From Synechococcus sp. PROS-9-1 (GTDB taxonomy: Bacteria; Cyanobacteriota; Cyanobacteriia; PCC-6307; Cyanobiaceae), in assembly GCF_014279775.1 (NCBI RefSeq), contig NZ_CP047961.1, positions 1,302,001-1,366,000 on the forward strand: a DNA stretch of 64,000 nucleotides, read 5' to 3'. Under the pieces are notes generated by a model, which was given only the letters and a program-made list of their open reading frames with translations, had not been told where the DNA came from and searched no databases. Below, piece after piece: positions 1 to 64,000 of this stretch (position 1 is its first letter; each line of letters starts with the position of its first letter). Both the position numbers and the translations under genes were made by a program.

Positions 1-1290
1 AGGTGTGCCCTGTTCAATCAAGCGATCGATCGCTTGCGTATCGGCTGCATTGGGTACAAAGCGCGTGATGCAGTCGTGTTCTTCAAGCAGAGCCACAGCG
101 CGGCTGGGCTGCGCTGACAACAACCAAACAGCCTGACGCTCCCTTTGGTGCTGTTTGATCAATTCACCGAGTTTTCCGAATTGATTGGGGTAAGACGGAA
201 CGGGGCGACTGGCGAGATCGAAGGCATTGGGGTGGCTGTCGTGTTCCTGAAGTTCTGCCAGATCGAAGCCAGCAAACGACTCGGCAAGCTCCATCGCCTC
301 TTTGATGGGCCGATGCAAAGAAGGAATGGGAACTGGAAGCTCGGCATGTTGCTCTTCAGCGTGATCGAGCCACTGCTGCCCATGGGCGCTGCCATGCCGG
401 CGCTCATCGATGGCGATGCAGCAGTCCGCAGGCAAATAATCGAGTAGGGACGCAGGTGCATCCCAGGCCAATCCCATCAATCGACGCATCCCCTCAGGGG
501 TTCCGCCCTCCAGCAGCTCAGTGATCTGCGCCTGACTCAGCAATTGGTCAAGGTCATCAGGCACCTGCTCGCGCAGACGTTCAGCAATCAGAGGACTGAA
601 GCCGGTTGGGGTGAGCTTGAGCGTGTCGACGGCGTCAAGGGAGCGCTGACTGGCTGGATCAAATTCGCGAAGCTTGTCGAGTTCATTCCCAAAGAACTCC
701 AGACGCACGGGGAGTTCACTGCTAACGGGATAGACGTCAACAATGTCGCCACGACGGCTCCACGTTCCTTCCTGATCAATCGTCGAGACGCGCTCATAGC
801 CAAGTTGGCTGAGGTAGGTCGATAGCTCTTCAAGATCCACAACATCACCCTTCTTCAAGGCCCGGCAATGCTCTGCCAGTGCCTGCGCAGGCGGCAAGTG
901 GGGCTGCAGACATCGCTCTGTAGCCACGATCGCTAGATCGCTTTTGCTGCGGTCTGCTTGCAGTTCGCTCAACACCTGGAGCTGGCCCCAGGTGATTTCG
1001 GTGGTGGAGTCGAAAGGTTCGTAGGGAGACCCTTCACTGGTGGGGTAAAGCTGCGCACGAGACCAACCCATCAGCTCCAAGAGGGCTGTCCAACGTCCGG
1101 CCTCCTCCAGTGTGGGAACGACCACCAGCAGGGGCTGATCCATGCGTCGCGCCAACGCACTGGCCACCAACGCCCGAGCGGCTCGGCCAGCGCTGCGCAT
1201 CAACAGCCTTTGGTCCCGTTCCGCTCGTTCGCACAACTCACCGCTCAGCGCTGAGGTCTGCAACAGACGCACCAAAGAGCTGAGGGGCAT
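1..1290 (-). CDS. mfd: Transcription-repair coupling factor Mfd, N-terminal part
   Basis: Only the first 430 residues are present; the gene runs off the left edge. Mfd is a DNA translocase that removes RNA polymerase stalled at DNA lesions and recruits the UvrA excision machinery. The visible part is the UvrB-like N-terminal module: a PYEPFD motif near residue 90 and the typical stretch ending in RRGDIVDVYP near residue 195. The RNA-polymerase-interaction and helicase domains lie outside the window. The ATG at 1290 is the natural start, since the protein begins MPLSSLVRLLQTS, a short amphipathic leader as in cyanobacterial homologues. Identification rests on domain pattern and is secure for a partial gene. 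Confidence 0.92.
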   Translation of the reverse strand, partial: MPLSSLVRLLQTSALSGELCERAERDQRLLMRSAGRAARALVASALARRMDQPLLVVVPTLEEAGRWTALLELMGWSRAQLYPTSEGSPYEPFDSTTEITWGQLQVLSELQADRSKSDLAIVATERCLQPHLPPAQALAEHCRALKKGDVVDLEELSTYLSQLGYERVSTIDQEGTWSRRGDIVDVYPVSSELPVRLEFFGNELDKLREFDPASQRSLDAVDTLKLTPTGFSPLIAERLREQVPDDLDQLLSQAQITELLEGGTPEGMRRLMGLAWDAPASLLDYLPADCCIAIDERRHGSAHGQQWLDHAEEQHAELPVPIPSLHRPIKEAMELAESFAGFDLAELQEHDSHPNAFDLASRPVPSYPNQFGKLGELIKQHQRERQAVWLLSAQPSRAVALLEEHDCITRFVPNAADTQAIDRLIEQGTP

Positions 1291-1370
1291 GGCAGAACAA
1301 CTGTCGGCAACGCATGATTGTCGCAATTCACTGCCTGGTAGCGCGGGATTCGCCACCACCCAAAACATTC

Positions 1371-1613
1371 ATGCCCCGTTTTCGCTGCCCAGAGTGCTGT
1401 TGTGGACCAGCCGTTGTCCTACATCCACCCCCAGGAGCCACACCAATTTGTGTGCGCTGTGGAACCGTTTTAGACAAGCAGCCCCTCGTTAAACCGGTGC
1501 CCCTCCTCGTGTTGCTTGTCGTGGGTAGCGCGTTGATCACGCTGTCCATTCCGGCACTTTTTACACCGCGGCCACTACCGCCTCAAACCAATCCACCAGC
1601 CACAACCGTTTAA
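1371..1613 (+). CDS. Small zinc-ribbon membrane protein
   Basis: An 80-residue protein starting MPRFRCPECCC. It has two cysteine pairs (CPEC near residue 6 and CVRC near residue 29) that could form one zinc ribbon, then a single hydrophobic helix (about residues 43-60, VPLLVLLVVGSALITL) and a Pro/Thr-rich tail. The predicted form is a cytoplasmic zinc ribbon anchored to a membrane. An in-frame upstream start at 1314 would add 19 unlikely residues, so the ATG at 1371 is preferred. It is divergent from mfd. Function unknown; a second protein of the same layout lies at 42787-43005. Confidence 0.68.
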   Translation: MPRFRCPECCCGPAVVLHPPPGATPICVRCGTVLDKQPLVKPVPLLVLLVVGSALITLSIPALFTPRPLPPQTNPPATTV

Positions 1614-1929
1614 TTACAAGAACCTAGTTATTAACAATCAAACACGAATGATCAAAAGGCAGAACTTGAGAACAAAAAAATCGGAGAGCCCGATTCGAAT
1701 CTCGTTTTGAACATTTGCTTTGCCGATTCCGATTGGTAACCATCCTGCCTGTTGTGATGAGCCTCCTTGGCAGCGTTAGCTGTTTCATCCTTGGAACCTA
1801 AGAGGAGATCCACGCCCTCAACAATCCAAAACCAATCACTGAACAGAATCAATTTGAGGGTCTTGATCTTTCATTATTTACATCTGATTAATTGCGTCCT
1901 AAACTCATTCAAGACATGACCCAGAAGCG
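1614..1929. other. Intergenic region with possible minus-strand transcript
   Basis: There is no secure gene here. The minus strand has an intrinsic terminator at 1674-1695 with no obvious parent gene. A weak minus-strand reading frame (1852 to 1652, TTG start, 66 codons) runs through that terminator, so it is unlikely to be translated as read. An unannotated small RNA starting somewhere below 1930 is a possible explanation. Confidence 0.3.
1674..1695 (-). terminator. Orphan intrinsic terminator
   Basis: Read on the minus strand, a 6-bp stem (AATCGG / CCGATT) with a 5-nt loop is followed directly by seven T. No minus-strand gene ends just upstream of it, which suggests an unannotated short transcript. 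Confidence 0.55.
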
Positions 1930-2136
1930 ATGAAGTTGTATCCAAAAGGCACCGGGGCAGGGATTTCACTATTCATCTTGATTGTGCTCGGAATTTACGC
2001 TGTCTCTCAAATCGAAGCCATGAAGCGTGCTGCCTTCAGAGAAGGCTTTAACTGCGCAATCGACGAAACAACTCGAAGCCTTCACTCCTCTTACCAGTGC
2101 AGGGACTACAGAGAAGCCCTCAAAGAAAAAATCTAA
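1930..2136 (+). CDS. Small membrane protein, unknown
   Basis: A 68-residue protein with one N-terminal hydrophobic helix (about residues 9-27, AGISLFILIVLGIYAVSQ) followed by a charged segment holding two cysteines (FNCAID and YQCRDY) and a lysine-rich end. The predicted topology is a single-pass or signal-anchored protein with a roughly 40-residue domain. I do not recognise the family. It stands alone between an empty stretch and the 3' end of rpe. Confidence 0.55.
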   Translation: MKLYPKGTGAGISLFILIVLGIYAVSQIEAMKRAAFREGFNCAIDETTRSLHSSYQCRDYREALKEKI

Positions 2137-2288
2137 TCATTGAACTGGTGCGTCAAAAAATAGGCAAGACAATCCCTAAACGATCGAAGCAACCATCTAG
2201 AAAACTAAAACAACTTACAGTGATGTCTCTCTAGCAGCCTCAAAGGGAAATACATCGCTTAAAACCATTGAGCATTCGCCAGTACATT

Positions 2289-2316
2289 AAAAAACCCCAA
2301 CAATTTGCAGGGGTTA
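2289..2316 (-). terminator. Intrinsic terminator downstream of rpe
   Basis: On the minus strand the stem AACCCC / GGGGTT with an 11-nt loop is followed by six T. It lies about 60 nt after the rpe stop codon and is the likely end of the rpe transcript. Confidence 0.62.
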
Positions 2317-2375
2317 AAGACAGATAGAGTTTGATCTATAGCAGCAACAATGAGTCGCTTGGCTGCACGCCGAAG

Positions 2376-3044
2376 CTAAGGGCGCTTGCTATTACGGATT
2401 CCCTGAATCGCCGCTGCGTAATCGGGTTGGTTGAACACACCAGAACCACTCACGATGGCGTTCGCACCGGCTTCAATCACTTTCCACGCATTAGCGCCCT
2501 TAACGCCTCCATCCACTTCAATCCAGGGATCCAGGCCTTTTTCATCGCACATACGGCGAAGGTCACTAATTTTCTTGACTTGATTATCAATAAAACTCTG
2601 ACCGCCAAAACCAGGATTCACACTCATGATCAATACGAGATCACAGAGTTCTAGACAGTATTCGAGGGTATCTAGAGGGGTGCTGGGGTTAAGAACAGCC
2701 CCAGCCATTTTGCCGAGATCCTTAATTTGAGCGAGGTTGCGATGCAAATGAGGGCAAGCCTCAACTTGCACAGAAATAATGTCTGCGCCGGCTTTTGCGA
2801 AATCCTCTACATAATTCTCAGGCTGCACAATCATGAGGTGCACGTCCAAAGGTTTTTTAGTAACCGGGCGCAAGGCCTCAACAATCAGCGGGCCAATCGT
2901 GATGTTGGGAACGAATCGACCATCCATGACGTCGACATGAATCCAGTCAGCACCTGCCTCATCAACAGCTTTGACGTCCTCACCCAGGCGAGAGAAGTCA
3001 GCAGACAGGATCGATGGAGAGATCACCAGGGGTTTGGTGCTCAT
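2376..3044 (-). CDS. rpe: Ribulose-phosphate 3-epimerase
   Basis: A 222-residue TIM-barrel enzyme that interconverts ribulose-5-phosphate and xylulose-5-phosphate in the Calvin cycle and the pentose phosphate pathway. Family hallmarks are visible: [10 protein letters not shown] at the N terminus (about residues 8-17), [12 protein letters not shown] (about 37-48) with the metal-binding His and Asp, HLMIVQPE (about 70-77), [12 protein letters not shown] (about 140-151) and the phosphate-binding IVSGSGVF near residue 200. Length is normal. It is divergent from glpX, with a shared 138-bp promoter region, and is followed by a terminator at 2289-2316. Confidence 0.97.
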
Positions 3045-3182
3045 GGCGGAGTCGGCTTAAGGATGGGTCGATTGTAAAGAGCGCTGATACCACTGATACA
3101 GTGAGCCGCGCATATGAGACAGAAATCCCTGCTGTTGCAGGCTTTCTCCTCAAAGCCTCTCTTTAACCCCCGCAGCACTTAC

Positions 3183-4187
3183 GTGGATCGCACTCTCATC
3201 CAGGAAATTCTCGAGATCGTCGAGCAGGCCGCCATCGCTTCCGCCACGCTCTCCGGCAAAGGTCTGAAGGATGAAGCGGATGCATTGGCTGTTGATGCCA
3301 TGCGCAAGCGCATGAATCAGATCCAAATGCAGGGCCGCATTGTGATCGGCGAGGGGGAGCGCGACGAAGCTCCCATGCTCTACATCGGCGAAGAAGTCGG
3401 TACCGGCACTGGCCCTGGCGTGGATTTCGCCGTTGACCCTTGCGAAGGCACCAATCTTTGTGCCTACAGCCAGCGCGGCTCCATGGCGGTTTTGGCCGCT
3501 TCCGACCGCGGTGGACTGTTTAATGCTCCCGACTTCTACATGAAGAAGTTGGCTGCTCCTCCAGCAGCCAAGGGCAAGGTTGACATTCGCAAATCTGCGA
3601 CTGAAAACATCAAAATCCTCAGTGAGTGCTTGGGTCTTGCTCCTGACGAGCTCACCATCGTTGTGATGGATCGTGCCCGTCACAAAGATCTGATCACTGA
3701 AATCCGCGCCACCGGTGCTCGTATTCAACCCATTTCAGATGGTGATGTGCAGGCCGCTATCGCCTGTGGTTTTGCTGGAACTGGAACTCACTGCTTGATG
3801 GGCATTGGTGCTGCACCTGAGGGTGTGATCTCAGCTGCAGCGATGCGCGCACTTGGCGGACACTTCCAAGGACAACTGGTGTATGACCCAGCCATTGCTC
3901 AGACGTCTGAGTGGGCAGATATGACGAAGGAAGGCAATCTCGCCCGCCTCGCAGAAATGGGCATTACCGACCCCGATAAGGTGTACGAAGCCAGTGAGCT
4001 TGCCTGCGGAGAGCACGTTGTTTTCGCCGGCAGCGGCATCACAGATGGTCTTCTTTTCAACGGAGTGAAGTTCGAAACTGATTGCACCCGCACGAGCAGC
4101 TTGATCATCAGCAACCTGAACAACACCTGCAGTTTCACAAACACCATTCACATGAAGGATGGTGCTCAAAGCATCGCTTTGAACTGA
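3183..4187 (+). CDS. glpX: Class II fructose-1,6/sedoheptulose-1,7-bisphosphatase
   Basis: The GlpX-type dual bisphosphatase of cyanobacteria dephosphorylates fructose-1,6- and sedoheptulose-1,7-bisphosphate in the Calvin cycle. Motifs seen: [15 protein letters not shown] (about residues 56-70), DPCEGTNLC (about 85-93) for metal and phosphate binding, and the [10 protein letters not shown] stretch near residue 202. I chose the GTG at 3183, which gives 334 residues beginning [17 protein letters not shown]; an upstream ATG at 3114 would add 23 residues that do not resemble the family. It is the first gene of a plus-strand carbon block and is followed after 27 nt by hemA. Confidence 0.95.
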
Positions 4188-4214
4188 TTCACGCAGCAAC
4201 AGAGGGATTTCTCT

Positions 4215-5528
4215 ATGCATATCGCCGTCGTCGGCCTCAGTCATCGAACGGCTCCGGTCGAAGTGCGCGAAAAGCTCAGCATTCCTGAGCAAACCATGGA
4301 GGAATCCCTACAAAACCTGCGAAATCATGAGCAGGTGTTGGAGGCCTCGATCCTCAGCACCTGCAACCGACTTGAGATTTACACCTTGGTGCGCAACCCA
4401 GATTTAGGGATTGCTGCTGTCCGCGATTTTCTCAGTGGCCATTCCGGTTTGGAAAGCCGTGATCTCTCTCCGCACCTCTTCACCTATCACCACGACGAAG
4501 CCATTGCGCATTTGATGCGAGTGACTGCAGGACTCGACAGCCTTGTCCTTGGGGAGGGTCAGATCTTGTCCCAGGTCAAGAAAATGATGCGCCTGGGGCA
4601 AGAGCACAAATCGATCGGGCCCATTCTCAATCGTCTGCTGACGCAGGCTGTGAGCACAGGAAAGCGAGTCCGTTCTGAAACCAATCTCAGCACCGGCGCT
4701 GTGTCCGTGAGCTCAGCAGCGGTTGAATTGGCTCAACTCAAACTTGGACAATCTCGCGGCCAGGATGCGTTGGTCACGCTTGAAACGGAGCAAATCGCCG
4801 TTGTCGGCGCTGGACGCATGAGTCGTTTGTTGCTCCAACACCTCCAAGCGAAAGGAGCCTCTGGAGTGGTGTTGCTGAATCGCACCATCGAACGGGCCTC
4901 AGCGCTAGCAACCGACTTTCCAAACCTGCCCATTCAGTGCCGTGGGCTTGACGATCTTGATCAGTGCTTGAGCACCTGTTCGTTGGTCTTTACGAGCACA
5001 GCCGCTGATGATCCAATCATTGACGCCAACAGATTGAACGCTCTCAATCGCCGCAGCTCATTGCGACTGGTTGATATCGGCGTGCCTCGCAACATCGCAT
5101 CCGATGTACACGATGTGTCTGGGGTGGAATCCCACGATGTGGATGATCTTCAAGAGGTTGTAGAGCGCAACCAAGAGGCCCGACAACAGGTTGCACGGGA
5201 GGCTGAAGGACTACTTCTTGAAGAGAGTCGCCTGTTCCTGGAATGGTGGGACAGCCTCGAGGCCGTTCCCACCATCAACCGCTTGAGAGCTTCCTTAGAG
5301 GAGATCCGCGTAGAGGAACTCACTAAAGCGCTGAGCCGCATGGGTCCTGATTTCTCAGCGCGAGAACGCAAGGTGGTGGAGGCCTTAACCAAGGGAATGA
5401 TTAACAAGATCCTTCACACCCCTGTGACTCAGCTCCGCAGCGCACAGCAACGCAGCGAGCGACAACAGGCTCTTCAGGTCGTTGAAAAAATTTTTGATTT
5501 GGAATCCGGAGCGGCCTCGCAAGATTAA
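4215..5528 (+). CDS. hemA: Glutamyl-tRNA reductase
   Basis: A 437-residue enzyme that reduces Glu-tRNA(Glu) to glutamate-1-semialdehyde, the committed step of tetrapyrrole (haem, chlorophyll, bilin) synthesis. The N terminus HIAVVGLSHRTAPVEVREK and the catalytic-cysteine motif STCNRLEIY (about residues 48-56) are classic. GLDSLVLGEGQI (about 99-110) and the NADPH-binding AVVGAGRMS (about 195-203) follow. The C-terminal helical dimerisation region is complete. The ATG at 4215 is preceded by a purine-rich AGAGGGA. Placement just after glpX is unusual functionally but fits a growth-rate-linked cluster. Confidence 0.98.
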   Translation: MHIAVVGLSHRTAPVEVREKLSIPEQTMEESLQNLRNHEQVLEASILSTCNRLEIYTLVRNPDLGIAAVRDFLSGHSGLESRDLSPHLFTYHHDEAIAHLMRVTAGLDSLVLGEGQILSQVKKMMRLGQEHKSIGPILNRLLTQAVSTGKRVRSETNLSTGAVSVSSAAVELAQLKLGQSRGQDALVTLETEQIAVVGAGRMSRLLLQHLQAKGASGVVLLNRTIERASALATDFPNLPIQCRGLDDLDQCLSTCSLVFTSTAADDPIIDANRLNALNRRSSLRLVDIGVPRNIASDVHDVSGVESHDVDDLQEVVERNQEARQQVAREAEGLLLEESRLFLEWWDSLEAVPTINRLRASLEEIRVEELTKALSRMGPDFSARERKVVEALTKGMINKILHTPVTQLRSAQQRSERQQALQVVEKIFDLESGAASQD

Positions 5529-5621
5529 TTTCCTGCAATCTCCACCATCTGGCCCAAGGGTTGGTTTTGAACGCGAAAAATCCGGTAAGTTTGCCCCGCA
5601 TAGCCGAAAGGCGGGAGCTGC

Positions 5622-6917
5622 ATGAAGCGAGTACTGGCAATCATTCTCGGGGGAGGGGCTGGCACCCGTCTCCAACCACTCACAAAGATGAGAGCCAAGC
5701 CAGCAGTTCCTTTGGCGGGAAAATACCGCCTGATTGATATTCCAATCAGCAATTGCATCAACTCCAGCATCAACAAGATGTATGTGTTGACACAATTCAA
5801 TAGCGCTTCGCTGAATCGTCATCTCAGCCAGACGTACAACCTCAATGCTGGATTTGGGCAAGGGTTCGTCGAAGTTCTAGCGGCGCAACAGACCCTCGAT
5901 AGCCCGTCTTGGTTCGAAGGAACGGCTGATGCGGTGCGCCAGTACCAGACCCTGTTTAGCGAATGGGATGTTGATGAATACTTGATCCTCTCCGGTGATC
6001 AGCTCTACCGGATGGATTACAGCCGTTTTGTGGAGCATCACCGCAGTACGGGAGCAGACCTCACGGTTGCAGCACTGCCTGTGGACGCTGCGCAAGCAGA
6101 AGCTTTCGGTTTGATGCGAACCGATGAGAACGGAAACATCAAGGAATTCCGCGAGAAGCCCAAGGGCGATTCCTTAAAGGAAATGGCCGTTGACACGTCC
6201 CGTTTTGGCCTCAGCGTTGAGTCTTCTAAGGAGCGTCCTTACCTCGCTTCCATGGGCATTTACGTCTTCAGTCGTAAAACCCTTTTCGATCTTCTCGATT
6301 CAAATCCCGGACATAAGGATTTCGGCAAGGAGGTGATCCCAGAAGCGCTGTCTCGTGGCGACACCCTCAAGAGCTATGTCTTTGATGATTACTGGGAAGA
6401 CATTGGCACCATCGGTGCCTTCTATGAAGCCAATCTGGCCCTCACGCAGCAGCCAACTCCTCCATTCAGTTTCTACGACGAAGCCTTCCCGATCTACACA
6501 CGCCCGCGGTATTTGCCCCCCAGCAAGTTTGTGGACAGTCAGATCACAGATTCGATCATTAGTGAGGGATCGATTATTAAGGCCTGCAGTATTCACCACT
6601 CCGTACTAGGTGTTCGAAGTCGCGTGGAAAACAATGTGGTCCTCCAGGATTCGTTGTTGATGGGAGCTGACTTCTTTGAATCTCAAATCGAACGCGAAAC
6701 GCTGAGAGCGCGAGGCGGTATTCCTGTCGGAGTTGGTGAAGGCACCACTGTAAAACGAGCCATTCTTGATAAGAATGCTCGTCTTGGTAAGAACGTCACC
6801 ATCGTGAATAAGGATCACGTGGAAGAAGCTGATCGTCCTGACCAAGGCTTCTACATCCGTAACGGAATCATCGTTGTCGTTAAAAATGCATCGATTGCCG
6901 ACGACACAGTGATTTGA
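5622..6917 (+). CDS. glgC: Glucose-1-phosphate adenylyltransferase
   Basis: ADP-glucose pyrophosphorylase, 431 residues, makes ADP-glucose for glycogen synthesis and is normally activated by 3-phosphoglycerate. Visible motifs are the nucleotide-binding [12 protein letters not shown] (about residues 10-21), the catalytic [10 protein letters not shown] (about 125-134), [11 protein letters not shown] near residue 98, and the sugar-binding EFREKP near 178. The C-terminal part carries the left-handed beta-helix region (VFAC-type hexapeptides, [14 protein letters not shown]). The length is that of the cyanobacterial homotetrameric enzyme. A GGGAG Shine-Dalgarno lies 5 nt before the ATG. Confidence 0.98.
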
Positions 6918-7032
6918 CGACAAAGTGATTTGAGGATCGGCGCTTCCATCTCTTATCCCTGACAGAGGTGGACCAGTTCGCAGCCGTTTGTTGATCCTGT
7001 GGTCACACTGACCTCAGTGAATGCAGTTTTTG

Positions 7033-8451
7033 ATGTCCAAGTCTCACTTTGGTCTTATCGGTCTAGGCGTGATGGGCGAAAACCTTGTTCTCAATGCTGA
7101 GAGCAACGGTTTTTCGAGTGTTGTTTACAACCGCACTTATTCAAAGACGGAAGACTTTCTGAAAGGTCTAGGCGCCGGTAAAAACATTCAAGGTGCCACC
7201 GACCTTCAGGATTTTGTCAACAAATTGGAAAGACCTCGCCGCATCTTGATGATGGTGAAAGCGGGGGGTCCTGTTGATGCGGTAATCGAACAGATCTCTC
7301 CTTTTTTAGATGAAGGAGATCTCTTAATTGATGGTGGCAACTCGGAATATCACGACACGGAGCGTCGAGTTGCCGAGTTGGAAAGCAAGAGCTTCGGGTT
7401 TATTGGCATGGGCGTCTCTGGCGGCGCCAAAGGTGCTCTTGAAGGTCCGAGCATGATGCCCGGAGGCACCAAAGCCTCTTACGACGCCATTGAGAGCCTC
7501 GTCACCAAAATGGCGGCCCAAGTCGAAGACGGTCCTTGTGTCACCTACATCGGCCCAGGAGGATCAGGGCACTTTGTCAAAACAGTGCACAACGGCATTG
7601 AGTACGGCATCGAGCAAATCCTTGCTGAGGGCTATGACCTCATGAAGAGGGTTGGGGGCATGAATGGCACTCAGATGGCCGACGTCTTTGCCCACTGGAA
7701 CAGCACAGAGGAGCTCGCCTCCTACCTGGTTGAGATCACAGAGGTCTGCTTGCGCACCAAAGATCCCGAAGATGGGAGCGATCTGATCGAAAAGATTCAG
7801 GACAAAGCTGGCCAAAAAGGCACGGGTTTGTGGACTGTGGTGAGTGCCCTGCAGATGGGTGCGTCTGTGCCAACCATTTACGCCGCTCTTAATGGCCGCG
7901 TGATGAGTTCGATGAAAGATCAGCGCGTCAAAGCGGAAACCATCCTTAAAGGGCCCGCGGTGAAGTCGTTTGATTTGGGTACCCCTGCCGATGGAATGGC
8001 ACCCCTCATGGATGCGATGGTGCTCGCCTGCATGGCCAGCTACGCGCAAGGGATGGAGCTTATGCGGATCGCATCCGCAGAACATGATTACAACTTGAAT
8101 ATGCCCTCCATCGCTCAGATCTGGAAGGGCGGCTGCATCATTCGCGCGCGACTGCTCAAGCGGATTCAGGATGCGTTCACGACCGATCCGCAGCTGAGCA
8201 ATCTGCTCATTGATCCTTGGTTTGCCAATCAGGTCAACACCCGACTCCCTGGCTTAGCCAAAGTTGTTGCAGGAGCAGCGGAAGCCGGAATTCCTGTGCC
8301 CTGCCTGAGCAACACTCTCGACTACATCAACAGCTACCGCACAGCTCGTCTGCCTCAAAATGCAGTTCAAGCCATGCGCGACTGCTTTGGCTCACACACC
8401 TATGAACGCGTTGATAAGGAAGGCAGTTTTCACACCGAGTGGCTGGATTGA
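7033..8451 (+). CDS. gnd: 6-Phosphogluconate dehydrogenase (decarboxylating)
   Basis: A 472-residue NADP-dependent enzyme converting 6-phosphogluconate to ribulose-5-phosphate and CO2. It shows the dinucleotide fold GLIGLGVMGENL at the N terminus, DGGNSEYHDTERR (about residues 98-110), GVSGGAKGALEGPSMMPGG (about 125-143) and the substrate/catalytic GSGHFVKTVHNGIEYG (about 176-191). The internal ATG at 7033 (MSKSHFGLIGLG) is preferred over 7021. It is directly followed by pgl, so the dehydrogenase and lactonase steps of the oxidative pentose phosphate pathway are co-located, 5' of a CIA30-like gene. Confidence 0.97.
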   Translation: MSKSHFGLIGLGVMGENLVLNAESNGFSSVVYNRTYSKTEDFLKGLGAGKNIQGATDLQDFVNKLERPRRILMMVKAGGPVDAVIEQISPFLDEGDLLIDGGNSEYHDTERRVAELESKSFGFIGMGVSGGAKGALEGPSMMPGGTKASYDAIESLVTKMAAQVEDGPCVTYIGPGGSGHFVKTVHNGIEYGIEQILAEGYDLMKRVGGMNGTQMADVFAHWNSTEELASYLVEITEVCLRTKDPEDGSDLIEKIQDKAGQKGTGLWTVVSALQMGASVPTIYAALNGRVMSSMKDQRVKAETILKGPAVKSFDLGTPADGMAPLMDAMVLACMASYAQGMELMRIASAEHDYNLNMPSIAQIWKGGCIIRARLLKRIQDAFTTDPQLSNLLIDPWFANQVNTRLPGLAKVVAGAAEAGIPVPCLSNTLDYINSYRTARLPQNAVQAMRDCFGSHTYERVDKEGSFHTEWLD

Positions 8452-8459
8452 GCTGATTG

Positions 8460-9176
8460 ATGACCACCTATCGCATCGAAAGGGCCCGAGATCCCCAGGA
8501 TCTAGCGCTGCGGGCCGCTGAATACATCGCCAACGCGATACAACTGGCGCTCGATCAACGCGATCGTGCTCAGATTGCTCTATCGGGAGGCACCACTCCC
8601 TCCAAGGCTTATCAGCGGTTAGGCCAACAACATTTGCCCTGGAATCGAGTGGATGTTTTTCTTGGCGACGAACGCTGGGTGTCTGCTGATGACGAGTCCA
8701 GCAATGCCGGCATGCTCCGCTCCACGTTGCTCCAAGCCGGTGAGCCTGGTGCAGCGGCCTGCTTTCATCCTGTTCCAACCGTTGAGCTGCCCTCACCAGA
8801 AGCCAGCGCCGACGCTTTCGCACAGCTGATTGCCAACAGCTGCAGTGGAGAACCACCCATCTTCGACATGATGGTGTTGGGTCTTGGTGATGACGGTCAC
8901 ACCGCCTCACTCTTCCCCGGCACTGACGCTCCTGAAGTTCGTGATCGCTGGACCACGATTGGACGGGGGAAGGGGTTGGAGCGCATCACACTGACAGCAC
9001 CGGTGCTCAGCGCTTCTCGAACAGTGATGTTCCTCGTCAGTGGTGCCAATAAAAGGGAAGCCCTGCGACGCCTGCTCGATCCAACTGAGTCCTCACAACG
9101 AACTCCCGCAAAATTGGCCCAACCAGAGGCTGAAATTATTGTGCTGGCCGACGAAGCTGCCAGCGAAGGGCTTTAA
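8460..9176 (+). CDS. pgl: 6-Phosphogluconolactonase
   Basis: A 238-residue DevB/Pgl-type enzyme hydrolysing 6-phosphogluconolactone to 6-phosphogluconate. Family motifs are ALSGGTTPSKAYQRL (about residues 41-55), VFLGDERWV (about 67-75) and GLGDDGHTASLFPG (about 140-153), which holds the catalytic-region Asp and His. The ATG at 8460 lies 8 nt after the gnd stop codon; a TTG three bases earlier is less likely. The short gap suggests gnd and pgl are cotranscribed. Confidence 0.95.
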   Translation: MTTYRIERARDPQDLALRAAEYIANAIQLALDQRDRAQIALSGGTTPSKAYQRLGQQHLPWNRVDVFLGDERWVSADDESSNAGMLRSTLLQAGEPGAAACFHPVPTVELPSPEASADAFAQLIANSCSGEPPIFDMMVLGLGDDGHTASLFPGTDAPEVRDRWTTIGRGKGLERITLTAPVLSASRTVMFLVSGANKREALRRLLDPTESSQRTPAKLAQPEAEIIVLADEAASEGL

Positions 9177-9202
9177 ATAAGCACTCCTTGTGCAGGGTTG
9201 AG

Positions 9203-9739
9203 ATGACCACCTCCCGTGTCTCATTCGATTCCTGGGCCACGCTCAACGACACGATCATGGGTGGAAGAAGCAGAGCTGGCTGCTGCCTCACTCCTGAAGG
9301 TCTATTGCTGGAGGGTGAGGTGGTCGCAGATGGGGGAGGTTTTGTGAGCTGCCGTTCCCCCTTGTTAAGACCGCCTCTCGATCTTTCGGCTTTCAGCGGA
9401 TTGCGCTTAGCGATCGAAGCAGAAGGGCGAACCTTGAAATTTGCAGTGGCCAGCTCTGATGGATTGATGGGACTCACGGAGATGATTCCAGGCGGACTGC
9501 GCTGGGTCATGCCCGTTCCCACCAAGCTGGAAGGAACCACCGTTGCAGAGATTGCCTTCAAAGATCTTCAGCCCGTGGTACGTGCCAAACCGGTAGGACT
9601 GCCTTTGCGCTTTGATGCGTCCGCGATCACACGCTTACAAGTTCTCCATTCGCGGTTTGATGAGGCGGGATCCACGAATCCAGGCTTCCGTGCGGGTGCG
9701 ATCCGCATCCTCATTCATTCGATCGAAGCCTACAAATGA
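9203..9739 (+). CDS. CIA30-family protein (NDUFAF1-like)
   Basis: A 178-residue protein of the complex-I-intermediate-associated protein 30 fold, a galactose-binding-like beta sandwich. Evidence is FDSWATLNDTIMGGRSRAG near the N terminus (the typical W..VND.VMGG.S pattern), GGGFVSCRSP (about residues 45-54), and the LRLAIEAEGRTLKF strand. In eukaryotes the family assembles NADH dehydrogenase; the bacterial role is not settled. The ATG at 9203 is chosen over an in-frame start at 9188. It overlaps the next gene by 4 nt (ATGA), which indicates translational coupling. Confidence 0.8.
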   Translation: MTTSRVSFDSWATLNDTIMGGRSRAGCCLTPEGLLLEGEVVADGGGFVSCRSPLLRPPLDLSAFSGLRLAIEAEGRTLKFAVASSDGLMGLTEMIPGGLRWVMPVPTKLEGTTVAEIAFKDLQPVVRAKPVGLPLRFDASAITRLQVLHSRFDEAGSTNPGFRAGAIRILIHSIEAYK

Positions 9740-10119
9740 TCGATTTAGCGGTTGTGATTGCCCACACGGCTGATCTCTGCCGCAAGCCTTATCAGCATGC
9801 TGTTGTTCCGATTCACGAGGATGAAGGAACATCCAGCATTGACGATCTCTTTGTTCGCATCGAAACCCGTGATGCGTCTGGATCTCGGATGGAGGACATG
9901 GACCTCGAACTCGAGATCTATCGGAGCGGCAGTGATCTGAATCTGATGCTGAGTTGGTGTGATCAAGCTGAGCGCCCCATGCTTTGGCAAGGGCAGCATC
10001 CTGTTTGGATGCATGGAGACAACGGCATGCGCTGCACGGCTCCGGCCGACGGCCAACCCTTGGAAGCGATGGCACGACGACTGAGAGCACAACTTGTTAG
10101 TCAATCTCGAGTGGAATGA
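9736..10119 (+). CDS. Conserved hypothetical protein, 127 aa
   Basis: An acidic soluble protein without signal peptide or membrane helix. It begins MIDLAVVIAHTADLCRKPY and contains DASGSRMEDMDLELEIYRSG near the middle, followed by a tryptophan-bearing segment (LSWCDQAERPMLWQGQ). The start overlaps the stop of the CIA30-like gene (ATGA), so the two are probably made together. I do not recognise the family; a role tied to its CIA30-like neighbour is inference only. Confidence 0.78.
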   Translation: MIDLAVVIAHTADLCRKPYQHAVVPIHEDEGTSSIDDLFVRIETRDASGSRMEDMDLELEIYRSGSDLNLMLSWCDQAERPMLWQGQHPVWMHGDNGMRCTAPADGQPLEAMARRLRAQLVSQSRVE

Positions 10120-10247
10120 CTAACAAGCAATCTGTTTGAGAGCTCTTTACCAAACAATCAAAATGTCGCTTTAAACAAAGGAATTTCACAATTAAATATC
10201 AACCATGTAATGACCAATCCATCATCCATCCCCCCTCTGGGAGTGCC

Positions 10248-11921
10248 TTAATCAGGCTGATCTGTCACGGCACCAAGGCTTGAACTCGAGACAAGTCGAG
10301 CATATTTTCCAAGAACTCCTGTCTTATATTTAGGCTGATGTCCTGACCAAATGCTGCGGCGTCTTTCGAGTTCAACCTCATTCACATTGAGTTGAAGAAG
10401 ATTCTGATTGGCATCCACGGTGATGCTATCTCCCTCCATCACAAGGCCGATCGCTCCACCAACGGCAGCTTCTGGAGCCACATGGCCAACGACCAAACCG
10501 TACGTTCCTCCGCTGAAGCGACCATCCGTAATCAGCGCCACCTTGTCTCCTAGTCCCTGCCCAACAATGGCAGCGGTTGGTGCAAGCATTTCGCGCATTC
10601 CAGGTCCTCCCACTGGACCTTCCTGGCGAATCACGATGACATCACCGGCATGAATCTGTTTCCCAATAATCGACGCTAAACAATCTTCTTCGCTTTCAAA
10701 AACCCGCGCAGGACCGGTGAGGACAGGGGTTTTAATGCCGCTGATTTTGGCGACAGCTCCTTCGCTTGCCAAATTCCCCTTCAAGATGGCCAAGTGCCCT
10801 TTCGCATAAAGGGGATCACTCAGTGGCCTGATCACTTCTTGTCCTTCGGGAGGTGTTGAAGGAACATTCGCCAACAGTTCCTGCAGTGTTTTGCCTTCAA
10901 TCGTGCGGCAATTGCCATGGAGCAGCCCTGCATCCAATAGCAATTTCATCACCTGGGGAATGCCGCCTGCCTGATGAAGATCCACGGTGACAAAACGACC
11001 GCTCGGTTTGAGATCGCAAATCACAGGCACACGCTCCCGGATCATTTCAAAATCATCAATGCTGAGATCAACGCCTGCTGTGCGCGCGATTGCGAGCAAA
11101 TGCAACACAGAGTTGGTGGACCCGCCCACCGCCATGATCACACTGATGGCATTCTCAAAGGCTTCACGCGTTAACAAATCAAGTGGACGAATATTGGATT
11201 TAATTGCTTCAACAAGAACTTCACCAGAACGCGCCGCACTCTCTGCCTTTTCCTCATCTTCAGCAGCCATTGTTGAACTGTGGGGAAGACTCAGCCCCAT
11301 CGTTTCAATCGCAGCACTCATCGTATTGGCCGTAAACATGCCTCCACAGCTGCCAGCACCTGGGCAAGCATTTTTTTCAATTGCTGTTAGCTGCTCTTCA
11401 TCAATTTTCCCGCTCGTAATCTGACCGACAGCCTCAAAAGCACTGACAACAGTGAGGTCACAGCCTCCTAGTTTCCCAGGCTTAATTGTTCCCCCATACA
11501 CAAAGATCGAGGGAATATTCATACGTGCCATCGCCAACATGGCTCCGGGCATATTTTTATCGCAGCCACCAACGGCCAGAACACCATCCATGCTCTGGGC
11601 ATTGCATGCGGTTTCAATCGCATCAGCGATCACCTCACGGCTCACCAAGGAATATTTCATTCCTTCGGTGCCCATGGAAATGCCATCACTCACAGTGATC
11701 GTGCCAAACATCTGAGGCATTCCGCCTGCTTTTCGAGCAGAGTCTTCAGCACGACGGGACAGAGCATCCAATCCCACGTTGCACGGTGTGATCGTGCTGT
11801 AACCGTTTGCGATCCCGATGATTGGCTTGCCGAAATCATCATCACCGAAGCCAACCGCTCTCAGCATTGCTCGATTTGGTGAGCGCTGAATGCCTTGAGT
11901 AACGGCGTCTGAGCGAAGCAT
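10248..11921 (-). CDS. ilvD: Dihydroxy-acid dehydratase
   Basis: A 557-residue Fe-S dehydratase of branched-chain amino acid synthesis. It shows the cluster ligands GGCDKNMPG (about residues 115-123) and [16 protein letters not shown] (about 186-201), the Mg-binding region near [12 protein letters not shown] (about 38-49), and the C-terminal [14 protein letters not shown]. The ATG at 11921 ([11 protein letters not shown]) fits the family; an upstream in-frame start at 11957 would add 12 unrelated residues. It lies downstream of a coiled-coil membrane protein on the same strand. Confidence 0.97.
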
Positions 11922-11974
11922 GGCAACGACTGGATCGCAGATGGGGACAAGCCCCAACTTACCGGCCGTGGTGA

Positions 11975-12265
11975 TTACGACTTTGAGCCGAGGTCTTCAA
12001 GCTGACGACGGACATCAGAGATGGCTGAATTGAGCTGCTCAACACGATGTTCAAGCTGATCCTCACGATCGGCGTATTGATTGGCCTCAAATGCCTCACT
12101 ACCGTCTTGCATCCTTGGCGCATAGAGCATGGAACGCTGACGCTTGATCCGCTGACGCCGTTCTGCTTCGGTGAGCAGCCACCAACCCACTCCTGCTGCC
12201 CCAATGAGAGCTCCGCTCAGGAGTGTGAAGAGTGTTCCTGAGGTGGATTCCTGCTGCCTGCTCAT
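11975..12265 (-). CDS. Single-pass membrane protein with coiled coil
   Basis: A 96-residue protein. One N-terminal hydrophobic helix (about residues 11-30, [20 protein letters not shown]) is followed by a basic stretch ([12 protein letters not shown]) and then a predicted coiled coil (about residues 64-94, [20 protein letters not shown]). By charge, the C-terminal coiled coil should face the cytoplasm. The family is not recognised. It lies between the UPRTase-like gene (24 nt) and ilvD (53 nt), same strand. Confidence 0.78.
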
Positions 12266-12289
12266 CGCCGCCGATGGATTTTTTCAAGC

Positions 12290-12907
12290 CTAGGTCGAGG
12301 GAGCTGTTCTGATTTGCAGCCGTTGAGATGTGTTGCCAATCCCAGGAGAAATCTGACCATTCGCATTGAGTTCTTCATCAATGCAGGCGGTATGAATGGT
12401 GAGTTCGGGGAATGTTTCACCCAGTCGTTTGAGTCCAGGGCTAGCTGTTAAAGCAGAAATCACACGAAGCCTTCGGCTCTCAACACCTTTTGAGACAAGC
12501 TCTTCCATCAGCCCGACAAGCTCCTCTCCATCACTGATTTGATCGATCAGCAACACGAGACCAGCGTTCGCTTCGATCGTTTCAGGCAAGCCACCTAGAC
12601 AGAGCTCTGCGTGGGGCAACACTTGCCTAGCTCCTTCCCAGAGCATCAGCCCACCAGGAAGAGAGGGCACGGCAAGCAAGGGAACACCCGTTTCGATCAC
12701 GGTTCCTTCCGTGAGCTCCAGCGCGGTTTGTACCTCCTCACGGCGATGGGGAAGCCAATCTCGCAAGGCTTCATAGGTGAGCCAACGTCCCAACTCCTCG
12801 AGCGCTGTTCGATACAGCGATGGTGGTGTGCCCGCATGACGCAACATCGTGAGCCAGTGAGCAATGAGTGGATGGGGGGGAACAACCACCCTCAAGGTTT
12901 TGGCCAT
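12290..12907 (-). CDS. Uracil phosphoribosyltransferase-like protein
   Basis: A 205-residue protein with the UPRTase N-terminal signature VVPPHPLIAHWLTMLRHAGT (about residues 9-28) and ELGRWLTYEALRDWLP (about 38-53). UPRTase makes UMP from uracil and PRPP. The usual PRPP loop (D-P-M-L-A-T-G-G-S) is here LLIDQISDGEEL, and the C-terminal uracil loop (PGLGDAGDR in the family) is PGIGNTSQRL. Both changes suggest a degenerate or altered active site, so I withhold the symbol upp. It is the first gene of a short minus-strand group ahead of ilvD. Confidence 0.8.
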   Translation of the reverse strand: MAKTLRVVVPPHPLIAHWLTMLRHAGTPPSLYRTALEELGRWLTYEALRDWLPHRREEVQTALELTEGTVIETGVPLLAVPSLPGGLMLWEGARQVLPHAELCLGGLPETIEANAGLVLLIDQISDGEELVGLMEELVSKGVESRRLRVISALTASPGLKRLGETFPELTIHTACIDEELNANGQISPGIGNTSQRLQIRTAPST

Positions 12908-12992
12908 GGCACGTGGCGGGGCAGGTGTCTGCCATAACGTGACCGTTCAAGTTACGGCAGCTGCAGCCTGAAGCCGGCTGCATCCATCTCTG

Positions 12993-13511
12993 ATGCTCCT
13001 TCCCGAATTGTTCCGTAAGCACCTGTTACCCGTTTTATTCGGGGTGCTTCTTACGTCGAGCTTGATCTCCTTTCCAATTGCTGCTCAAGCGATCACTGCG
13101 CCTGAATTGCGCGGTCAGTTTGCGGTGCAAGACATCAGCGACGACATGCATGGCAGGGATTTAAAAGAAAAAGAATTTTTGAAAGCTGATCTCCGTGGTG
13201 TTGATCTCAGTGAGACCGACCTGCGCGGAGCTGTGATCAACACCTCTCAACTGCAAGGGGCCGATCTACATGGAGCGAACCTTGAGGATGTGGTGGCATT
13301 TTCTAGCCGATTTGATGAAACCGACCTAAGCGACGCAAACTTCACGAACGCGATGCTGATGCAAAGCCGGTTTGTGGATGCACGTATTGAAGGAACGGAT
13401 TTCACCAACGCCGTGATCGACCTCACTCAGATGAAGGCTTTATGTGGTCGTGCCAGTGGTGTGAATAGCGTCAGCGGCGTCAGCACTCGCGAAAGCCTGG
13501 GGTGCCGCTGA
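12993..13511 (+). CDS. Exported pentapeptide-repeat protein
   Basis: A 172-residue protein with a signal peptide (hydrophobic core LLPVLFGVLLTSSLISF, cleavage expected after AAQA near residue 33). About 15 tandem A(D/N)LXX-type pentapeptides follow (LKADLRGVDLSETDLRGAVI and on), which fold as a right-handed quadrilateral beta helix. Cyanobacteria export many such proteins to the thylakoid lumen; the ligand is unknown here. Two cysteines near the C terminus (ALCGR and LGCR) may form a disulfide. The stop codon overlaps the cobW start by one base. Confidence 0.9.
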   Translation: MLLPELFRKHLLPVLFGVLLTSSLISFPIAAQAITAPELRGQFAVQDISDDMHGRDLKEKEFLKADLRGVDLSETDLRGAVINTSQLQGADLHGANLEDVVAFSSRFDETDLSDANFTNAMLMQSRFVDARIEGTDFTNAVIDLTQMKALCGRASGVNSVSGVSTRESLGCR

Positions 13512-14605
13512 TGTCGGGACGTCTTCCCGTCACGGTGATTACCGGCTTTCTTGGAGCCGGGAAAACAACACTGTTGCGCCATTTATTGATCAACAGCGGC
13601 CAACGACTCGCGGTGATGGTCAACGAGTTCGGAACCGTCGGCCTCGACGGCGATCTCATCCGAAGCTGCGGCTTCTGCCCTGAGGATGAAATCGATGGGC
13701 GTCTCGTTGAGCTGAACAACGGGTGCCTCTGCTGCACCGTGCAGGACGATTTTCTACCCACAATGGAAACGCTGCTCGCTCGCGCTGATCAGCTCGATGG
13801 AATCGTTGTTGAAACCAGTGGTTTAGCCCTTCCTAGGCCCCTGCTTCAGGCGCTCGAATGGCCCGCCATCCGGGCCCGGGTGCATGTGAATGGCGTGGTC
13901 ACTGTTGTGGATGGAGAAGCCCTGAACAACGGAAGTCCTGTGGGAGATCCAGAGGCGTTGGAACGGCAACGCCAGGAAGACCCAAGCCTGGACCACCTCA
14001 CGGCCATTGATGAGTTGTTCGCCGATCAACTTCAATCCGCTGACCTGGTGCTGGTCAGCCGCTCTGATTGCTTAGAGCCCACCGAACTGGACCAGATCCA
14101 GCAATCACTTGTCCCCAAGATCCGAACCGGGACAACGGTGATCCCCATGACTCGTGGTCAAGTCGACCCGAGTTTGCTTCTAGGAGTGGAGCGAGAGACA
14201 TCAGGGGTCCATGACCATGAGCACCACGACCATGACCATCACGACCATGACCATCACGACCATGCACATGATCACCACGATCACACGCACTTAGATGTTG
14301 TTGGCGGCAATGTTCGTTTTGAAGGCGTGATTCAACGTTCGGACTTTGAACGGATCCTTCCTTCTTTCGTGACTGAACATCAGGTGGTGCGCCTAAAAGG
14401 AAGGGTCTGGTTACCTGGCAAATCCCTTCCTCTGCAAGTGCAAATGGTTGGCCCACGCTTAGAGACTTGGTTTGAAGCCGCTCCTCATCAGGCCTGGACT
14501 CCTGAAAGCCGATCAGGGGTGGATCTGGTTGTGATTGGATTCGACCCAAGCGCCTCTGAAAAACTCACAACCCTCCTCCTTGCTTCCACTGCTTCGAGCC
14601 AATGA
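13511..14605 (+). CDS. CobW/COG0523-family GTPase with His-rich loop
   Basis: A 364-residue G3E GTPase of the metal-chaperone family. Walker A GFLGAGKTT is at about residues 12-20, the metal-binding CLCC motif at 72-75, and a His/Asp-rich segment at about 233-260 (DHEHHDHDHHDHDHHDHAHD), followed by the C-terminal CobW_C domain. Relatives deliver zinc or cobalt to target enzymes. The guanine-specificity motif expected as NKxD reads VSRSD, which is notable. The ATG at 13511 shares one base with the pentapeptide gene stop (TGATG), so the two are coupled. Confidence 0.92.
   Translation: MSGRLPVTVITGFLGAGKTTLLRHLLINSGQRLAVMVNEFGTVGLDGDLIRSCGFCPEDEIDGRLVELNNGCLCCTVQDDFLPTMETLLARADQLDGIVVETSGLALPRPLLQALEWPAIRARVHVNGVVTVVDGEALNNGSPVGDPEALERQRQEDPSLDHLTAIDELFADQLQSADLVLVSRSDCLEPTELDQIQQSLVPKIRTGTTVIPMTRGQVDPSLLLGVERETSGVHDHEHHDHDHHDHDHHDHAHDHHDHTHLDVVGGNVRFEGVIQRSDFERILPSFVTEHQVVRLKGRVWLPGKSLPLQVQMVGPRLETWFEAAPHQAWTPESRSGVDLVVIGFDPSASEKLTTLLLASTASSQ
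14209..14292 (+). repeat. Tandem Asp-His codon repeat in cobW
   Basis: Repeats of a 15-nt unit (GACCATGACCATCAC, encoding DHDHH) and its variants lie inside the CobW coding region. This is a simple in-frame expansion likely to vary in length between strains, and it makes the metal-binding loop. Confidence 0.6.
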
Positions 14606-14941
14606 GTCAAGGAAAAGCTCTCAGTCATTGAGGAATGACAATTTCACTAACTAATTACTGAAATTTATTTTCGCTAAAGGACGAGCTGAGGCTCAAGAAT
14701 CGCTAGGAGCCTTGAACTGATCTCAATAGGTTTGGGGCTAGTCAACACAAATTCCTGGGCCTGACTCGAGGCACTGAATTCGAGACCTGCGCAGACAGCA
14801 CTGAGCAGCAACAGGCAAGGCGTCGCTTTGCTTGACAACAGCTGAAAAGGCGCAGACAAAATGATCCGAACGATCGAAAGAACTTTTTTTAAGGGGTTTA
14901 TTCACTCCTTTTGGAAAAAATAAAAGGTGGTCTAGCTGGCC
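14606..14941. other. Intergenic region between cobW and methyltransferase
   Basis: AT-rich. A short hairpin (GTCATT / AATGAC, loop GAGG) about 20 nt after the cobW stop may aid termination but lacks a clear T-run. The only candidate gene is the short minus-strand frame at 14674-14859. Confidence 0.35.
14674..14859 (-). CDS. Possible small exported protein
   Basis: A 61-codon frame with a TTG start. It reads as a signal peptide (TPCLLLLSAVCAGLEFSASS, possible cleavage after SQA) followed by about 26 mature residues. No family is recognised, and the weak start keeps confidence low. An internal TTG would give about 54 residues with the same signal sequence. Confidence 0.32.
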   Translation of the reverse strand: MSAPFQLLSSKATPCLLLLSAVCAGLEFSASSQAQEFVLTSPKPIEISSRLLAILEPQLVL

Positions 14942-15520
14942 CTAACCCTGGCGCCAATCCAAGCCAGGAATACCGGGAAGGATTGCTGGTGTATTGGAGC
15001 GATACGTCACATAGTCCGGATGGACGCTGCAGAGGCGTTGTTCTTCGCGGTGGGCCTTGCCATTGAGCACCGCAACCAAGAGCAACAACAGTGCCAGGTG
15101 AAGCAGGCTTCCTTTGGCAAGGAGTACACCAATGGAGCAAATCACAACAGCTCGATAGAGAGGGTGCCGGCAACGGCCATACACCCCCGTGGTGATCAAA
15201 GCGGCGTTGGGCTTTGGATCCGGTAATGGGGAAAGGCTGGGGCCTAACGCCAGAAAACCCTGCAGAGCCAAGCCAAGCCCAACAGCGAACACCATCAACC
15301 CCGTGACATGAAGCCAGCCAGGCCAACTCCAGGCCTCGATGAGCTCAGAGGGCCAGGTTGGAAGGATGTGAGCGCAGATCAGAACCACTTGCGCCACCAA
15401 CCACCACTCACCCTTTTGATTGTTGAGCAAGCCTGTCCAGCTCAGCCCCCAACCCTGAAAACTTTCACGCCAATCACCCTGTTGCCTTGACTCCTTGAAC
15501 GGAAGACCTTTGTTTTCCAT
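14942..15520 (-). CDS. Membrane methyltransferase, ICMT/PEMT-like
   Basis: A 192-residue membrane protein with about four hydrophobic helices and the C-terminal signature of isoprenylcysteine/phospholipid methyltransferases: TTGVYGRCRHPLYRAV near residue 126 (the usual G.Y...RHP.Y motif) and the AHREEQRL...HPDYVTYRS segment near 165-185 (usual EE..L...FG..Y..Y). It is expected to methylate a lipid or prenyl-type substrate with S-adenosylmethionine; the substrate is unknown. The ATG at 15520 is chosen over an in-frame upstream start at 15580. A second relative lies at 62265-62897. Confidence 0.8.
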   Translation of the reverse strand: MENKGLPFKESRQQGDWRESFQGWGLSWTGLLNNQKGEWWLVAQVVLICAHILPTWPSELIEAWSWPGWLHVTGLMVFAVGLGLALQGFLALGPSLSPLPDPKPNAALITTGVYGRCRHPLYRAVVICSIGVLLAKGSLLHLALLLLLVAVLNGKAHREEQRLCSVHPDYVTYRSNTPAILPGIPGLDWRQG

Positions 15521-15710
15521 GGTGATCTGCAGGATGAGTCCATCGGCAGGTCGCCTCGAGCGCAGACCCCACCCCAGCAAAGCGCATCCGCATCAAACCG
15601 CTGCCCTCGGGCTCATCCACGGCCTCAGCGTGTGCCAGCCGCACGAAGCCTGAATCGATCAGCAGAAGTGGTGTGATCAACCTGAGTGTGAATCCGATGG
15701 ATTGGATCAC
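15474..15710 (-). CDS. Possible small exported protein overlapping the methyltransferase
   Basis: A 78-codon frame with a GTG start. It shows a signal-peptide-like N terminus (LRLITPLLLIDSGFVRLAHA) and a mature part with one cysteine. It overlaps the start of the downstream methyltransferase by 47 nt in another frame. Codon choice looks plausible, but no family is recognised. Confidence 0.35.
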   Translation of the reverse strand: MIQSIGFTLRLITPLLLIDSGFVRLAHAEAVDEPEGSGLMRMRFAGVGSALEATCRWTHPADHHGKQRSSVQGVKATG

Positions 15711-15811
15711 AGATCAAGGGCATGGAGACGTGGTCTGTTTTCAACCTGAAAAGAAAGTGACTGGAGCGGGACTACGGCCTGCCAAGATTTAACAATTCCT
15801 GCTCCGAGCCC

Positions 15812-16066
15812 GTGCCGCGTTATCAAGCTCGTGTTCTGGTGCATCTGCGCCCTTCTGTCCTCGATCCAGCCGGTGAGGCCACGCGTTCGGCTGCCAGTCG
15901 ATTAGGGGTGGAAGGCATCGAGCGCCTACGCATCGGCAAGGCTGTCGAGCTGGAACTGGAGGCGTCTGATGAAGCCGATGCCCGCCAACAGGTTGAGCTG
16001 TTGAGTGATCGCCTGCTAGCCAACCCTGTGATTGAGAACTGGACTCTGGAACTCAAGTTGTCATGA
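15812..16066 (+). CDS. purS: Phosphoribosylformylglycinamidine synthase subunit PurS
   Basis: An 84-residue small subunit of the three-part FGAM synthase (PurSQL) of purine synthesis; it bridges the glutaminase PurQ and synthetase PurL. It shows the family pattern: a beta strand [18 protein letters not shown], then [17 protein letters not shown], and the C-terminal [13 protein letters not shown]. It uses a GTG start at 15812. The stop overlaps the purQ start by 4 nt (ATGA), as in most cyanobacteria and Gram-positive bacteria. Confidence 0.95.
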
Positions 16067-16722
16067 GCATTGGTGTTGTTGTCTTCCCTGGCTCCAATTG
16101 CGACCGGGATGTCCGTTGGGCGACGCAGGGATGCCTTGGCATGCCAACCCGCTACCTCTGGCATGAGGAGACAGATCTCAGCGGCCTAGAAGCTGTAGTC
16201 CTGCCGGGAGGCTTTAGTTATGGCGACTATTTGCGCTGCGGAGCCATCGCCAGGTTTGCCCCAGTGCTGGAATCGTTGGTCGATTTCGCCAACAAGGGAG
16301 GACGAGTGCTGGGCATCTGCAACGGATTTCAGGTGCTCACTGAACTCGGATTATTGCCAGGAGCACTCACTCGCAATAGCGGTCTGCATTTCATCTGCGA
16401 AGACACTCCTCTCAATGTGGTGAGTGCTCGCACTCCCTGGCTCTCTCATTTCAAAGCAGGCAGTGAGATCCAACTACCGATTGCCCATGGAGAAGGCCGT
16501 TATCAATGCAGCGAAGACACACTCAAATCCCTTCAAGACAATGACGGCATCGCGCTGAAATACAACAACAATCCCAATGGCTCCGTTGCCGACATTGCTG
16601 GAATCACAAATCCAGCGGGCAATGTGCTCGGATTGATGCCCCATCCTGAGCGGGCCTGTGATCCAGCAACAGGTGGCGTTGATGGACGCCAATTGATTGA
16701 AGCCCTGATCCAACAATCATGA
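16063..16722 (+). CDS. purQ: Phosphoribosylformylglycinamidine synthase subunit PurQ
   Basis: A 219-residue class I glutamine amidotransferase that releases ammonia from glutamine for FGAM synthesis. It begins [14 protein letters not shown] and has [16 protein letters not shown] (about residues 47-62), the nucleophile region GICNGFQVL (Cys about 86) and the catalytic His/Glu in MPHPERA near residue 197. It is complete and of normal length. It is coupled to purS; purL is not in this window. Confidence 0.97.
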
Positions 16723-16773
16723 CCCGTCCCTACTAGCTCTGACACAAGACAGGAAAATCAAGAGCATCAGTTG

Positions 16774-16827
16774 ATTGACACTGACTTGAGTCAATCCAAC
16801 AATTAAATATATTCATTGAGTCAATCA
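16774..16827. repeat. Repeated GTCAATC elements upstream of LD-carboxypeptidase
   Basis: The 11-mer TTGAGTCAATC occurs at 16787-16797 and again at 16817-16827, spaced 30 bp start to start. An inverted copy of its core (GATTGAC) is at 16774-16780. The region between purQ (16722) and the carboxypeptidase (17011) is otherwise an AT-rich gap without a gene. The spacing of about three helical turns is compatible with a regulator site. Confidence 0.4.
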
Positions 16828-17010
16828 AATAAGGCAATTATTTATTAATTTTGATCGATTAGACCACTCAAGGCATGAATCAGGCCTGATCACAGTCAAA
16901 GCAGACCTTTACTATTGCAATTTATCCTCAAAACTGGTTTTCAGAGATCGTTTAAAGCACAATCCCGGTTGAATTATCAGACTAAGGTTCATTAAAGATG
17001 AAGCCCTTTG

Positions 17011-17991
17011 ATGCATCGTCGATCATTTTTTAGGTTGGGAGTCCCGGCGGCCGTAGCGATGGCCGTTTCATTTTCCGCTAATGGTTTGGCGGCATCGACT
17101 CAAAAGAAGTCCCCACTTCGTCCGTTAAACAAGGGCTCAAGGCTTCGAGTCGTTAATGCCGGAACTTGGCTGGATCCTGAAACAGACTTTGGCCCGTTAG
17201 TGGAACGCTGTGAAGCCGAGGGTTGGATATTAGAAGTCCCAGAATCGGTGAAACGTCAATGGAAATGGTTTTCAGGAACCGATCAACAGCGAGCGGATGA
17301 TCTTGAGCGTGCCTGGAACAATCCTTCTCTGGATGGTCTGATTTATGTCGGTGCTGGCTGGGGAGGTGCCAGGGTTTTAGAAGCTGGCTTTCGCTTCCCC
17401 CATCGCCCGCTCTGGACCCTGGGGTTTTCTGACACCAGCTCGATGCTGATGGCTCAATGGTCCGTTGGTTTACATGGCGCCATCCATGGATCCACCGCTG
17501 GACCTGACCAACAGTGGGAACGAACGGTGGATCTCCTGAAGGGGCAACCGGTCGCCCCACTGCAAGGGCGTTCCGTACGCGCCGGGGTGGTCAAAGGTCC
17601 GCTTGTGGTGACCAATCTCACGGTTGCGACCCATTTGATTGGCACACCCTGGTTCCCTGATCTGCGTGGATCCATCCTGGTGCTGGAGGATGTTGGAGAA
17701 GCTCCCTACAGAGTGGATCGCATGCTCACGCAGTGGCGCAGCTCCGGGGTGCTTCGTGGCCTTGCTGGCGTAGCGACAGGACGATTCAGCTGGAAAGGGG
17801 AGGTAGAGCCAGGTGATTTTTCAATGGATGGAATCCTCGAGGAGCGACTCTCTGATCTAGGCATCCCCTTGCTCATGAATCTGCCCCTTGGACATGGACT
17901 CCCCAACATGGCCCTCCCCCTTGGCGCAACAGCAACACTCGATGCCAATCAAGGAACGCTGCAACTCACGCCTGATCGCATGCCTCGATGA
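17011..17991 (+). CDS. S66 family LD-carboxypeptidase, exported
   Basis: A 326-residue muramoyl-tetrapeptide carboxypeptidase (LdcA) homologue, expected to trim the terminal D-Ala from peptidoglycan tetrapeptides during recycling. The catalytic triad is visible: Ser in GFSDTSS (residue 140), Glu in LEDVGEAPYRVDRM (about 233) and His in LGHGLPN (about 299). Unlike the cytoplasmic E. coli enzyme it begins MHRRSFFRLG with a hydrophobic stretch, which suggests a Tat-type signal (RRSFFR) and export. The ATG at 17011 is preferred to a TTG three bases earlier. The gene ends 6 bp before a minus-strand terminator. Confidence 0.92.
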   Translation: MHRRSFFRLGVPAAVAMAVSFSANGLAASTQKKSPLRPLNKGSRLRVVNAGTWLDPETDFGPLVERCEAEGWILEVPESVKRQWKWFSGTDQQRADDLERAWNNPSLDGLIYVGAGWGGARVLEAGFRFPHRPLWTLGFSDTSSMLMAQWSVGLHGAIHGSTAGPDQQWERTVDLLKGQPVAPLQGRSVRAGVVKGPLVVTNLTVATHLIGTPWFPDLRGSILVLEDVGEAPYRVDRMLTQWRSSGVLRGLAGVATGRFSWKGEVEPGDFSMDGILEERLSDLGIPLLMNLPLGHGLPNMALPLGATATLDANQGTLQLTPDRMPR

Positions 17992-17997
17992 AGCCAT

Positions 17998-18019
17998 AAA
18001 AAAGGGGGCTATTGCCCCC
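17998..18019 (-). terminator. Intrinsic terminator of fbaA
   Basis: On the minus strand a GC-only 6-bp stem (GGGGGC / GCCCCC) with a 4-nt loop is followed by six T, 25 nt past the fbaA stop. It is a strong factor-independent terminator. Confidence 0.82.
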
Positions 18020-18044
18020 CGCTTGGTTGGTTTTGACCGAATAA

Positions 18045-19118
18045 TCAGGCAGCAACTGCTGTCTTGGGGTCAAGGGTGCCTTTTGCATACAGGCCGGAAT
18101 AGAAGTTGATGTCGCGCTGCTTGATCTTGCTGGCGTTGCCGGCAGCCCAGAACTGCTGGAAGCGATCCAAGCAAACCTGCTTCATGTACTTGCGAGCCGG
18201 CTTGTTGAAATGGCGGGGGTCGAAGTTGGCAGGATCAGCCATGGCTGCTTCACGTACGGCAGCAGTGAAGGCCAAACGGCAGTCGGTGTCGATGTTCACT
18301 TTGCGAACACCATTACGGATGCCTTCCTGAATTTCTTCCACGGGAACGCCGTAGGTCTCAGGAATCGCTCCGCCGTACTTGTTGATCATTGCCAACCATT
18401 CCTGGGGAACGGAGGAGGAGCCATGCATCACCAGGTGGGTGTTGGGGATGACTTTGTGAATTTCAGCGATGCGGCTAATGGCCAGCACTTCACCCGTGGG
18501 CTTGCGGGTGAACTTGTAAGCACCATGGCTCGTACCGATGGCGATTGCCAGGGCATCAACCTTGGTCTTGGCCACAAAATCAGCAGCTTCAGCCGGATCG
18601 GTCAGCAGCTGATCCTTGGAGAGCTCACCTTCAAAACCATGGCCGTCCTCGGCTTCGCCTTTACCGGTTTCAAGGGAACCAAGGCAACCCAGTTCACCTT
18701 CAACGCTCACGCCGATGGCATGGGCAACGTCCACCACTTCCTTGGTGACGTTGACGTTGTAGTCGTAACTCGCAGGAGTCTTGGCATCAGCCTCAAGGGA
18801 ACCATCCATCATCACGGAGGTGAAACCGTTGGCAGCCGCTCCGAAGCATGTTGCAGGGCTATTGCCATGGTCCTGGTGCATCACGACAGGGATGTCGGGA
18901 TAGGTCTCAACAGCCGCCAGGATCAGATGACGCAAGAAATTCTCACCTGCATAGGCACGAGCTCCACGTGATGCCTGCAGGATCACAGGAGAGTCAGTCT
19001 CGTGAGCCGCCTCCATGATCGACTGCACCTGCTCAAGGTTATTGACGTTGAAAGCAGGGATGCCGTAGCCGTTTTCCGCGGCATGGTCGAGCAAAAGTCG
19101 AAGCGGAACGAGCGCCAT
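18045..19118 (-). CDS. fbaA: Fructose-bisphosphate aldolase, class II
   Basis: A 357-residue zinc aldolase of the Calvin-type (CbbA) subgroup; it condenses or cleaves fructose- and sedoheptulose-bisphosphates. Zinc ligands and active-site motifs are visible: VMHQDHGNS (about residues 79-87), VEGELGCLG (about 140-148), [11 protein letters not shown] (about 193-203), [10 protein letters not shown] (about 228-237) and [13 protein letters not shown] (about 273-285). It starts [27 protein letters not shown]. It follows a class I aldolase on the same strand after 126 nt containing two hairpins. Confidence 0.97.
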
Positions 19119-19144
19119 AGTGAAGTCCTAACGAAGGCAGATAA

Positions 19145-19201
19145 ACGGACATGTGTCCGTAGCCGCGCGACTTTACAGTTGAGTCGTGTGAATGTCACGA
19201 C
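19145..19201 (-). other. Two inverted repeats in the fbaA leader
   Basis: Between the class I aldolase and fbaA lie ACGGACA-TG-TGTCCGT (19145-19160) and GTCGTG-7 nt-CACGAC (19183-19201). Neither has a T-run, so they are not obvious terminators. They could be an operator or structured 5' leader of fbaA. Confidence 0.4.
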
Positions 19202-19244
19202 ACTTCGTGGCAGAAAGCACGCCGGAGTGTCAGCAAATGATGGG

Positions 19245-20312
19245 TCAGTAGGTGTAACCAGCTACAAAAAGCTGCTCGTCCGATGACGGCTGAGAGCCCG
19301 GGACGTAACGCCCCTGTGAGGCCTCCGAGTTCGCTTTTGCCCGCGCAAGTAACGCTGCCTGACCGGCCTCTTTGTCCTTACCAGCCCATGCCTTCAGGCA
19401 GGAATGCTGCAGGGCACGCCCATAGGAGAAGCCGAGATTCCATTGCGCTTTTCTTGAAATCTTGTTCATGTTGTTGAGATACACCGATGCCGCTTCTTCA
19501 CTCAAACCGCCTGACAAAAAGACAATTCCAGGAACACTGGCAGGAACACATCGCTCCAGTGTTCTCACGGTCATTTCTGCAACGATTTGGGGATCTGATT
19601 TCTGAGCACAATCGGCTCCTTGAATCGTCATCGAAGGCTTAAGGAGCGTTCCCTCCAGAAGAACTCCATTGAGCTGACAAGCGAAGTACACCTCCTTAAG
19701 AATCTGTTCTTGCACCGCTGCAGTGACCTCAATCGAATGCTCACCATCCATCAAGATTTCAGGCTCAATGATTGGCACGAGCCCTGATTCCTGAACAGAG
19801 CGTGCGTAACGCGCTAAGCCCCATGCATTTTCACGAATGGCCAGATCAGAGGGGCATCCATCAGCGGTGATTTGCAGTACGGCGCGCCATTTTGCAAAAC
19901 GTGCACCTTGGGCGTAATAGTCTTCTGCTCGCTCCACCAAGCCATCCAGGCCCGTACAAACGGTCTCAACAGCATGAGCACCAGGCAAAGGGGAAAGACC
20001 TTTATCAACTTTGATACCAGGAACAATCCCAGCTTTGATTAACTTATTAACCATTGTTTCGCCATCGGCATGACTCTGAAACAGGGTTTCTTCGTACAAG
20101 ATTGCGCCACTAATAAAGTCACAAAGACCTGCTGTTGTAAATAGCATTCCCCGGTAGGCCTGCCGATTGGCCTCAGTATTTTCAACTTGGATTGCACCTA
20201 ATCGCTTACCGACCGTCTTCGTAGATTCATCAACAGCAAGGATTCCCTTCCCCGACACTGCCAAAGCGTTGGCTGTTTCAATTAACTCTTTGGAGTATGC
20301 GGAAAGAGACAT
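19245..20312 (-). CDS. Fructose-bisphosphate aldolase, class I
   Basis: A 355-residue Schiff-base aldolase, unrelated in mechanism to the class II enzyme next to it. It shows SGKGILAVDEST (about residues 20-31), the lysine-bearing ARFAKWRAVLQ (about 136-146), PIIEPEILMDG (about 180-190), the Schiff-base lysine in LLEGTLLKPSMT (about 220-231) and FLSGGLSEEAA (about 265-275). The ATG at 20312 (MSLSAYSKEL) is preferred; an upstream in-frame start would add 18 unrelated residues. The tandem with fbaA suggests redundancy or use under different metal supply. Confidence 0.96.
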   Translation of the reverse strand: MSLSAYSKELIETANALAVSGKGILAVDESTKTVGKRLGAIQVENTEANRQAYRGMLFTTAGLCDFISGAILYEETLFQSHADGETMVNKLIKAGIVPGIKVDKGLSPLPGAHAVETVCTGLDGLVERAEDYYAQGARFAKWRAVLQITADGCPSDLAIRENAWGLARYARSVQESGLVPIIEPEILMDGEHSIEVTAAVQEQILKEVYFACQLNGVLLEGTLLKPSMTIQGADCAQKSDPQIVAEMTVRTLERCVPASVPGIVFLSGGLSEEAASVYLNNMNKISRKAQWNLGFSYGRALQHSCLKAWAGKDKEAGQAALLARAKANSEASQGRYVPGSQPSSDEQLFVAGYTY

Positions 20313-20451
20313 AGGAGCGACGCGACAACAAGGAAAGATCCTGAATTTTAAACACCATATCTTCACGAAAACAAATATTCGTTACCGCAACCAGTATCCA
20401 AGGCCGCAGAGAAATGAATATTAATTCATCAGTCTGTCAAAAACAATTAGG

Positions 20452-21531
20452 TCACATGATCGATTGATCACATGCTTGCTGACTGATCAACCCCTCTGAG
20501 AGGCCAGGCACCATGGGAGCACCGGTTTGAATGCTCTGAGCCCACCAGCTTTGGATGCGAGCCACCGGTGCCACCCGGCCATCACTCCAGGTCGTGGGGA
20601 ACATGAACTCAGCCTCCGCTTCAACATTGCGGGTGGGCTCTCCCATGGGCGTATGCCAAAGCCCAAAGCCATGGACGTAATCCTTTTGGTTCGCGCTACC
20701 GAGAGTGAGGCTTCCATGAGATCCGTAGACCTCGAGCCAGCAGCCTCGACCATTGCGAGCCACAGACGCCAAATTGACCTGTGCTGGCACCCTCTGGTCG
20801 CTGCGGCCCTCCCATTCGAGCTCCATCTGAATCAGGGAAACATCTTCGGCATCCACGGGAGCCATGCCTCCACTGGGCTGAGGACGCTCCTTGATCGAGA
20901 CGCTATTGAGACTTTGAACGGATCGAATCGGTCCGATCAACCACGCCAGCATGTCGAAGGCATGGGTACCAAGGGCGCCAACCACACCACCACCGGCTTC
21001 CCGTTGTGAATACCAGCTCCAAGCTCGAGACGCATCCGCACGGCTGCTCATCAACCAGTCGAGTTTCACCAGCCAGGGAGTACCGACGGCACCTGCCTCC
21101 AACATTCTGGCGGCCTGCATGAACAGAGGCACAGCCCGATACTCATAATCCACCGCAACACTGAGCCGGTTCTGGATAGAAACGCGTTGGAGCTCTGCCA
21201 CCAATTCAGCCTTCAGAGCAACAGGCTTTTCAAGCAACAAGTGTTTGCCCGCTTTCAGCGCTTGAAGGGCCAAGGCAAAGCGTGGCTCCGGAGGGGTGGC
21301 AATGATCACGGCTTGCACGCGAGGGTCCCTGAGAAGAGCCTCCCAATCGTCATAACCAGGGAGATTGTGCTCCTGACAGGCCTGATCTAAACGTTCACGA
21401 CGGGGATGCCAGAGCGCTACCGCCTGGAGATCAGGTTGAGAGGCAAGGGCTTGGAGATGAACCGATTCACCAAAGCCAAGACCCGCAATCGCCACTCCAA
21501 TCGGGGGAGGACTTGAGGATGGGAGAGCCAT
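20452..21531 (-). CDS. Gfo/Idh/MocA-family oxidoreductase
   Basis: A 359-residue NAD(P)-dependent sugar-type oxidoreductase. The N-terminal Rossmann fold reads IGVAIAGLGFGESVHLQAL (about residues 10-28); VIIATPPEPR (about 75-84) and GKHLLLEKPVAL (about 96-107) hold the conserved EKP lysine; the GGGVVGALGTHAFDML stretch near residue 180 carries the conserved His and Asp. The substrate cannot be told from sequence. The ATG at 21531 gives the normal family length. It lies downstream of a small secreted protein and accD. Confidence 0.92.
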   Translation of the reverse strand: MALPSSSPPPIGVAIAGLGFGESVHLQALASQPDLQAVALWHPRRERLDQACQEHNLPGYDDWEALLRDPRVQAVIIATPPEPRFALALQALKAGKHLLLEKPVALKAELVAELQRVSIQNRLSVAVDYEYRAVPLFMQAARMLEAGAVGTPWLVKLDWLMSSRADASRAWSWYSQREAGGGVVGALGTHAFDMLAWLIGPIRSVQSLNSVSIKERPQPSGGMAPVDAEDVSLIQMELEWEGRSDQRVPAQVNLASVARNGRGCWLEVYGSHGSLTLGSANQKDYVHGFGLWHTPMGEPTRNVEAEAEFMFPTTWSDGRVAPVARIQSWWAQSIQTGAPMVPGLSEGLISQQACDQSIM

Positions 21532-21550
21532 AAGGGAGGCCGAGTTGGGG

Positions 21551-21949
21551 TCAGGAGAGCGACGAAAACTCGTCCGATGAGCACACACCGGAGAGAACGC
21601 CGTCGATCAAAGGATCAGAACCAGAAGGTTGCCATTCGGCCCTGAATTGGGGCAATCCATTCTTTTGCTTGTCCCGATACAGCAGTTGGCTGCAGTCGAT
21701 CTCCATCACGACCAGCGTTCCCAAAGCGGGGCTGTCATCCTCCTGACGCAAGCTATAGCGGCTCAGCACTGACACAGTGCCATCTTTCTTCAGCCGCAAA
21801 CTGCCGGCATCCCACCATTGCTGTCCCTCCTCACTGGAGGGGACTTCTCGCCATTCAACCTGACCTGCGCACACAGGAGCGGCGCAAAGGATCAGGGCTA
21901 AAACAACAGCAGCCACGGTCCTAAAGCGTGAGGCCAAAACCTGAATCAT
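21551..21949 (-). CDS. Exported hypothetical protein, 132 aa
   Basis: It has a clear signal peptide ([24 protein letters not shown]) with cleavage expected near residue 29. The mature part starts [22 protein letters not shown] and has two cysteines, one in MEIDCSQL and one in SGVCSSDEF, which could form a disulfide. It resembles the small lumenal or periplasmic proteins of cyanobacteria whose roles are unknown. Its start overlaps the accD stop by 4 nt (ATGA), so it is translationally coupled to accD. Confidence 0.8.
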
Positions 21950-22824
21950 GAGCTAGCGACCCGGGATTCACAGCCGTGCAATCTGAGCAGACTCGCCAGA
22001 GTGGAACGCAATTGCGTACGCGGAACAATCGAATCCACGAATCCGTGATCTTGCAGATACTCGGCGGTTTGAAAATTATCCGGTAATTTTTCGCGCAGTG
22101 TCTGTTCAATCACGCGTCGCCCAGCAAAGCCAATCAGAGCTTTTGGCTCCGCCAAAATCAAATCACCAAGCATCGCAAAACTTGCTGTGACGCCGCCAGT
22201 GGTGGGGTGAGTGAGTAAAGGCATGTACAACACGCCCGCTTCGCGGTGGCGTTCCAAAGCACCGGAAATCTTTGCCATCTGCATGAGGCTGAGCATGCCC
22301 TCCTGCATCCTCGCTCCACCCGACGCGCAAACAATGAGGAGTGGCAGCTTTTTGGCGGTCGCTGCTTCCACCAAGCGGGTGATCTTTTCACCGACCACCG
22401 ACCCCATCGAACCGCCCATAAAACGGAAATCCATCACAGCAAGAGCCATTGGAATCCCCTCGACCTCACAGAGTCCAGTAATGACACCATCACGAAGCCC
22501 TGTACTGGCTTGGGTTTCGCGCAGTCGATCCGCATAGGCCCTGCGGTCTTTAAAACCCAATGGATCCATGGGTTGAAGCTCTTGATCCATCGCCACGAAG
22601 CTGTTGGGATCCACCAACACCGCAATGCGCTCGGTGCTATCGATGCGGTGGTGATATCCACAGTTGCTGCAAACACTGGCGTTGCTCAGCAGATCCTTGC
22701 GATACACCACCTGACCGCACTCGGGGCACTTGCTCCAAAGACCATCCCCTTCATCGGGTTCTTGATTCACCTTGCCGACGTACTGACCTTTACGGCGGTC
22801 AGCGAACCAGTCGAACAAACTCAA
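21946..22824 (-). CDS. accD: Acetyl-CoA carboxylase carboxyltransferase subunit beta
   Basis: A 292-residue subunit that with AccA transfers CO2 from biotin to acetyl-CoA, making malonyl-CoA for fatty acids. It has the N-terminal four-cysteine zinc ribbon (KCPECGQ and CSNCGYH, about residues 33-58), [17 protein letters not shown] near residue 130, [11 protein letters not shown] (about 161-171) and the [11 protein letters not shown] stretch (about 228-238). Length is normal. It is the first gene of a three-gene minus-strand unit. Confidence 0.97.
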
Positions 22825-23020
22825 GGTTGATTACTCCTTAATGGCAACAGCAGATCTCAGTTGGCATTGGGGCTTTCGGTTTGTACGAGCGCCACATTGG
22901 GGAGATCCGAGGGAACAAATGATCAAGCCAAAGGCCTGAATTTTGCACCAATCACATCAGGCTAGGACAGGGATGTTGCAATCTCTCAGCACAACAGCCA
23001 TTGAGCTGATTTCTGTTCCT

Positions 23021-23854
23021 TTAAAGGCCAGCAAACAGGCTGAACCATTGCTGCCCCCACCACTCAGAACCTCCGAGCCAGGTCAGCCAGATCCCAAGGG
23101 CAATAAAAGGGCCAAATGGGAAGGGCTGTCTCGGCCCTAGTCGTCCAGAAAGACGTCCAATCGTGCCAAAGAATGCGCCGCTAAAAACGGCGATCGCCAT
23201 AGCAACCAAGACACCGCCCAAGCCAAGCCAAGCTCCGGCGACAGCAGCCAATTTGGCGTCACCAAGCCCGAGGGCAGGTTGTCCAAGCATGCGCTCCGCG
23301 AGAGCACTTAATCCCTCCAGCACCAGCAATCCCGCTGATGCCGCCAACAGATGATTGAGGAGAAACGAACTCGCTTCAGGGGCTGGAATGACCAGATAGA
23401 GAGCCCCCGTGAAGGCAAGGCCGAGCAATACCCCGATCCTGCAAAGAGGTTCGGGGAGCCAGAGATGGTCGATATCAATCAACACCAGTGGAAGCAGCAC
23501 ACTGATCAGGACAATCCCCGCCAGCACATTGAGCAAGGCCAGGCCTACATGATCCGAAGCGGCGAGCAATCCATGACCCCACAACGCGCTCAACCAAAGG
23601 AGGGCGCTGAAGAATTCCACGAATGGGTAGCGGCTCGAGATGCCTTGATGGCAATCGCGACAACGTCCCCGAAGCCAGACCCACCCCAACACCGGCACAT
23701 TGTCGTGCCAGCGCACCGCCTGACCACACTTTGGGCAGTGGCTGCCAGGCCAAACCACTGATTCTTCGCGAGGCAATCGCCAGGCCAGCACATTGGCGAA
23801 ACTCCCCACACAGGCACCAGCCAACGCAAGGATCAGACCCAACACACTTGTCAA
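23021..23854 (-). CDS. pilD: Type IV prepilin peptidase
   Basis: A 277-residue bifunctional leader peptidase/N-methylase for type IV pilins. It shows VGSFANVLAWRLPR near residue 20, a four-cysteine zinc site (C40, C43, C65, C68), and the two catalytic aspartates of A24 peptidases in LIDIDHLWLPE (about 123-133) and GLGDAKLAA (about 192-200). About eight hydrophobic helices are expected. The start is TTG at 23854, overlapping the stop of the upstream gene as TTGA. Pilus genes are otherwise absent from the window. Confidence 0.92.
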   Translation of the reverse strand: MTSVLGLILALAGACVGSFANVLAWRLPREESVVWPGSHCPKCGQAVRWHDNVPVLGWVWLRGRCRDCHQGISSRYPFVEFFSALLWLSALWGHGLLAASDHVGLALLNVLAGIVLISVLLPLVLIDIDHLWLPEPLCRIGVLLGLAFTGALYLVIPAPEASSFLLNHLLAASAGLLVLEGLSALAERMLGQPALGLGDAKLAAVAGAWLGLGGVLVAMAIAVFSGAFFGTIGRLSGRLGPRQPFPFGPFIALGIWLTWLGGSEWWGQQWFSLFAGL

Positions 23855-24090
23855 AGCGCTGATCCCCTGGGTCGGTCTCGCCAGCCACGCGGGCGACGCA
23901 GTCGTCGACCAATTAGATCGATGCTGATGAAATGCTCTTGAAGCAACAGTGTGGGGCTTGCGAACACAACCCTGCCCTCATCTAACCGCTCATTTACAAC
24001 AACACCCATCGGTTCAAGCTGCTGCCCAGAGTCAGTTAAGAAGCGGAAGTAGATCCGTCGTGCCAATGCGATCAGGCGACGACTATCCAC
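23851..24090 (-). CDS. Conserved hypothetical protein upstream of pilD
   Basis: A basic soluble protein, about 79 residues from the GTG at 24090 (VDSRRLIALARRIYFRFL). The frame stays open up to 24180, but the strong prk terminator (24158-24192) lies in that extension, so a later start such as 24090 is more likely. The C-terminal end is very Arg-rich (IGRRLRRPRGWRDRPRG). The stop overlaps the pilD TTG by 4 nt, which supports real translation. Family not recognised. Confidence 0.55.
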   Translation of the reverse strand: MDSRRLIALARRIYFRFLTDSGQQLEPMGVVVNERLDEGRVVFASPTLLLQEHFISIDLIGRRLRRPRGWRDRPRGSAL

Positions 24091-24157
24091 TCTGTCCCAA
24101 CGCGGTGGAGGAGTTGTTGATCCCCCTGCACCTGCAATTTCAAAGGAGGGAGAGGAC

Positions 24158-24192
24158 AAAAAAAGGACCCACCTGATCATTCAGATGAGTCC
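24158..24192 (-). terminator. Strong intrinsic terminator of prk
   Basis: On the minus strand an 11-bp stem (two G-T wobbles) with a 6-nt loop is followed by seven T. A second hairpin without a T-run (GCTCGAT / ATCGAGC, 24208-24225) lies between it and the prk stop at 24233. It marks the end of the long leuB-prk run. Confidence 0.85.
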
Positions 24193-24232
24193 ACGATAGA
24201 TCTAATCGCTCGATGTGTATCGAGCAAAGCAA

Positions 24233-25135
24233 TCAGGAGAGCTTGCTTTGGTCTTCAATCATGCGGTGAATGATGGGGGTCAAGATGAGTTCCATCGCGA
24301 AGCCCATTTTCCCTCCATTCACAACAATGCTGGTGGGACTGCTCATGAAGGAATCATGAATCATGCTCAGCAGGTAGCTGAAATCAATTCCCCACTTCTC
24401 ACGAGCTCCCTTGCGGAAGTGAATGATCACAAAGCTTTCATCTGGCGTTGGGATGTTGCGACAGATGAATGGATTGGAGGTGTCAACCGTTGGCACCCTC
24501 TGGAAATTGATGTCAGTGAGGCTGAATTGGGGACAGATGTGATTGATGTAATCCGGCATGCGGCGCAGGATCGTGTCCACAATCGCTTCGGCTGAGTAGC
24601 CACGTTCGGCGTTATCACGCTGAATCTTTTGGATCCACTCGAGATTGGTGATCGGAACAACACCCACCAGTAAATCGGCGCGGGATGCCACGTCGTAGCC
24701 GTCTCCAACAACGCCACCGTGGAGGCCTTCGTAGAACAACACGTCAGTGCCACCTGGAATGTCTTCCCAGGGGGTGAACTGACCTGGGTCCAAGCTCACG
24801 CCGAGGCGAGCGTTGTGTTCAGCAGCTTCTTCTGGACTGTGGAGGTAGTAACGCTTCTGACCGCCACCGGTTTCGCCATAGACGCGGAAGAGCTCTTCGA
24901 GCTTGTCGAAGAGGTTGGCCTCTGGACCGAAGTGCGAGAAATTCTCACCCTTCGCAAGCGATTCAGACATGGCGGCCTTCATCGCCATCCGCTCAAAGCG
25001 GTGGTAGCTGTCGCCCTCCACCACTGCAGGAGTGATGTTCTCCCGAGCGAAGATGTGCTCAAAAGCCCTCTTAACGGTGCTGGTGCCTGCACCTGAGGAA
25101 CCCGTGACAGCCACGACGGGGTGACGCTTCGACAT
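24233..25135 (-). CDS. prk: Phosphoribulokinase
   Basis: A 300-residue enzyme that phosphorylates ribulose-5-phosphate to ribulose-1,5-bisphosphate. The P-loop TGSSGAGTSTVKRAF (about residues 11-25), VEGDSYHRFER (about 39-49), FYEGLHGGVV (about 133-142) and the C-terminal RVPTVDTSNPF are typical of the short bacterial (class I) form. No cysteine occurs in the N-terminal half; only two are present, in HICPQF and FICRN. The P-loop cysteine used for thioredoxin/CP12 control in plant-type enzymes is therefore missing. The last gene of a long minus-strand run. Confidence 0.96.
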   Translation of the reverse strand: MSKRHPVVAVTGSSGAGTSTVKRAFEHIFARENITPAVVEGDSYHRFERMAMKAAMSESLAKGENFSHFGPEANLFDKLEELFRVYGETGGGQKRYYLHSPEEAAEHNARLGVSLDPGQFTPWEDIPGGTDVLFYEGLHGGVVGDGYDVASRADLLVGVVPITNLEWIQKIQRDNAERGYSAEAIVDTILRRMPDYINHICPQFSLTDINFQRVPTVDTSNPFICRNIPTPDESFVIIHFRKGAREKWGIDFSYLLSMIHDSFMSSPTSIVVNGGKMGFAMELILTPIIHRMIEDQSKLS

Positions 25136-25209
25136 CGACGGAGGAAGATCTGGCCCGATGAGTTTGGCAGGTCAAAGGGCAAATTCCACATTTTTCCTTC
25201 CAGGTCGCA

Positions 25210-26283
25210 TCAGAGTGTCTTAAGAAGTTCCTCCCCCATCGCCTGACAGCCCAGAGCAGTACAGCCTTCAGACATCAGATCTCCAGTGCGGAATCCGGCT
25301 GCCAAAACGCGATCCACAGCGTGTTCCAGATCGTCCGCAGCTGCGTTTTGCTTGAGACCAGTCCGCAACATCATCGCTGCAGAGAGCACCATGGCCATCG
25401 GATTGGCCTTGTCTTGACCAGCCAGATCAGGGGCTGAACCATGAACGGGTTCATACAAACCAGGCCCTTCGCTTCCCAAAGAGGCTGAGGGAAGCATGCC
25501 GATCGAGCCGGTGAGCATTGCAGAAATATCGCTGAGAATGTCTCCGAAAAGATTGCCAGTGAGCACCACATCGAACTGGCGTGGATCTCTCACCAGTTGC
25601 ATCGCCGCATTGTCCACATACAGGTGACTGACATCCACTGCGGGGTACTCACCTTTCATGCCCTCCACGCGATCACGCCACAGTTGGCTGACGTCGAGCA
25701 CATTGGCCTTATCCACTGAGCAGAGCTGCCCTCGTCGCTCACAGGCGAGCTTGAACGCCACCCTGGCGATTCTGTCGACCTCAGAATCGGAGTAGGTCAT
25801 GGTGTTGAACGCTCGCTCTTCACCATCGGCCTGCACACGACCTTTCGGCTTCCCGAAATAAATACCTCCGGTGAGTTCCCTCACCACCATCAGATCCACC
25901 CCTTCCACCACTTCAGATCGCAGGCTGCTAGCACCAATCAGGGCTGGAACAATTTTGACTGGACGGAGATTGGCGAAGAGCTCCATGCCAGAGCGCAGGG
26001 CTAGCAATCCACTTTCAGGCCGTTGTTCTCGCGGCAAGGCATCAAATCGAGGGCTACCGATCGCTGCAAGCAAAACGGCATCGGCAGCCTTGCAAGCTTC
26101 AAGGGTGCTCGCCGGTAAGGGCTCGCCAGTGGCATCGATGGCAGAGCCACCGATCGGCGCTTCACTGAACTCGAGCGTGAAACCATGTCGAGCAGATACG
26201 GCTTCAAGGAGCTGCCTCGCCACGGCAGTGATCTCTGGACCAATGCCGTCACCCGGAAGCAAAACAACGCGATGCTGTGGCAT
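25210..26283 (-). CDS. leuB: 3-Isopropylmalate dehydrogenase
   Basis: A 357-residue NAD-dependent oxidative decarboxylase of leucine synthesis. The N terminus reads RVVLLPGDGIGPEITAVARQLL, followed by LLAAIGSPRFD (about residues 72-82), LRSGMELFANLRPVK (about 96-110), the substrate-binding MVVRELTGGIYFGKP (about 133-147), SVDKANVLDVS (about 190-200) and NLFGDILSD (about 240-248) with the Mg-binding aspartates, and EPVHGSAPDLAG near residue 277. Complete and of normal length. It is followed after 74 nt by prk. Confidence 0.97.
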   Translation of the reverse strand: MPQHRVVLLPGDGIGPEITAVARQLLEAVSARHGFTLEFSEAPIGGSAIDATGEPLPASTLEACKAADAVLLAAIGSPRFDALPREQRPESGLLALRSGMELFANLRPVKIVPALIGASSLRSEVVEGVDLMVVRELTGGIYFGKPKGRVQADGEERAFNTMTYSDSEVDRIARVAFKLACERRGQLCSVDKANVLDVSQLWRDRVEGMKGEYPAVDVSHLYVDNAAMQLVRDPRQFDVVLTGNLFGDILSDISAMLTGSIGMLPSASLGSEGPGLYEPVHGSAPDLAGQDKANPMAMVLSAAMMLRTGLKQNAAADDLEHAVDRVLAAGFRTGDLMSEGCTALGCQAMGEELLKTL

Positions 26284-26311
26284 TGGGTCTCAGAGGGGGG
26301 AACCAGAGAGG

Positions 26312-27352
26312 TTACTGAGCGGCTTTCTTGAGTTCGCGGATCTGTTTCGCCATCTCAGGCAATTTGCTGAATGCCGCTGAACAACGCAGCCAAAGCCTAT
26401 TGGGAATCGCCGGATAGCCACTCACCACCTCACCGGGCTCCACCTCACCATGAATCCCGCTCTTGGAACTTGCGATCGCACGATCACCAATCACCGCTCG
26501 ATTGGCCACACCCACCTGTCCAGCCAAAATCACCCCGTTTCCAAGGCGAGCGCCGCCCGCAATGCCCACCTGTGAGGCCAGGGCACAGCCCCGTCCGGTG
26601 ACAACGCCATGACCGATTTGCACGAGATTATCGATCTTTGTTCCCGCCCCAATTCGGGTTTCACCAACGGACGGGCGATCAATCGTGCTGCCGCAACCCA
26701 CCTCAACACCCTCCTCAAGGACCACCAGACCCGTTTGAGGCATTTTTCGCCATCCCTTGGCGGTCGGAACAAATCCAAACCCCTCTGAGCCCACCACCGC
26801 GTTGGAGTGAACAACGCAATGGTTGGCTAAACGCACTCCGGGGTGAAGCACAGCATTGGCATGCAATTCGCAAAACTGACCGACCCTCACATCGCCGTAA
26901 ATCACCACACCGGCATGAATGGTGCTGTTGGCACTGATGCGTGTGTCGTCGCCGATGCAAACGTGAGGGCCAATCGAGACTCCAGCATCGATCTGAACCC
27001 TGTCACCGATCACCGCAGAAGGATGAATGGTTGCTTCTGTTCTGGGCCGAGGATGCAAGCGCTCGAGGGCTTCTGCGAAGGCCAACCGAGGATCACGCAT
27101 CACGGCCCAAGCCAGACCACGCTGCTCAGCCATAGCCTTGAGGTCGTTCTGATTCGGAATCAAAACGGCGCCGACATGGCTGGTTTCTAGGCTCTGAATC
27201 AGAGCGTTGCCCTTTTCAAGGAAGCTGAGTTGATCGGCACTGGCTCTCTCCAAAGATGCAGCACCACGGAGCTCAGGATCGCTGCTGAGCTGATGCTCCA
27301 GCAGACCTGCCTCTCCGTCCTGAAGGACGGCGATTAACTGGCTGAAACGCAT
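26312..27352 (-). CDS. lpxD: UDP-3-O-acyl-glucosamine N-acyltransferase
   Basis: A 346-residue hexapeptide-repeat acyltransferase of lipid A synthesis. An N-terminal uridine-binding domain ([13 protein letters not shown] to about residue 100) is followed by a left-handed beta helix with many I/V-G-X4 hexads ([20 protein letters not shown]). The catalytic-His region is [17 protein letters not shown] (about 205-221), and the C-terminal helix is present. The ATG at 27352 gives the normal N terminus. Unusually for lpxD it sits beside leuB and proB rather than lpxA/fabZ. Spacing to proB is 4 nt. Confidence 0.96.
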
Positions 27353-27356
27353 CGAT

Positions 27357-28472
27357 TCAGGGGTCTGGTTGGCGGATCGTAGGCGTGCTGAGGACAAGCA
27401 CGTCGCGATGCACCACAACTGGCGAACCCCCTTGGCGATCGGTCCGCGCTGGCTCTTTAACAAGACCTCGAAGCGCCTCACTACTGAGGGAGCTCAGGCC
27501 ACGGGCCACTTCATCGCCTTCCTGATCGAGGATCCGCACGGGTTGATTGGCCTGAAACTCTCCGGTGATGTCCGTAATTCCAACCAAAAGTAAGGAGGCA
27601 CCTTTGTCGCACAGCGCTAGGCAGGCTCCGCCATCAATGTGCAGGCTCCCTTGGGGTTGCAACGCATGGGCCAGCCAGCTTTTTCGATGACCAAGGGGCT
27701 GGGGATGGGGATGAAAGACCGTGCCTCCACGCCCCCCAGCCAACATCGTTTGAAGGGTGTGCTGATCGCGACCATCCGCCAGATGCACGGTGATTCCGCT
27801 CGCTGTGGCAATCCGAGCGGCCGCGATTTTGGTGGTCATCCCGCCGGTTCCCCAACGACCTCCATCTCCTGCGCCCTGTTCAAGGGCCTGCAGTTCTTCT
27901 GGGTGATGCACGTCCGAAATAGGGCGCGCCGAGGCATCACTGCGCGGATCAGCGGAATAGAGGCGGTCGATATCGGTCAAAAGAATCAGATCATCCGCAT
28001 CAATCGCTGCTGCCACCAAGGCTGAGAGCGTGTCGTTATCGCCAAAACGCAACTCAGCGGAAGACACCGTGTCGTTTTCGTTGATGACGGGTAAAACCTT
28101 CCATTCGATCAACTGATGCAGGGTCGCAGAAGCGTTGTGATAACTCCGACTGTCGGCCAAGTCAGATCGAGTGAGAAGAACCTGCGCTACGGGGATGCCA
28201 TGGACGGCCATCGCTTCTTCGTACAGAGCCATCAGATGGCCTTGACCGATCGCCGCCGCAGCTTGAAGACCGCGCAACGAAGAAGGCCTGGCCTTTAGGC
28301 CTAGGCGCTGACATCCGAGTCCGACAGCCCCACTTGTGACCAAGACAACACGGTCGCCTCGTTGGAGACATTGGGCGAGATTCAGACACAAAGCTGAGAT
28401 GGCATCAGCAGTGCTGCGACGTTCCGTGCTGCGCAGCAAACTGGTCCCAACCTTCACAACTCGCAGGCTCAT
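27357..28472 (-). CDS. proB: Glutamate 5-kinase
   Basis: A 371-residue first enzyme of proline synthesis, with an N-terminal amino-acid-kinase domain ([12 protein letters not shown], then [16 protein letters not shown] near residue 48, [21 protein letters not shown] near 130, and [12 protein letters not shown] near 208) and a C-terminal PUA domain (about residues 275-365, with [16 protein letters not shown]). Feedback inhibition by proline is the usual control. The ATG at 28472 overlaps the yqeG stop by 4 nt. Confidence 0.97.
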
Positions 28473-28978
28473 GCCTGGCCTGCTCCAAGCCATCGGGCGA
28501 GCTGTCGCTCCAATACTTGAACGCGATCGTGACGACAGGGCGTTCCGTCTGCACTGAGAGGTCTCACCAAAACGGTGTAAAGACCAAGCCGGTTTCCTAC
28601 AAGAACATCCGTAAACACGCGATCACCAACCATTGCGATCTGCTCCGGCTTGAAATTCAGGGTTTCAATGACACGTCGGATCGCACCCCGACGCGGTTTG
28701 GAGGCTGAGCTGGTGAATCCAATCCCAAGCTGCTCAGCAACAGCCCCAATTCGCTGCCGGGAGGGATTGTTACTGATCAGATAGAGATCCGTATGGCGTT
28801 GAGCAGATTTAGCCCAGCGAAGAACAGAGGCAGGCAACGCAACATCGCGTCCTGGAAGAAGGGTCCGATCAACGTCAAGCAATAAAGCCTTGATCCCTCT
28901 GCCAAGCAAGGGTTCCAACGGAAGATGGGCCAGGGTTAAGCCTGGATCCCAATCAGGTCGCAGCCAATCACGACGCAT
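28469..28978 (-). CDS. YqeG-family HAD phosphatase
   Basis: A 169-residue HAD IIIA protein with the nucleophile motif LLLDVDRTLLP (about residues 32-42, normally DxDxT/NTL), the motif II region YLISNNPS (about 68-75) and motif IV MVGDRVFTDVLVGNRLG (about 114-130). Relatives dephosphorylate phosphatidylglycerophosphate in cyanobacteria and plants or act on small phosphates. The PG-phosphate link is interesting because pgsA is in the same window at 36914-37462. Overlapping ATGA junctions on both sides tie it to proB and the DUF3727 gene. Confidence 0.9.
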   Translation of the reverse strand: MRRDWLRPDWDPGLTLAHLPLEPLLGRGIKALLLDVDRTLLPGRDVALPASVLRWAKSAQRHTDLYLISNNPSRQRIGAVAEQLGIGFTSSASKPRRGAIRRVIETLNFKPEQIAMVGDRVFTDVLVGNRLGLYTVLVRPLSADGTPCRHDRVQVLERQLARWLGAGQA

Positions 28979-29523
28979 CACTCGGATAGCTCACGCTCAT
29001 CAAGCTCAGCCTCGATTCGAGGTTGAATTTGATCGAACTCATCCCCTTCCACCAAAACGGCAGCACCCTCATCCATTCGGGCAACAACAAAGAAGGGATC
29101 TAAGGGGATGTAAAGCCCGTATTCCAATTCATCGACCAAAAAGCTCACCAGCAATTCATAGGTCTCTGATTCATCGTCACCCGCCTCATCCTCATCGAGA
29201 TCTTCAGGATCGGGCTCATCGAGCTCACCATTCACCGTGAGGGTGACTGCAGAGCGCACAAGGGTGAGGTCATGCTCTTGAAGAACCACATCTGCAACCG
29301 AAAGAATCGGTTCATTGCTTGTGATGCTGTCGATGAGCTCAGGCTCATCTCCATCCTTCAACCGGAACAAGCAGACCGGAGTATCAACAGGGGTAAGTAA
29401 CGCGTAATCCTGACCATCGAGGGGAATCAGCTGCTCAAGAAAACAAAGAAGATCACGCCCTTCACTATCTTTAACCAGCAGAGTTGGCACGTCTCCGCTG
29501 TTGTTCGGGCCGCTAGAACTCAT
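28978..29523 (-). CDS. DUF3727 protein
   Basis: A 181-residue acidic cyanobacterial protein. The N-terminal half (VPTLLVKDSEGRDLLCFLEQ) resembles a small YrzB-like beta domain; the second half begins with a very acidic linker (EPDPEDLDEDEAGDDESETY, about residues 103-122) and ends with a second domain (YELLVSFLVDELEYGLYIPL). Homologues occur throughout cyanobacteria and plastids, and the molecular role is not established. The start ATG at 29523 is isolated by 19 nt from ruvX. Confidence 0.86.
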   Translation of the reverse strand: MSSSGPNNSGDVPTLLVKDSEGRDLLCFLEQLIPLDGQDYALLTPVDTPVCLFRLKDGDEPELIDSITSNEPILSVADVVLQEHDLTLVRSAVTLTVNGELDEPDPEDLDEDEAGDDESETYELLVSFLVDELEYGLYIPLDPFFVVARMDEGAAVLVEGDEFDQIQPRIEAELDERELSE

Positions 29524-29542
29524 TGCTCAAGAATCAATACCT

Positions 29543-30019
29543 TCAGGATCCTTCATCAGCGTCCGTCTTGCTAGCAGACGGGGTCGCCATGTCGACCGGT
29601 TCTGGCTCTGGCCCATCTGCAAGCCATTGCTCCAGGAGTAGTGAGGCGGCAGCACTGTCGAGTCTGCCGCTGCGATCCCCTTGCAGGCCGTGACGTTCGG
29701 CCGCGGCCCAACTACTGCTGTGTTCATTCACGAGCGCAAGAGGCAGCTTTAAAGCCATCGCCAAACGCTGGCCATAACGCTGGCAATGGACCGCTTGCTC
29801 TGTGAATTGACCTTCTGCATCCAGGGGTAGACCCACAACCAGGCCCTGCACTCGTCGGGTGAGGCAGACCTGTTCCAAATGCCCAAGGTCTTGCTTCAAC
29901 GTTCTGCGCAAAAGAGCGGGGAGGGGACTCACCGTGATGCCCAGAGCATCACACCCTGCCAAACCGATGCGCTTGCGCCCCACATCCAGGCTCAACATGG
30001 AGCGGGGCGATGGACTCAC
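29543..30019 (-). CDS. ruvX: Putative Holliday junction resolvase YqgF/RuvX
   Basis: A 158-residue RNase H-fold protein. The N terminus reads MLSLDVGRKRIGLAGCDALGITVSP with the first catalytic Asp, and VVGLPLDAEGQFTEQAVHCQRYG (about residues 60-82) and LVNEHSSSWAA (about 97-107, normally DER.TT..A) follow. Members process Holliday junctions or mature pre-16S rRNA. The start overlaps the stop of the upstream unknown gene by 4 nt. The acidic residue usually found in the DER motif is replaced by NEH, so activity is not certain. Confidence 0.93.
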   Translation of the reverse strand: MSPSPRSMLSLDVGRKRIGLAGCDALGITVSPLPALLRRTLKQDLGHLEQVCLTRRVQGLVVGLPLDAEGQFTEQAVHCQRYGQRLAMALKLPLALVNEHSSSWAAAERHGLQGDRSGRLDSAAASLLLEQWLADGPEPEPVDMATPSASKTDADEGS

Positions 30020-31086
30020 GATGAGCGCTCTCGACCCAAAGTTGGCGTAGGCAAGGGCGGCTGCTGTGGCTGGAGACGACCCAGCATCGATTCCAGGGGA
30101 CGGATGCCACTAAGCTCTCGGCTACCAAGTTTGCGCCAGAGGCTACGGCCCAGGACGAGCTGGGTTTGTTGCGACTTGAATCCACAACGCTGAACGATGG
30201 CTTGGAGTCGTGCATCATCCTCATCCACCAGGAGTTCAGGGGTGGGTTGAAGCCGGGCCAAGCGCTCCAAAGCCGGAGGCAAGGCCTCCGTGAGGCGGTC
30301 ATCCCAGGCCAAACCACGCAACAGTTCAAGCCTTGGTCTGGCAAAGCCAGAGGGTCTGGCAACAAGTCCTGCAAGCACCTGCCTTTGATCGCTATCGATC
30401 CGCTCTAAGAGGCCGCAACCCTTCGAACGTTGATCCATAAGGTCTTGCCATTGGCGATCAAGAATGTGCCGATGATGTGTCGAACAACAGGCTTGCTCGA
30501 GAGCGAGCAGTTGTCTTGCGGTGCTGTTGTCGAGAGCGCTCCAACGACAATGGGGTGGCATCTCGGAGGTTGGTGTCCCTGACTGGGACGACGGATCAAG
30601 CCGCCAAACCCCAAACCTCCTGAGCGGTTGAAATCCCAGTTCACGGGCTAGATCAAGCTGGTCTTGATCGTTGCTATCGCAGCAGATCAACCAACTCTGT
30701 GAACGGGCGACCCCATCGCTGAGTGCTTCATGAAGCAACGTCCGGATCACAGAAATTCTGCTCGTGCCCGTTGGCTCTTGCCGTTCCTCGAGTTCGAGTT
30801 GCCAACAGCTACGACGGCGGTTAAGAGAGCGCAAAACCACAAGGGAGAGCAATTGATCAGCTCTTGTTTCGTTTTGCTCCAGAGCGACCAGCACCCTCAG
30901 CTTGCGGAGCAGCCAGGCCTGGATCATCATGGCCTGCGGTTGATCGGCCCATTGGTTCGATGAACTGATCTGAGCAGACGTCAACAGCAAGCGCAAATGG
31001 GCTGCGTTGAGAGCTTCCACCCTTGGAGAGCTGCCGGATGCTTGATCCACATCGCGTCCGCTGTAGATCATTAATGTATCGCTCAC
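30016..31086 (-). CDS. Conserved cyanobacterial protein, 356 aa
   Basis: A soluble protein without signal or membrane helices and with many Arg, Gln and Leu. The two halves look alike in pattern: each has a helix-rich section followed by a strand such as WLICCDSNDQDQLDLARELGFQPLRR (near residues 130-150) or LQAIVQRCGFKSQQTQLVLGRS (near 290). That pattern resembles the end of GNAT acetyltransferase folds, so a tandem GNAT-like protein is possible but not shown. It is coupled to ruvX by ATGA. Confidence 0.78.
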   Translation of the reverse strand: MSDTLMIYSGRDVDQASGSSPRVEALNAAHLRLLLTSAQISSSNQWADQPQAMMIQAWLLRKLRVLVALEQNETRADQLLSLVVLRSLNRRRSCWQLELEERQEPTGTSRISVIRTLLHEALSDGVARSQSWLICCDSNDQDQLDLARELGFQPLRRFGVWRLDPSSQSGTPTSEMPPHCRWSALDNSTARQLLALEQACCSTHHRHILDRQWQDLMDQRSKGCGLLERIDSDQRQVLAGLVARPSGFARPRLELLRGLAWDDRLTEALPPALERLARLQPTPELLVDEDDARLQAIVQRCGFKSQQTQLVLGRSLWRKLGSRELSGIRPLESMLGRLQPQQPPLPTPTLGRERSS

Positions 31087-31103
31087 CTCGAGCGGCCGAG
31101 GAT

Positions 31104-32270
31104 TTAGACAGGTCGAACCAACACAAGGGGGGTCCGTTCGTTGGCATTGCCAGCAGGGTTTGGCTTTAGAGCACGGTGGAGCAAGGCTTCATCGCAACCA
31201 CGACTGGAAGCCAGCACTTTGACCCGACCTAGATCGTTGACATCAACGATCGCTACCGACACGCCAAGCGTCTTAGCGGCAGCATTGCAAAGCTCTGCTG
31301 GAGAATCCGGACCAAGAACAATGGTTTGGTCATAGGGAGGTGTGGTGCCAGTGATGTCGTCAATCAGTCGAGCTTGGTCACCAGCCAGTCGATAGAACCA
31401 ACCCTTCTGACCCAAGAGTTTTAAAACGAACCCCACACTCCAAGCGACCAAAACGCGTGTAGGACCAACCTGATCGATCAACGTTTGAAGGCCACAGGCT
31501 GTTGCCAGGCTGCTCGTTGGATGGAACACACGACACAGCAAGCGGGCAATCCAACTTGGCTGGACCGTGGAGGGATGAGCGTATCGGCCCTGAATCACAG
31601 CAACAGGAGTTTCCCCAATCGTGAGGACATCTCCAGGCTGAATCAGACCACCTGCGTAGTGACTCAGCACATCAACCGTGTCATCTAAAGGACCAAGCAA
31701 GTGCGTTTTGATGGGCAAAACCGCGCAGCCGTCTCCCTGACGGAATGAAGCATCAGACAGTTGAAGCGGTTCGGGTTGACGGGTTGGAACAACCATCCCT
31801 TGACGGCGATGTAAACGGCCAAACGGCCCGTAATTCACCCAGTGCACATCTACCCAAACGCTGTCGACGCGATCGTTGATCACGACCTCTTGATCCGCAC
31901 TGAATGTGAGTTGCACCTTCACCTGAGTGGTCTTGCGCCCTTTCACGATGTAAGCGGCCCAATATCCATCTGGGCGGGCCTCCTCATCAGGGTGATGCGG
32001 TGTGATTGTGGTTTGAACGTTGACGGAACTCAGGTCGTTGTTCCCGAGCAGTGTCGGTTCCACGACGAGCTCTGGCACCATCACTTCCATGCGCTGATGG
32101 GGATTAGTGATCGTCAACCAACCCTCAAGAACGAGGCTGTTTGGCGTGTGTTGGACTTGCCAGTCGTGGGCGCGCAATTGAAGGGGTGATGAAGGCCTGA
32201 GCCTGTGCCGCGCCTCAATCCAAACCACACCGATGCCGAGCAGAAGCAAGATCAGCAGCAGCGTGCACAT
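31104..32270 (-). CDS. F420-0:gamma-glutamyl ligase-like membrane protein
   Basis: A 388-residue protein with an N-terminal anchor (LLLILLLLGIGVVW), a beta-rich region (about residues 30-170) and a C-terminal domain of the COG1478 (CofE-like) type. The latter has GGLIQPGDVLTIGETPVAVIQGR (about 205-227), WFYRLAGDQARLIDDITG (about 290-307) and VAIVDVNDLG. True CofE adds glutamate to coenzyme F420, a cofactor not expected here, so the substrate is unknown. The ligase-like region and the extra membrane-anchored N-terminal domain are the main visible features. Confidence 0.78.
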   Translation of the reverse strand: MCTLLLILLLLGIGVVWIEARHRLRPSSPLQLRAHDWQVQHTPNSLVLEGWLTITNPHQRMEVMVPELVVEPTLLGNNDLSSVNVQTTITPHHPDEEARPDGYWAAYIVKGRKTTQVKVQLTFSADQEVVINDRVDSVWVDVHWVNYGPFGRLHRRQGMVVPTRQPEPLQLSDASFRQGDGCAVLPIKTHLLGPLDDTVDVLSHYAGGLIQPGDVLTIGETPVAVIQGRYAHPSTVQPSWIARLLCRVFHPTSSLATACGLQTLIDQVGPTRVLVAWSVGFVLKLLGQKGWFYRLAGDQARLIDDITGTTPPYDQTIVLGPDSPAELCNAAAKTLGVSVAIVDVNDLGRVKVLASSRGCDEALLHRALKPNPAGNANERTPLVLVRPV

Positions 32271-32328
32271 AGGGAAACGGTCAGCAGACCGGAAACAATC
32301 AAGCAGCGTAAGCGTTCTGGTGGATTGA

Positions 32329-32865
32329 TCAGCGCGAGATCACTTCAGTATTGAGCTCGTTGAAACTGATTGTGGTGCTGCCCTGGGCAGGTGCCTCAAT
32401 TCCAGTGGCTGTACTGATTGCAGCGTTAATCGCTTCAAGAGGAACCTGTCCGTCCTGATCGAGCAGGACCGTGCCCTCGCCATTGATTACGACGACCTGA
32501 GGGATGGTGCCATGCCAGTAGGTCGCTGGATCGGCTGGATCTTGGCTGTCATCCCCCTGAAAGGCATCGGTGGTGAATGGCAACAGATCCACCTCACGCC
32601 CCCACAAACGCTGAAGTTCAGACACAACAGGCGCAAAAATTTTGCTGGTACTGCTGTCATCCAAGTAAAAAACGATCACGCTGGTGCGTTCTTTCTGTAA
32701 GGCATCCTTCAGGGTTGTAGCGGGCGGAACCAGCGATCCATTGCCTGCGTACAACGCAAAAATATTGCCGTCGTAACTATCGGTGTCCCTAGCTGCCTCG
32801 GCTGGGCTTGCAATCAGCAGCAAGCAAAATCCCGCAGCGAGTAGAGAACGCAGGACCGAGCGCAT
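32329..32865 (-). CDS. Thylakoid-associated thioredoxin-like protein
   Basis: A 178-residue protein with a signal peptide (VLRSLLAAGFCLLLIASPAEA), mature start near ARDTDSYDGNIFALYAGNG, and a thioredoxin-like fold (VIVFYLDDSSTSKIFAP, then a cis-proline at GTIPQVVVINGEG). It has no CXXC, so it is not a classical disulfide reductase. Homologues in cyanobacteria and chloroplasts are annotated as thylakoid membrane proteins. Starts at 32883 and 32907 are also possible; 32865 gives the cleanest signal peptide. Confidence 0.78.
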   Translation of the reverse strand: MRSVLRSLLAAGFCLLLIASPAEAARDTDSYDGNIFALYAGNGSLVPPATTLKDALQKERTSVIVFYLDDSSTSKIFAPVVSELQRLWGREVDLLPFTTDAFQGDDSQDPADPATYWHGTIPQVVVINGEGTVLLDQDGQVPLEAINAAISTATGIEAPAQGSTTISFNELNTEVISR

Positions 32866-32921
32866 GATGCTGAGCAAAGGCATGGTGCTGATCAGTGGAT
32901 ACAGCATTCTGACCGCTTGGA

Positions 32922-34559
32922 TCAGCTGCGGTTGAAGCTGCGGCCCATCCCTTGAGCGATCCCTCGACCGACCAGTCCGATAGCTCGACCAATCACTTGG
33001 GTCAGGAGTACCGCCAGTAGATCACCCACTCTGCGGACGAGAAGTTGAAGCTGAGGAGCCACTGCATCCCGCGCTTCCAGCAGAAGAGCCACCTGTTGTT
33101 GCCACCAGCCAAGACGACGCAACTCTTCGTCTCTGGGTTCCATTAGCAGCAGCGGTGCGATCTTTCCTTCATTGAGTTGATAGAGAAGCCGCTGGCTTTC
33201 GTAGAGGCGAATCGGACGTTGAATCCAGGATTGCCAGCGAGACTGGGTGTTGAGTTGGTTGCGTAGGCGTTCCAGCTCTCGGGTGGAAATCAAGCGATGA
33301 TCTAACAAGTAGCGTCTCAACTCAGGCCAGTCTCCGCAGACGCCAAGAAGCTCAGAACCAATCAGTTCAGCTGTGCGCACCAACCAATTGCTCACCAACG
33401 TTTCGAGCTGGAGCAACGCGCGCGGGTCATCGGCAGGCAGCAGCTGCCCATCCACCAGAACGGGCTGGTCGTTAAGAAAAGGTGCCAGCATCCGCTTTGG
33501 ATTCGGCAGTTCCTCATCGATGTCTTCGAGCTCTGTGTTGAGAAGCAGGTGATCAGCTACACCGCTTAATTCCTCTCCCATAGGAAGGCGCACGTAATGG
33601 CCCGCCATCGTGCACACAGCCTGCTTGCGCAATTCCGGTTGAAGAGCTTGCCATTGCTCCGAGAGCGCGCGATCCGATCGCTGTTCAGCGGAAGCTTGCT
33701 GATCCAAGCGCAACCTTTGCAGCACCGCGTTGAGCTGTCGCAAGAGGGCAAGCAAGAGCTCGCGTCGTCGCTCAGGGTGGAGACCTTCAATCGCCAGCAT
33801 CTGACCGGTGGCGTTGCTTAAACCTCCAGTCACCGCCATTTCAAGGCGTTGATGAATGGCTTCCCAAACCGCCGCCCCATTTCTCTCTTTTAACTGAATC
33901 GATGTTCCTGACGGTTCACGGAAGGGAGACGATTGCTCGAGAGAAACGGCACCTTCAAGCCCTAATTGCAGTGGACCCCAAAGCCAGAGCAACAGCTGAC
34001 GAGCACTGCACAATTCACGACAGCGACCCTCCAGCATGAATCGCAACATCGGATTCTCTGGTGGTGGATTCAACAGGACCTCGATCATGCGCAGGTCGTG
34101 ATTGATTTGCTGAAGCCCAGTCATCAACAACCAGGGGCCCAGCCCTGGGCTCTGAAACGATCCAAACGACTCCGACGAAGCATGCGCCGTCAGTTCGACC
34201 ACCCTGCCCCCAGATAGCAGGGTTTCAATGCTCTGCTGCAATTGCGCGAGATCAGGATCTTGAAGCAATCCCGCGCAGTCCAGGGAAAGAAGCTGAGTGG
34301 GATCACAAGGAAGCTTCGCAGGAAGCAGAAGCAAGAGAGGAGCTTCTCCCCAACGGCTTTGAAGCTTCAAAACCTCGAGCTGGAGCAGGGCCGGGGATGC
34401 AATCGTTTCGACGGACCAGATCACAAGATCAGGTTGTCCATCCAGCTGATCTGTTGAAACAGAAACCTCGAGATCTTTGTTGCCAGCCAACCCCGACAAA
34501 AGAGATTCAGCAAGCAGATTCCTTGCGATAAGCAAAATCTTGTTTGGAATCCCGTTCAC
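32922..34559 (-). CDS. DUF3685 (Ycf55-related) protein
   Basis: A 545-residue cyanobacterial/plastid family protein. The first 120 residues (GIPNKILLIARNLLAESLLSG and on) resemble a response-regulator receiver fold that lacks the phosphoacceptor pattern, i.e. a pseudo-receiver. The remainder is helical, with the conserved C-terminal region ELRRLGWWQQQVALLLEARD and two hydrophobic amphipathic helices. The role is unknown. The GTG at 34559 (VNGIPNKILL) is preferred; the frame is open to an ATG at 34622. It is 69 nt downstream of the Fur-family gene on the same strand. Confidence 0.8.
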   Translation of the reverse strand: MNGIPNKILLIARNLLAESLLSGLAGNKDLEVSVSTDQLDGQPDLVIWSVETIASPALLQLEVLKLQSRWGEAPLLLLLPAKLPCDPTQLLSLDCAGLLQDPDLAQLQQSIETLLSGGRVVELTAHASSESFGSFQSPGLGPWLLMTGLQQINHDLRMIEVLLNPPPENPMLRFMLEGRCRELCSARQLLLWLWGPLQLGLEGAVSLEQSSPFREPSGTSIQLKERNGAAVWEAIHQRLEMAVTGGLSNATGQMLAIEGLHPERRRELLLALLRQLNAVLQRLRLDQQASAEQRSDRALSEQWQALQPELRKQAVCTMAGHYVRLPMGEELSGVADHLLLNTELEDIDEELPNPKRMLAPFLNDQPVLVDGQLLPADDPRALLQLETLVSNWLVRTAELIGSELLGVCGDWPELRRYLLDHRLISTRELERLRNQLNTQSRWQSWIQRPIRLYESQRLLYQLNEGKIAPLLLMEPRDEELRRLGWWQQQVALLLEARDAVAPQLQLLVRRVGDLLAVLLTQVIGRAIGLVGRGIAQGMGRSFNRS

Positions 34560-34628
34560 CGCTGTAATACGACCCACACGAATGATCGCAGGGAAATGGT
34601 GAACGAGCAAATGCTCCTGCAAGAATGA

Positions 34629-35093
34629 TCAGCGGTCTTCTAACTCTTTAGGACGTCCACTGAGTTGAAGGGTGTAGGTCTCAATTGTGTAGCCAGTGCG
34701 CTCTTCGATTTCCCGCACGAGTTCATCGGGCAGTTGAACATCGAGGTCCTCGATTCGTCCGCTCTCAAGGCAGGTGAGATGACTGTGGGGGGCACTTCGA
34801 TAGCCATAAAGACGACCACTCGCCCGATCAAGACATTCGATCACGCCAGCTCTCTGGAGAGCTTCGAGATTTTGGTATACCGATGTATGGCCAATCCGTC
34901 GCCCCTGATTATTCAATTTTTCAAAAATATCCCTCGCGCTCAAATGGCTGGCTTCAGTCCAAAGCAGATCAAGAACCATCCGCCTCTGCTGACTCAAGCG
35001 CATCCCAAGCGTTCGGCACAACTCAAAAGTGGCTTGGAGTCCACTGGAAGCAGCGGACAAATCGGAACTTAGATGGGTGCTGCCGACCGCCAC
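34629..35093 (-). CDS. Fur-family transcription regulator
   Basis: A 154-residue winged-helix metalloregulator. The DNA-binding domain reads LGMRLSQQRRMVLDLLW...HLSARDIFEKL...GHTSVYQNLEALQRAGVIE (about residues 29-85). The dimerisation domain has SAPHSHLTC near residue 105, so the His ligands are kept. The usual structural-zinc CxxC pair is not: CxxCG reads CLESG, and no C-terminal cysteine pair occurs. It could be a Zur/PerR/Fur paralogue with altered metal sensing. It may control the zinc and manganese loci in this window, but that is inference. Confidence 0.9.
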   Translation of the reverse strand: MAVGSTHLSSDLSAASSGLQATFELCRTLGMRLSQQRRMVLDLLWTEASHLSARDIFEKLNNQGRRIGHTSVYQNLEALQRAGVIECLDRASGRLYGYRSAPHSHLTCLESGRIEDLDVQLPDELVREIEERTGYTIETYTLQLSGRPKELEDR

Positions 35094-35146
35094 TAATGCA
35101 ACTTTATTAATGGCATCTTAAGACCCTATTCAAGATTTCGTCGCGC

Positions 35147-35917
35147 TCAAGCGATCGTGCGGCACTGATCACTCAGAGGGTCTTGCAGACGACCCTCCGC
35201 CATCGCCTGGATTGCTTCATGCAAGTCGACGCGACCGTCGTAGAGCGCTCGACCCACGATCACTCCCTCCACACCCAGTGGTTCCAGGGCGAGTAGCGAA
35301 AGCAGATCTGCCATGCAACCCACGCCTCCCGAGGCGATCACAGGAACCTCACTCGCTTGAGCCATGGCTCGCAAGGCTTCGAGATTCGGCCCAGCCAACG
35401 TGCCATCGGTGGCGATATCGGTGCTGATGATGGCCGCGATTCCTGCGGCACTGAAGCGCTGCGCCAGAGCCGTGGCTTCCACGTTGCTCTCCTCAACCCA
35501 TCCACGGGTGGCGACGAAACCGTTGCGTGCATCAATGCCCACCACAATTTTGTGAGGGTGACGGCTGGCAAGCTCCATCACCAACTCTGGGTTCTCAATC
35601 GCCACGGTGCCGAGAATGACCCGATCCAGTCCACAGCTGAGCAGCTCTTCAGCCCTCTCCAACGAGCGCACTCCGCCACCCAGCTGCACAGGAATGGAGA
35701 GCTCTTTGGCAATCAAGCGCACCGCTTGATCATTGATGGGCTCACCACTTCGAGCACCATCGAGATCCACCAGATGCAGACGGGTTGCACCCTGTTTGAC
35801 CCACTGTTGCGCCTGAGCCAGTGGGTCGTCGCTAAAGCGAGTGACCTGGTCGTAGTCACCCTGATGCAAACGAACACAGCTGCCCTGCAAAAGGTCAATG
35901 GCGGGGATGATCTCCAT
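35147..35917 (-). CDS. hisA: Phosphoribosylformimino-AICAR-phosphate isomerase
   Basis: A 256-residue TIM-barrel ProFAR isomerase of histidine synthesis. It shows MEIIPAIDLLQGSCVRLHQGDY with the catalytic Asp, LHLVDLDGA (about residues 46-54), QLGGGVRS (about 78-85), VVGIDARNGFVATRGW (about 121-136) and PVIASGGVGCMADL (about 191-204). An in-frame extension to 36103 exists but begins with unrelated residues; the ATG at 35917 is correct for the family. It is divergent from the epimerase gene with a 107-bp shared promoter region. Confidence 0.97.
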   Translation of the reverse strand: MEIIPAIDLLQGSCVRLHQGDYDQVTRFSDDPLAQAQQWVKQGATRLHLVDLDGARSGEPINDQAVRLIAKELSIPVQLGGGVRSLERAEELLSCGLDRVILGTVAIENPELVMELASRHPHKIVVGIDARNGFVATRGWVEESNVEATALAQRFSAAGIAAIISTDIATDGTLAGPNLEALRAMAQASEVPVIASGGVGCMADLLSLLALEPLGVEGVIVGRALYDGRVDLHEAIQAMAEGRLQDPLSDQCRTIA

Positions 35918-36024
35918 GACGCCGGTGGCACGTTTCGCTCTCCCCATCCTGCAGGCCAGGGGGGCAAGCGTGATGTCTGCCATGGAATGGCCGCGCTTCA
36001 ATGGCTGGGTTGAGCGCCTTGCTG

Positions 36025-36948
36025 ATGAAGATTCTCGTAATGGGTGGCACCCGCTTTGTTGGGAAGCCATTGGTGGCAAGGCTTCAGGACCAGGGGCATG
36101 CACTCACCCTGTTCACACGAGGCCGACTTCCCTCACCCGAAGGAGTGGCGTCAATCCAAGGAGATCGCAGCGTTGATGCCGATCTCAACCAACTCAAAGG
36201 ACATGACTTTGAGGTGATCATCGACAGCTCGGGGCGCAGTTTGGACGACAGTCGTCGCGTCCTAGCGGTGACGGGCGCCCCAACCCATCGCTTTCTGTAT
36301 GTGAGTTCCGCTGGGGTCTATGCCGCCTCAACGCAGTGGCCGTTGGATGAGACAGCCGCAATCGATCCCGCCAGTCGACACTCCGGCAAGGCCGACACCG
36401 AACAATGGCTGCAAGAGCAGGGGATTCCCTTCACCAGCTTCCGTCCCACTTACATCGTGGGGCCTGGGAATTACAACCCAGTGGAGAGATGGTTCTTTGA
36501 CCGAATCGTGAATGATCGACCGATTCCTCTTCCAGGCTCAGGTGAGACCATCACCCAGATTGGCCATGCTGAAGACCTTGCTGAGGCCATGGCGCGCTCG
36601 CTTGAAGTGGATGCCGCTAGCAATCGGATCTACAACTGCAGCGCAAGCCGTGGCATTACTTTCCGCGGCTTGATCGAAGCGGCAGCCATGGCCTGTGGCC
36701 GAGACCCCAAGGGATTGGATTTACGACCGTTTGACCCCAGTGGACTGGATCCCAAAGCTCGCAAGGCCTTTCCTCTAAGGCTGAGTCACTTTTTAACCGA
36801 CACCACTCGCGTTAGGCGTGAACTGGCTTGGGAGCCACGGTTTGATGCCTGTGCCTCCCTCGTTGACAGCTATCAACGGGAGTACAAAGGCCAGCCCACA
36901 TCGGATCCTGACTTCAGCGCTGACCAGGCTCTGATCGACGAGGCTTGA
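36025..36948 (+). CDS. NAD-dependent epimerase/CSP41-like protein
   Basis: A 307-residue atypical short-chain dehydrogenase. The N-terminal motif MKILVMGGTRFVGKPLV is the GGTRFxG variant of the nucleotide-binding loop seen in chloroplast stem-loop-binding proteins (CSP41). FLYVSSAGVYAA (about residues 91-102) and a Lys without the usual Tyr (ASRHSGKADTEQWL, about 120-133) follow. This suggests a fold used for RNA or sugar binding rather than ordinary epimerase catalysis. The 3' end overlaps pgsA on the other strand by 35 nt. Confidence 0.86.
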   Translation: MKILVMGGTRFVGKPLVARLQDQGHALTLFTRGRLPSPEGVASIQGDRSVDADLNQLKGHDFEVIIDSSGRSLDDSRRVLAVTGAPTHRFLYVSSAGVYAASTQWPLDETAAIDPASRHSGKADTEQWLQEQGIPFTSFRPTYIVGPGNYNPVERWFFDRIVNDRPIPLPGSGETITQIGHAEDLAEAMARSLEVDAASNRIYNCSASRGITFRGLIEAAAMACGRDPKGLDLRPFDPSGLDPKARKAFPLRLSHFLTDTTRVRRELAWEPRFDACASLVDSYQREYKGQPTSDPDFSADQALIDEA

Positions 36949-37462
36949 GATAGCCCCAGGCTGACCACAACGCCAAAAACAACGAGGGCCAAAACAAACC
37001 CACACCGACCCCTCTCAAACCCTGAACCAGTTCTGGATCTCCCCATAGGGGGGGCCAAAGCATGAGCGCAAGGCTGAGGAATTGGAGGATTGTTTTGGCT
37101 TTTCCTGCAGCGGATGCTGGTGCCCCATCACTGCTGTCTCCACGCCAGCCAGAGATCAGCAATTCGCGGGCCAGCAACAGCCAAACAGCCCAAACCGGAA
37201 GGATTCCCTCTGACGCCAACCAGATCAGAGGAGCACTGATCAACAACTTGTCAGCGAGAGGGTCCAATCGAGCTCCCCAGGTGCTGCCACCATCGGCACG
37301 TCTCGCCAACCAGCCATCCGCTGCATCGCTCCAGCCTCCAATCAGCAATAACCACCAGGCCAACGCGTCGTAATGCGTCGCCAAGGCGACAAGAAGCGGG
37401 AGTCCCATCAGGGCTCGAGCAAGGGTGAGTCGATCAGCCCACAGGCGCCAGGGAGAGATCAA
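36914..37462 (-). CDS. pgsA: CDP-diacylglycerol-glycerol-3-phosphate 3-phosphatidyltransferase
   Basis: A 182-residue membrane enzyme making phosphatidylglycerophosphate, the precursor of phosphatidylglycerol needed by photosystems. The CDP-alcohol phosphotransferase motif is complete: D-A-A-D-G-W-L-A-R-R, then G and D-P-L-A-D with the standard spacing (about residues 45-71). About four hydrophobic helices are present. It is convergent with the epimerase gene (35-nt overlap) and divergent from the CBS gene, with only 31 bp between the start codons. Confidence 0.95.
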   Translation of the reverse strand: MISPWRLWADRLTLARALMGLPLLVALATHYDALAWWLLLIGGWSDAADGWLARRADGGSTWGARLDPLADKLLISAPLIWLASEGILPVWAVWLLLARELLISGWRGDSSDGAPASAAGKAKTILQFLSLALMLWPPLWGDPELVQGLRGVGVGLFWPSLFLALWSAWGYLKPRRSEPGQR

Positions 37463-37493
37463 GGCTCAGAATGCTTTGAGATGCGTGGATTCC

Positions 37494-37964
37494 ATGGTGC
37501 TTCAGCAGACGGTCAAAGAGGTGATGTCATCACCGGTATTGACTGTGACACCAGAAACGGCATTAAAAGATGCCGTGAGTCTGCTGAGCGATCACCACAT
37601 CAGTGGCCTGCCTGTGGTGGATCAGAACGGGATTCTGATCGGTGAACTCACCGAACAAAACCTCATGGTGCGCGAAAGCGGAGTTGATGCCGGCCCCTAC
37701 GTGATGCTGTTGGACAGCGTGATTTATCTGAAGAACCCACTCAACTGGGACAAACAGGTTCATCAAGTGTTGGGCACCACGGTGGGCGATCTGATGGGAC
37801 GTGATCTTCATAGCTGTTCAGAGAATCTGCCTCTCCCCAAAGCCGCATCGATGCTGCATGAACGCAGTACCCAGCGACTGATCGTGGTGGACGACAACAA
37901 ACATCCCGTGGGTGTTTTGACGCGGGGTGACATCGTCCGAGCCTTGGCCTCAGGACAGCCTTAG
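37494..37964 (+). CDS. Two-CBS-domain protein
   Basis: A 156-residue protein of two CBS domains: VKEVMSSPVLTVTPETAL...ISGLPVVDQNGILIGELTE (about residues 6-57) and GDLMGRDLHSCSENLPL...QRLIVVDDNKHPVGVLTRGDIVRAL (about 98-153). Such pairs bind adenine nucleotides and act as energy sensors. An in-frame upstream start at 37425 would overlap the pgsA promoter and is less likely. No partner domain is fused, so the target is unknown. Confidence 0.9.
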   Translation: MVLQQTVKEVMSSPVLTVTPETALKDAVSLLSDHHISGLPVVDQNGILIGELTEQNLMVRESGVDAGPYVMLLDSVIYLKNPLNWDKQVHQVLGTTVGDLMGRDLHSCSENLPLPKAASMLHERSTQRLIVVDDNKHPVGVLTRGDIVRALASGQP

Positions 37965-38119
37965 CGAGAAGCGAGTGGAGTGATTCGAATCGCTACAGGC
38001 TTGATGAAACGGAACTCCACCAGATCCCCGAGCGCTAATTGATCGAACACCATTCCAGGCATTCGCTTGCTGACATCGAGATTGTGAACCTTCCCGAATG
38101 GCCCGCGAAGACTCAGCAT
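37961..38119 (-). CDS. Microprotein of 52 residues
   Basis: The frame ATG at 38119 to TAA at 37961 encodes a protein with LSLRGPFGKVHNLDVSKRMPGM and GDLVEFRFIKPVAIRITPL. The pattern, strands with an MPGM and a VEFRF, weakly resembles the beta barrel of CusF-like copper proteins, but no homology is proven. The upstream 499-residue gene ends 17 codons earlier in the same frame, and no stop intervenes up to the ATG. It overlaps the end of the CBS gene by 4 nt on the opposite strand. Confidence 0.45.
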   Translation of the reverse strand: MLSLRGPFGKVHNLDVSKRMPGMVFDQLALGDLVEFRFIKPVAIRITPLASR

Positions 38120-38167
38120 GAGAGATGCCAGAGCAACAATTTTTAGCTCAAATTGAAGCCCAGTGAA

Positions 38168-39667
38168 TCAGGGCAAAGGTGGGGGAGGGAGCACTGGTGC
38201 AGGCGGTGCTCCATAAATGATGCTTTTTTCGTCATCCGCTGAGGACACTGATTCCTGTTCCTTAAGCCCAGGGGTTGGAGAGATGGGCTCTGGCCAAGCT
38301 TCAGGATCCTCCGGAAGGATCTGATCCTCCTGAAGCAACACGGGTGGCGGTAGGTCCGGAGGCAGATCGAAATCCCATTGCTGAGTCTCAGCATCTGAGT
38401 TGAACAACTCGTCCTGATCGCTCTCAATGTCATACCGTTCTCGGAGCACGAGTGGGTCGGCGGTAATCGGAGGTTCGCGCAGCGGTTGCCTCGCAGGAAC
38501 TCTTTCGGTGACAGGTGCGGTCTTGTTGTGATCGAGACGTGGTGTGGGCTTAGGCGCCCAGATCATGCGCGCAATCGGCTCAACACCCTGCTCCATCACA
38601 CGGTTCAATCCAGCCAAAGCACGATCGATCAGCTGCCCTCCATAGAAGAAGGCACAGTCCGATGCACCTTCACAGCGCTGGCTGGTCTCGATGCGTCTGG
38701 TCAAATCAGCGATCAGCCCTCCTTCCAGTCGGACACGGCGCTCACTCAGTCGCAGGAGGTAGGGAACATGCACAAAGCTGGTGGCGCCGCCACTAATCCA
38801 GTTGGCATCCTCTTCGGTGAAACCTTTCACTCCAGGAATGATCAGACGACTCTTCGAAGCGTGATCAGGCATGTAGGCGGCCACAAGACCCCGCCGACGT
38901 GCCAGATCCTTCGTTTGCTCAAGCGTGAGACCGTCTTTACTCATCAGCATTTCAATTCGGGCATCGGCCCTCAAGCCGTAGACCATGCGGATGCGAGGGA
39001 GGTAATAACGAATCCGTTGGCCCATGCTGATGCTGTAGGCCCCCTTATAGGTCTCAGGTGGCTCCTCCAGGTCGTTGTAGATGCTGTGCAGACCCCCCAC
39101 AAACATGTCGTAGGTCTTGGCCCGATCGGGAGTTAACTCTCCATAGCCAAAATCAACGCTTCCATCCTTGAGGATGCCAATGAAGGCACGCTGTCTTGAA
39201 GCCGTTCGATTGCGTCCACGCCAAACCCTGCTGCCGAATTTCAAATCACCTAGTGGAACGGTGATTTCCTGTCCAGACTCATCAATATGCCGCTCATACA
39301 TCGGTCCAGAGACGTAGGCGAGAGCAGCAGTGTCTTCGAAGGCATCCTGTTCACGATCCCAGCCTTCAAGGAGACCGAGCCGCACATCACGTGGGTCGAA
39401 ATCGAGGGCATAAACCTCGTCATCCGGTTGGTAAGCAAAAGGCCCCGCCTCAGAGTCGGCGGTTTCAATCGGCTCAGGCTCTGTCGCAATCTCCCTTTGT
39501 TCGGGAGTTCTAGGCGCAAGAGCAATCAGACCCGTGAAGACCGTTATGGGGACCACCACGATCAACCAACGCTTGCGCCAGAGGCTGGAACGCTGGGGCT
39601 TGGGCTTACGTCTCTTTTTTTGAGCGGAGATGTCAGCAGCAGAAGCTGAAGTCCGATTTCGAATCAC
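38168..39667 (-). CDS. Membrane-anchored hypothetical protein, 499 aa
   Basis: It starts at GTG 39667, overlapping the upstream stop as GTGA. A basic N terminus (QKKRRKPKPQRSSLWRKRW) precedes one membrane helix (LIVVVPITVFTGLIAL, about residues 35-50). A long extracytoplasmic domain follows with motifs such as ISMGQRIRYYLPRIRMVYGL and GATSFVHVPYLLRLS, and a Pro/Asp/Glu-rich tail (about residues 390-499). The family is not recognised. An in-frame TTG at 39712 is an alternative start. Confidence 0.74.
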   Translation of the reverse strand: MIRNRTSASAADISAQKKRRKPKPQRSSLWRKRWLIVVVPITVFTGLIALAPRTPEQREIATEPEPIETADSEAGPFAYQPDDEVYALDFDPRDVRLGLLEGWDREQDAFEDTAALAYVSGPMYERHIDESGQEITVPLGDLKFGSRVWRGRNRTASRQRAFIGILKDGSVDFGYGELTPDRAKTYDMFVGGLHSIYNDLEEPPETYKGAYSISMGQRIRYYLPRIRMVYGLRADARIEMLMSKDGLTLEQTKDLARRRGLVAAYMPDHASKSRLIIPGVKGFTEEDANWISGGATSFVHVPYLLRLSERRVRLEGGLIADLTRRIETSQRCEGASDCAFFYGGQLIDRALAGLNRVMEQGVEPIARMIWAPKPTPRLDHNKTAPVTERVPARQPLREPPITADPLVLRERYDIESDQDELFNSDAETQQWDFDLPPDLPPPVLLQEDQILPEDPEAWPEPISPTPGLKEQESVSSADDEKSIIYGAPPAPVLPPPPLP

Positions 39668-39876
39668 CGGACCAGCCTTTTTTTTCGAGCTCGGGATTCG
39701 GGGTTCTGCCAAGGAACAATGGTGCCCTCAGCCACCAACCATTTGCGGTAAACCTGACCGCATTCATGCCCTCCCGTCAACTCACCAAAGACAGGAATCA
39801 GCAATCTCTCCTCCTTAGCGTCGAAGGCAAAGCAGGGAAGACGAAGACGATCCCCCAGAGCTGAGGCTCCGAACAA
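39664..39876 (-). CDS. Conserved hypothetical protein, start uncertain
   Basis: The 70-residue version starts at TTG 39876 (MFGASALGDRLRLPCFAF). The frame is open further up to 39984, and that extension reads as a signal peptide (LALLPCLSSLPGLLALAEG) followed by ALFEPKGCPITLFG, but has no ATG, GTG or TTG. Either translation begins at a rare codon or a frameshift lies upstream. The mature part has cysteines at PKGC, LPCF and HECG. The stop overlaps the next start (GTGA), supporting a translated gene. Confidence 0.5.
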   Translation of the reverse strand: MFGASALGDRLRLPCFAFDAKEERLLIPVFGELTGGHECGQVYRKWLVAEGTIVPWQNPESRARKKRLVR

Positions 39877-40026
39877 GGTGATGGGACACCCCTTGGGCTC
39901 AAAAAGTGCTCCCTCCGCTAGAGCCAGAAGGCCTGGGAGCGATGAAAGACAAGGCAGAAGAGCAAGGCAACAACTTGATTGCAGTTATCACACATAAGGA
40001 CCTTGAAGAGGTCACTCCAGACAGCC

Positions 40027-40143
40027 ATGATGAGAGTCTTTGAAATAGGACGCATTGGAACGATGACCCTGGCACTGCTACTTGCACTCCTTGGATCGCT
40101 GATGGCCATGGGTTTCATTATTCGACGCCTCGAAAAGGGCTAA
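40027..40143 (+). CDS. Single-pass microprotein, 38 aa
   Basis: It starts MMRVFEIGRIGTMTLALLLA and has one hydrophobic helix (about residues 12-32) ending in a basic RRLEKG. The size and layout match the small single-helix subunits common around photosystems and cytochrome complexes, but it matches none I know. It precedes the broken channel gene by 16 nt on the same strand. Confidence 0.38.
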   Translation: MMRVFEIGRIGTMTLALLLALLGSLMAMGFIIRRLEKG

Positions 40144-40159
40144 TCAAACCAGGATCGTC

Positions 40160-41247
40160 GTGATACGTACGCTTTTTCTCACTGGAATCGCTCTGATTTC
40201 ACTTCCCATTCAGACGGTTGCGAAGCAAGTCGCGCAGGAAGCCATCAAGGAGTTACGGATTGGGGTGAGTGGGACCCCTCCATTTGTAATGGAGCAGGAT
40301 GGTGAACTAAGTGGCATAAGTATTGAGATTTGGAAAGACGTGTCAAAGCGTCTAGATCAACCCTACACATTTATTGTTCAGCCAAATACCAATGCAAATA
40401 TACAAGCTGTAGCTGATGGGAACGTTGATTTAGCCATCGGTCCAATCAGCATTACACCAACACGATTAGCCAATCCAAAGATCAATTTTACGCAACCCTA
40501 TTATCATGGACATGAGGGCTTACTCATTCATAAGAAACAACCAGGAATTATTGAGCGTTTACGACCATTTATTGGCTGGGCCGCTTTGTCTTCAATAGGC
40601 ATACTTGTGATAGTTCTATTTATTTTTGGAAACCTCATTTGGTTGGCAGAGCGACGCAAAAATAGCAAACAGTTTCCCCGCGCAATTTCCATGGTGTTGG
40701 GAATGGCATGTGGTTTGGGCTTGTCACACTAACAACAGTGGGGTATGGAGATCGTGCACCTTTATCAAGAAGTGGCAGAGCAATTGCAGGCATTTGGATG
40801 GTGATCTCACTTGTAGCGGTATCGTCAATTACTGCCGGCCTTGCATCAGCATTTACATTATCCCTGGCACAGATGGCGCCTTCAGGGATTCGGAATAAAG
40901 ACGACTTGAAAGGCAAAAAATTAGCCGTTATAAAAGGAACGACAAGCCTAAGATGGGGTGAAATATATGAAACCGATGCTTTCCAAACCGAAAATTTAAA
41001 TGAATCAATAACAATGCTAAGGAGTGACGAAGTAGAAGGAGTTATTTTTGACCGTGCGCCGCTTCGCTACTACCTCAAGCAGAACAAAGACAGCAATCTT
41101 AAATTAGCGGATTTTCCACTTGCTGTTCAAACGTATGGATTCGTACTACCGAAAGGCAGCTCATTAATAACCCGATTAAATATTGAGATAATGGAAATGG
41201 AATGGAACGGAGTAACAGAAAGAATTGAGACAAAATTGTTAGACTAA
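40160..41247 (+). pseudogene. Glutamate-receptor-type potassium channel (GluR0-like), frameshifted
   Basis: The gene is split into two frames. Frame 1 (GTG 40160 to stop 40732) gives a signal peptide, the first lobe of a periplasmic ligand-binding domain (ELRIGVSGTPPFVMEQDGEL), and a membrane helix (about residues 138-160, WAALSSIGILVIVLFIFGNL). Frame 2 (to 41247) gives the pore with the K+ selectivity filter TLTTVGYGD, a second helix, and the second ligand lobe (GKKLAVIKGTTSLRWGE). Adding one base in the C-run at 40676-40679 joins them as FPPRNFHGVGNGMWFG. It is either a recent loss-of-function, a phase-variable tract or a sequencing error. Confidence 0.85.
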
Positions 41248-41255
41248 GAATACAT

Positions 41256-41492
41256 TTATCGAATCACAGTGTGGCGTCGTAAACCATCTTCAATCAGAAA
41301 TGTTGCCAGGCTGCTACAGCTCCTCCCTTCCTGAAGGGCTTGCTGCTTCAGCCGGCTCATAATGCCAGCGGGAAGTGTCACGTTGAGTCGCTCAGACGTG
41401 GCCGACTCGGCCACTTGGCCAGCACTGATTGCAGACTCTGCAGGAACAAGCTGATCCTGCAGCTCATGCAAAAGACTCTCAAGAAATGACAC
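41256..41492 (-). CDS. Ribbon-helix-helix DNA-binding protein
   Basis: A 78-residue protein whose C-terminal half (RLNVTLPAGIMSRLKQQALQ...SLATFLIEDGLRRH) has the strand plus two helices of CopG/MetJ-type regulators. The N-terminal half is acidic and may mediate partner binding. It uses a GTG start. Toxin-antitoxin antitoxins have the same fold, but no toxin-like neighbour is visible; the convergent neighbour is the broken channel gene 8 nt away. Confidence 0.72.
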   Translation of the reverse strand: MSFLESLLHELQDQLVPAESAISAGQVAESATSERLNVTLPAGIMSRLKQQALQEGRSCSSLATFLIEDGLRRHTVIR

Positions 41493-41586
41493 GGTTAAGT
41501 TACGTAGACGTTACTATTGCGTACCATAACAAGGGATCTGGCTCCGGTTAGTCTCTTTACTACAAAAGGGAAGACCAATTCGACGA

Positions 41587-42183
41587 ATGAATACGCTGAC
41601 GCTTCATCTTGAGCCAGGCCAAGACCTACTGCTATCCCTGTCGGAGGTAGCCCAAAAGAAGCAGATCAGTGGATTTCTATTAGGGGTTGTTGGAAATCTG
41701 TCAAAGGCATCATTTCAATGTCCCGGACGTGATAAACCAACAGTCTTAGAGGGTGAACTAGAGATCATCACCCTGAATGGAACCTTTCATTCAGACGGAG
41801 TTCATCTCCACTTGAGCCTTTCAGATGGTGCATGTCAGGTTTGGGGCGGGCATCTCGAAAGCGGCTCCCTGATACTGAAAGGAGCAGATCTTCTCCTGGG
41901 AATTCTCAAACAGGGGAAAGAAGCGCGAAGCAAAACCAAAAAACACTTAGAGATCGCAGTACTTCCTGGCTGTCCATGGTGCGATAGTGCACTCCGACTT
42001 TTAGAGTCTTACAACATTCCTCACCTGGTGATCACTGTTGACAATGACGTCACCTTTCAACAGTGTAAGCAACGCAGTGGGATGAATACCTTTCCACAAG
42101 TCTTTATTGATGGAGCGACTGCTGGTGGCTTCGATAGCCTTGAAAAGCTACAACGTTCAGGCGAATTGCTCTCAATGAAATGA
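41587..42183 (+). CDS. PCC/DUF296 domain fused to glutaredoxin
   Basis: A 198-residue two-domain protein. Residues 1-112 form a PCC (DUF296) domain, a homotrimeric fold shared with plant AT-hook proteins, with GVHLHLSLSDGACQVWGGHL as its signature (residues 71-90). Residues about 119-198 form a glutaredoxin with active site CPWC (129-132), cis-proline in TFPQVF (168-173) and GGFDSL (180-185). The two domains are usually separate. A redox-sensing or regulatory protein is plausible. It is isolated, with divergent spacing to the ribbon-helix-helix gene. Confidence 0.9.
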   Translation: MNTLTLHLEPGQDLLLSLSEVAQKKQISGFLLGVVGNLSKASFQCPGRDKPTVLEGELEIITLNGTFHSDGVHLHLSLSDGACQVWGGHLESGSLILKGADLLLGILKQGKEARSKTKKHLEIAVLPGCPWCDSALRLLESYNIPHLVITVDNDVTFQQCKQRSGMNTFPQVFIDGATAGGFDSLEKLQRSGELLSMK

Positions 42184-42296
42184 TCAAAGTCATTATCGAA
42201 GTTTCTATTTAAAATAGCTCCAAGTAACAAATATTCCTCAAAATAGCGGGACAATACCAAAAAAGCTTCACAAAATCATATCACTAAGTTTAATAT

Positions 42297-42485
42297 TTAC
42301 TTCTCTCTAAACTGCTGCTTCTCATGAAGCAACTCGGTTTCTAATTGATGAATCAACTTCGTAACAAGCGCCTGAAACTCAGGTTGACATCCACGAAACG
42401 CTGCTTTATGACGAATCGGCTCGTTTCGCGTTCTTAGATCCGTCAGCATTAGCTGCAAGGCATCAATTTTTGCTGAAAAATTCAT
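42297..42485 (-). CDS. Small hypothetical protein, 62 aa
   Basis: It starts MNFSAKIDALQLMLTDLRTRNE and is helical and charged, with one Cys (RGCQPE). The C-terminal part (ALVTKLIHQLETELLHEKQ) is a good amphipathic helix. An in-frame extension to 42587 looks unlike coding. Family not recognised. Confidence 0.5.
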   Translation of the reverse strand: MNFSAKIDALQLMLTDLRTRNEPIRHKAAFRGCQPEFQALVTKLIHQLETELLHEKQQFREK

Positions 42486-42786
42486 GGCTGAGTGGGTCTC
42501 ATCAAAAGAGGCTATGACACCGTTGGTACCTTGAGAAGCATTTGTAACCGAAGCATTGGAACTTGTCCTAGCAAAAGCGAAAACCATTCAACAAAGGATC
42601 AAAGAGCGCTAAATCTCAAGAGCCAAGATCTAATGACGGAATACACGAACAAAAGGCCAGGATTAAACAATCGAGATAGCTATCAAACGCCCTTTGGTTT
42701 ATCGACAAATCAGCGATTTAGAATAGTATAATCATAAAGTACTAGACATACCCTGCAGGGATAATAATTTAAGGAGAAACCTGTCA
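42486..42786. other. Gap upstream of zinc-ribbon gene
   Basis: No gene is supported. The last 60 bp hold a plausible plus-strand promoter and ribosome-binding site for the zinc-ribbon gene, and a perfect 10-bp palindrome (CCCTGCAGGG, 42751-42760). Confidence 0.4.
42727..42776 (+). promoter_or_regulatory. Likely promoter and RBS of zinc-ribbon gene
   Basis: TATAAT at 42727-42732 is a perfect -10 hexamer; a weaker TCGACA at 42702-42707 sits 19 bp upstream. AAGGAG at 42771-42776 is a good ribosome-binding site 10 nt before the ATG at 42787. Confidence 0.5.
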
Positions 42787-43005
42787 ATGCCCATCCGAAG
42801 TTGCCCGCGCTGTGGATCAACCTCCATCAGAGCTGATCGTTCACTCGGTGGACGCTTGGTATGCATGAACTGTGGTGCATCAGTCGGTCAAGGACAAAGC
42901 ACACGAACGAATCAAAATTCACTTCGCCAAGGGAATCGACAATGGATATGGTGGGCCATTGGACTTGGCACACTGCTAATTGTGATTGTCATTCAATCAA
43001 GTTAA
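42787..43005 (+). CDS. Small zinc-ribbon membrane protein
   Basis: A 72-residue protein starting MPIRSCPRCGSTSIRADRSLGG. It has two CxxCG knuckles (CPRCG about residues 6-10 and CMNCG about 26-30), a Ser/Gln/Asn linker, and one C-terminal membrane helix (WIWWAIGLGTLLIVIVIQS). The order is the same as in the protein at 1371-1613: zinc ribbon first, membrane anchor last. It probably acts at the cytoplasmic face of a membrane; partner unknown. Confidence 0.75.
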   Translation: MPIRSCPRCGSTSIRADRSLGGRLVCMNCGASVGQGQSTRTNQNSLRQGNRQWIWWAIGLGTLLIVIVIQSS

Positions 43006-43171
43006 CTTCGTTCATCAAAAATAAATCAGCAATTAAAGATTACAATGATCAATGAAGACACAAGCCGCTCTTCAGTCACATACATTATAATAATCAGAAT
43101 TAACGATAATCCATCAACCAAATCAGGCCATATCTCCTAAGGGAAGCTATTAATTTAGTTGAACAAGAAAA

Positions 43172-43684
43172 TCAATGGGCGGTAAAATATCTCCAAGGGA
43201 TACCAAATGTCGCTAGTGCATGACCATTGTCACCCGAATCTGTAGGGAATACCGCTGCAATTGCCAACTCATCGTCCTCAAAGCATGTCCTAGATTTGAC
43301 AACAAAATTGGCTAAATCATCAGCACCCCACATCAAAGTTCCCGCTTTTCTTTCTTCTTGATAATCAGCAAAAACATCTGCAAATTCTTTTCCATCCTGA
43401 CCATTGAGCATTTCATCAATAGCAGCATCAGAGCCACGATCAGGATAAATATTAAACAATTGACGGATTAAGGGGTGATCGATTTTGGTAGAAACACGCA
43501 AAACATTTCCTAAGCTGCCAACAGACGATTGCATTAACACTGGTGGCTCATGTCGAGCATCAATGACAGCGACTGGAAGGTTGAAATCCCATACCAGGCG
43601 TTCTCTCACATCAGCGGCTATCACTGTCAGTGGTTCAGACAACTGCTCCACCAATCGTTTGACGCGGTCTTCTGAAATAGTCAT
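43172..43684 (-). CDS. Hypothetical soluble protein, 170 aa
   Basis: An acidic protein of mixed alpha/beta composition: MTISEDRVKRLVEQLSEPLT, then AVIDARHEPPVLMQSSVG, VSTKIDHPLIRQLFNIYP and the C-terminal FGIPWRYFTAH. It has no signal peptide or membrane helix. I do not recognise a family. It is flanked by AT-rich spacers on both sides (43006-43171 and 43685-43892) in which I see nothing, and it has no operon partner. Confidence 0.72.
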   Translation of the reverse strand: MTISEDRVKRLVEQLSEPLTVIAADVRERLVWDFNLPVAVIDARHEPPVLMQSSVGSLGNVLRVSTKIDHPLIRQLFNIYPDRGSDAAIDEMLNGQDGKEFADVFADYQEERKAGTLMWGADDLANFVVKSRTCFEDDELAIAAVFPTDSGDNGHALATFGIPWRYFTAH

Positions 43685-43892
43685 GCATACAAAATAACGG
43701 TTAGCAACGACTGCTGCTAAGACTCCATCAAGTTGAGAAAAGCAAAAAAGATTCCAAAAGAACCTCCAAAGCTAATACCCTTAACAACTATTATTAAGCG
43801 GCAGAACCATATAGACGCAGAATTAGCACAAAGGCTAAGGATTGAATAAGCCCAAAATTGTAAACAAGTCTAAAATGGCAACTTTTTTTAAA

Positions 43893-44018
43893 TTAAACAA
43901 TTGAATCTGCATACATCCACATGGCTGTCATCACTCCCACAGCAATTGTGATCATCAGTACACTCATGCTGATGGTATTAAAACGAATTCGCCTTTGAAT
44001 TTCTGCCATAATTTTCAT
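43893..44018 (-). CDS. Single-pass microprotein, 41 aa
   Basis: It starts MKIMAEIQRRIRFN, has one hydrophobic helix (about residues 17-36) and a short acidic end. A much longer in-frame extension to 44342 crosses a strong terminator and reads as non-coding. The size and layout are those of small thylakoid subunits, but identity is unknown. Confidence 0.4.
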   Translation of the reverse strand: MKIMAEIQRRIRFNTISMSVLMITIAVGVMTAMWMYADSIV

Positions 44019-44211
44019 GCTGTGAGCTGTGATGAGAATACGACAAATAAAAGATTGCGACGAGTTCTTATTATTCCTTCGTGAAAGAGTTAACTCAATA
44101 CATCCTTTCCTATCAAAAAACCAGTGAGGCCAAGGAATCTCAAGGATTGCAAGCCAGGCCGTATCAGACGAAAATTTGAGGAAAAATCTGGATCCATTGA
44201 GCAGCGAACTC

Positions 44212-44237
44212 AAAAAAAACCGGCTCAGTGAAGCCGG
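44212..44237 (-). terminator. Strong orphan intrinsic terminator
   Basis: On the minus strand the GC-rich stem CCGGCT / AGCCGG with a 6-nt loop is followed by eight T. The next gene upstream on that strand is none; a plus-strand gene starts at 44325. A small RNA of roughly 60-130 nt ending here is the simplest explanation. The stretch 44019-44324 has no gene otherwise. Confidence 0.7.
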
Positions 44238-44324
44238 GAACCACGAAAACGAGTTCTGACTCATCGCAAAGGCCCATGGTATGGAATCAATCGTCTGTAG
44301 AATTCGCCAAGCGAAGTTAAGGGG

Positions 44325-44705
44325 ATGAAGAGTCTCATCCATAAAAAGCAGGCTCTCATTAGTGCGCTGCTGGCAGGATTAACACTGCTAAACCCTTCAA
44401 CTGCAGACGAACAAAAGACCCAAAATTCGATTAATGTTGAAACATCAGAAGAGATAAGCAAGATCTCAATTAAAAAAGTACGGAGCTTGGGAGATCAAGA
44501 ATTTTCCTATCAAAACTCAGATAACAATATTATCCTTGTAAAATGTAATGCAGACAAGATCTCAGTAAAATATTGGTATGTATCTGAGATTGATAGTACT
44601 AGCACGCAAGAGGCTACAAAAAAGATGCGGTGGCACAGTGCAATCCCCAACTCCCAAGTACAACAAGAGAGCAAATTTGTATGTGATTCCAACCTAAATC
44701 ATTGA
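44325..44705 (+). CDS. Exported hypothetical protein, 126 aa
   Basis: A signal peptide (KKQALISALLAGLTLLNPSTA, cleavage about residue 27) precedes a hydrophilic beta-rich domain with two cysteines (LVKCNAD and FVCDSN) that could pair. Codon use is AT-richer than in the housekeeping genes, as in other accessory genes of this stretch. Function unknown. Confidence 0.68.
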   Translation: MKSLIHKKQALISALLAGLTLLNPSTADEQKTQNSINVETSEEISKISIKKVRSLGDQEFSYQNSDNNIILVKCNADKISVKYWYVSEIDSTSTQEATKKMRWHSAIPNSQVQQESKFVCDSNLNH

Positions 44706-44792
44706 AAAATATGGCGCATGACGAGATGATCAGGCAGATATGTTTTGCTTAAATGACACCTTAATCAGATCTCGCAGAGATGGAACTCAGTT

Positions 44793-45056
44793 TCAGATTC
44801 TCTCGATCTCTCGATTGATCTCCTCTTCACTAAATGAGTGACGATGAGGATGAGTGATCTTCCATCCTTGGATTAAAAGGGCGCCCCCCCAGCCGAAGAG
44901 AGGATAGATCGGCCAGAAGAAGCCAAATCCTGTTAAAGCCCAAACCACAATCAAGAGACCATTCACCCATAGGTAATTAATCACTTGATGGCGATAGGCC
45001 CTCTTGCGGCTGAGACGGCTAATGGCATGACGCCTTGATTGTTCGTCGATCGTCAT
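44793..45056 (-). CDS. 2TM-domain protein
   Basis: An 87-residue protein with the 2TM domain: a basic N terminus (RRHAISRLSRKRAYRHQVIN), two helices joined by a short loop (LWVNGLLIVVWALTGFGFFW and FGWGGALLIQGWKIT), and a His-rich end (HPHRHSFSEEEI). The ATG at 45056 lies at the very end of a perfect 14-bp hairpin, so translation may be structure-controlled. It follows the His-rich outer membrane gene on the same strand by 45 nt. Confidence 0.84.
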   Translation of the reverse strand: MTIDEQSRRHAISRLSRKRAYRHQVINYLWVNGLLIVVWALTGFGFFWPIYPLFGWGGALLIQGWKITHPHRHSFSEEEINREIERI

Positions 45057-45094
45057 CTTGCTATAGAGAACACTTATTTATCTCTATAGCAAGA
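45056..45094 (-). repeat. Perfect 14-bp inverted repeat at start codon
   Basis: The arms at 45056-45069 and 45081-45094 are exact reverse complements (TCTTGCTATAGAGA and its complement) with an 11-nt loop. In the minus-strand RNA the hairpin follows the outer-membrane gene stop and ends on the A of the next ATG. It lacks a T-run, so it is not a normal terminator. It could be a translation switch, an RNase stop or a dyad operator. Confidence 0.85.
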
Positions 45095-45101
45095 AGTCCC
45101 C

Positions 45102-46046
45102 TTAAAAACTAAAAGTCACACCCGTTCCTACATGATGACTCCAACCCTTACCCCAGCCTGTTCCTCCAGCGGTGCTGTAGATGGGCTTCCAATGGCCAAA
45201 CAAAGCCACATTTTCTGAAAGAGGATATTCCATCCCGAACTCACCACCCCAATCTGTCCTTTGAGAGAGTCCAGAATATGAACCAGGTGAGTAGAACCGA
45301 GGTCCTCCAGTGAGAGTCACGTTGAGCTGATCAACAAAAAAGCCGAATCCAAGCCAAGGATCAGTGTAATTACCCAAGTATGTGCCTTGAGTATCCCAGC
45401 CAGTTCGATTTTCAACAGAAACAAAAATGCCGTCAATAACGGATTCCAGTCCGTCACCCAAAGCGAAGTTCACATCACCATCACCAAAGGCATAGACGAC
45501 GGTAGCTCCAACTTCATTTTTCATACCAACGTTTGATTCTGCACTACCAATCTCAAAGTAAGGCATCCACTTCGCTGATATGGACAACCGATCATTGGGC
45601 TGATAACGAGCTTGTATAAACCCTTTCATATCTGTTTTTTTCCATTTAGTGCCCTTTTCATGTGCATGCTCTTCCTCTTCATGATCATGACCTTCCTCTT
45701 CAACATGAATTGCACCATAGAAATGTTCAGACTCTCCCCAAACAAATGCAGGACCAAAGGAAGCCTCGATCGCAAAGGAACCTTCATTCTCTAGTCCCCA
45801 TTCCATAACCATTCCGAACATGCCGTCAATGGCGTAATGCTGGGGACGATTTTCCAAATTATTCTCAAAACCGCCATGACCCTCAAGGGTGATTATGGGG
45901 CTTAATTTGAATTCGCCCGGTTGCAACTGCTCTCCACCACCTCCATGTGATCCATGAGCTCGAACAGGTTGAGAAGCAAGATCGCCCCCAAGCAAAAGTC
46001 CGGCAACAGCACCACCTTGAAGGACTCGACGAAAAATTGAATTCAT
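45102..46046 (-). CDS. Exported His-rich beta-barrel protein next to znuA
   Basis: A 314-residue protein with signal peptide (ATG at 46046, MNSIFRRVLQGGAVAGLLLG) and His tracts just after cleavage (VRAHGSHGGGG) and in the middle (GHDHEEEEHAHEKG, about residues 113-126). The rest alternates short polar and hydrophobic strands (GFIQARYQPNDRLSISAKWM, VNFALGDG) and ends in ...VTFSF, the terminal Phe of outer-membrane barrels. I infer an outer-membrane protein binding zinc near znuA. A longer in-frame start at 46154 would overlap znuA. Confidence 0.78.
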   Translation of the reverse strand: MNSIFRRVLQGGAVAGLLLGGDLASQPVRAHGSHGGGGEQLQPGEFKLSPIITLEGHGGFENNLENRPQHYAIDGMFGMVMEWGLENEGSFAIEASFGPAFVWGESEHFYGAIHVEEEGHDHEEEEHAHEKGTKWKKTDMKGFIQARYQPNDRLSISAKWMPYFEIGSAESNVGMKNEVGATVVYAFGDGDVNFALGDGLESVIDGIFVSVENRTGWDTQGTYLGNYTDPWLGFGFFVDQLNVTLTGGPRFYSPGSYSGLSQRTDWGGEFGMEYPLSENVALFGHWKPIYSTAGGTGWGKGWSHHVGTGVTFSF

Positions 46047-46086
46047 GACAATAACAAATAGTTGGAAAAGAAGATAGAAAGAGTTA

Positions 46087-46980
46087 CTAAATAGCGGACC
46101 AACGCTTCTGAAGTTGAGAAGCTGATTCCTGATCGCAACTACCGCCTTGAGCATTCACGAAAATGCAAACATTGCTCGTCGCTGTTTGCACCAAGCTTTT
46201 CCCTGGTGCCTGACCATCACCAAAAGGCACTTGCTTGGCAATGGGAACCCCGCTACTGCGACTAATCCTTCGCATCGTTTTAGAAGGAGGAAGTGACTCT
46301 GGGAAGATGGCCTTACTTCCAGATGCTTTGATCGACTTGCTGATCGCAGACAAGCTCGAAGGACGCAATGTTCCTCCCGTGGTGTAGTCATCAAGAACGG
46401 GAAGTTCACGAACGCCGTAACGCTTAGCCAAGAAGTCATAAGTGCGGTGACCGGTCACAACCACACGCTGATTTTCGGGAACAGTTGCGACTTGTTGACC
46501 AATCCAACTTCCAAGTGAGGCAAGAACACGATCAGCTTTTGCCCGGCGTTGATCAATTGCAGCATCTCCATTGGCATCAAACAGAGGCTTCAAGCTGGAT
46601 GCAACGGTGTTAGCCATTGCAATCACATTGGCTGGGTCATGCCAAATGTGGGGGTCTTTTGCAGAGTTGTTGGGGACAGCAATATTTCCAACCTTTACAA
46701 CGGTGCCTGGGGTTCTGATCTTGTTTAACGCCGGCGTGAGGTTATACCCGTTCAAGAGCACAATTTTTGCTTTCGCAAGAGTTTGACGATCAGCTGGGCG
46801 CAATGCCATGGAGTGCGGATCTGTGCCCGGCTTGATCAAGCAGATCACATTTGCTTGATTTCCCACCAAAGTGCGCGTGAGATCGCAAAGAATCCCATCG
46901 GCAGCAACCACGGTGGGAGTTGCCGTGTTGGCTGCCGCCAGCAGAACACTTGAAAACAGTAAAGAAGCAGGCAGGGGCAC
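46087..46980 (-). CDS. znuA: Zinc ABC transporter substrate-binding protein
   Basis: A 297-residue periplasmic cluster A-I protein. After a short signal region it reads VVAADGILCDLTRTLVG, GTDPHSMALRPAD with the first metal-ligand His (about residue 56), DPHIWHDPANV (about 108-118), VVTGHRTYDFLAKRYG with the third His (about 173-188) and a C-terminal LPPSKTMRRIS. The His-rich loop of E. coli ZnuA is absent, but the neighbouring barrel protein has one. It uses a GTG start. The Fur/Zur-like palindrome at 47003-47015 lies 23 bp upstream. Confidence 0.92.
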   Translation of the reverse strand: MPLPASLLFSSVLLAAANTATPTVVAADGILCDLTRTLVGNQANVICLIKPGTDPHSMALRPADRQTLAKAKIVLLNGYNLTPALNKIRTPGTVVKVGNIAVPNNSAKDPHIWHDPANVIAMANTVASSLKPLFDANGDAAIDQRRAKADRVLASLGSWIGQQVATVPENQRVVVTGHRTYDFLAKRYGVRELPVLDDYTTGGTLRPSSLSAISKSIKASGSKAIFPESLPPSKTMRRISRSSGVPIAKQVPFGDGQAPGKSLVQTATSNVCIFVNAQGGSCDQESASQLQKRWSAI

Positions 46981-47002
46981 TTAAGAAAGGTGAAGTTTCA
47001 GA

Positions 47003-47015
47003 AATGATAATCATT
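47003..47015. promoter_or_regulatory. Fur/Zur-type palindrome upstream of znuA
   Basis: AATGATAATCATT matches the 13-nt centre of the Fur consensus dyad (GATAATGATAATCATTATC) and is the sort of site Zur proteins also bind. It lies between znuB and znuA, so it may control a separate znuA promoter. Confidence 0.62.
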
Positions 47016-47028
47016 CTCAAATTTTTGT

Positions 47029-47811
47029 CTAGGTACTTCTTCCTGCTAGTGGGCAAAGCAACACAACACATGCCACCCCGATCAAAGGTCCTGGGGGGAG
47101 ATTGAGAGGCAAAGCCAAAAGGAAACCACCGCCACTGAGGGCCAAACCCACAAAAGCGGCCTGAATCATTGCGGCGCGAAGGCTTTTCACTCGATGTAGC
47201 CCTGGAAGAACCGGGGCACACAGCAAGCCAATGACCAAAATCACTCCCACTGCTGCCATGGCACTGACGATGACCGCAGCCGTTACCGCAGATAGGGCAA
47301 GACGTAGACCTCGCACCGGCAGTCCCGCCGAGGCAGCCCCCTCTGGATCAACACCCAAATAAACAAGCTCCCGGTAGCGAGTGCCAAGAAGCCAGGCCAC
47401 CGCAAGACAAGCAACCAAAACCCGGCCTATATCAAGCCAACCCACCGTGAGCAAATCACCAAACAGCAAGGCCTCAAGATCCAGGCGCAAACCCAGCAAA
47501 GGGATCATCAAAACGCCCAGCCCAAGGAAACCAGCAAGCACGGTATTGATCACAGCTTCCTCATTCAGTTTTGAGCTGCGCTGCAATCGTTCCGCCAATA
47601 AGGAACCAAGAATGCCGCTGATCACGCCCCCCAAGGCTGGGTCAAAACCAAAGGCAACGGATAACGCCAATCCTGGAAGCACGGCATGGGAAATGAGGTT
47701 GGCCTGAAGCACCCGTCGCTGGGTCACTAACAGAGTTCCCATCACAGGACACAAAATCCCCACCAAAAGTGCCATCAACAGAGGCAACAACCAAAAAACG
47801 ATTTCATCCAC
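47029..47811 (-). CDS. znuB: Zinc ABC transporter permease
   Basis: A 260-residue ABC-3 family permease with about eight membrane helices. The family pattern reads GTLLVTQRRVLQANLISHAVLPGLA near residues 25-49 and AGLPVRGLRLALSAVTAAVIV near 164. It is coupled to znuC by an 8-nt overlap and is 48 nt upstream of znuA, the spacer that contains the Zur-like box. It transports Zn2+ across the plasma membrane together with ZnuC and ZnuA. Confidence 0.93.
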   Translation of the reverse strand: MDEIVFWLLPLLMALLVGILCPVMGTLLVTQRRVLQANLISHAVLPGLALSVAFGFDPALGGVISGILGSLLAERLQRSSKLNEEAVINTVLAGFLGLGVLMIPLLGLRLDLEALLFGDLLTVGWLDIGRVLVACLAVAWLLGTRYRELVYLGVDPEGAASAGLPVRGLRLALSAVTAAVIVSAMAAVGVILVIGLLCAPVLPGLHRVKSLRAAMIQAAFVGLALSGGGFLLALPLNLPPGPLIGVACVVLLCPLAGRST

Positions 47812-48520
47812 AGTGATGATTCCCCGGATTGACCAAACCTTTAAGAGAGCGTCTCACCTCTGCAGGAGGGCCATCAGCAAGAACACGCCGATCCACCACA
47901 ATGACGCGGTCATAGGAATCAAGCGCCTCACCCCAGTCATGACTGCTCACCAGCAAGGTATGACCGGCATCAGCCAACTGACGCATCAGCAATAACAACT
48001 GATCACGAGAGGGCGGATCGATCGCTGCACAGGGTTCATCAAGAAGAAGCATGCGAGAGGGTTGCACCAGAGAACGAGCAAGCAAGGCTCGTTGCTGCTG
48101 TCCACCTGAAAGTGCATCGAGGCGTCTGTTTGCAAGATCGGCAAGCCCAACACGTTGGAGTGCAGCCTCTCGATCGCAACATCCAAAAGAACGGCCATTC
48201 ATGGATCCAAGATCCACGAGATCACTCACGCTGATGGGGAACGACCAATCAATCCGACTGCGCTGAGGCATTAACGCCACCCGTTCACGACAAGTCTCGA
48301 TCAAGTCGCCATCGCAATAAACCGAGCCACTTGACGGACGTAATTGCCCCTTAAGCACACGCAGCAGAGTGGATTTACCGGCTCCATTTGCACCAACTAG
48401 AGCAGTCAATGTGCCTGATTGCAGCGACAGCGAGACATTTTCCAACACAACGCTATCGCCATATTGAACATTCACATCCCTTGCTCTGAGAACTGGCTCT
48501 TCCAAAAATCGAAACGTCAA
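47804..48520 (-). CDS. znuC: Zinc ABC transporter ATP-binding protein
   Basis: A 238-residue ABC ATPase. Walker A is GANGAGKSTLLRVL (about residues 43-56), the Q-loop region VALMPQRSRIDW (about 82-93), the signature LSGGQQQRALLARSLVQ (about 135-151), Walker B MLLLDEPCAAID (about 155-166) and the switch His in LLVSSHDWGEAL. It energises the ZnuB permease. It lies 11 nt downstream of the 462-residue Ig/propeller-like gene, consistent with one long transcript. Confidence 0.95.
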   Translation of the reverse strand: MTFRFLEEPVLRARDVNVQYGDSVVLENVSLSLQSGTLTALVGANGAGKSTLLRVLKGQLRPSSGSVYCDGDLIETCRERVALMPQRSRIDWSFPISVSDLVDLGSMNGRSFGCCDREAALQRVGLADLANRRLDALSGGQQQRALLARSLVQPSRMLLLDEPCAAIDPPSRDQLLLLMRQLADAGHTLLVSSHDWGEALDSYDRVIVVDRRVLADGPPAEVRRSLKGLVNPGNHHCG

Positions 48521-48531
48521 GTTGACTCAAC

Positions 48532-49920
48532 CTATCGACGAACCTTAGAAAATTCATCCAATTCGCCACCTGAAGGCAACCATCGCGCCAACACAACCTG
48601 AGGCTTAAGAAGCTCAAACTCAAGGCTGTCGCCATCAATTAGGGCGGCTCGGCGTTTCGCACCATCACCATCTGTCATCACCGTAAGAAGACGATTCGTG
48701 GCGGGATCCACATCAAGCACCGCTCCTGAAGCTAAATACCATTTAGGAAAAAATCTCCGCTTGAGAACTGATCCAGAGCTGTTCAGAAGCAGGAGTTCAT
48801 CCCGAAGAGTTGGTGATGCATTACGCAGAACAATCCAAATCTTTTCTCCCCGGTTGTCGCAGGCCGCTGCCATCACCCCTGCCTCCCCCAACCAAACCTG
48901 CCGTGGGATCTGTCCGGGAATAACGAGCTCAATCGACCGTCGATAATCAGGCCAGTTCCTCAACAACACAGCGCGACCGGAGCCAGAGCAAAACGACTTG
49001 AGCTCCCTGCTGCCAGGGAGGCTTTGCAGAGAATTCCCTTGTCGATCAGGATTCATTGGTAGAAGATCAAGACCGTTGTAAGAAGGAACAACCATTCCGC
49101 TTCCATCAGGAAGAAGACGAATTGCGCCTGCAACCTCGAGGTTGAGATCACGTCGCTTGGCATCAACCGAACGAATCCAGGTTCGATCGCTACCAACTTC
49201 AATTCCACCAACTTGCACAAGTAATTCCCCGCGCTGATTGCTACTTAAGTGAGCAAATAAAAGTGACCCAGACGCCAATGATTGGATGGCAGCTGGCAAA
49301 GGTTCAGCTAATCCTTGAGCTTGATCGCTGATCGCCCGAGGGGTGAGCTTGCGAAGCAACACCTCCAGCTGGGAAGGATCGTTATCGGTCACGAAGGCAA
49401 CACCCTCTCCATTGCCAAGCGGCTCAAGCTGAAGAATGCGCTGCTCAACAGAAGACAACGGCAACCAACTGCCATCCCTACGACGCAATTTCAACTGCTC
49501 TCCCTCCTTCTCCACCACCACTGCAACGAGAGTGGAACGAGGGTCCCACCAAAGCGAGCGGTTAGGCAGTGCAAGCCCCCGTTGATCATCACCAGCAAGA
49601 ACAAGCCTCTGGGGCGAACGGATCAGGGCACCAGGATCGAGAAGCAAGCGGAACTGATTCTGTTGACCAAACCACTGATGGGGCTGATGGGGAACTAAAC
49701 GACTGTTTTCAGCCACCGACTTGCGGTTCATCGAACGACTGAAACGAACGTCAAGTGCTGCAGCGCCTGAACGAATCGATTGAATCGCGACGGATCGCAA
49801 ACGCGGGGGACGACGCAACAAAATTTGCTGCTGAACCAAAGCGACAAGGCCCAAGCCGATCAAAGCGACGCTTAAGAGTCGAACCTTGCCCGTCGATGAG
49901 CCAAAACCCTTTGAGCTCAT
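48532..49920 (-). CDS. Membrane-anchored protein with Ig-like domain
   Basis: A 462-residue protein with an N-terminal anchor (VRLLSVALIGLGLVALVQQ), a SbsA-type Ig-like domain (AALDVRFSRSMNRKSVAENS, about residues 53-72, matching F-x-R-x-M-x-x-x-S-V), and a large beta-rich part that looks like a propeller (repeated strands such as GNGEGVAFVTDND and GSGMVVPSYNG). It is coupled to the COG3689 gene (ATGA) and 11 nt before znuC. The position suggests a role in zinc uptake or sensing at the cell surface; the family is not recognised. Confidence 0.72.
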   Translation of the reverse strand: MSSKGFGSSTGKVRLLSVALIGLGLVALVQQQILLRRPPRLRSVAIQSIRSGAAALDVRFSRSMNRKSVAENSRLVPHQPHQWFGQQNQFRLLLDPGALIRSPQRLVLAGDDQRGLALPNRSLWWDPRSTLVAVVVEKEGEQLKLRRRDGSWLPLSSVEQRILQLEPLGNGEGVAFVTDNDPSQLEVLLRKLTPRAISDQAQGLAEPLPAAIQSLASGSLLFAHLSSNQRGELLVQVGGIEVGSDRTWIRSVDAKRRDLNLEVAGAIRLLPDGSGMVVPSYNGLDLLPMNPDRQGNSLQSLPGSRELKSFCSGSGRAVLLRNWPDYRRSIELVIPGQIPRQVWLGEAGVMAAACDNRGEKIWIVLRNASPTLRDELLLLNSSGSVLKRRFFPKWYLASGAVLDVDPATNRLLTVMTDGDGAKRRAALIDGDSLEFELLKPQVVLARWLPSGGELDEFSKVRR

Positions 49921-50606
49921 GGTTCCAGAGGCCGTTCAGGCCTCGGGATGGATTGAATTGTGGTGGGTTTCACCACATTGATCAGCAGTCCATCCTTGGT
50001 TTGTGATGTCATCGTTCCCTCGACAGCCAGCCATTCATCCGGCTTCGGATCCGCGTTTGCAGGCCAATCAATGGGTAGGCCAGCAGGGGTGGCATCAGCC
50101 AGACAACACCGCACCGTGAGACGGGCGAGCTGGGGTTGCATCCCAGGGCGTTGAAGCACAAAACCACTAATACGCACGGGATCACCTGCATGCAAATTGG
50201 GGTCGGGTTGACTGCGCAGCAGCCGCACCCATTCCGTCAACGTGCGTTGTTCCGGCGGAAGAAAAAAACTCAATCGCGGCGCCTCAGGCAAGGCTTCGCT
50301 GCGATTCGCAGCCAAATCACTGAAGGAGGGTGCTGGGGGAAACAGCAAAACCAACAAGGCCACCGCAACCGAAACCAGCCAACTCAAAGGATTTAAGGGA
50401 GTTTTCAAGCGTGGGGCAGAGCGAAGCTGTACTGCGCCGAGCACCATCAGAACAACTCCTGCAATCGCAACCACCGGATGGAAAACCGCATTTAGCAGCA
50501 GATCCAAACGAGCAGACACGCTGCTCCAAACCAACAACCATCCCCAAAGCAGCAAAACAAGGGGGGGTAGGTATCGCGCTTGTCGAATCCGGTTCAGACG
50601 TGGCAT
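49917..50606 (-). CDS. COG3689/TIGR03943 membrane protein
   Basis: A 229-residue protein with two or three N-terminal hydrophobic helices (YLPPLVLLLWGWLLVWSS and PVVAIAGVVLMVLGAV) and a C-terminal soluble beta domain (GDPVRISGFVLQRPGM, LTVRCCLADATPAGLPI). This family almost always pairs with a COG0701 permease, and the pair recurs in Zur-controlled loci. The ATG at 50606 lies 4 nt after the permease stop. The paired cysteines in VRCCLAD are a conserved possible metal ligand. Confidence 0.87.
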   Translation of the reverse strand: MPRLNRIRQARYLPPLVLLLWGWLLVWSSVSARLDLLLNAVFHPVVAIAGVVLMVLGAVQLRSAPRLKTPLNPLSWLVSVAVALLVLLFPPAPSFSDLAANRSEALPEAPRLSFFLPPEQRTLTEWVRLLRSQPDPNLHAGDPVRISGFVLQRPGMQPQLARLTVRCCLADATPAGLPIDWPANADPKPDEWLAVEGTMTSQTKDGLLINVVKPTTIQSIPRPERPLEP

Positions 50607-50610
50607 CGCG

Positions 50611-51573
50611 TTAGAGCAGAACAAGATTGACCCACTGCCCGATCAAGAGAACGAGCAACGATGCTGCGACTGCGGTGATGGCAATGGCTCGCGTTGAAAG
50701 AAGCACAGTGAACAAGCCAGCAAGCTTGAGATCCACCACTGGACCGAGAAGCAAAAATGCCAACAAGGCACCAGGCGTGACCTGAGCTGCAAAGCCAAGC
50801 GCAAGAAACGCATCAACGCTGGAACAAACCGAGACCACAAGAGCCAAGAGCATCAGAGCGAGCACCGAAACGGTGGGGCCAGAGCCCAAAGCCAACAGCC
50901 AACTGCGCGGCAACCAGGTTTGCACCGCAGCGGCGAGCGCACAGCCAAACACGAGCAAGGTGAGCAGGCTCAAAAATTCACGCGTGCTGTGTTGGAGCAG
51001 CTCCGCAGGTCGGAGCGGAACCTCCTCCAGCCGACGTTCAGAAGCATTGAAGTCCACACCAACCAGCCCACTGCGACGTTCAAGCAGTCCCACCCGAGAG
51101 AGGGGTTGACTCAGTCTTCGCTCCTCGAGCAGGGCAGACGCCAACAAGCTCGACTCAGGCAACAACCCCAGCAGTGCGCTGAGCGCGATCGCAATCAGAA
51201 AAGCTCCAATGGGTCGACCCCAAAGCAACCAGGTCTGATCAGGAAAGGCGGCCCAAGTGCTCGCTAACACGATCGGATTAAGAACCGGCGCTGCAAACAA
51301 AAAACCAAAGCCAGTCCCCAATGGCGCTCCGCTTGCAAGCAGACGTCTCGCGACTGGAACATTCCCACATTCACAGGCCGGCAACGCGAAACCAAGCAAG
51401 GCTCCAACAACTGGTGCAAGCAGGGGGTGGCGAGGCAGACGTTTAATCCATGTGGACTGGGGGACAAGCCATCTCGCCAAGCCAGCAATCGAAACGCCCA
51501 AAAGCAAAAAAGGAAGCGCTTCGATTAACAGGCCTTGAAAAATGGCCCAGCCAGTGGCGAAGCGTGTCATCAA
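50611..51573 (-). CDS. COG0701 permease (ArsP_1/YraQ type)
   Basis: A 320-residue integral membrane protein with about ten helices. The conserved segment RHPLLAPVVGALLGFALPACECG (near residues 45-67, normally PxCxC) and GTGFGFLFAAPVLNPIVL (about 83-100) are hallmarks of the COG0701 permeases. Together with the COG3689 partner it forms the pair found in Zur regulons and probably moves a metal or a metal-ligand complex. It is separated by 12 nt from cytochrome c6 upstream. Confidence 0.9.
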   Translation of the reverse strand: MMTRFATGWAIFQGLLIEALPFLLLGVSIAGLARWLVPQSTWIKRLPRHPLLAPVVGALLGFALPACECGNVPVARRLLASGAPLGTGFGFLFAAPVLNPIVLASTWAAFPDQTWLLWGRPIGAFLIAIALSALLGLLPESSLLASALLEERRLSQPLSRVGLLERRSGLVGVDFNASERRLEEVPLRPAELLQHSTREFLSLLTLLVFGCALAAAVQTWLPRSWLLALGSGPTVSVLALMLLALVVSVCSSVDAFLALGFAAQVTPGALLAFLLLGPVVDLKLAGLFTVLLSTRAIAITAVAASLLVLLIGQWVNLVLL

Positions 51574-51585
51574 GCGTTGAAGCTG

Positions 51586-51927
51586 TTAACTCCAGCCATG
51601 GCTGGCTTGATCTTCAACGTAGGCCGCAACATCCGCAATTTCATTCTCACTCAGCACATCCAGGAATGCAGGCATCGCGTTACGCCCGTAGGTCACCTGA
51701 GCCACGATTCCGGTCTCATGACCAGTCAAGTAGTTGGGGAGAAACGACTCAAGGTCGGCCTGCCGCAACGTGCGCTCACTTTTCACGATATTTCCACCGC
51801 CGGCATGGCATGCAGCGCAATTGGTATTAAAAATCTGACCACCTCTCACGGTGTCAGAAGCCATCGCACGCATGGGCATGCTCAAGACCAGCAACAAGGC
51901 AAAAACAGCTGATAGCAAAAAACGCAT
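51586..51927 (-). CDS. petJ: Cytochrome c6
   Basis: A 113-residue lumenal electron carrier between cytochrome b6f and photosystem I or cytochrome oxidase. It has a signal peptide (LSAVFALLLVLSMPMRAMA, cleavage near residue 24), haem site CAACH (37-41) and the axial-ligand region GRNAMPAF (about 81-88). It replaces plastocyanin when copper is short in many cyanobacteria. It is the likely first gene ahead of the zinc cluster (12 nt to the COG0701 permease). Confidence 0.95.
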   Translation of the reverse strand: MRFLLSAVFALLLVLSMPMRAMASDTVRGGQIFNTNCAACHAGGGNIVKSERTLRQADLESFLPNYLTGHETGIVAQVTYGRNAMPAFLDVLSENEIADVAAYVEDQASHGWS

Positions 51928-52093
51928 TGGTGCCCCAGATCAATTTTCACCATTCTCAGTAGATCTGAAGCAGCGGTGGTGACCTTGCTGCAGATCGTTA
52001 TGGAATGAATCTGCGAGTGGTTCAACCATCAGTTCAGCCCAGAGTGCAGCCCAAAAAGGAAGCGAGGCCATGGCGAACGTCGGTTCCAATCAT

Positions 52094-52378
52094 TCAGTGT
52101 CCTGCACTAGAGCCATGGTTATGAGCGTTGCAAGGCATCCATTTCGCCCCCATCTGATGGGCCCCCTTGCAGTTGAACAAAGCTGCTGCCTTCTCGGCTT
52201 CTGCCTTGGTGTCATACATCGCTTTGATGGGCTCAGTGCCAACGTTTGATGCGGAAGGCTCCATCTCCATCGACAGCAGTGTTCCGCTGTGGTCAGAACC
52301 AATCTCGTGATGAGCGATTGCAGGAGTCATCAAAGCCAGCAAGCTCAAAAGCAGTCCAGCGGATGGGGAGAGACGCAT
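52094..52378 (-). CDS. Exported DUF3721 protein
   Basis: A 94-residue protein with a signal peptide (SAGLLLSLLALMTPAIA) and the DUF3721 core AMYDTKAEAEKAAALFNCKG and GAKWMPC, carrying two conserved cysteines. The His-rich flanks (AHHEIGSDHSG at the mature start and HNHGSSAGH at the end) could bind metal. The ATG at 52378 is preferred over the in-frame start at 52399. It sits between cytochrome c6 and the manganese transporter and fits the local metal theme. Confidence 0.84.
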   Translation of the reverse strand: MRLSPSAGLLLSLLALMTPAIAHHEIGSDHSGTLLSMEMEPSASNVGTEPIKAMYDTKAEAEKAAALFNCKGAHQMGAKWMPCNAHNHGSSAGH

Positions 52379-52517
52379 CTCAGATTTGATTGCAATCAAT
52401 TGAGTTTAATGCATGAGGCCTCGCTAGACCGCTGCGCTATTTAACAAGCCGCAAATGATGCTGAAGTGTGATGCAGAACGATCCCACCGTTTCAATCCAA
52501 AGCGTCAAAGCCGGATC

Positions 52518-53384
52518 TCATCGCTTGGGCAAGGTTGAAATGGGCAGCGACGATGCGAATCGATGGCGCAAGATCCCGTGCCTAGGAGCAAAGAGGAAAG
52601 CAATCACAAACAAACCTGTCTGTACAAGAACGATGCAACCGGCGGTTGAACTATCGGTCCAATAACTTGTGTACACCCCAAGGAGGCTGGAAAGAATGCT
52701 GCTGCCAATCGCCAACCAACTCATTCGATCAAAGCGATCAGTGAGTAAGTAAGCGGTAGCGCCAGGCGTGACGAGCATGGCAACCACCAAAATGATGCCT
52801 ACCGTTTGCAATCCAGCAACTGCAGCAAGAGAGAGTACGGAGAGAAGGAGATAGTGAAGAAAACCAGTATTGATTCCAATCGAGCGTGCATGCGTGGGGT
52901 CAAAACAAAACAACAACAGATCACGACGAAACAACAAAAGAACAGCCGTTACAAGAGCTGAGATCAGCACCGTTTGTTGAATATCAGCAATAGAGATACC
53001 AAGCACATTGCCAAAAAGAATATGAGTGAGATCAATATTGCTACGCGTCTTGGAGACCAAAACCAGTCCTAGAGCGAAGAAACCCGTAAAAACAAGGCCA
53101 ATCACCGTATCTTCTTTGATTCGGGATTTCTGCTTTACGAAGCCAATCGTGGCGACTGATCCCACACCAAACACAAAAGCCCCAACCGAAAAAGGCAGCC
53201 CAATGGCATAGGCCAGGATGACTCCTGGCAACACGGAATGAGACACCGCATCACCCATCAGAGCCCAGCCCTTAAGGGTCATGTAGCAAGAGAGGAGACC
53301 GCAAACGCCACCAACGGTGGCGCTGATTAGCAGAGCCCGCACCATAAAGGCGTGCTGAAGAGGCTCGAGCAAAAATGTGATCAA
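52518..53384 (-). CDS. mntB: Manganese-type ABC transporter permease
   Basis: A 288-residue ABC-3 permease with about eight helices and the conserved CYMTLKGWALMGDAVSHSVLPG (starts near residue 33) typical of metal transporters. GFVKQKSRIKEDTVIGLVFTG is the cytoplasmic coupling region. It starts at TTG 53384, which overlaps the ATPase stop as TTGA and is preceded by GGAGG. The length and the neighbour set (ATPase, lipoprotein binder) fit MntABC-type Mn2+ import; zinc or iron cannot be excluded. Confidence 0.92.
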   Translation of the reverse strand: MITFLLEPLQHAFMVRALLISATVGGVCGLLSCYMTLKGWALMGDAVSHSVLPGVILAYAIGLPFSVGAFVFGVGSVATIGFVKQKSRIKEDTVIGLVFTGFFALGLVLVSKTRSNIDLTHILFGNVLGISIADIQQTVLISALVTAVLLLFRRDLLLFCFDPTHARSIGINTGFLHYLLLSVLSLAAVAGLQTVGIILVVAMLVTPGATAYLLTDRFDRMSWLAIGSSILSSLLGVYTSYWTDSSTAGCIVLVQTGLFVIAFLFAPRHGILRHRFASSLPISTLPKR

Positions 53385-54151
53385 GCGTCCTCCAATGAAC
53401 TATTTCCTGTCAATAAGTCCGGAGGGAGGCCCCCAAAGGCCAAAGAAAGATTTTCCGGAGTAAACACCTCCGAGGTTTCACCGTAAGCCAAAACCGTTTT
53501 ATTGATCAGAACCGTGAGATCGCAGAAATCTCTGACATGACTGAGATCATGCGTTGAAATCAAAATGGTGCGTCCTTCCTTACGCAACTGAAAAAACAAC
53601 TCTGCCATCAACTTCTCTGTACGAACGTCCACGCCATTGAAGGGTTCGTCCAACAACAAAACCGATGCGCGCTGTGCAATGGCTCTTGCCAAAAATGTCC
53701 GTTTACGTTGACCTCCAGAGAGAGCAGCGATCGGACGATCCCTGAGATCAAGAAGCTCAACGCGCTCAAGGGCATCGCGAACCGCAACCCTGTCTGACTG
53801 CCGTGGAATCCGGAGCACATTCATGGCTCCATAGCGGCCCATCATCACCACATCCCAAACAGAGACGGGGAAATCGCAATCGATCCCTTCACTCTGAGGC
53901 ACATAGGCAACAGCTTGATCTCGCTGAGCCCGGGCAACACTGCGACCGTTGATTCTGATATGTCCGCGTGAGGGGCGAATAAAACCAGTCAGAGCCTTAA
54001 AAAGGGTCGACTTACCGGACCCATTCATCCCCACCAATCCACAGATGCATCCCGAAGGCAGATGAAGAGAAGCGTCGTAGAGGGCAACTGTGCCGTTGTA
54101 GTCAACACAGATCTGATCTGCCTCGATCCGCATCAATTCACTCCGGGTCAT
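53381..54151 (-). CDS. mntA: Manganese-type ABC transporter ATP-binding protein
   Basis: A 256-residue ABC ATPase. Walker A is GMNGSGKSTLFKALTG (about residues 41-56), the signature ALSGGQRKRTFLARAIAQ (about 142-159), Walker B VLLLDEPFNGVD (about 164-175) and the switch His in ILISTHDLSHV (about 194-204). The R-K variant of the signature (GGQRKR) is typical of metal-type ABC-3 transporters. Overlaps of 4 nt on both sides tie it to mntC and mntB. Confidence 0.94.
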   Translation of the reverse strand: MTRSELMRIEADQICVDYNGTVALYDASLHLPSGCICGLVGMNGSGKSTLFKALTGFIRPSRGHIRINGRSVARAQRDQAVAYVPQSEGIDCDFPVSVWDVVMMGRYGAMNVLRIPRQSDRVAVRDALERVELLDLRDRPIAALSGGQRKRTFLARAIAQRASVLLLDEPFNGVDVRTEKLMAELFFQLRKEGRTILISTHDLSHVRDFCDLTVLINKTVLAYGETSEVFTPENLSLAFGGLPPDLLTGNSSLEDA

Positions 54152-55155
54152 GAGGACTTTTCGGCGGAAGCAGCCAATCCCTGCCTAATAAGTTTCACAT
54201 TGTGGCGTTGAAGGTCGAGCAGAGTTGGTGCAGGACCGTTGCGTTTTGATAAAGAGTCCACATAGAAGCTGCCACCAAAACGAGCTCCCGATGCACGAGC
54301 CACCTCTCGTTGGGCTTTATCACTCACTGTTGTTTCACAAAACACCGCAGGGACCTGATCCTTCTTCACACGCTCGATTAAACGAGCCATACGTCTTGGA
54401 GTGATCTGGCTTTCAGCATTAACCGGCCACAAATACGCCTCATCAAATCCATAATCTTGCGCTAGATAAGAGAAAGCCCCTTCACAGCTAACAAGAACAC
54501 GTTGTTTTTGAGGAATGACAGCAAGGAGATTGCGTAACTCAGCATCCAAGTTTTCCAACTGCAGCTTGTAGCTGTTGCCATTGTTGCGATACAACTGGGC
54601 CCCGTCTGGATCAAGTTCAGAAAACGCATCCACGAGTCGATCCACATATCCCTGAGCTCTCAGAGGTGACATCCAGGCATGGGGATTGGGCTTACCGGCG
54701 TAGACATCACCCTCAATAAGCAACGGCTGCATCCCCTCAGTGAGGCTGACAGTGGGCACATCACCAGCAGATTGAACAAAGCGGCGAGCCCAAAGCTCCA
54801 AACCCAACCCGTTTTCAACAATTAAATCTGCGCCTGAGGCTTGCTCTAAATCCCGAGGTGAAGGCTCATATCCATGAATTTCTGCACCCGGCTTGGTAAT
54901 CGATCTAACTTGCAAACGATCACCAGCCACCTGACGAGCCATATCAGCGAGGATCGTGAATGTTGTTAAAACAACTGGGCGATGATCTGAACTATTTCCT
55001 GATTTATTAGACAAAGTAACTTTACTTGAGCAGGCAACAGCTATAGGCAAAGCGATAACGACTGTCGTCACCTGACGCAAAATGCGCCTTCTCAATCTCC
55101 TTGTCGAAAAGATGCTATTGATTTTCAAAATCGTTAAATCTGTGATGGGAAGCAC
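54148..55155 (-). CDS. mntC: Manganese-type ABC transporter substrate-binding lipoprotein
   Basis: A 335-residue cluster A-I solute-binding protein. The N terminus has a lipobox-like IALPIAVACSS, so it is probably a lipoprotein. The metal ligands expected for manganese are seen: His in EIHGYEPSPRDLE (about residue 90), His in NPHAWMSPLRA (about 158), Glu in VSCEGAFSYLAQDYG (about 223) and Asp/Glu near the C-terminal SFYVDSLSKR. A Glu in place of the third His fits Mn2+ over Zn2+. GTG start; 6 nt after the DUF2256 gene. Confidence 0.92.
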   Translation of the reverse strand: MLPITDLTILKINSIFSTRRLRRRILRQVTTVVIALPIAVACSSKVTLSNKSGNSSDHRPVVLTTFTILADMARQVAGDRLQVRSITKPGAEIHGYEPSPRDLEQASGADLIVENGLGLELWARRFVQSAGDVPTVSLTEGMQPLLIEGDVYAGKPNPHAWMSPLRAQGYVDRLVDAFSELDPDGAQLYRNNGNSYKLQLENLDAELRNLLAVIPQKQRVLVSCEGAFSYLAQDYGFDEAYLWPVNAESQITPRRMARLIERVKKDQVPAVFCETTVSDKAQREVARASGARFGGSFYVDSLSKRNGPAPTLLDLQRHNVKLIRQGLAASAEKSS

Positions 55156-55161
55156 ATCGGT

Positions 55162-55320
55162 TCATGAGAAGGGTTTTGCTGCACTTGTTCCACTCCGGCG
55201 CCTGCAGCGTTCAGAGCAGTAACGCACCTCGTCCCAAACATCTTTCCATTTACGACGCCATTGGAATGGGCGACCACAAACAACACATATTTTTGTAGGA
55301 CGATTCAGTGATGGCGTCAT
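55162..55320 (-). CDS. DUF2256 zinc-knuckle microprotein
   Basis: A 52-residue protein. The core [20 protein letters not shown] and [11 protein letters not shown] carries four cysteines (CVVC and CSERC) that should bind one zinc. This is the small DUF2256 family often placed near photolyase or cryptochrome genes; its role is unknown. Here it is the first gene of the mntCAB run, ending 6 nt before mntC. It is easily missed because of its length. Confidence 0.9.
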
Positions 55321-55660
55321 CAGATAAAACACCCCTAAGAATCAGCTGATCAGGCTTAGAGAACCTCCGCATTTCCAGTATAAGACTAGAGATGCTTGAT
55401 TGAGCCTGATTGAATGATCAACGGGATCAGCAGGTCATATTGATTTAATTTCAACCAAACCGTTACAACCAACAACAAATCTGTCAAAGTAGTGTCTTAA
55501 AAAACTTTTATTCTCAACACTTTTGTCTATAAATACTGTTACCTAAGCTTTCTTGTGATTCAGTGAATTAAAAAGTTATTGCCAAATGATTCATGGGATT
55601 CATCAAAGTCATACCGCGAATCAAGGGATCAGGAAGAGGCTCATTCTTGATGAGCAAGCA
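55321..55660. other. AT-rich gap, no gene seen
   Basis: The 340 bp hold the promoter region of the DUF2256-mntCAB operon; TATACT read on the minus strand near 55380 is a possible -10. A short hairpin (GCTCAT / ATGAGC) lies near 55640. I see no coding or RNA gene. Confidence 0.4.
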
Positions 55661-55843
55661 TCAGTCGCTTTCAGCTTGATCTGTCCAGCGTCGCTCAACT
55701 TGAATAAACAGGAACCAGGCCAACGTCGCTCCTGCTCCCGCCATCCATTCGGAGCGCAGCAACGCAATCAATGCCAAAGTGCTTGCCCCGATTCGCAATG
55801 CTCTTAGGCCAAAACGGCTGTATTGACGCAATCGATCATCCAT
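55661..55843 (-). CDS. Small membrane protein, 60 aa
   Basis: It starts MDDRLRQYSRFGLRALRIGA, then two hydrophobic stretches (ASTLALIALLRS and AGAGATLAWFLFIQV), and ends RRWTDQAESD. It is probably a two-helix membrane hairpin. Not recognised; an in-frame extension to 55897 is possible. Confidence 0.5.
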   Translation of the reverse strand: MDDRLRQYSRFGLRALRIGASTLALIALLRSEWMAGAGATLAWFLFIQVERRWTDQAESD

Positions 55844-56034
55844 ACGCGAAAGCAACAAGCATCGGAGTTCAAACAAACGCAGCAACGGGCGGGCCAAGCA
55901 AAACCTGCACGGCTAAAGCTGAACAAAGGAGCGGAAAGCTGCTGCCATCGCTGAGCTGAGGAGAACCGAACGAAAACTTGCACGCAGTCGCCGACTCAGA
56001 CGCATAGCTTTACAGAACTACATATCCATGCGTC

Positions 56035-56193
56035 ATGGTCGAGCTTTACCTGGATGCAACCTTGCACAACCAGATCACTGTTGAGCATTATCGCGAGGTT
56101 TTGCTGAATCGCGGATTAGACGAACAGGATCAAAAGCTGAGGAGCAATCTTCTGAAACGCGTTGAAGCCGGAACGATTCAGCTGTCATCCTGA
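56035..56193 (+). CDS. Small soluble protein, 52 aa
   Basis: It starts MVELYLDATLHNQITVEHYRE and is helical and charged (LDEQDQKLRSNLLKRVEAG), without membrane segment or cysteine. The codon pattern looks coding. Family not recognised. It is followed by another tiny gene 22 nt downstream. Confidence 0.48.
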   Translation: MVELYLDATLHNQITVEHYREVLLNRGLDEQDQKLRSNLLKRVEAGTIQLSS

Positions 56194-56215
56194 CGGATCT
56201 GGTCAGAATGGTCCC

Positions 56216-56314
56216 ATGTTTCAAACGAATGATCCGCGCTTCTGGAAAGCGGTTGCTGGAATCGTTTCATTGATACTGAGCTGTTCACTCGCCTGGCTGA
56301 TTCTCAAGCTTTGA
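56216..56314 (+). CDS. Single-pass microprotein, 32 aa
   Basis: MFQTNDPRFWKAVAGIVSLI leads into a hydrophobic helix reaching the C terminus (SCSLAWLILKL). The composition is typical of one-helix proteins of photosynthetic membranes, but it matches none I know. Confidence 0.35.
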   Translation: MFQTNDPRFWKAVAGIVSLILSCSLAWLILKL

Positions 56315-56394
56315 ATCCCCTTATCAATTGCAGAGAGAAGATTCAATTAAAAGTCAATCAAGTTCAAATAAATAGTGCAACGTAAGCGCAATAT

Positions 56395-56748
56395 CTAAAA
56401 AAGTATATTTACAGCGGTCAGCATCAAATATCCGATCATTAGCGCTGATAGAATTGCCACAACAATAAGTCCACCGCCAGCAATCAAGGCCACACGTTTG
56501 GCTGCGTCTGGAAACAACAAATAAAAACTTAGGCCTGCTGCAAGTCCCCAAAGAGGAGGAATTAGTACACAAACACCTGTGAAAACGATCAAACGCAAAC
56601 GTCTCTGACGTTGCTGTTCGATCATTCTCAACGCTTCGGCCTCCTCCTCTTCCAAGGCCAAACGCTCGTCATCACTCAGCCAACGTCCGAACTGTTGTGC
56701 TTGCTTGAACTCACGTTCAAGCTTGTCCGTGCTGGAAGAAGGATCCAT
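56395..56748 (-). CDS. Membrane protein with charged N terminus, 117 aa
   Basis: The N-terminal 50 residues are acidic and helical (EREFKQAQQFGRWLSDDERL, then a Glu-rich EEEEAEALRMIEQQRQ). Two or three hydrophobic helices follow (RLIVFTGVCVLIPPLWGLAA, FYLLFPDA, AGGGLIVVAILSALMIGY). It is probably an integral membrane protein with a cytoplasmic coiled N terminus. Family not recognised. Confidence 0.74.
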   Translation of the reverse strand: MDPSSSTDKLEREFKQAQQFGRWLSDDERLALEEEEAEALRMIEQQRQRRLRLIVFTGVCVLIPPLWGLAAGLSFYLLFPDAAKRVALIAGGGLIVVAILSALMIGYLMLTAVNILF

Positions 56749-56769
56749 ATCCCCAAGTTATCGCCGTTC

Positions 56770-57069
56770 TTAACGGGGACTGCGCTCCCATGCCCGTTCA
56801 AGTGACTCTCTCATCGCTTTGCTAGAGGGCTCAGCCAATCCATTGTTTCGACGAAAGGCTGCTGTGATCCGCCAGAAACGTTTTGCGCAAGCAATCGCGA
56901 CGACGAACCAAGCCAACAAGATCCAGGCAGAACCGTGCACGACAAACTTGTGAATACCTCCATGATGGTGGCTGTAGGGATTTCGGCGATGAACGGCAAG
57001 CTCGTAGTTGGTGCCATTGGACTCTTGGTGAGCGCAGTCGCGATCTATGAATTCCTGTTGTTGAGAGGG
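56770..57069 (-). pseudogene. Open coding-like frame lacking a start codon
   Basis: A 99-codon frame (PSQQQEFIDRDCAHQESNGT at the start) with a His-rich stretch (NPYSHHHGGIHKF), one membrane helix (WILLAWFVVAIACA) and an Arg-rich tail. Codon use looks real, but no ATG, GTG or TTG lies before residue 47. It is the -1 frame of the end of the exported gene at 57045-57440, so a single base gain near 57060 would fuse them into about 223 residues. Confidence 0.5.
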
Positions 57070-57440
57070 TTAGCACCCTCCACCTGAGCCTCACAGGCAT
57101 AGGTTTCAATCGACGCTTTCCTTTGGCGGAATTCAGGATGATCCGCATCCTCCACCCGCCACCACCAACGCCCATCGGTGTAGCTGGGTGGACCAGCATT
57201 GTTGGTGCGTGGAAGTTGCAGGCTGAGGTCTCTCCAATGGAGCAGGATTCCATCGCCAGGAACCGTTCCATCAGAACTGTTCGGAATCGGTTCCAAAACA
57301 GCGCCGATCGCCTCCTGTCCCAAATTGGTTCGCTCCGCAATGAGCAGGTCTCCTTCACACCAATAGCTGTTGGCAAACACAGGAGAACATGGGGCAAGCC
57401 AAAACAAAGCCACCAAGCAAAACGAAAGCAAAGTGCGCAA
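57045..57440 (-). CDS. Exported hypothetical protein, 131 aa, possibly truncated by frameshift
   Basis: A TTG start with a signal peptide (LLSFCLVALFWLAPCSPVFA). The mature part begins NSYWCEGDLLIAERTNLGQE and contains LHWRDLSLQLPRTN and DGRWWWRVEDADHPEFRQRK, with cysteines at YWCEG and YACEA. The last few residues (NPLNNRNS) look unlike a natural end, and coding in another frame continues for about 95 codons (56770-57069). It may therefore be the N-terminal half of a longer membrane-anchored protein. Confidence 0.68.
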   Translation of the reverse strand: MRTLLSFCLVALFWLAPCSPVFANSYWCEGDLLIAERTNLGQEAIGAVLEPIPNSSDGTVPGDGILLHWRDLSLQLPRTNNAGPPSYTDGRWWWRVEDADHPEFRQRKASIETYACEAQVEGANPLNNRNS

Positions 57441-57509
57441 GTCAGGCGAAGGCGTTCACCCCACCCAAGCACCAAACACGACAGAGTGTTGTGAAGACGC
57501 AGCGTTTTG

Positions 57510-57806
57510 ATGTCCCCGACAAGAGATCAGGTGCTTGCCACATCCGCTGGCTGGGTGGCCGTAGTGCTGAACGTGGTGCCCGGTCTTGGGGCTGGTTATT
57601 TGTATCAGCGACGTTGGAAGGCCTACTGGATCACCTCCCTACTCGCCACAACCTGGTTTGTAATCGGAGCCGTCGTGGCTCAAAACTCCGCAGCGGAAGC
57701 TGAACCGCAAAACCAACTCGTTGGGCTGATTGGCTTGATTGGTCTTGCCGTTGTAACCAGCGCGGAAGCAGGCTTGGCTGTGAAGGCAGTGCGTCAAGAC
57801 AGCTGA
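57510..57806 (+). CDS. Small membrane protein, 98 aa
   Basis: Three hydrophobic segments (AGWVAVVLNVVPGLGAGYLY, AYWITSLLATTWFVIGAVVA and LVGLIGLIGLAVVTSAEAGL). The first, with PGLGAGYLYQRRWK, resembles the glycine-rich helix of TM2-type domains. The ATG at 57510 follows a TTG three bases earlier. The stop shares one base with the DUF924 start (TGATG), so translation is coupled. Family not certain. Confidence 0.78.
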   Translation: MSPTRDQVLATSAGWVAVVLNVVPGLGAGYLYQRRWKAYWITSLLATTWFVIGAVVAQNSAAEAEPQNQLVGLIGLIGLAVVTSAEAGLAVKAVRQDS

Positions 57807-58597
57807 TGGAGACCAGGCCGAATGCGGTGCTCCGCTTCTGGTTTCAAGAGTGTCGCCCGCACCAATGGTTTCGCAAAAATGCGGGCTTTGACGCCATGGT
57901 GTTGGAGCGCTTCGGCAAGCTCACGTCCTCAGCGCTGAATGGCGAACTGAGCCACTGGGAGCAGAGCAGCAGCAGCGCATTAGCGCTGGTTTTGATGATG
58001 GATCAATTCACCCGGCAGATCTGGAGACATGAACCCAGAGCATTTGCAGGCGATGCTTACGCCCTGAGGCTGACCCGCAAAGCAATCGCAGAGGGATGGC
58101 TCGCGGCAGAACCAGAGCGGGTGCGTCGCCAGTTCTGGTTGATGCCAATGCTTCACAGCGAGGAGCTGGGGGTGATCCTGGATGCGATCTCGTTCATGGA
58201 GCGCTGGAGCGATCCAGCAACAGTTGCAGTCGCCTGTCGCAACAAGACTTTGATCCAGCGCTATGGACGTTATCCCCAACGCAATGCCGCACTGGGGAGA
58301 GTCTCCACTCAAGAAGAATTGACGTTTTTAAAGGATTGGCACTCCCCTGGCAAACACAAGCGAACCCAATCTCTCGCTTGTGACCAATGCTCCAGTCACG
58401 GGCCAATTCATTACCGGGTAAAAACTGCAGCCCAACCAAACTGGCAATTTGCATGCCCCAGCTGCTGGAACAAGCTGCACCACCAGCCTGGCTATCAATA
58501 CGGGGGAACGCGAAAAGCAAATCTTCGTGAACGACAACGCCGAGAAGCAACGAATCACTCATGGCTCAAAACAAGCGAATCTCCCCTGAAGACTTGA
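57806..58597 (+). CDS. DUF924 protein with C-terminal zinc ribbon
   Basis: A 263-residue protein. Residues 1-180 are the DUF924 helical domain (LRFWFQECRPHQWFRKNAGF, LVLMMDQFTRQIWRHEPRAF, with FMERWSDPA and RYGRYPQRNAALGR). The last 80 residues form a zinc ribbon (LACDQCSSHGPIHYR and FACPSCWNKLHH), an extension beyond the usual DUF924 length. The function of DUF924 is unknown. The next gene, overlapping by 37 nt, encodes another zinc-ribbon protein. Confidence 0.92.
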   Translation: METRPNAVLRFWFQECRPHQWFRKNAGFDAMVLERFGKLTSSALNGELSHWEQSSSSALALVLMMDQFTRQIWRHEPRAFAGDAYALRLTRKAIAEGWLAAEPERVRRQFWLMPMLHSEELGVILDAISFMERWSDPATVAVACRNKTLIQRYGRYPQRNAALGRVSTQEELTFLKDWHSPGKHKRTQSLACDQCSSHGPIHYRVKTAAQPNWQFACPSCWNKLHHQPGYQYGGTRKANLRERQRREATNHSWLKTSESPLKT

Positions 58598-58848
58598 AGA
58601 GCAAGCCATGCGTCGTCAATTTGCCTCTCCATGAACAAAACGTGCATTGGGCACGTGGGATAAGGGATAAGCGTGATGGGATTGAAATCATGAGCCCCAT
58701 GTTTCAGTGTTTGATCTGCAGGCAAACGATCGAACGTTCCACCCGTACCTACTGGAAACACAAGGGTCATCTGCTTTGCTCGACCTGCAAAGACAACATC
58801 GAGGTAGAAGTTGATCAAAGTAGTCAGCAGACGCCGCCCAGCTCTTGA
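58561..58848 (+). CDS. Zinc-ribbon protein, 95 aa
   Basis: It starts MAQNKRISPEDLKSKPCVVN. It has a four-cysteine zinc knuckle (MFQCLICRQTIER, about residues 47-59, and HLLCSTCKDNIE, about 70-81). The pattern resembles the ribbon at the end of the DUF924 protein, with which the gene overlaps by 37 nt. The stop overlaps the glycosyltransferase start as TTGA. Confidence 0.74.
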   Translation: MAQNKRISPEDLKSKPCVVNLPLHEQNVHWARGIRDKRDGIEIMSPMFQCLICRQTIERSTRTYWKHKGHLLCSTCKDNIEVEVDQSSQQTPPSS

Positions 58849-60068
58849 ACCTGCTCCAGATTGTGGCTTTGGTGGCAGGAGTCACAGCTCTAGCGGCCTC
58901 GATTGGATTGAGCATCCTGCTATTAGGCCTACAACGCGTGTTTGCCTCAGCTCCAACGCTCTGGCACAACAGCGATCAGGACATCACGGACACCAGTCTC
59001 AGCGTTGTGATCCCAGCCTTTAACGAGGCAAACAACATTGAGGGTTGCTTGACTCACGTGCTGATGTCTGACAAGCCTTGCTCTCAATGGGACGTGCTCG
59101 TTGTCGATGATCAGTCGAGCGACAACACAGTCAAGATTGCGGAACAAGCGATCGGCAGCTTCGCTGATGCTCACCATCCCAGTGCAGCCGTTCTCCAAGC
59201 AGGTCCTCGTCCGAAAGGAGAGCGCTGGGTAGGAAAAAACTGGGGTTGCAGCCAAGCCATGGAGCTGGTCAAAAGCGAGTGGGTGCTGTTCATCGACGCA
59301 GATGTGACCCTGGCACCCGATGCCATACGTCGAGCACTCCATCAGAGCATTCATGAGAAGGCCGATTTATTCAGCCTGGCTCCACGCTTGACCTGTGGCT
59401 GTCTCGCCGAATGGATGGTCCAACCGATCATGGCGAGTTTGTTAGGGCTTGGGTTTCCGATCCTTGAAGCCAACGACCCTGCCTCAACGGTGGCCTTTGC
59501 CGCAGGACCCTTCATGTTGTTCCGAAGGGACAGCTACAACTCCATCGGTGGGCACAGGGCCCTCGCGGGTGAAGTTGTTGAGGATCTTGCCTTAGCGCGT
59601 CGGATTAAGGAGGGAGGATTTCGCTTGCGATACGTGCTTGGAATCGATGCAGTCAACCTTCAGATGTATGCCAATCTCCAGGCTCTCTGGGAAGGCTGGA
59701 GCAAAAACTGGTTTCTCGGACTTGATCGCAGCATCAGCAAATCCCTGGGAGCTGGCGGAGTGGTGGTGTTGATGTTCACGCTGCCATGGCTGCTTTTGCC
59801 GGCCAGCCTGACGATGGCATGCCTGAGCAGCCACGATCAAATCCTGTGGCTCAGTGATGCTGGTCTCGGATTGGTCGCAATCCTGATGCAGCTCAGCGTT
59901 CGACTCTGGACCCGAGCCCGTTTTTCGGTGCCATTGCGCCATTGGTGGCTGATGGGCATAGGCGGCTTCATCATCGGGCTGATCGCACCCACATCCGTTT
60001 GGAAGAGCCTGACGGGAAGGGGCTGGACCTGGAAAGGCCGCTCCCTTGCAGAAGCGCAAGCGCGTTAG
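58845..60068 (+). CDS. Family 2 glycosyltransferase, HpnB-like
   Basis: A 407-residue membrane glycosyltransferase. After an N-terminal helix the GT2 domain reads LSVVIPAFNEANNIEGCL (about residues 51-68), VLVVDDQSSDNT (about 85-96), the DXD-type FIDADVTLAPDA (about 148-159) and EVVEDLALARRIKEGGF (about 244-260). Three or four C-terminal helices follow. It resembles HpnB of hopanoid loci, but no hopanoid genes are in view. TTG start overlapping the previous stop. Confidence 0.9.
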   Translation: MNLLQIVALVAGVTALAASIGLSILLLGLQRVFASAPTLWHNSDQDITDTSLSVVIPAFNEANNIEGCLTHVLMSDKPCSQWDVLVVDDQSSDNTVKIAEQAIGSFADAHHPSAAVLQAGPRPKGERWVGKNWGCSQAMELVKSEWVLFIDADVTLAPDAIRRALHQSIHEKADLFSLAPRLTCGCLAEWMVQPIMASLLGLGFPILEANDPASTVAFAAGPFMLFRRDSYNSIGGHRALAGEVVEDLALARRIKEGGFRLRYVLGIDAVNLQMYANLQALWEGWSKNWFLGLDRSISKSLGAGGVVVLMFTLPWLLLPASLTMACLSSHDQILWLSDAGLGLVAILMQLSVRLWTRARFSVPLRHWWLMGIGGFIIGLIAPTSVWKSLTGRGWTWKGRSLAEAQAR

Positions 60069-60116
60069 CAGCAAGAGCCATCATCCAGACAAAATGAGTG
60101 CATCTGTAGAAACCCC

Positions 60117-60644
60117 ATGTACCGACTTGGTGCACTTCTAGCTCTGTGCTTGGCATTGCTACTGCCTCCAACCGTGCAAGCAAGCACGATTGAAGTCACG
60201 ATCAACAGCATCAACACCGAGGGAATCGGTGAATCCATTGGCACGATCAGTGCTCGAGACACAGACCAAGGATTGGTGATTATTCCTGAACTCAGTGGCC
60301 TGAGCGAGGGCGAGCATGGGTTCCACTTACATGCTGGCGATCAGTGTGATCCACAAACCAATGCTGAAGGGGCCTCCATTGCAGGTCTGGCAGCAGGCGG
60401 ACATTGGGATCCCGACCAAACCGACACCCATCTCGGACCTTTCGGGAATGGCCATCGCGGTGACCTCAGCCGATTAGTGGTGGACCGAGATGGCAACACC
60501 AACACAAGCGTTGTGGCCCCAAGGCTCAAGGCCTCCGACCTTCGCGGACGTGCCCTTGTCGTGCATGCAGGCGGTGACACCTACACAGACACACCTCCCC
60601 TAGGGGGAGGTGGTGCTCGTATTGCCTGCGGTGTCGGGTCTTGA
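60117..60644 (+). CDS. sodC: Superoxide dismutase, Cu/Zn
   Basis: A 175-residue exported enzyme that removes superoxide in the periplasm. It has a signal peptide (LGALLALCLALLLPPTVQA), copper/zinc ligands HGFHLH (67-72), GGHWDPDQTDTH (94-105), FGNGHRGDL (109-117) and VVHAGGDTY (148-156), and cysteines C77 and C171 that should form the stabilising disulfide. Complete and of normal length. It uses ATG; the stop overlaps the next start as TTGA. Confidence 0.96.
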   Translation: MYRLGALLALCLALLLPPTVQASTIEVTINSINTEGIGESIGTISARDTDQGLVIIPELSGLSEGEHGFHLHAGDQCDPQTNAEGASIAGLAAGGHWDPDQTDTHLGPFGNGHRGDLSRLVVDRDGNTNTSVVAPRLKASDLRGRALVVHAGGDTYTDTPPLGGGGARIACGVGS

Positions 60645-61456
60645 ACGCAACTCGCTTGCTCCTTATTCATCCCATTGGCGTTGGCTTGTCCAGTCGGTTT
60701 TGGGATCGTTTCATTAGCTGTTGGCAAGCCTCAGACAACACGACTGCCTTGCTCGCTCCAGACCTAAGCGGTTGCGGTGGGGGCGAGCATCCAAATCAAC
60801 AGCTTGCTCCTGAAGATTGGGCAGCAGCACTCATCGATCTGCTGAGAGAACACAACAACTCCCCAGCCGTGCTGGTCTCGCAAGGCGCCTCTTTACCGAT
60901 CGCTCTGGCTGTACTCGAGACCGCACCGGAACTCGTTGCTGGCTTAGTTGCGATCAGCCCACCAAGTTGGCGGATTCTTGAGGAACCGTTTCCGAAACCA
61001 CAATCTCAACTTCTCTGGAGATTGCTGTTTCAGGGACCAATCGGATCTTGGTTTTACCGCTACGCACGCCGGCGTGAATTTTTAGAATCATTTTCAGTCA
61101 ATAATTTATTTGCCAACCAAGAAGACGTTGACGCTGAATGGCTCGACACGTTGGAACAAGAAGCAGCCAACATGACGACACGCTGGGCAACATTTTCTTT
61201 TTTAGCTGGTTTTTGGAGACGCAACTGGACCAAGCAATGGCAAGAGATCAAGCAACCAATGTGGCTGTTGTTTGGGCTCAAGGCAACCAGAATCGGCCGT
61301 TCCAAGCATTGGGATGATGCACAAGAACGCATCCACTCTTATGGGCAGCAGCTGCCGAACGCTGTGAGCGCAAGTATTGATGGGCGCAACGTTCTTCCCT
61401 ATGAATCAACCGCTGAGTGCGTGAGCCAACTCCAAAGCTGGTTGTTGAACAACTGA
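60641..61456 (+). CDS. Alpha/beta-hydrolase fold protein without canonical nucleophile
   Basis: A 271-residue protein with the hydrolase pattern (LLLIHPIGVGLSSRFWDRF near the start, LLAPDLSGCGGGEHP, about residues 37-51). The nucleophile elbow, normally GxSxG, reads LVSQGASLPIAL (about 78-89), which puts Gly at the Ser position. The C-terminal part has PMWLLFGLKATRIG near 206, where the acidic residue is usually found. It may be a non-catalytic or altered member. The TTG start overlaps the sodC stop by 4 nt. Confidence 0.84.
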   Translation: MNATRLLLIHPIGVGLSSRFWDRFISCWQASDNTTALLAPDLSGCGGGEHPNQQLAPEDWAAALIDLLREHNNSPAVLVSQGASLPIALAVLETAPELVAGLVAISPPSWRILEEPFPKPQSQLLWRLLFQGPIGSWFYRYARRREFLESFSVNNLFANQEDVDAEWLDTLEQEAANMTTRWATFSFLAGFWRRNWTKQWQEIKQPMWLLFGLKATRIGRSKHWDDAQERIHSYGQQLPNAVSASIDGRNVLPYESTAECVSQLQSWLLNN

Positions 61457-61496
61457 GCCACCTTCACATCGAATGCTCAAGACTTCGAGCATGCCC

Positions 61497-61781
61497 CTAT
61501 ACCAACGGTTGACGAGCATGGGTTGAAACATCACGCATGGCCCCAGATGGATTCAACGAACGCGCCAGCGCCAACAGTCCAGCGGCCAGAACTGTTTCAC
61601 CCTCAAGCTGCATCATTCGGTGAAGGCTGATGACCTCGCTGTAGTCGGCAGCAGCAGTTCCATTGATCAAACCGCGAGCGGTGCATCGAGCCACAGCCAG
61701 TTGAAGGGAGATCGTCATGACCACAAGCTGGCCCAAAGCATGCCCAACACCACTGAAACTTCCAGTTTCCAGCTGATTCAC
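61497..61781 (-). CDS. Hypothetical protein, 94 aa
   Basis: It starts MNQLETGSFSGVGHALGQLV. Helical, with conserved-looking ARCTARGLINGTAAADYSEV and HRMMQLEGETVLAAGLLALA. No signal peptide. Family not recognised; the codon pattern looks real. Antisense to the first part of the frame before the DUF2973 gene. Confidence 0.62.
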   Translation of the reverse strand: MNQLETGSFSGVGHALGQLVVMTISLQLAVARCTARGLINGTAAADYSEVISLHRMMQLEGETVLAAGLLALARSLNPSGAMRDVSTHARQPLV

Positions 61782-61835
61782 AGACGCGAAGCAGCAACAA
61801 ACCCGTTAACGTTTCGTAACAATAGGGTTTGTTTC

Positions 61836-62075
61836 ATGCTTTCAATGCTTTTCCCCTTGGTCTACGGATCCGTTTTTGTCTTCCTGTTGGTTCAAGCCTT
61901 TCGGATGATGCGCTTGAGCTCCGCCCCTGCGAATACAACTCGCCGAAAAGACCGCACAGGTTTGTTGACCACTCATCCAGAACTCCTTGACGCCAACGGT
62001 TCGATCACAGGTGAAGACCTGCTGGTTGTCCGCTTCCCAAGCCAAGACCAACCTGAAGTATCGATCACGGATTGA
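61836..62075 (+). CDS. DUF2973 membrane protein
   Basis: A 79-residue cyanobacterial protein with one N-terminal helix (MLFPLVYGSVFVFLLVQAFR) and a soluble tail containing RTGLLTTHPELLDANGSITG and DLLVVRFPS. The tail pattern is that of the DUF2973 family. The ATG at 61836 is preferred over the longer in-frame start at 61620, which would precede unrelated sequence. Function unknown. Confidence 0.74.
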   Translation: MLSMLFPLVYGSVFVFLLVQAFRMMRLSSAPANTTRRKDRTGLLTTHPELLDANGSITGEDLLVVRFPSQDQPEVSITD

Positions 62076-62121
62076 AGCGGGGCTAGGTCGCATTCAGAAT
62101 GAGGAACCATCTCTCGAGCCC

Positions 62122-62253
62122 ATGACCCTCAATCAATTTTTGATCTTCTTGGTCATAGGCATCGCGATAGCGGTTCTAACAAGTGCAACCTGGATTTGGT
62201 GGATACTCGCAATTTGCACGGCTTTAGTTGTATTCAGACTATTAAGGAAATAA
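62122..62253 (+). CDS. Small membrane protein, 43 aa
   Basis: MTLNQFLIFLVIGIAIAVLT followed by a second hydrophobic stretch (WIWWILAICTALVVF) and a basic LLRK end. It is probably a two-helix hairpin. Unknown; 11 nt upstream of the methyltransferase-like gene. Confidence 0.48.
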   Translation: MTLNQFLIFLVIGIAIAVLTSATWIWWILAICTALVVFRLLRK

Positions 62254-62264
62254 TTTTTCATTCA

Positions 62265-62897
62265 ATGATGACAACACAACTAACGGCGATTAATTGGGCA
62301 AAAGTGCTCACAATTGCAGTCATTGCAGTTTTAATTGCACTTTTTGGCATTAATGGGCAAAGGCAGATTCTTTACGCGTGCATGCACATCAGTTATTGCG
62401 TATGGTGGTTACTCGAGCAAAAAATTTATCCTGATCGTTGCAAGCAGATTTTCACAGAAAAAGTAGATGCAGTTGGCTTCATAGGCGCTTTGTTGATCGT
62501 GGGTGTCTTTTATTCACTTCCAGCATTCTTGGCCTTCACCAATCCAACGGAATTATCTATCGCAGCTACTGCAACAGCAATCCCACTTTTTTACTTTGGC
62601 AGCCTGATCAATACCGCCGCCGACATCCAGAAAACAACAGCTAAAGCCAGTGAGGCCGGGTTAGTTCGCACTGGGATCTGGAGTGGAGTACGGCATGTTA
62701 ATTACACGGGTGATTTAATGCGCTACTTAAGTTTCAGCGTGGTAGCAGGGTCCCTATGGGCATTTCTAGTACCACTCTCGATTCTCGTCTTATATGTTCA
62801 GCGTATTCGAGCCAAAGAAGCATTAATGAGAAGCAAATATCAGGACTTTTCAGATTACAAATCAACAAGTTTTCGATTGATCCCTGGAATTTGGTAA
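62265..62897 (+). CDS. Membrane methyltransferase, ICMT/DUF1295-like
   Basis: A 210-residue protein with about five helices and the C-terminal signature of the isoprenylcysteine methyltransferase/steroid-reductase superfamily: GIWSGVRHVNYTGDLMRYLS (about residues 136-155) and RIRAKEALMRSKYQDFSDYK (about 178-197). It differs from the relative at 14942-15520. The ATG at 62265 is preferred to an in-frame start at 62196. The substrate is unknown; it may modify a lipid or quinone-like molecule. Confidence 0.74.
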   Translation: MMTTQLTAINWAKVLTIAVIAVLIALFGINGQRQILYACMHISYCVWWLLEQKIYPDRCKQIFTEKVDAVGFIGALLIVGVFYSLPAFLAFTNPTELSIAATATAIPLFYFGSLINTAADIQKTTAKASEAGLVRTGIWSGVRHVNYTGDLMRYLSFSVVAGSLWAFLVPLSILVLYVQRIRAKEALMRSKYQDFSDYKSTSFRLIPGIW

Positions 62898-62907
62898 GAA
62901 TGAGTTC

Positions 62908-63318
62908 ATGTTCAGATCCATTCTCAATATTCTTTGGGTCGTCTTAGGTGGCCTGCCTATGGCCTTGGGCTGGTGGCTGGCGGGACTTGTCTCTGCCATC
63001 AGCATCGTGGGTCTGCCATGGAGCCGATCATGTTTTGTGATTGGGAGATTTGCTCTGTGGCCTTTTGGTTTTGAAGCCATCAACCGTCTCGACCTAAGCG
63101 GACGTGTTGATCTAGGCACCGGTCCGATGGGTCTGATCGGAAATGTGATTTGGTTTTTAGTGGCTGGCTGGTGGCTGGCGATTGGCCATCTCACATCGGC
63201 ACTCGCCTGCTTCGTCTCCATCATTGGAATCCCCTTCGGAATTCAGCACATCAAACTTGCTCTCATTGCCATAGCTCCGATCGGAATGACGATCGTTCCA
63301 GCCCATCGCACTGACTAA
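62908..63318 (+). CDS. yccF: YccF-family membrane protein
   Basis: A 136-residue inner-membrane protein with the duplicated YccF domain: ILWVVLGGLPMALGWWLAGL...SIVGLPWSRSCFVIGRFALWPFG (residues 8-55) and IGNVIWFLVAGWWLAIGHLT...SIIGIPFGIQHIKLALIAIAPIG (residues 72-128). Two similar halves are expected from the family. Its function is unknown in bacteria. 10 nt after the methyltransferase-like gene. Confidence 0.9.
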   Translation: MFRSILNILWVVLGGLPMALGWWLAGLVSAISIVGLPWSRSCFVIGRFALWPFGFEAINRLDLSGRVDLGTGPMGLIGNVIWFLVAGWWLAIGHLTSALACFVSIIGIPFGIQHIKLALIAIAPIGMTIVPAHRTD

Positions 63319-63350
63319 TGGCAAGGAGCTAACCCCAAGGAACAGAATCT

Positions 63351-63464
63351 ATGGATCCAGAAGTACGACAATTGGTGATCGGACAGCTCCTGGTGATCGT
63401 GATCCCCGTTGGGACCCTGTTTGCAATCTGGATCAACATGCTGCGATGGAAAAGAAATCGTTGA
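63351..63464 (+). CDS. Single-pass microprotein, 37 aa
   Basis: MDPEVRQLVIGQLLVIVIPV leads into one helix and ends in a basic tail (WINMLRWKRNR). An acidic lead, one helix and a basic end are typical of small membrane subunits. Unknown. Confidence 0.48.
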   Translation: MDPEVRQLVIGQLLVIVIPVGTLFAIWINMLRWKRNR

Positions 63465-63557
63465 GGGAGGGGATAAGACAGCTTGCAACTGATGTGGTCC
63501 GACAAGGCATCCGTTGCCAAGCTGCAAACAACGAGCATGACAATAATCAGAATCGCA

Positions 63558-63785
63558 ATGAACATTCCTAGCGAATTTCAAGCCTTCTCCAACGTCCACG
63601 CCATCAGAGACGGCAGTGCTTTCATTAATGTGCTCGGTTGGATGTGGAGCGAAGACAAAGGCATCCAATATCTGGCCTGGGACGGGAGCATCTATTCAGC
63701 GAGTTCCATTGACGGGATCAGCCCGCAGGCTTCACACCAGTTGTATCGAACAGCTAACTCCCTGGAAAAGCTGGCGGAACAGTAG
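63558..63785 (+). CDS. Hypothetical protein, 75 aa
   Basis: It starts MNIPSEFQAFSNVHAIRDGS; a compact soluble protein with aromatic residues (VLGWMWSEDKGIQYLAWDGS). Earlier in-frame starts at 63483 and 63537 would add 18-25 residues less like coding. Family not recognised. Confidence 0.56.
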   Translation: MNIPSEFQAFSNVHAIRDGSAFINVLGWMWSEDKGIQYLAWDGSIYSASSIDGISPQASHQLYRTANSLEKLAEQ

Positions 63786-64000
63786 GGAAAAGCGCAACAA
63801 TAAGAGCCAGGAAGCCTGACAGCTAAATCCCCAAAAAGCCTGCAAGGACTGGAAAAGCTGCTTTGAAAGCTCAATTCAAAAGCGAAGACATAAAAGCAGT
63901 TGATTGAGCAGTGAAACAAGGGTTGCAAATTCAAGTCAAGACGTGCCAGAACAAAGGGACATAGGCCTTTGGCAGATGACAAGCACAGCTCAACGCACAA
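63786..64000. other. Right-edge region, no gene seen
   Basis: Purine-rich, low-complexity-like sequence. A minus-strand frame (63692-64000, 102 codons) is open to the edge but reads Ser/Cys/Phe-rich and non-coding. I see no tRNA, terminator or promoter here. Confidence 0.3.

Follow-up and report, generated by a model that had tools for sequence, protein, structure and literature searches.

The window (the whole stretch of 64,000 nucleotides from Synechococcus sp. PROS-9-1 that was analysed) contains a gene whose product appears to join a PCC (DUF296) domain to a glutaredoxin. This raises the question of whether the fusion is genuine and, if so, what a thiol enzyme might do when it is tethered to a PCC module. 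The gene is laid out as follows, in window coordinates:

41587..42183, + strand: whole PCC-glutaredoxin gene, 198 amino acids plus stop, ATG start; supported by the open reading frame, Pfam and conservation
41587..41907, + strand: PCC domain (PF03479, DUF296), residues 1-107; Pfam and fold match
41908..41943, + strand: linker, residues 108-119; 9-62 residues long across 86 fused proteins
41944..42180, + strand: glutaredoxin domain, residues 120-198; Pfam and fold match

Both domains of the 198-residue product score well above their Pfam cut-offs, the PCC domain (PF03479, residues 3-100) with 71.1 bits against 25 and the glutaredoxin (PF00462, residues 123-176) with 48.9 bits against 22.9. At E values up to 0.1 the Pfam matches comprise these two and a sub-threshold GST_N_3 match within the glutaredoxin half; a peroxiredoxin domain was not found at this level. 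The protein does not reach the cut-off of TIGR02181, the Glutaredoxin 3 equivalog (53.6 versus 90). The ATG start is supported by 70 of 74 distinct fused proteins, which have Met at the same position. All of the motifs that the earlier note had read from the translation, namely GVHLHLSLSDGACQVWGGHL in the PCC part and CPWC, TFP (with the cis-proline) and GGFD in the glutaredoxin, are present. The gene is the sole PCC match in the 2.27-Mb source genome.

Among 31 genomes from the genus, 29 encode the fusion in a single frame. In 25 of these it is a single piece, cut in one case by a contig end, and in four it appears as two pieces within a single open frame; the remaining two are G017, which has a PCC-only ORF, and a genome that is 63% complete and has no match. 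The earlier note had allowed for an artefact, with homologues existing only as separate genes and the fusion arising from a missing stop codon in a single assembly. Conservation in the same frame in 29 of the genus genomes leaves no room for chance, a missing stop or an assembly join, and misassembly is further excluded by the presence of the fusion in every one of the 44 family members in a class-wide sample. This sample of genomes at least 90% complete, in which fusion was judged from the best E-values and the matches listed, provided the search for the two-domain order across cyanobacteria that the earlier note had proposed, and none of the 246 genomes outside the family contains it. The best E-values are 5.2e-70 or better in the family and 1.5e-45 or worse in the others, where, among the matches listed, PCC matches end at or before residue 147 and the glutaredoxins are separate. 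A broader search revealed PCC domains in 23 genomes outside the family, and a match to the glutaredoxin half was absent from every ORF in 21 loci taken from non-family genomes with PCC.

A hand count of 300 family genomes put the best match at 1.3e-35 or lower in 239, not all of them necessarily full length, values between 4.8e-13 and 9.9e-23 in 12, and glutaredoxin-level matches only, or none, in 49. No PCC match of any kind was found in the family genomes G141, G242 and G280. Since around 18 of the 49 genomes with a low match or none are at least 90% complete, the fusion is common in the family and not universal. Named records that carry it, retrieved with short patterns that reach close relatives only, include Synechococcus, Prochlorococcus, Cyanobium and lake-titled MAGs. 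A restriction to marine clades, which the earlier note had raised, is contradicted by the Cyanobium, LacPavin, LaPlata and K_Offshore records, with habitat taken from the titles. The gene is kept in family members with genomes as small as 1.6-1.9 Mb, suggesting that it is worth its cost. A phage or plasmid origin was rejected, as the fusion occurs in no viral, phage or plasmid record of the collections searched: viral_contigs yielded no relative, and none of 72,556 plasmid and 50,697 phage records covers 80% of the query, the matching ones (23 plasmid and 36 phage records) holding a PCC-like or a glutaredoxin-like stretch. One record titled Phycisphaerae bacterium MED835 (L033) contains a fusion gene that is 88% identical and groups inside the genus of the window; judging from this placement, the contig is probably mis-binned.

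Phylogenetic analysis of the PCC part, computed without the trait columns, places 27 representatives of the 86 fused proteins, together with one truncated former fusion (L029), in a single clade with support of 100/100, set apart from the 41 other unfused rows; this tree and the quick tree used below for the second active-site position rest on few columns or contain long branches. As the fused PCC sequences form one clade, they descend from a single fusion event. The truncated gene (L029/L064, at L064:1269-1619, in genome G017) stops shortly past the PCC part and has kept both Cys45 and Cys83; the stretch that follows resembles a separate gene in another frame, as though the two had been joined by a deletion. 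The neighbours of the fused clade are unfused PCCs from the same family together with betaproteobacterial sequences (L147-L149 and L153), most other cyanobacterial PCCs lying apart (98/96), and from this grouping the PCC half may be of outside origin.

Unfused PCC genes, one or several, are also found in some members of the family (L111, L117-L124, L128, L130, L143 and L144), and the family member G053 has five PCC matches. Most of these unfused sequences group with the fused clade and the betaproteobacterial PCCs and away from the other cyanobacterial ones, and gene transfer is a possible source. A different arrangement is observed in family f25, in which L098 carries a C-terminal PCC domain (residues 484-608 of 641) in a long frame whose N-terminal part is presumably GlmU-like; six f25 genomes of the class-wide sample have PCC within frames of 617-737 amino acids.

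To compare the residues of the PCC half, we aligned 86 distinct fused proteins with 49 distinct unfused ORFs. The fused set is weighted to near relatives, the best matches having been fetched first and divergent ones added separately, and its members are not independent, since 44 are left once none is at least 85% identical to another; the median identity of their PCC parts is 68% and the minimum 39%. Removal of L029 and of six ORFs that lack His73, His89 or Gly36, mostly fragments or spurious short ORFs, left 42 sound unfused proteins from cyanobacteria and proteobacteria. Because these were picked by His73, His89 and Gly36, a count of 42/42 in those columns is uninformative, and the unfiltered figures for 49 ORFs are used there. 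The residues concerned are:

41719..41724, + strand: Cys45-Pro46, fusion-specific; 86/86 fused, 0/42 sound unfused
41803..41811, + strand: His73-Leu74-His75 of the PCC motif; both His in 86/86 fused, His73 in 45/49 and His75 in 46/49 unfused
41833..41835, + strand: Cys83, fusion-specific; 85/86 fused, Gly in 42/42 sound unfused
41851..41853, + strand: His89 of the GGHL motif; 86/86 fused, 46/49 unfused (3 gaps)
41857..41859, + strand: Glu91, fusion-specific; 86/86 fused, 0/42 sound unfused

The HxH...GGH histidine motif (H73, H75 and H89 in the window protein) is common to fused and unfused PCCs; the unfused ORFs that lack His73 or His75 are fragments with a gap there and a single aberrant short ORF. 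Within the 107 residues of the PCC part, 25 columns are invariant (the same residue in at least 85 of the 86 fused proteins), and only four of these residues are seen in none of the 42 unfused proteins, namely C45, P46, C83 and E91, two of which are cysteines. Across the whole protein, Cys is present in at least 85 of the 86 sequences at just three positions, 45 (86), 83 (85) and 129 (86), the next being 132 (54). The one fused protein without Cys83, L125, forms a long branch in the tree. Before the seven ORFs were dropped, Cys45 occurred once among the 49 unfused ORFs (in L029) and Cys83 twice (in L029 and in the short L109 fragment). The fusion-specific cysteines hint that the glutaredoxin may act on its own partner domain.

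The glutaredoxin half retains its characteristic motifs:

41971..41982, + strand: CPWC active site; Cys129 in 86/86, position 132 Cys in 54/86 and Ser in 32/86
42088..42096, + strand: TFP with cis-proline Pro170; Pro in 86/86
42124..42135, + strand: GGFD motif; GG followed by Tyr, Phe or His in 81/86, GD in 5

Cys129, Pro130, Pro170, Gln171 and Gly180 are invariant in this half among the 86 fused proteins, and we take GGFD in the window protein to be the glutathione-groove motif. The window protein has a dithiol CxxC site (CPWC), the second cysteine of which is shared by just 54 of the 86 and is evidently dispensable, to judge from its replacement by Ser in the other 32, a substitution that fits a monothiol, glutathione-type mechanism. 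On a quick tree this position changed between Cys and Ser seven times, at least three of the changes being forced by well-supported branches. The variability of position 132 suggests that Cys129 with glutathione, or Cys129 with a PCC cysteine, is what matters rather than a classical CxxC cycle. At the third residue before the active site, the window protein and most relatives have Leu, the five solved relatives displayed have Lys or Arg, and the GrxA of the same genome has Trp. The loss of Lys here was considered as a sign of glutathione independence and dropped, as the GrxA of this genome has Trp in its place. The presence of this separate GrxA-like glutaredoxin would leave the fused one free for a dedicated task.

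A monomer model from AlphaFold2, built on a 49-row alignment, has two well-formed domains (mean pLDDT 94.6, pTM 0.63) and a disordered linker with pLDDT below 50 at residues 112-116. In the predicted secondary structure Cys45 lies just past the strand 29-44, and Cys83 in the turn that connects strands 71-79 and 85-90. Fold comparison of the PCC part gives 2p6y with Z 20.1 (109 residues, rmsd 1.4) and both 2nmu and 2hx0 with Z 18.4, further matches being 3htn, 3hwu, 2dt4 and 2h6l. The fold of residues 1 to about 110 is thus like that of the stand-alone PCC structures (2nmu, 2hx0, 2p6y, 3htn, 3hwu and 2h6l, Z 14.3-20.1), in which the glutaredoxin half of the window protein has no counterpart. 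In the alignments displayed with the window protein, 2hx0, 2nmu and 2p6y share its histidine motif and have no Cys opposite Cys45 or Cys83. The glutaredoxin part matches Synechocystis GrxA (3qmx, ssr2061) with Z 13.9 and E. coli Grx3 (1fov) with Z 13.3; GrxA has the same glutaredoxin motifs but is a stand-alone protein. The hybrid Prx5-glutaredoxin of H. influenzae (1nm3, HI0572) likewise has a glutaredoxin C-terminal to another domain, and this glutaredoxin half matches that of the window protein in sequence and fold, although its partner is a peroxiredoxin and not a PCC domain. We take this hybrid to be the best functional analogy for reduction in cis. Plant AHL proteins combine an AT-hook with a PPC/PCC domain, and the window protein has a PCC domain with a glutaredoxin instead of the AT-hook.

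The pairing itself is already in print: Alves et al. 2009 (PMC2679010) give "DUF296-GRX" as a bacteria-specific architecture with a glutaredoxin of the CPYC class, and the window protein has the same two domains, DUF296 first. The accessible part of that paper names no taxon and no PCC residues, and offers no mechanism beyond a suggested binding to DNA. Relative to that part, the single origin, the range within the family and the fusion-specific PCC cysteines are new, and the observation on Cys45 and Cys83 in particular looks new. No functional study of a PCC-glutaredoxin fusion was found in the literature searches on DUF296/PCC.

In solved relatives PCC is an oligomeric module, and its histidine motif probably binds a metal or ligand. 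With two new invariant cysteines beside a tethered thiol enzyme, the simplest account is that the enzyme acts on them. We therefore tentatively favour, at somewhat short of an even chance, a redox switch in cis, in which the glutaredoxin would reset the cysteines of the PCC protein that carries it. Cys45 and Cys83 would have come into the PCC half together with the fusion. Either or both would become oxidised under oxidative conditions, forming a disulfide with each other or with glutathione, and this would change what the PCC module binds. The glutaredoxin, moving on its linker, would act on its own or a neighbouring subunit, the flexibility of the linker permitting action within an oligomer, and its Cys129 would reduce or deglutathionylate Cys45/Cys83. 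The state of the PCC module would thereby follow the glutathione pool. The most specific version of this proposal, a PCC oligomer with its own reductase in which the Cys45/Cys83 pair gates ligand or metal binding according to the glutathione pool by way of a tethered, often monothiol glutaredoxin, is rather doubtful. With a switch of this kind, Prochlorococcus, marine Synechococcus and Cyanobium would share a redox sensor, and a bacterial PCC protein would have been given a mechanism. A clade with a PCC-thiol reductase fusion and two gained cysteines also offers a direct handle on the redox gating of PCC modules. Confidence in the switch is limited, because a single origin accounts for both the cysteines and the fusion, which so coincide once only, one coincidence under strong constraint and not repeated co-occurrence.

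It is conceivable that the PCC domain provides an oligomerisation or targeting scaffold and that the glutaredoxin acts on other proteins of the cell, the PCC cysteines being structural or lineage-specific. Lineage-specific residues are to be expected in a fusion that forms one clade, and the fusion specificity of P46 and E91, neither of them a redox residue, equals that of the cysteines, which counts against the switch in cis, as does the absence of Cys83 from L125. The largely intact glutaredoxin motifs would suit action on other proteins as well. Nevertheless, cysteines account for two of the four invariant residues specific to the fusion, and this in a protein that acquired a thiol enzyme, and the residue that became Cys at position 83 is Gly in 42/42 unfused proteins; we regard such a scaffold as unlikely. 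Alternatively, the histidine motif together with Cys45 and Cys83 might bind a metal or an iron-sulfur cluster that the often-monothiol glutaredoxin delivers, shares or controls. Cluster-carrier glutaredoxins have a CGFS active site, whereas the fused proteins have CPxC or CPxS, and this role seems decidedly unlikely despite the occurrence of His73, His75 and His89 in all 86 fused proteins and of CPWS or CPFS in 32 of them. It would be in keeping with the title of the PCC relative AF0104 (2h6l), which is that of a metal-containing protein, and with the entry of the PCC gene BT1116, with a change of about 2, in the accessible part of an iron-stimulon table.

Bacterial PCC (DUF296) proteins are often labelled as DNA-binding by analogy with plants. 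The label stems from plant proteins in which the contact with DNA is made by the AT-hook. This element ([RK]GRP) is absent from the window protein and present in 3 of the 86 fused proteins, with plain GRP in 13, and the fused proteins are acidic, with a median pI of 5.3 and a pI above 8 in only 3/86. A redox-responsive DNA-binding transcription regulator, as envisaged by the earlier note and by Alves et al. 2009 (PMC2679010), in its accessible part, is consequently very improbable, even though several plasmid records label PCC proteins as DNA-binding. The broader suggestion of the earlier note, a redox-responsive regulator or a thiol-controlled ligand sensor, has thus gained in one respect, the two fusion-specific cysteines making a link between the thiol enzyme and the PCC domain likelier, and lost in the other, a regulator that binds DNA.

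The surroundings of the gene were compared across 104 loci, which include duplicates and in many cases just 1.2-1.5 kb of flank. Upstream of the fusion, 71-73 of these loci have a GluR0-like channel gene on the same strand, and 75 have an RHH/CopG-like gene on the opposite strand, which in the window sits between the GluR0-like and fusion genes; many of the more distant loci lack both. An operon with the channel was rejected on account of the intervening opposite-strand gene in the window and of the neighbours missing at many distant loci, and we read the upstream neighbourhood as shared gene order. Promoter-like sites at the gene are not above shuffles, a terminator-like site was not found, and no inverted repeat was found at 41480-41600. 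Further upstream, the window encodes a conserved 514-residue protein (38168-39712, - strand) that matches nothing in Pfam or NCBIfam at E 0.1 and precedes the fusion in 22 of the 104 loci, many being too short in flank to show it. The GluR0-like glutamate-receptor potassium channel of the window (40160-41247, + strand) is split into two overlapping ORFs; in most of the relatives printed it is one ORF of about 350-390 amino acids, and the window copy looks frameshifted, as a pseudogene or through a sequencing error.
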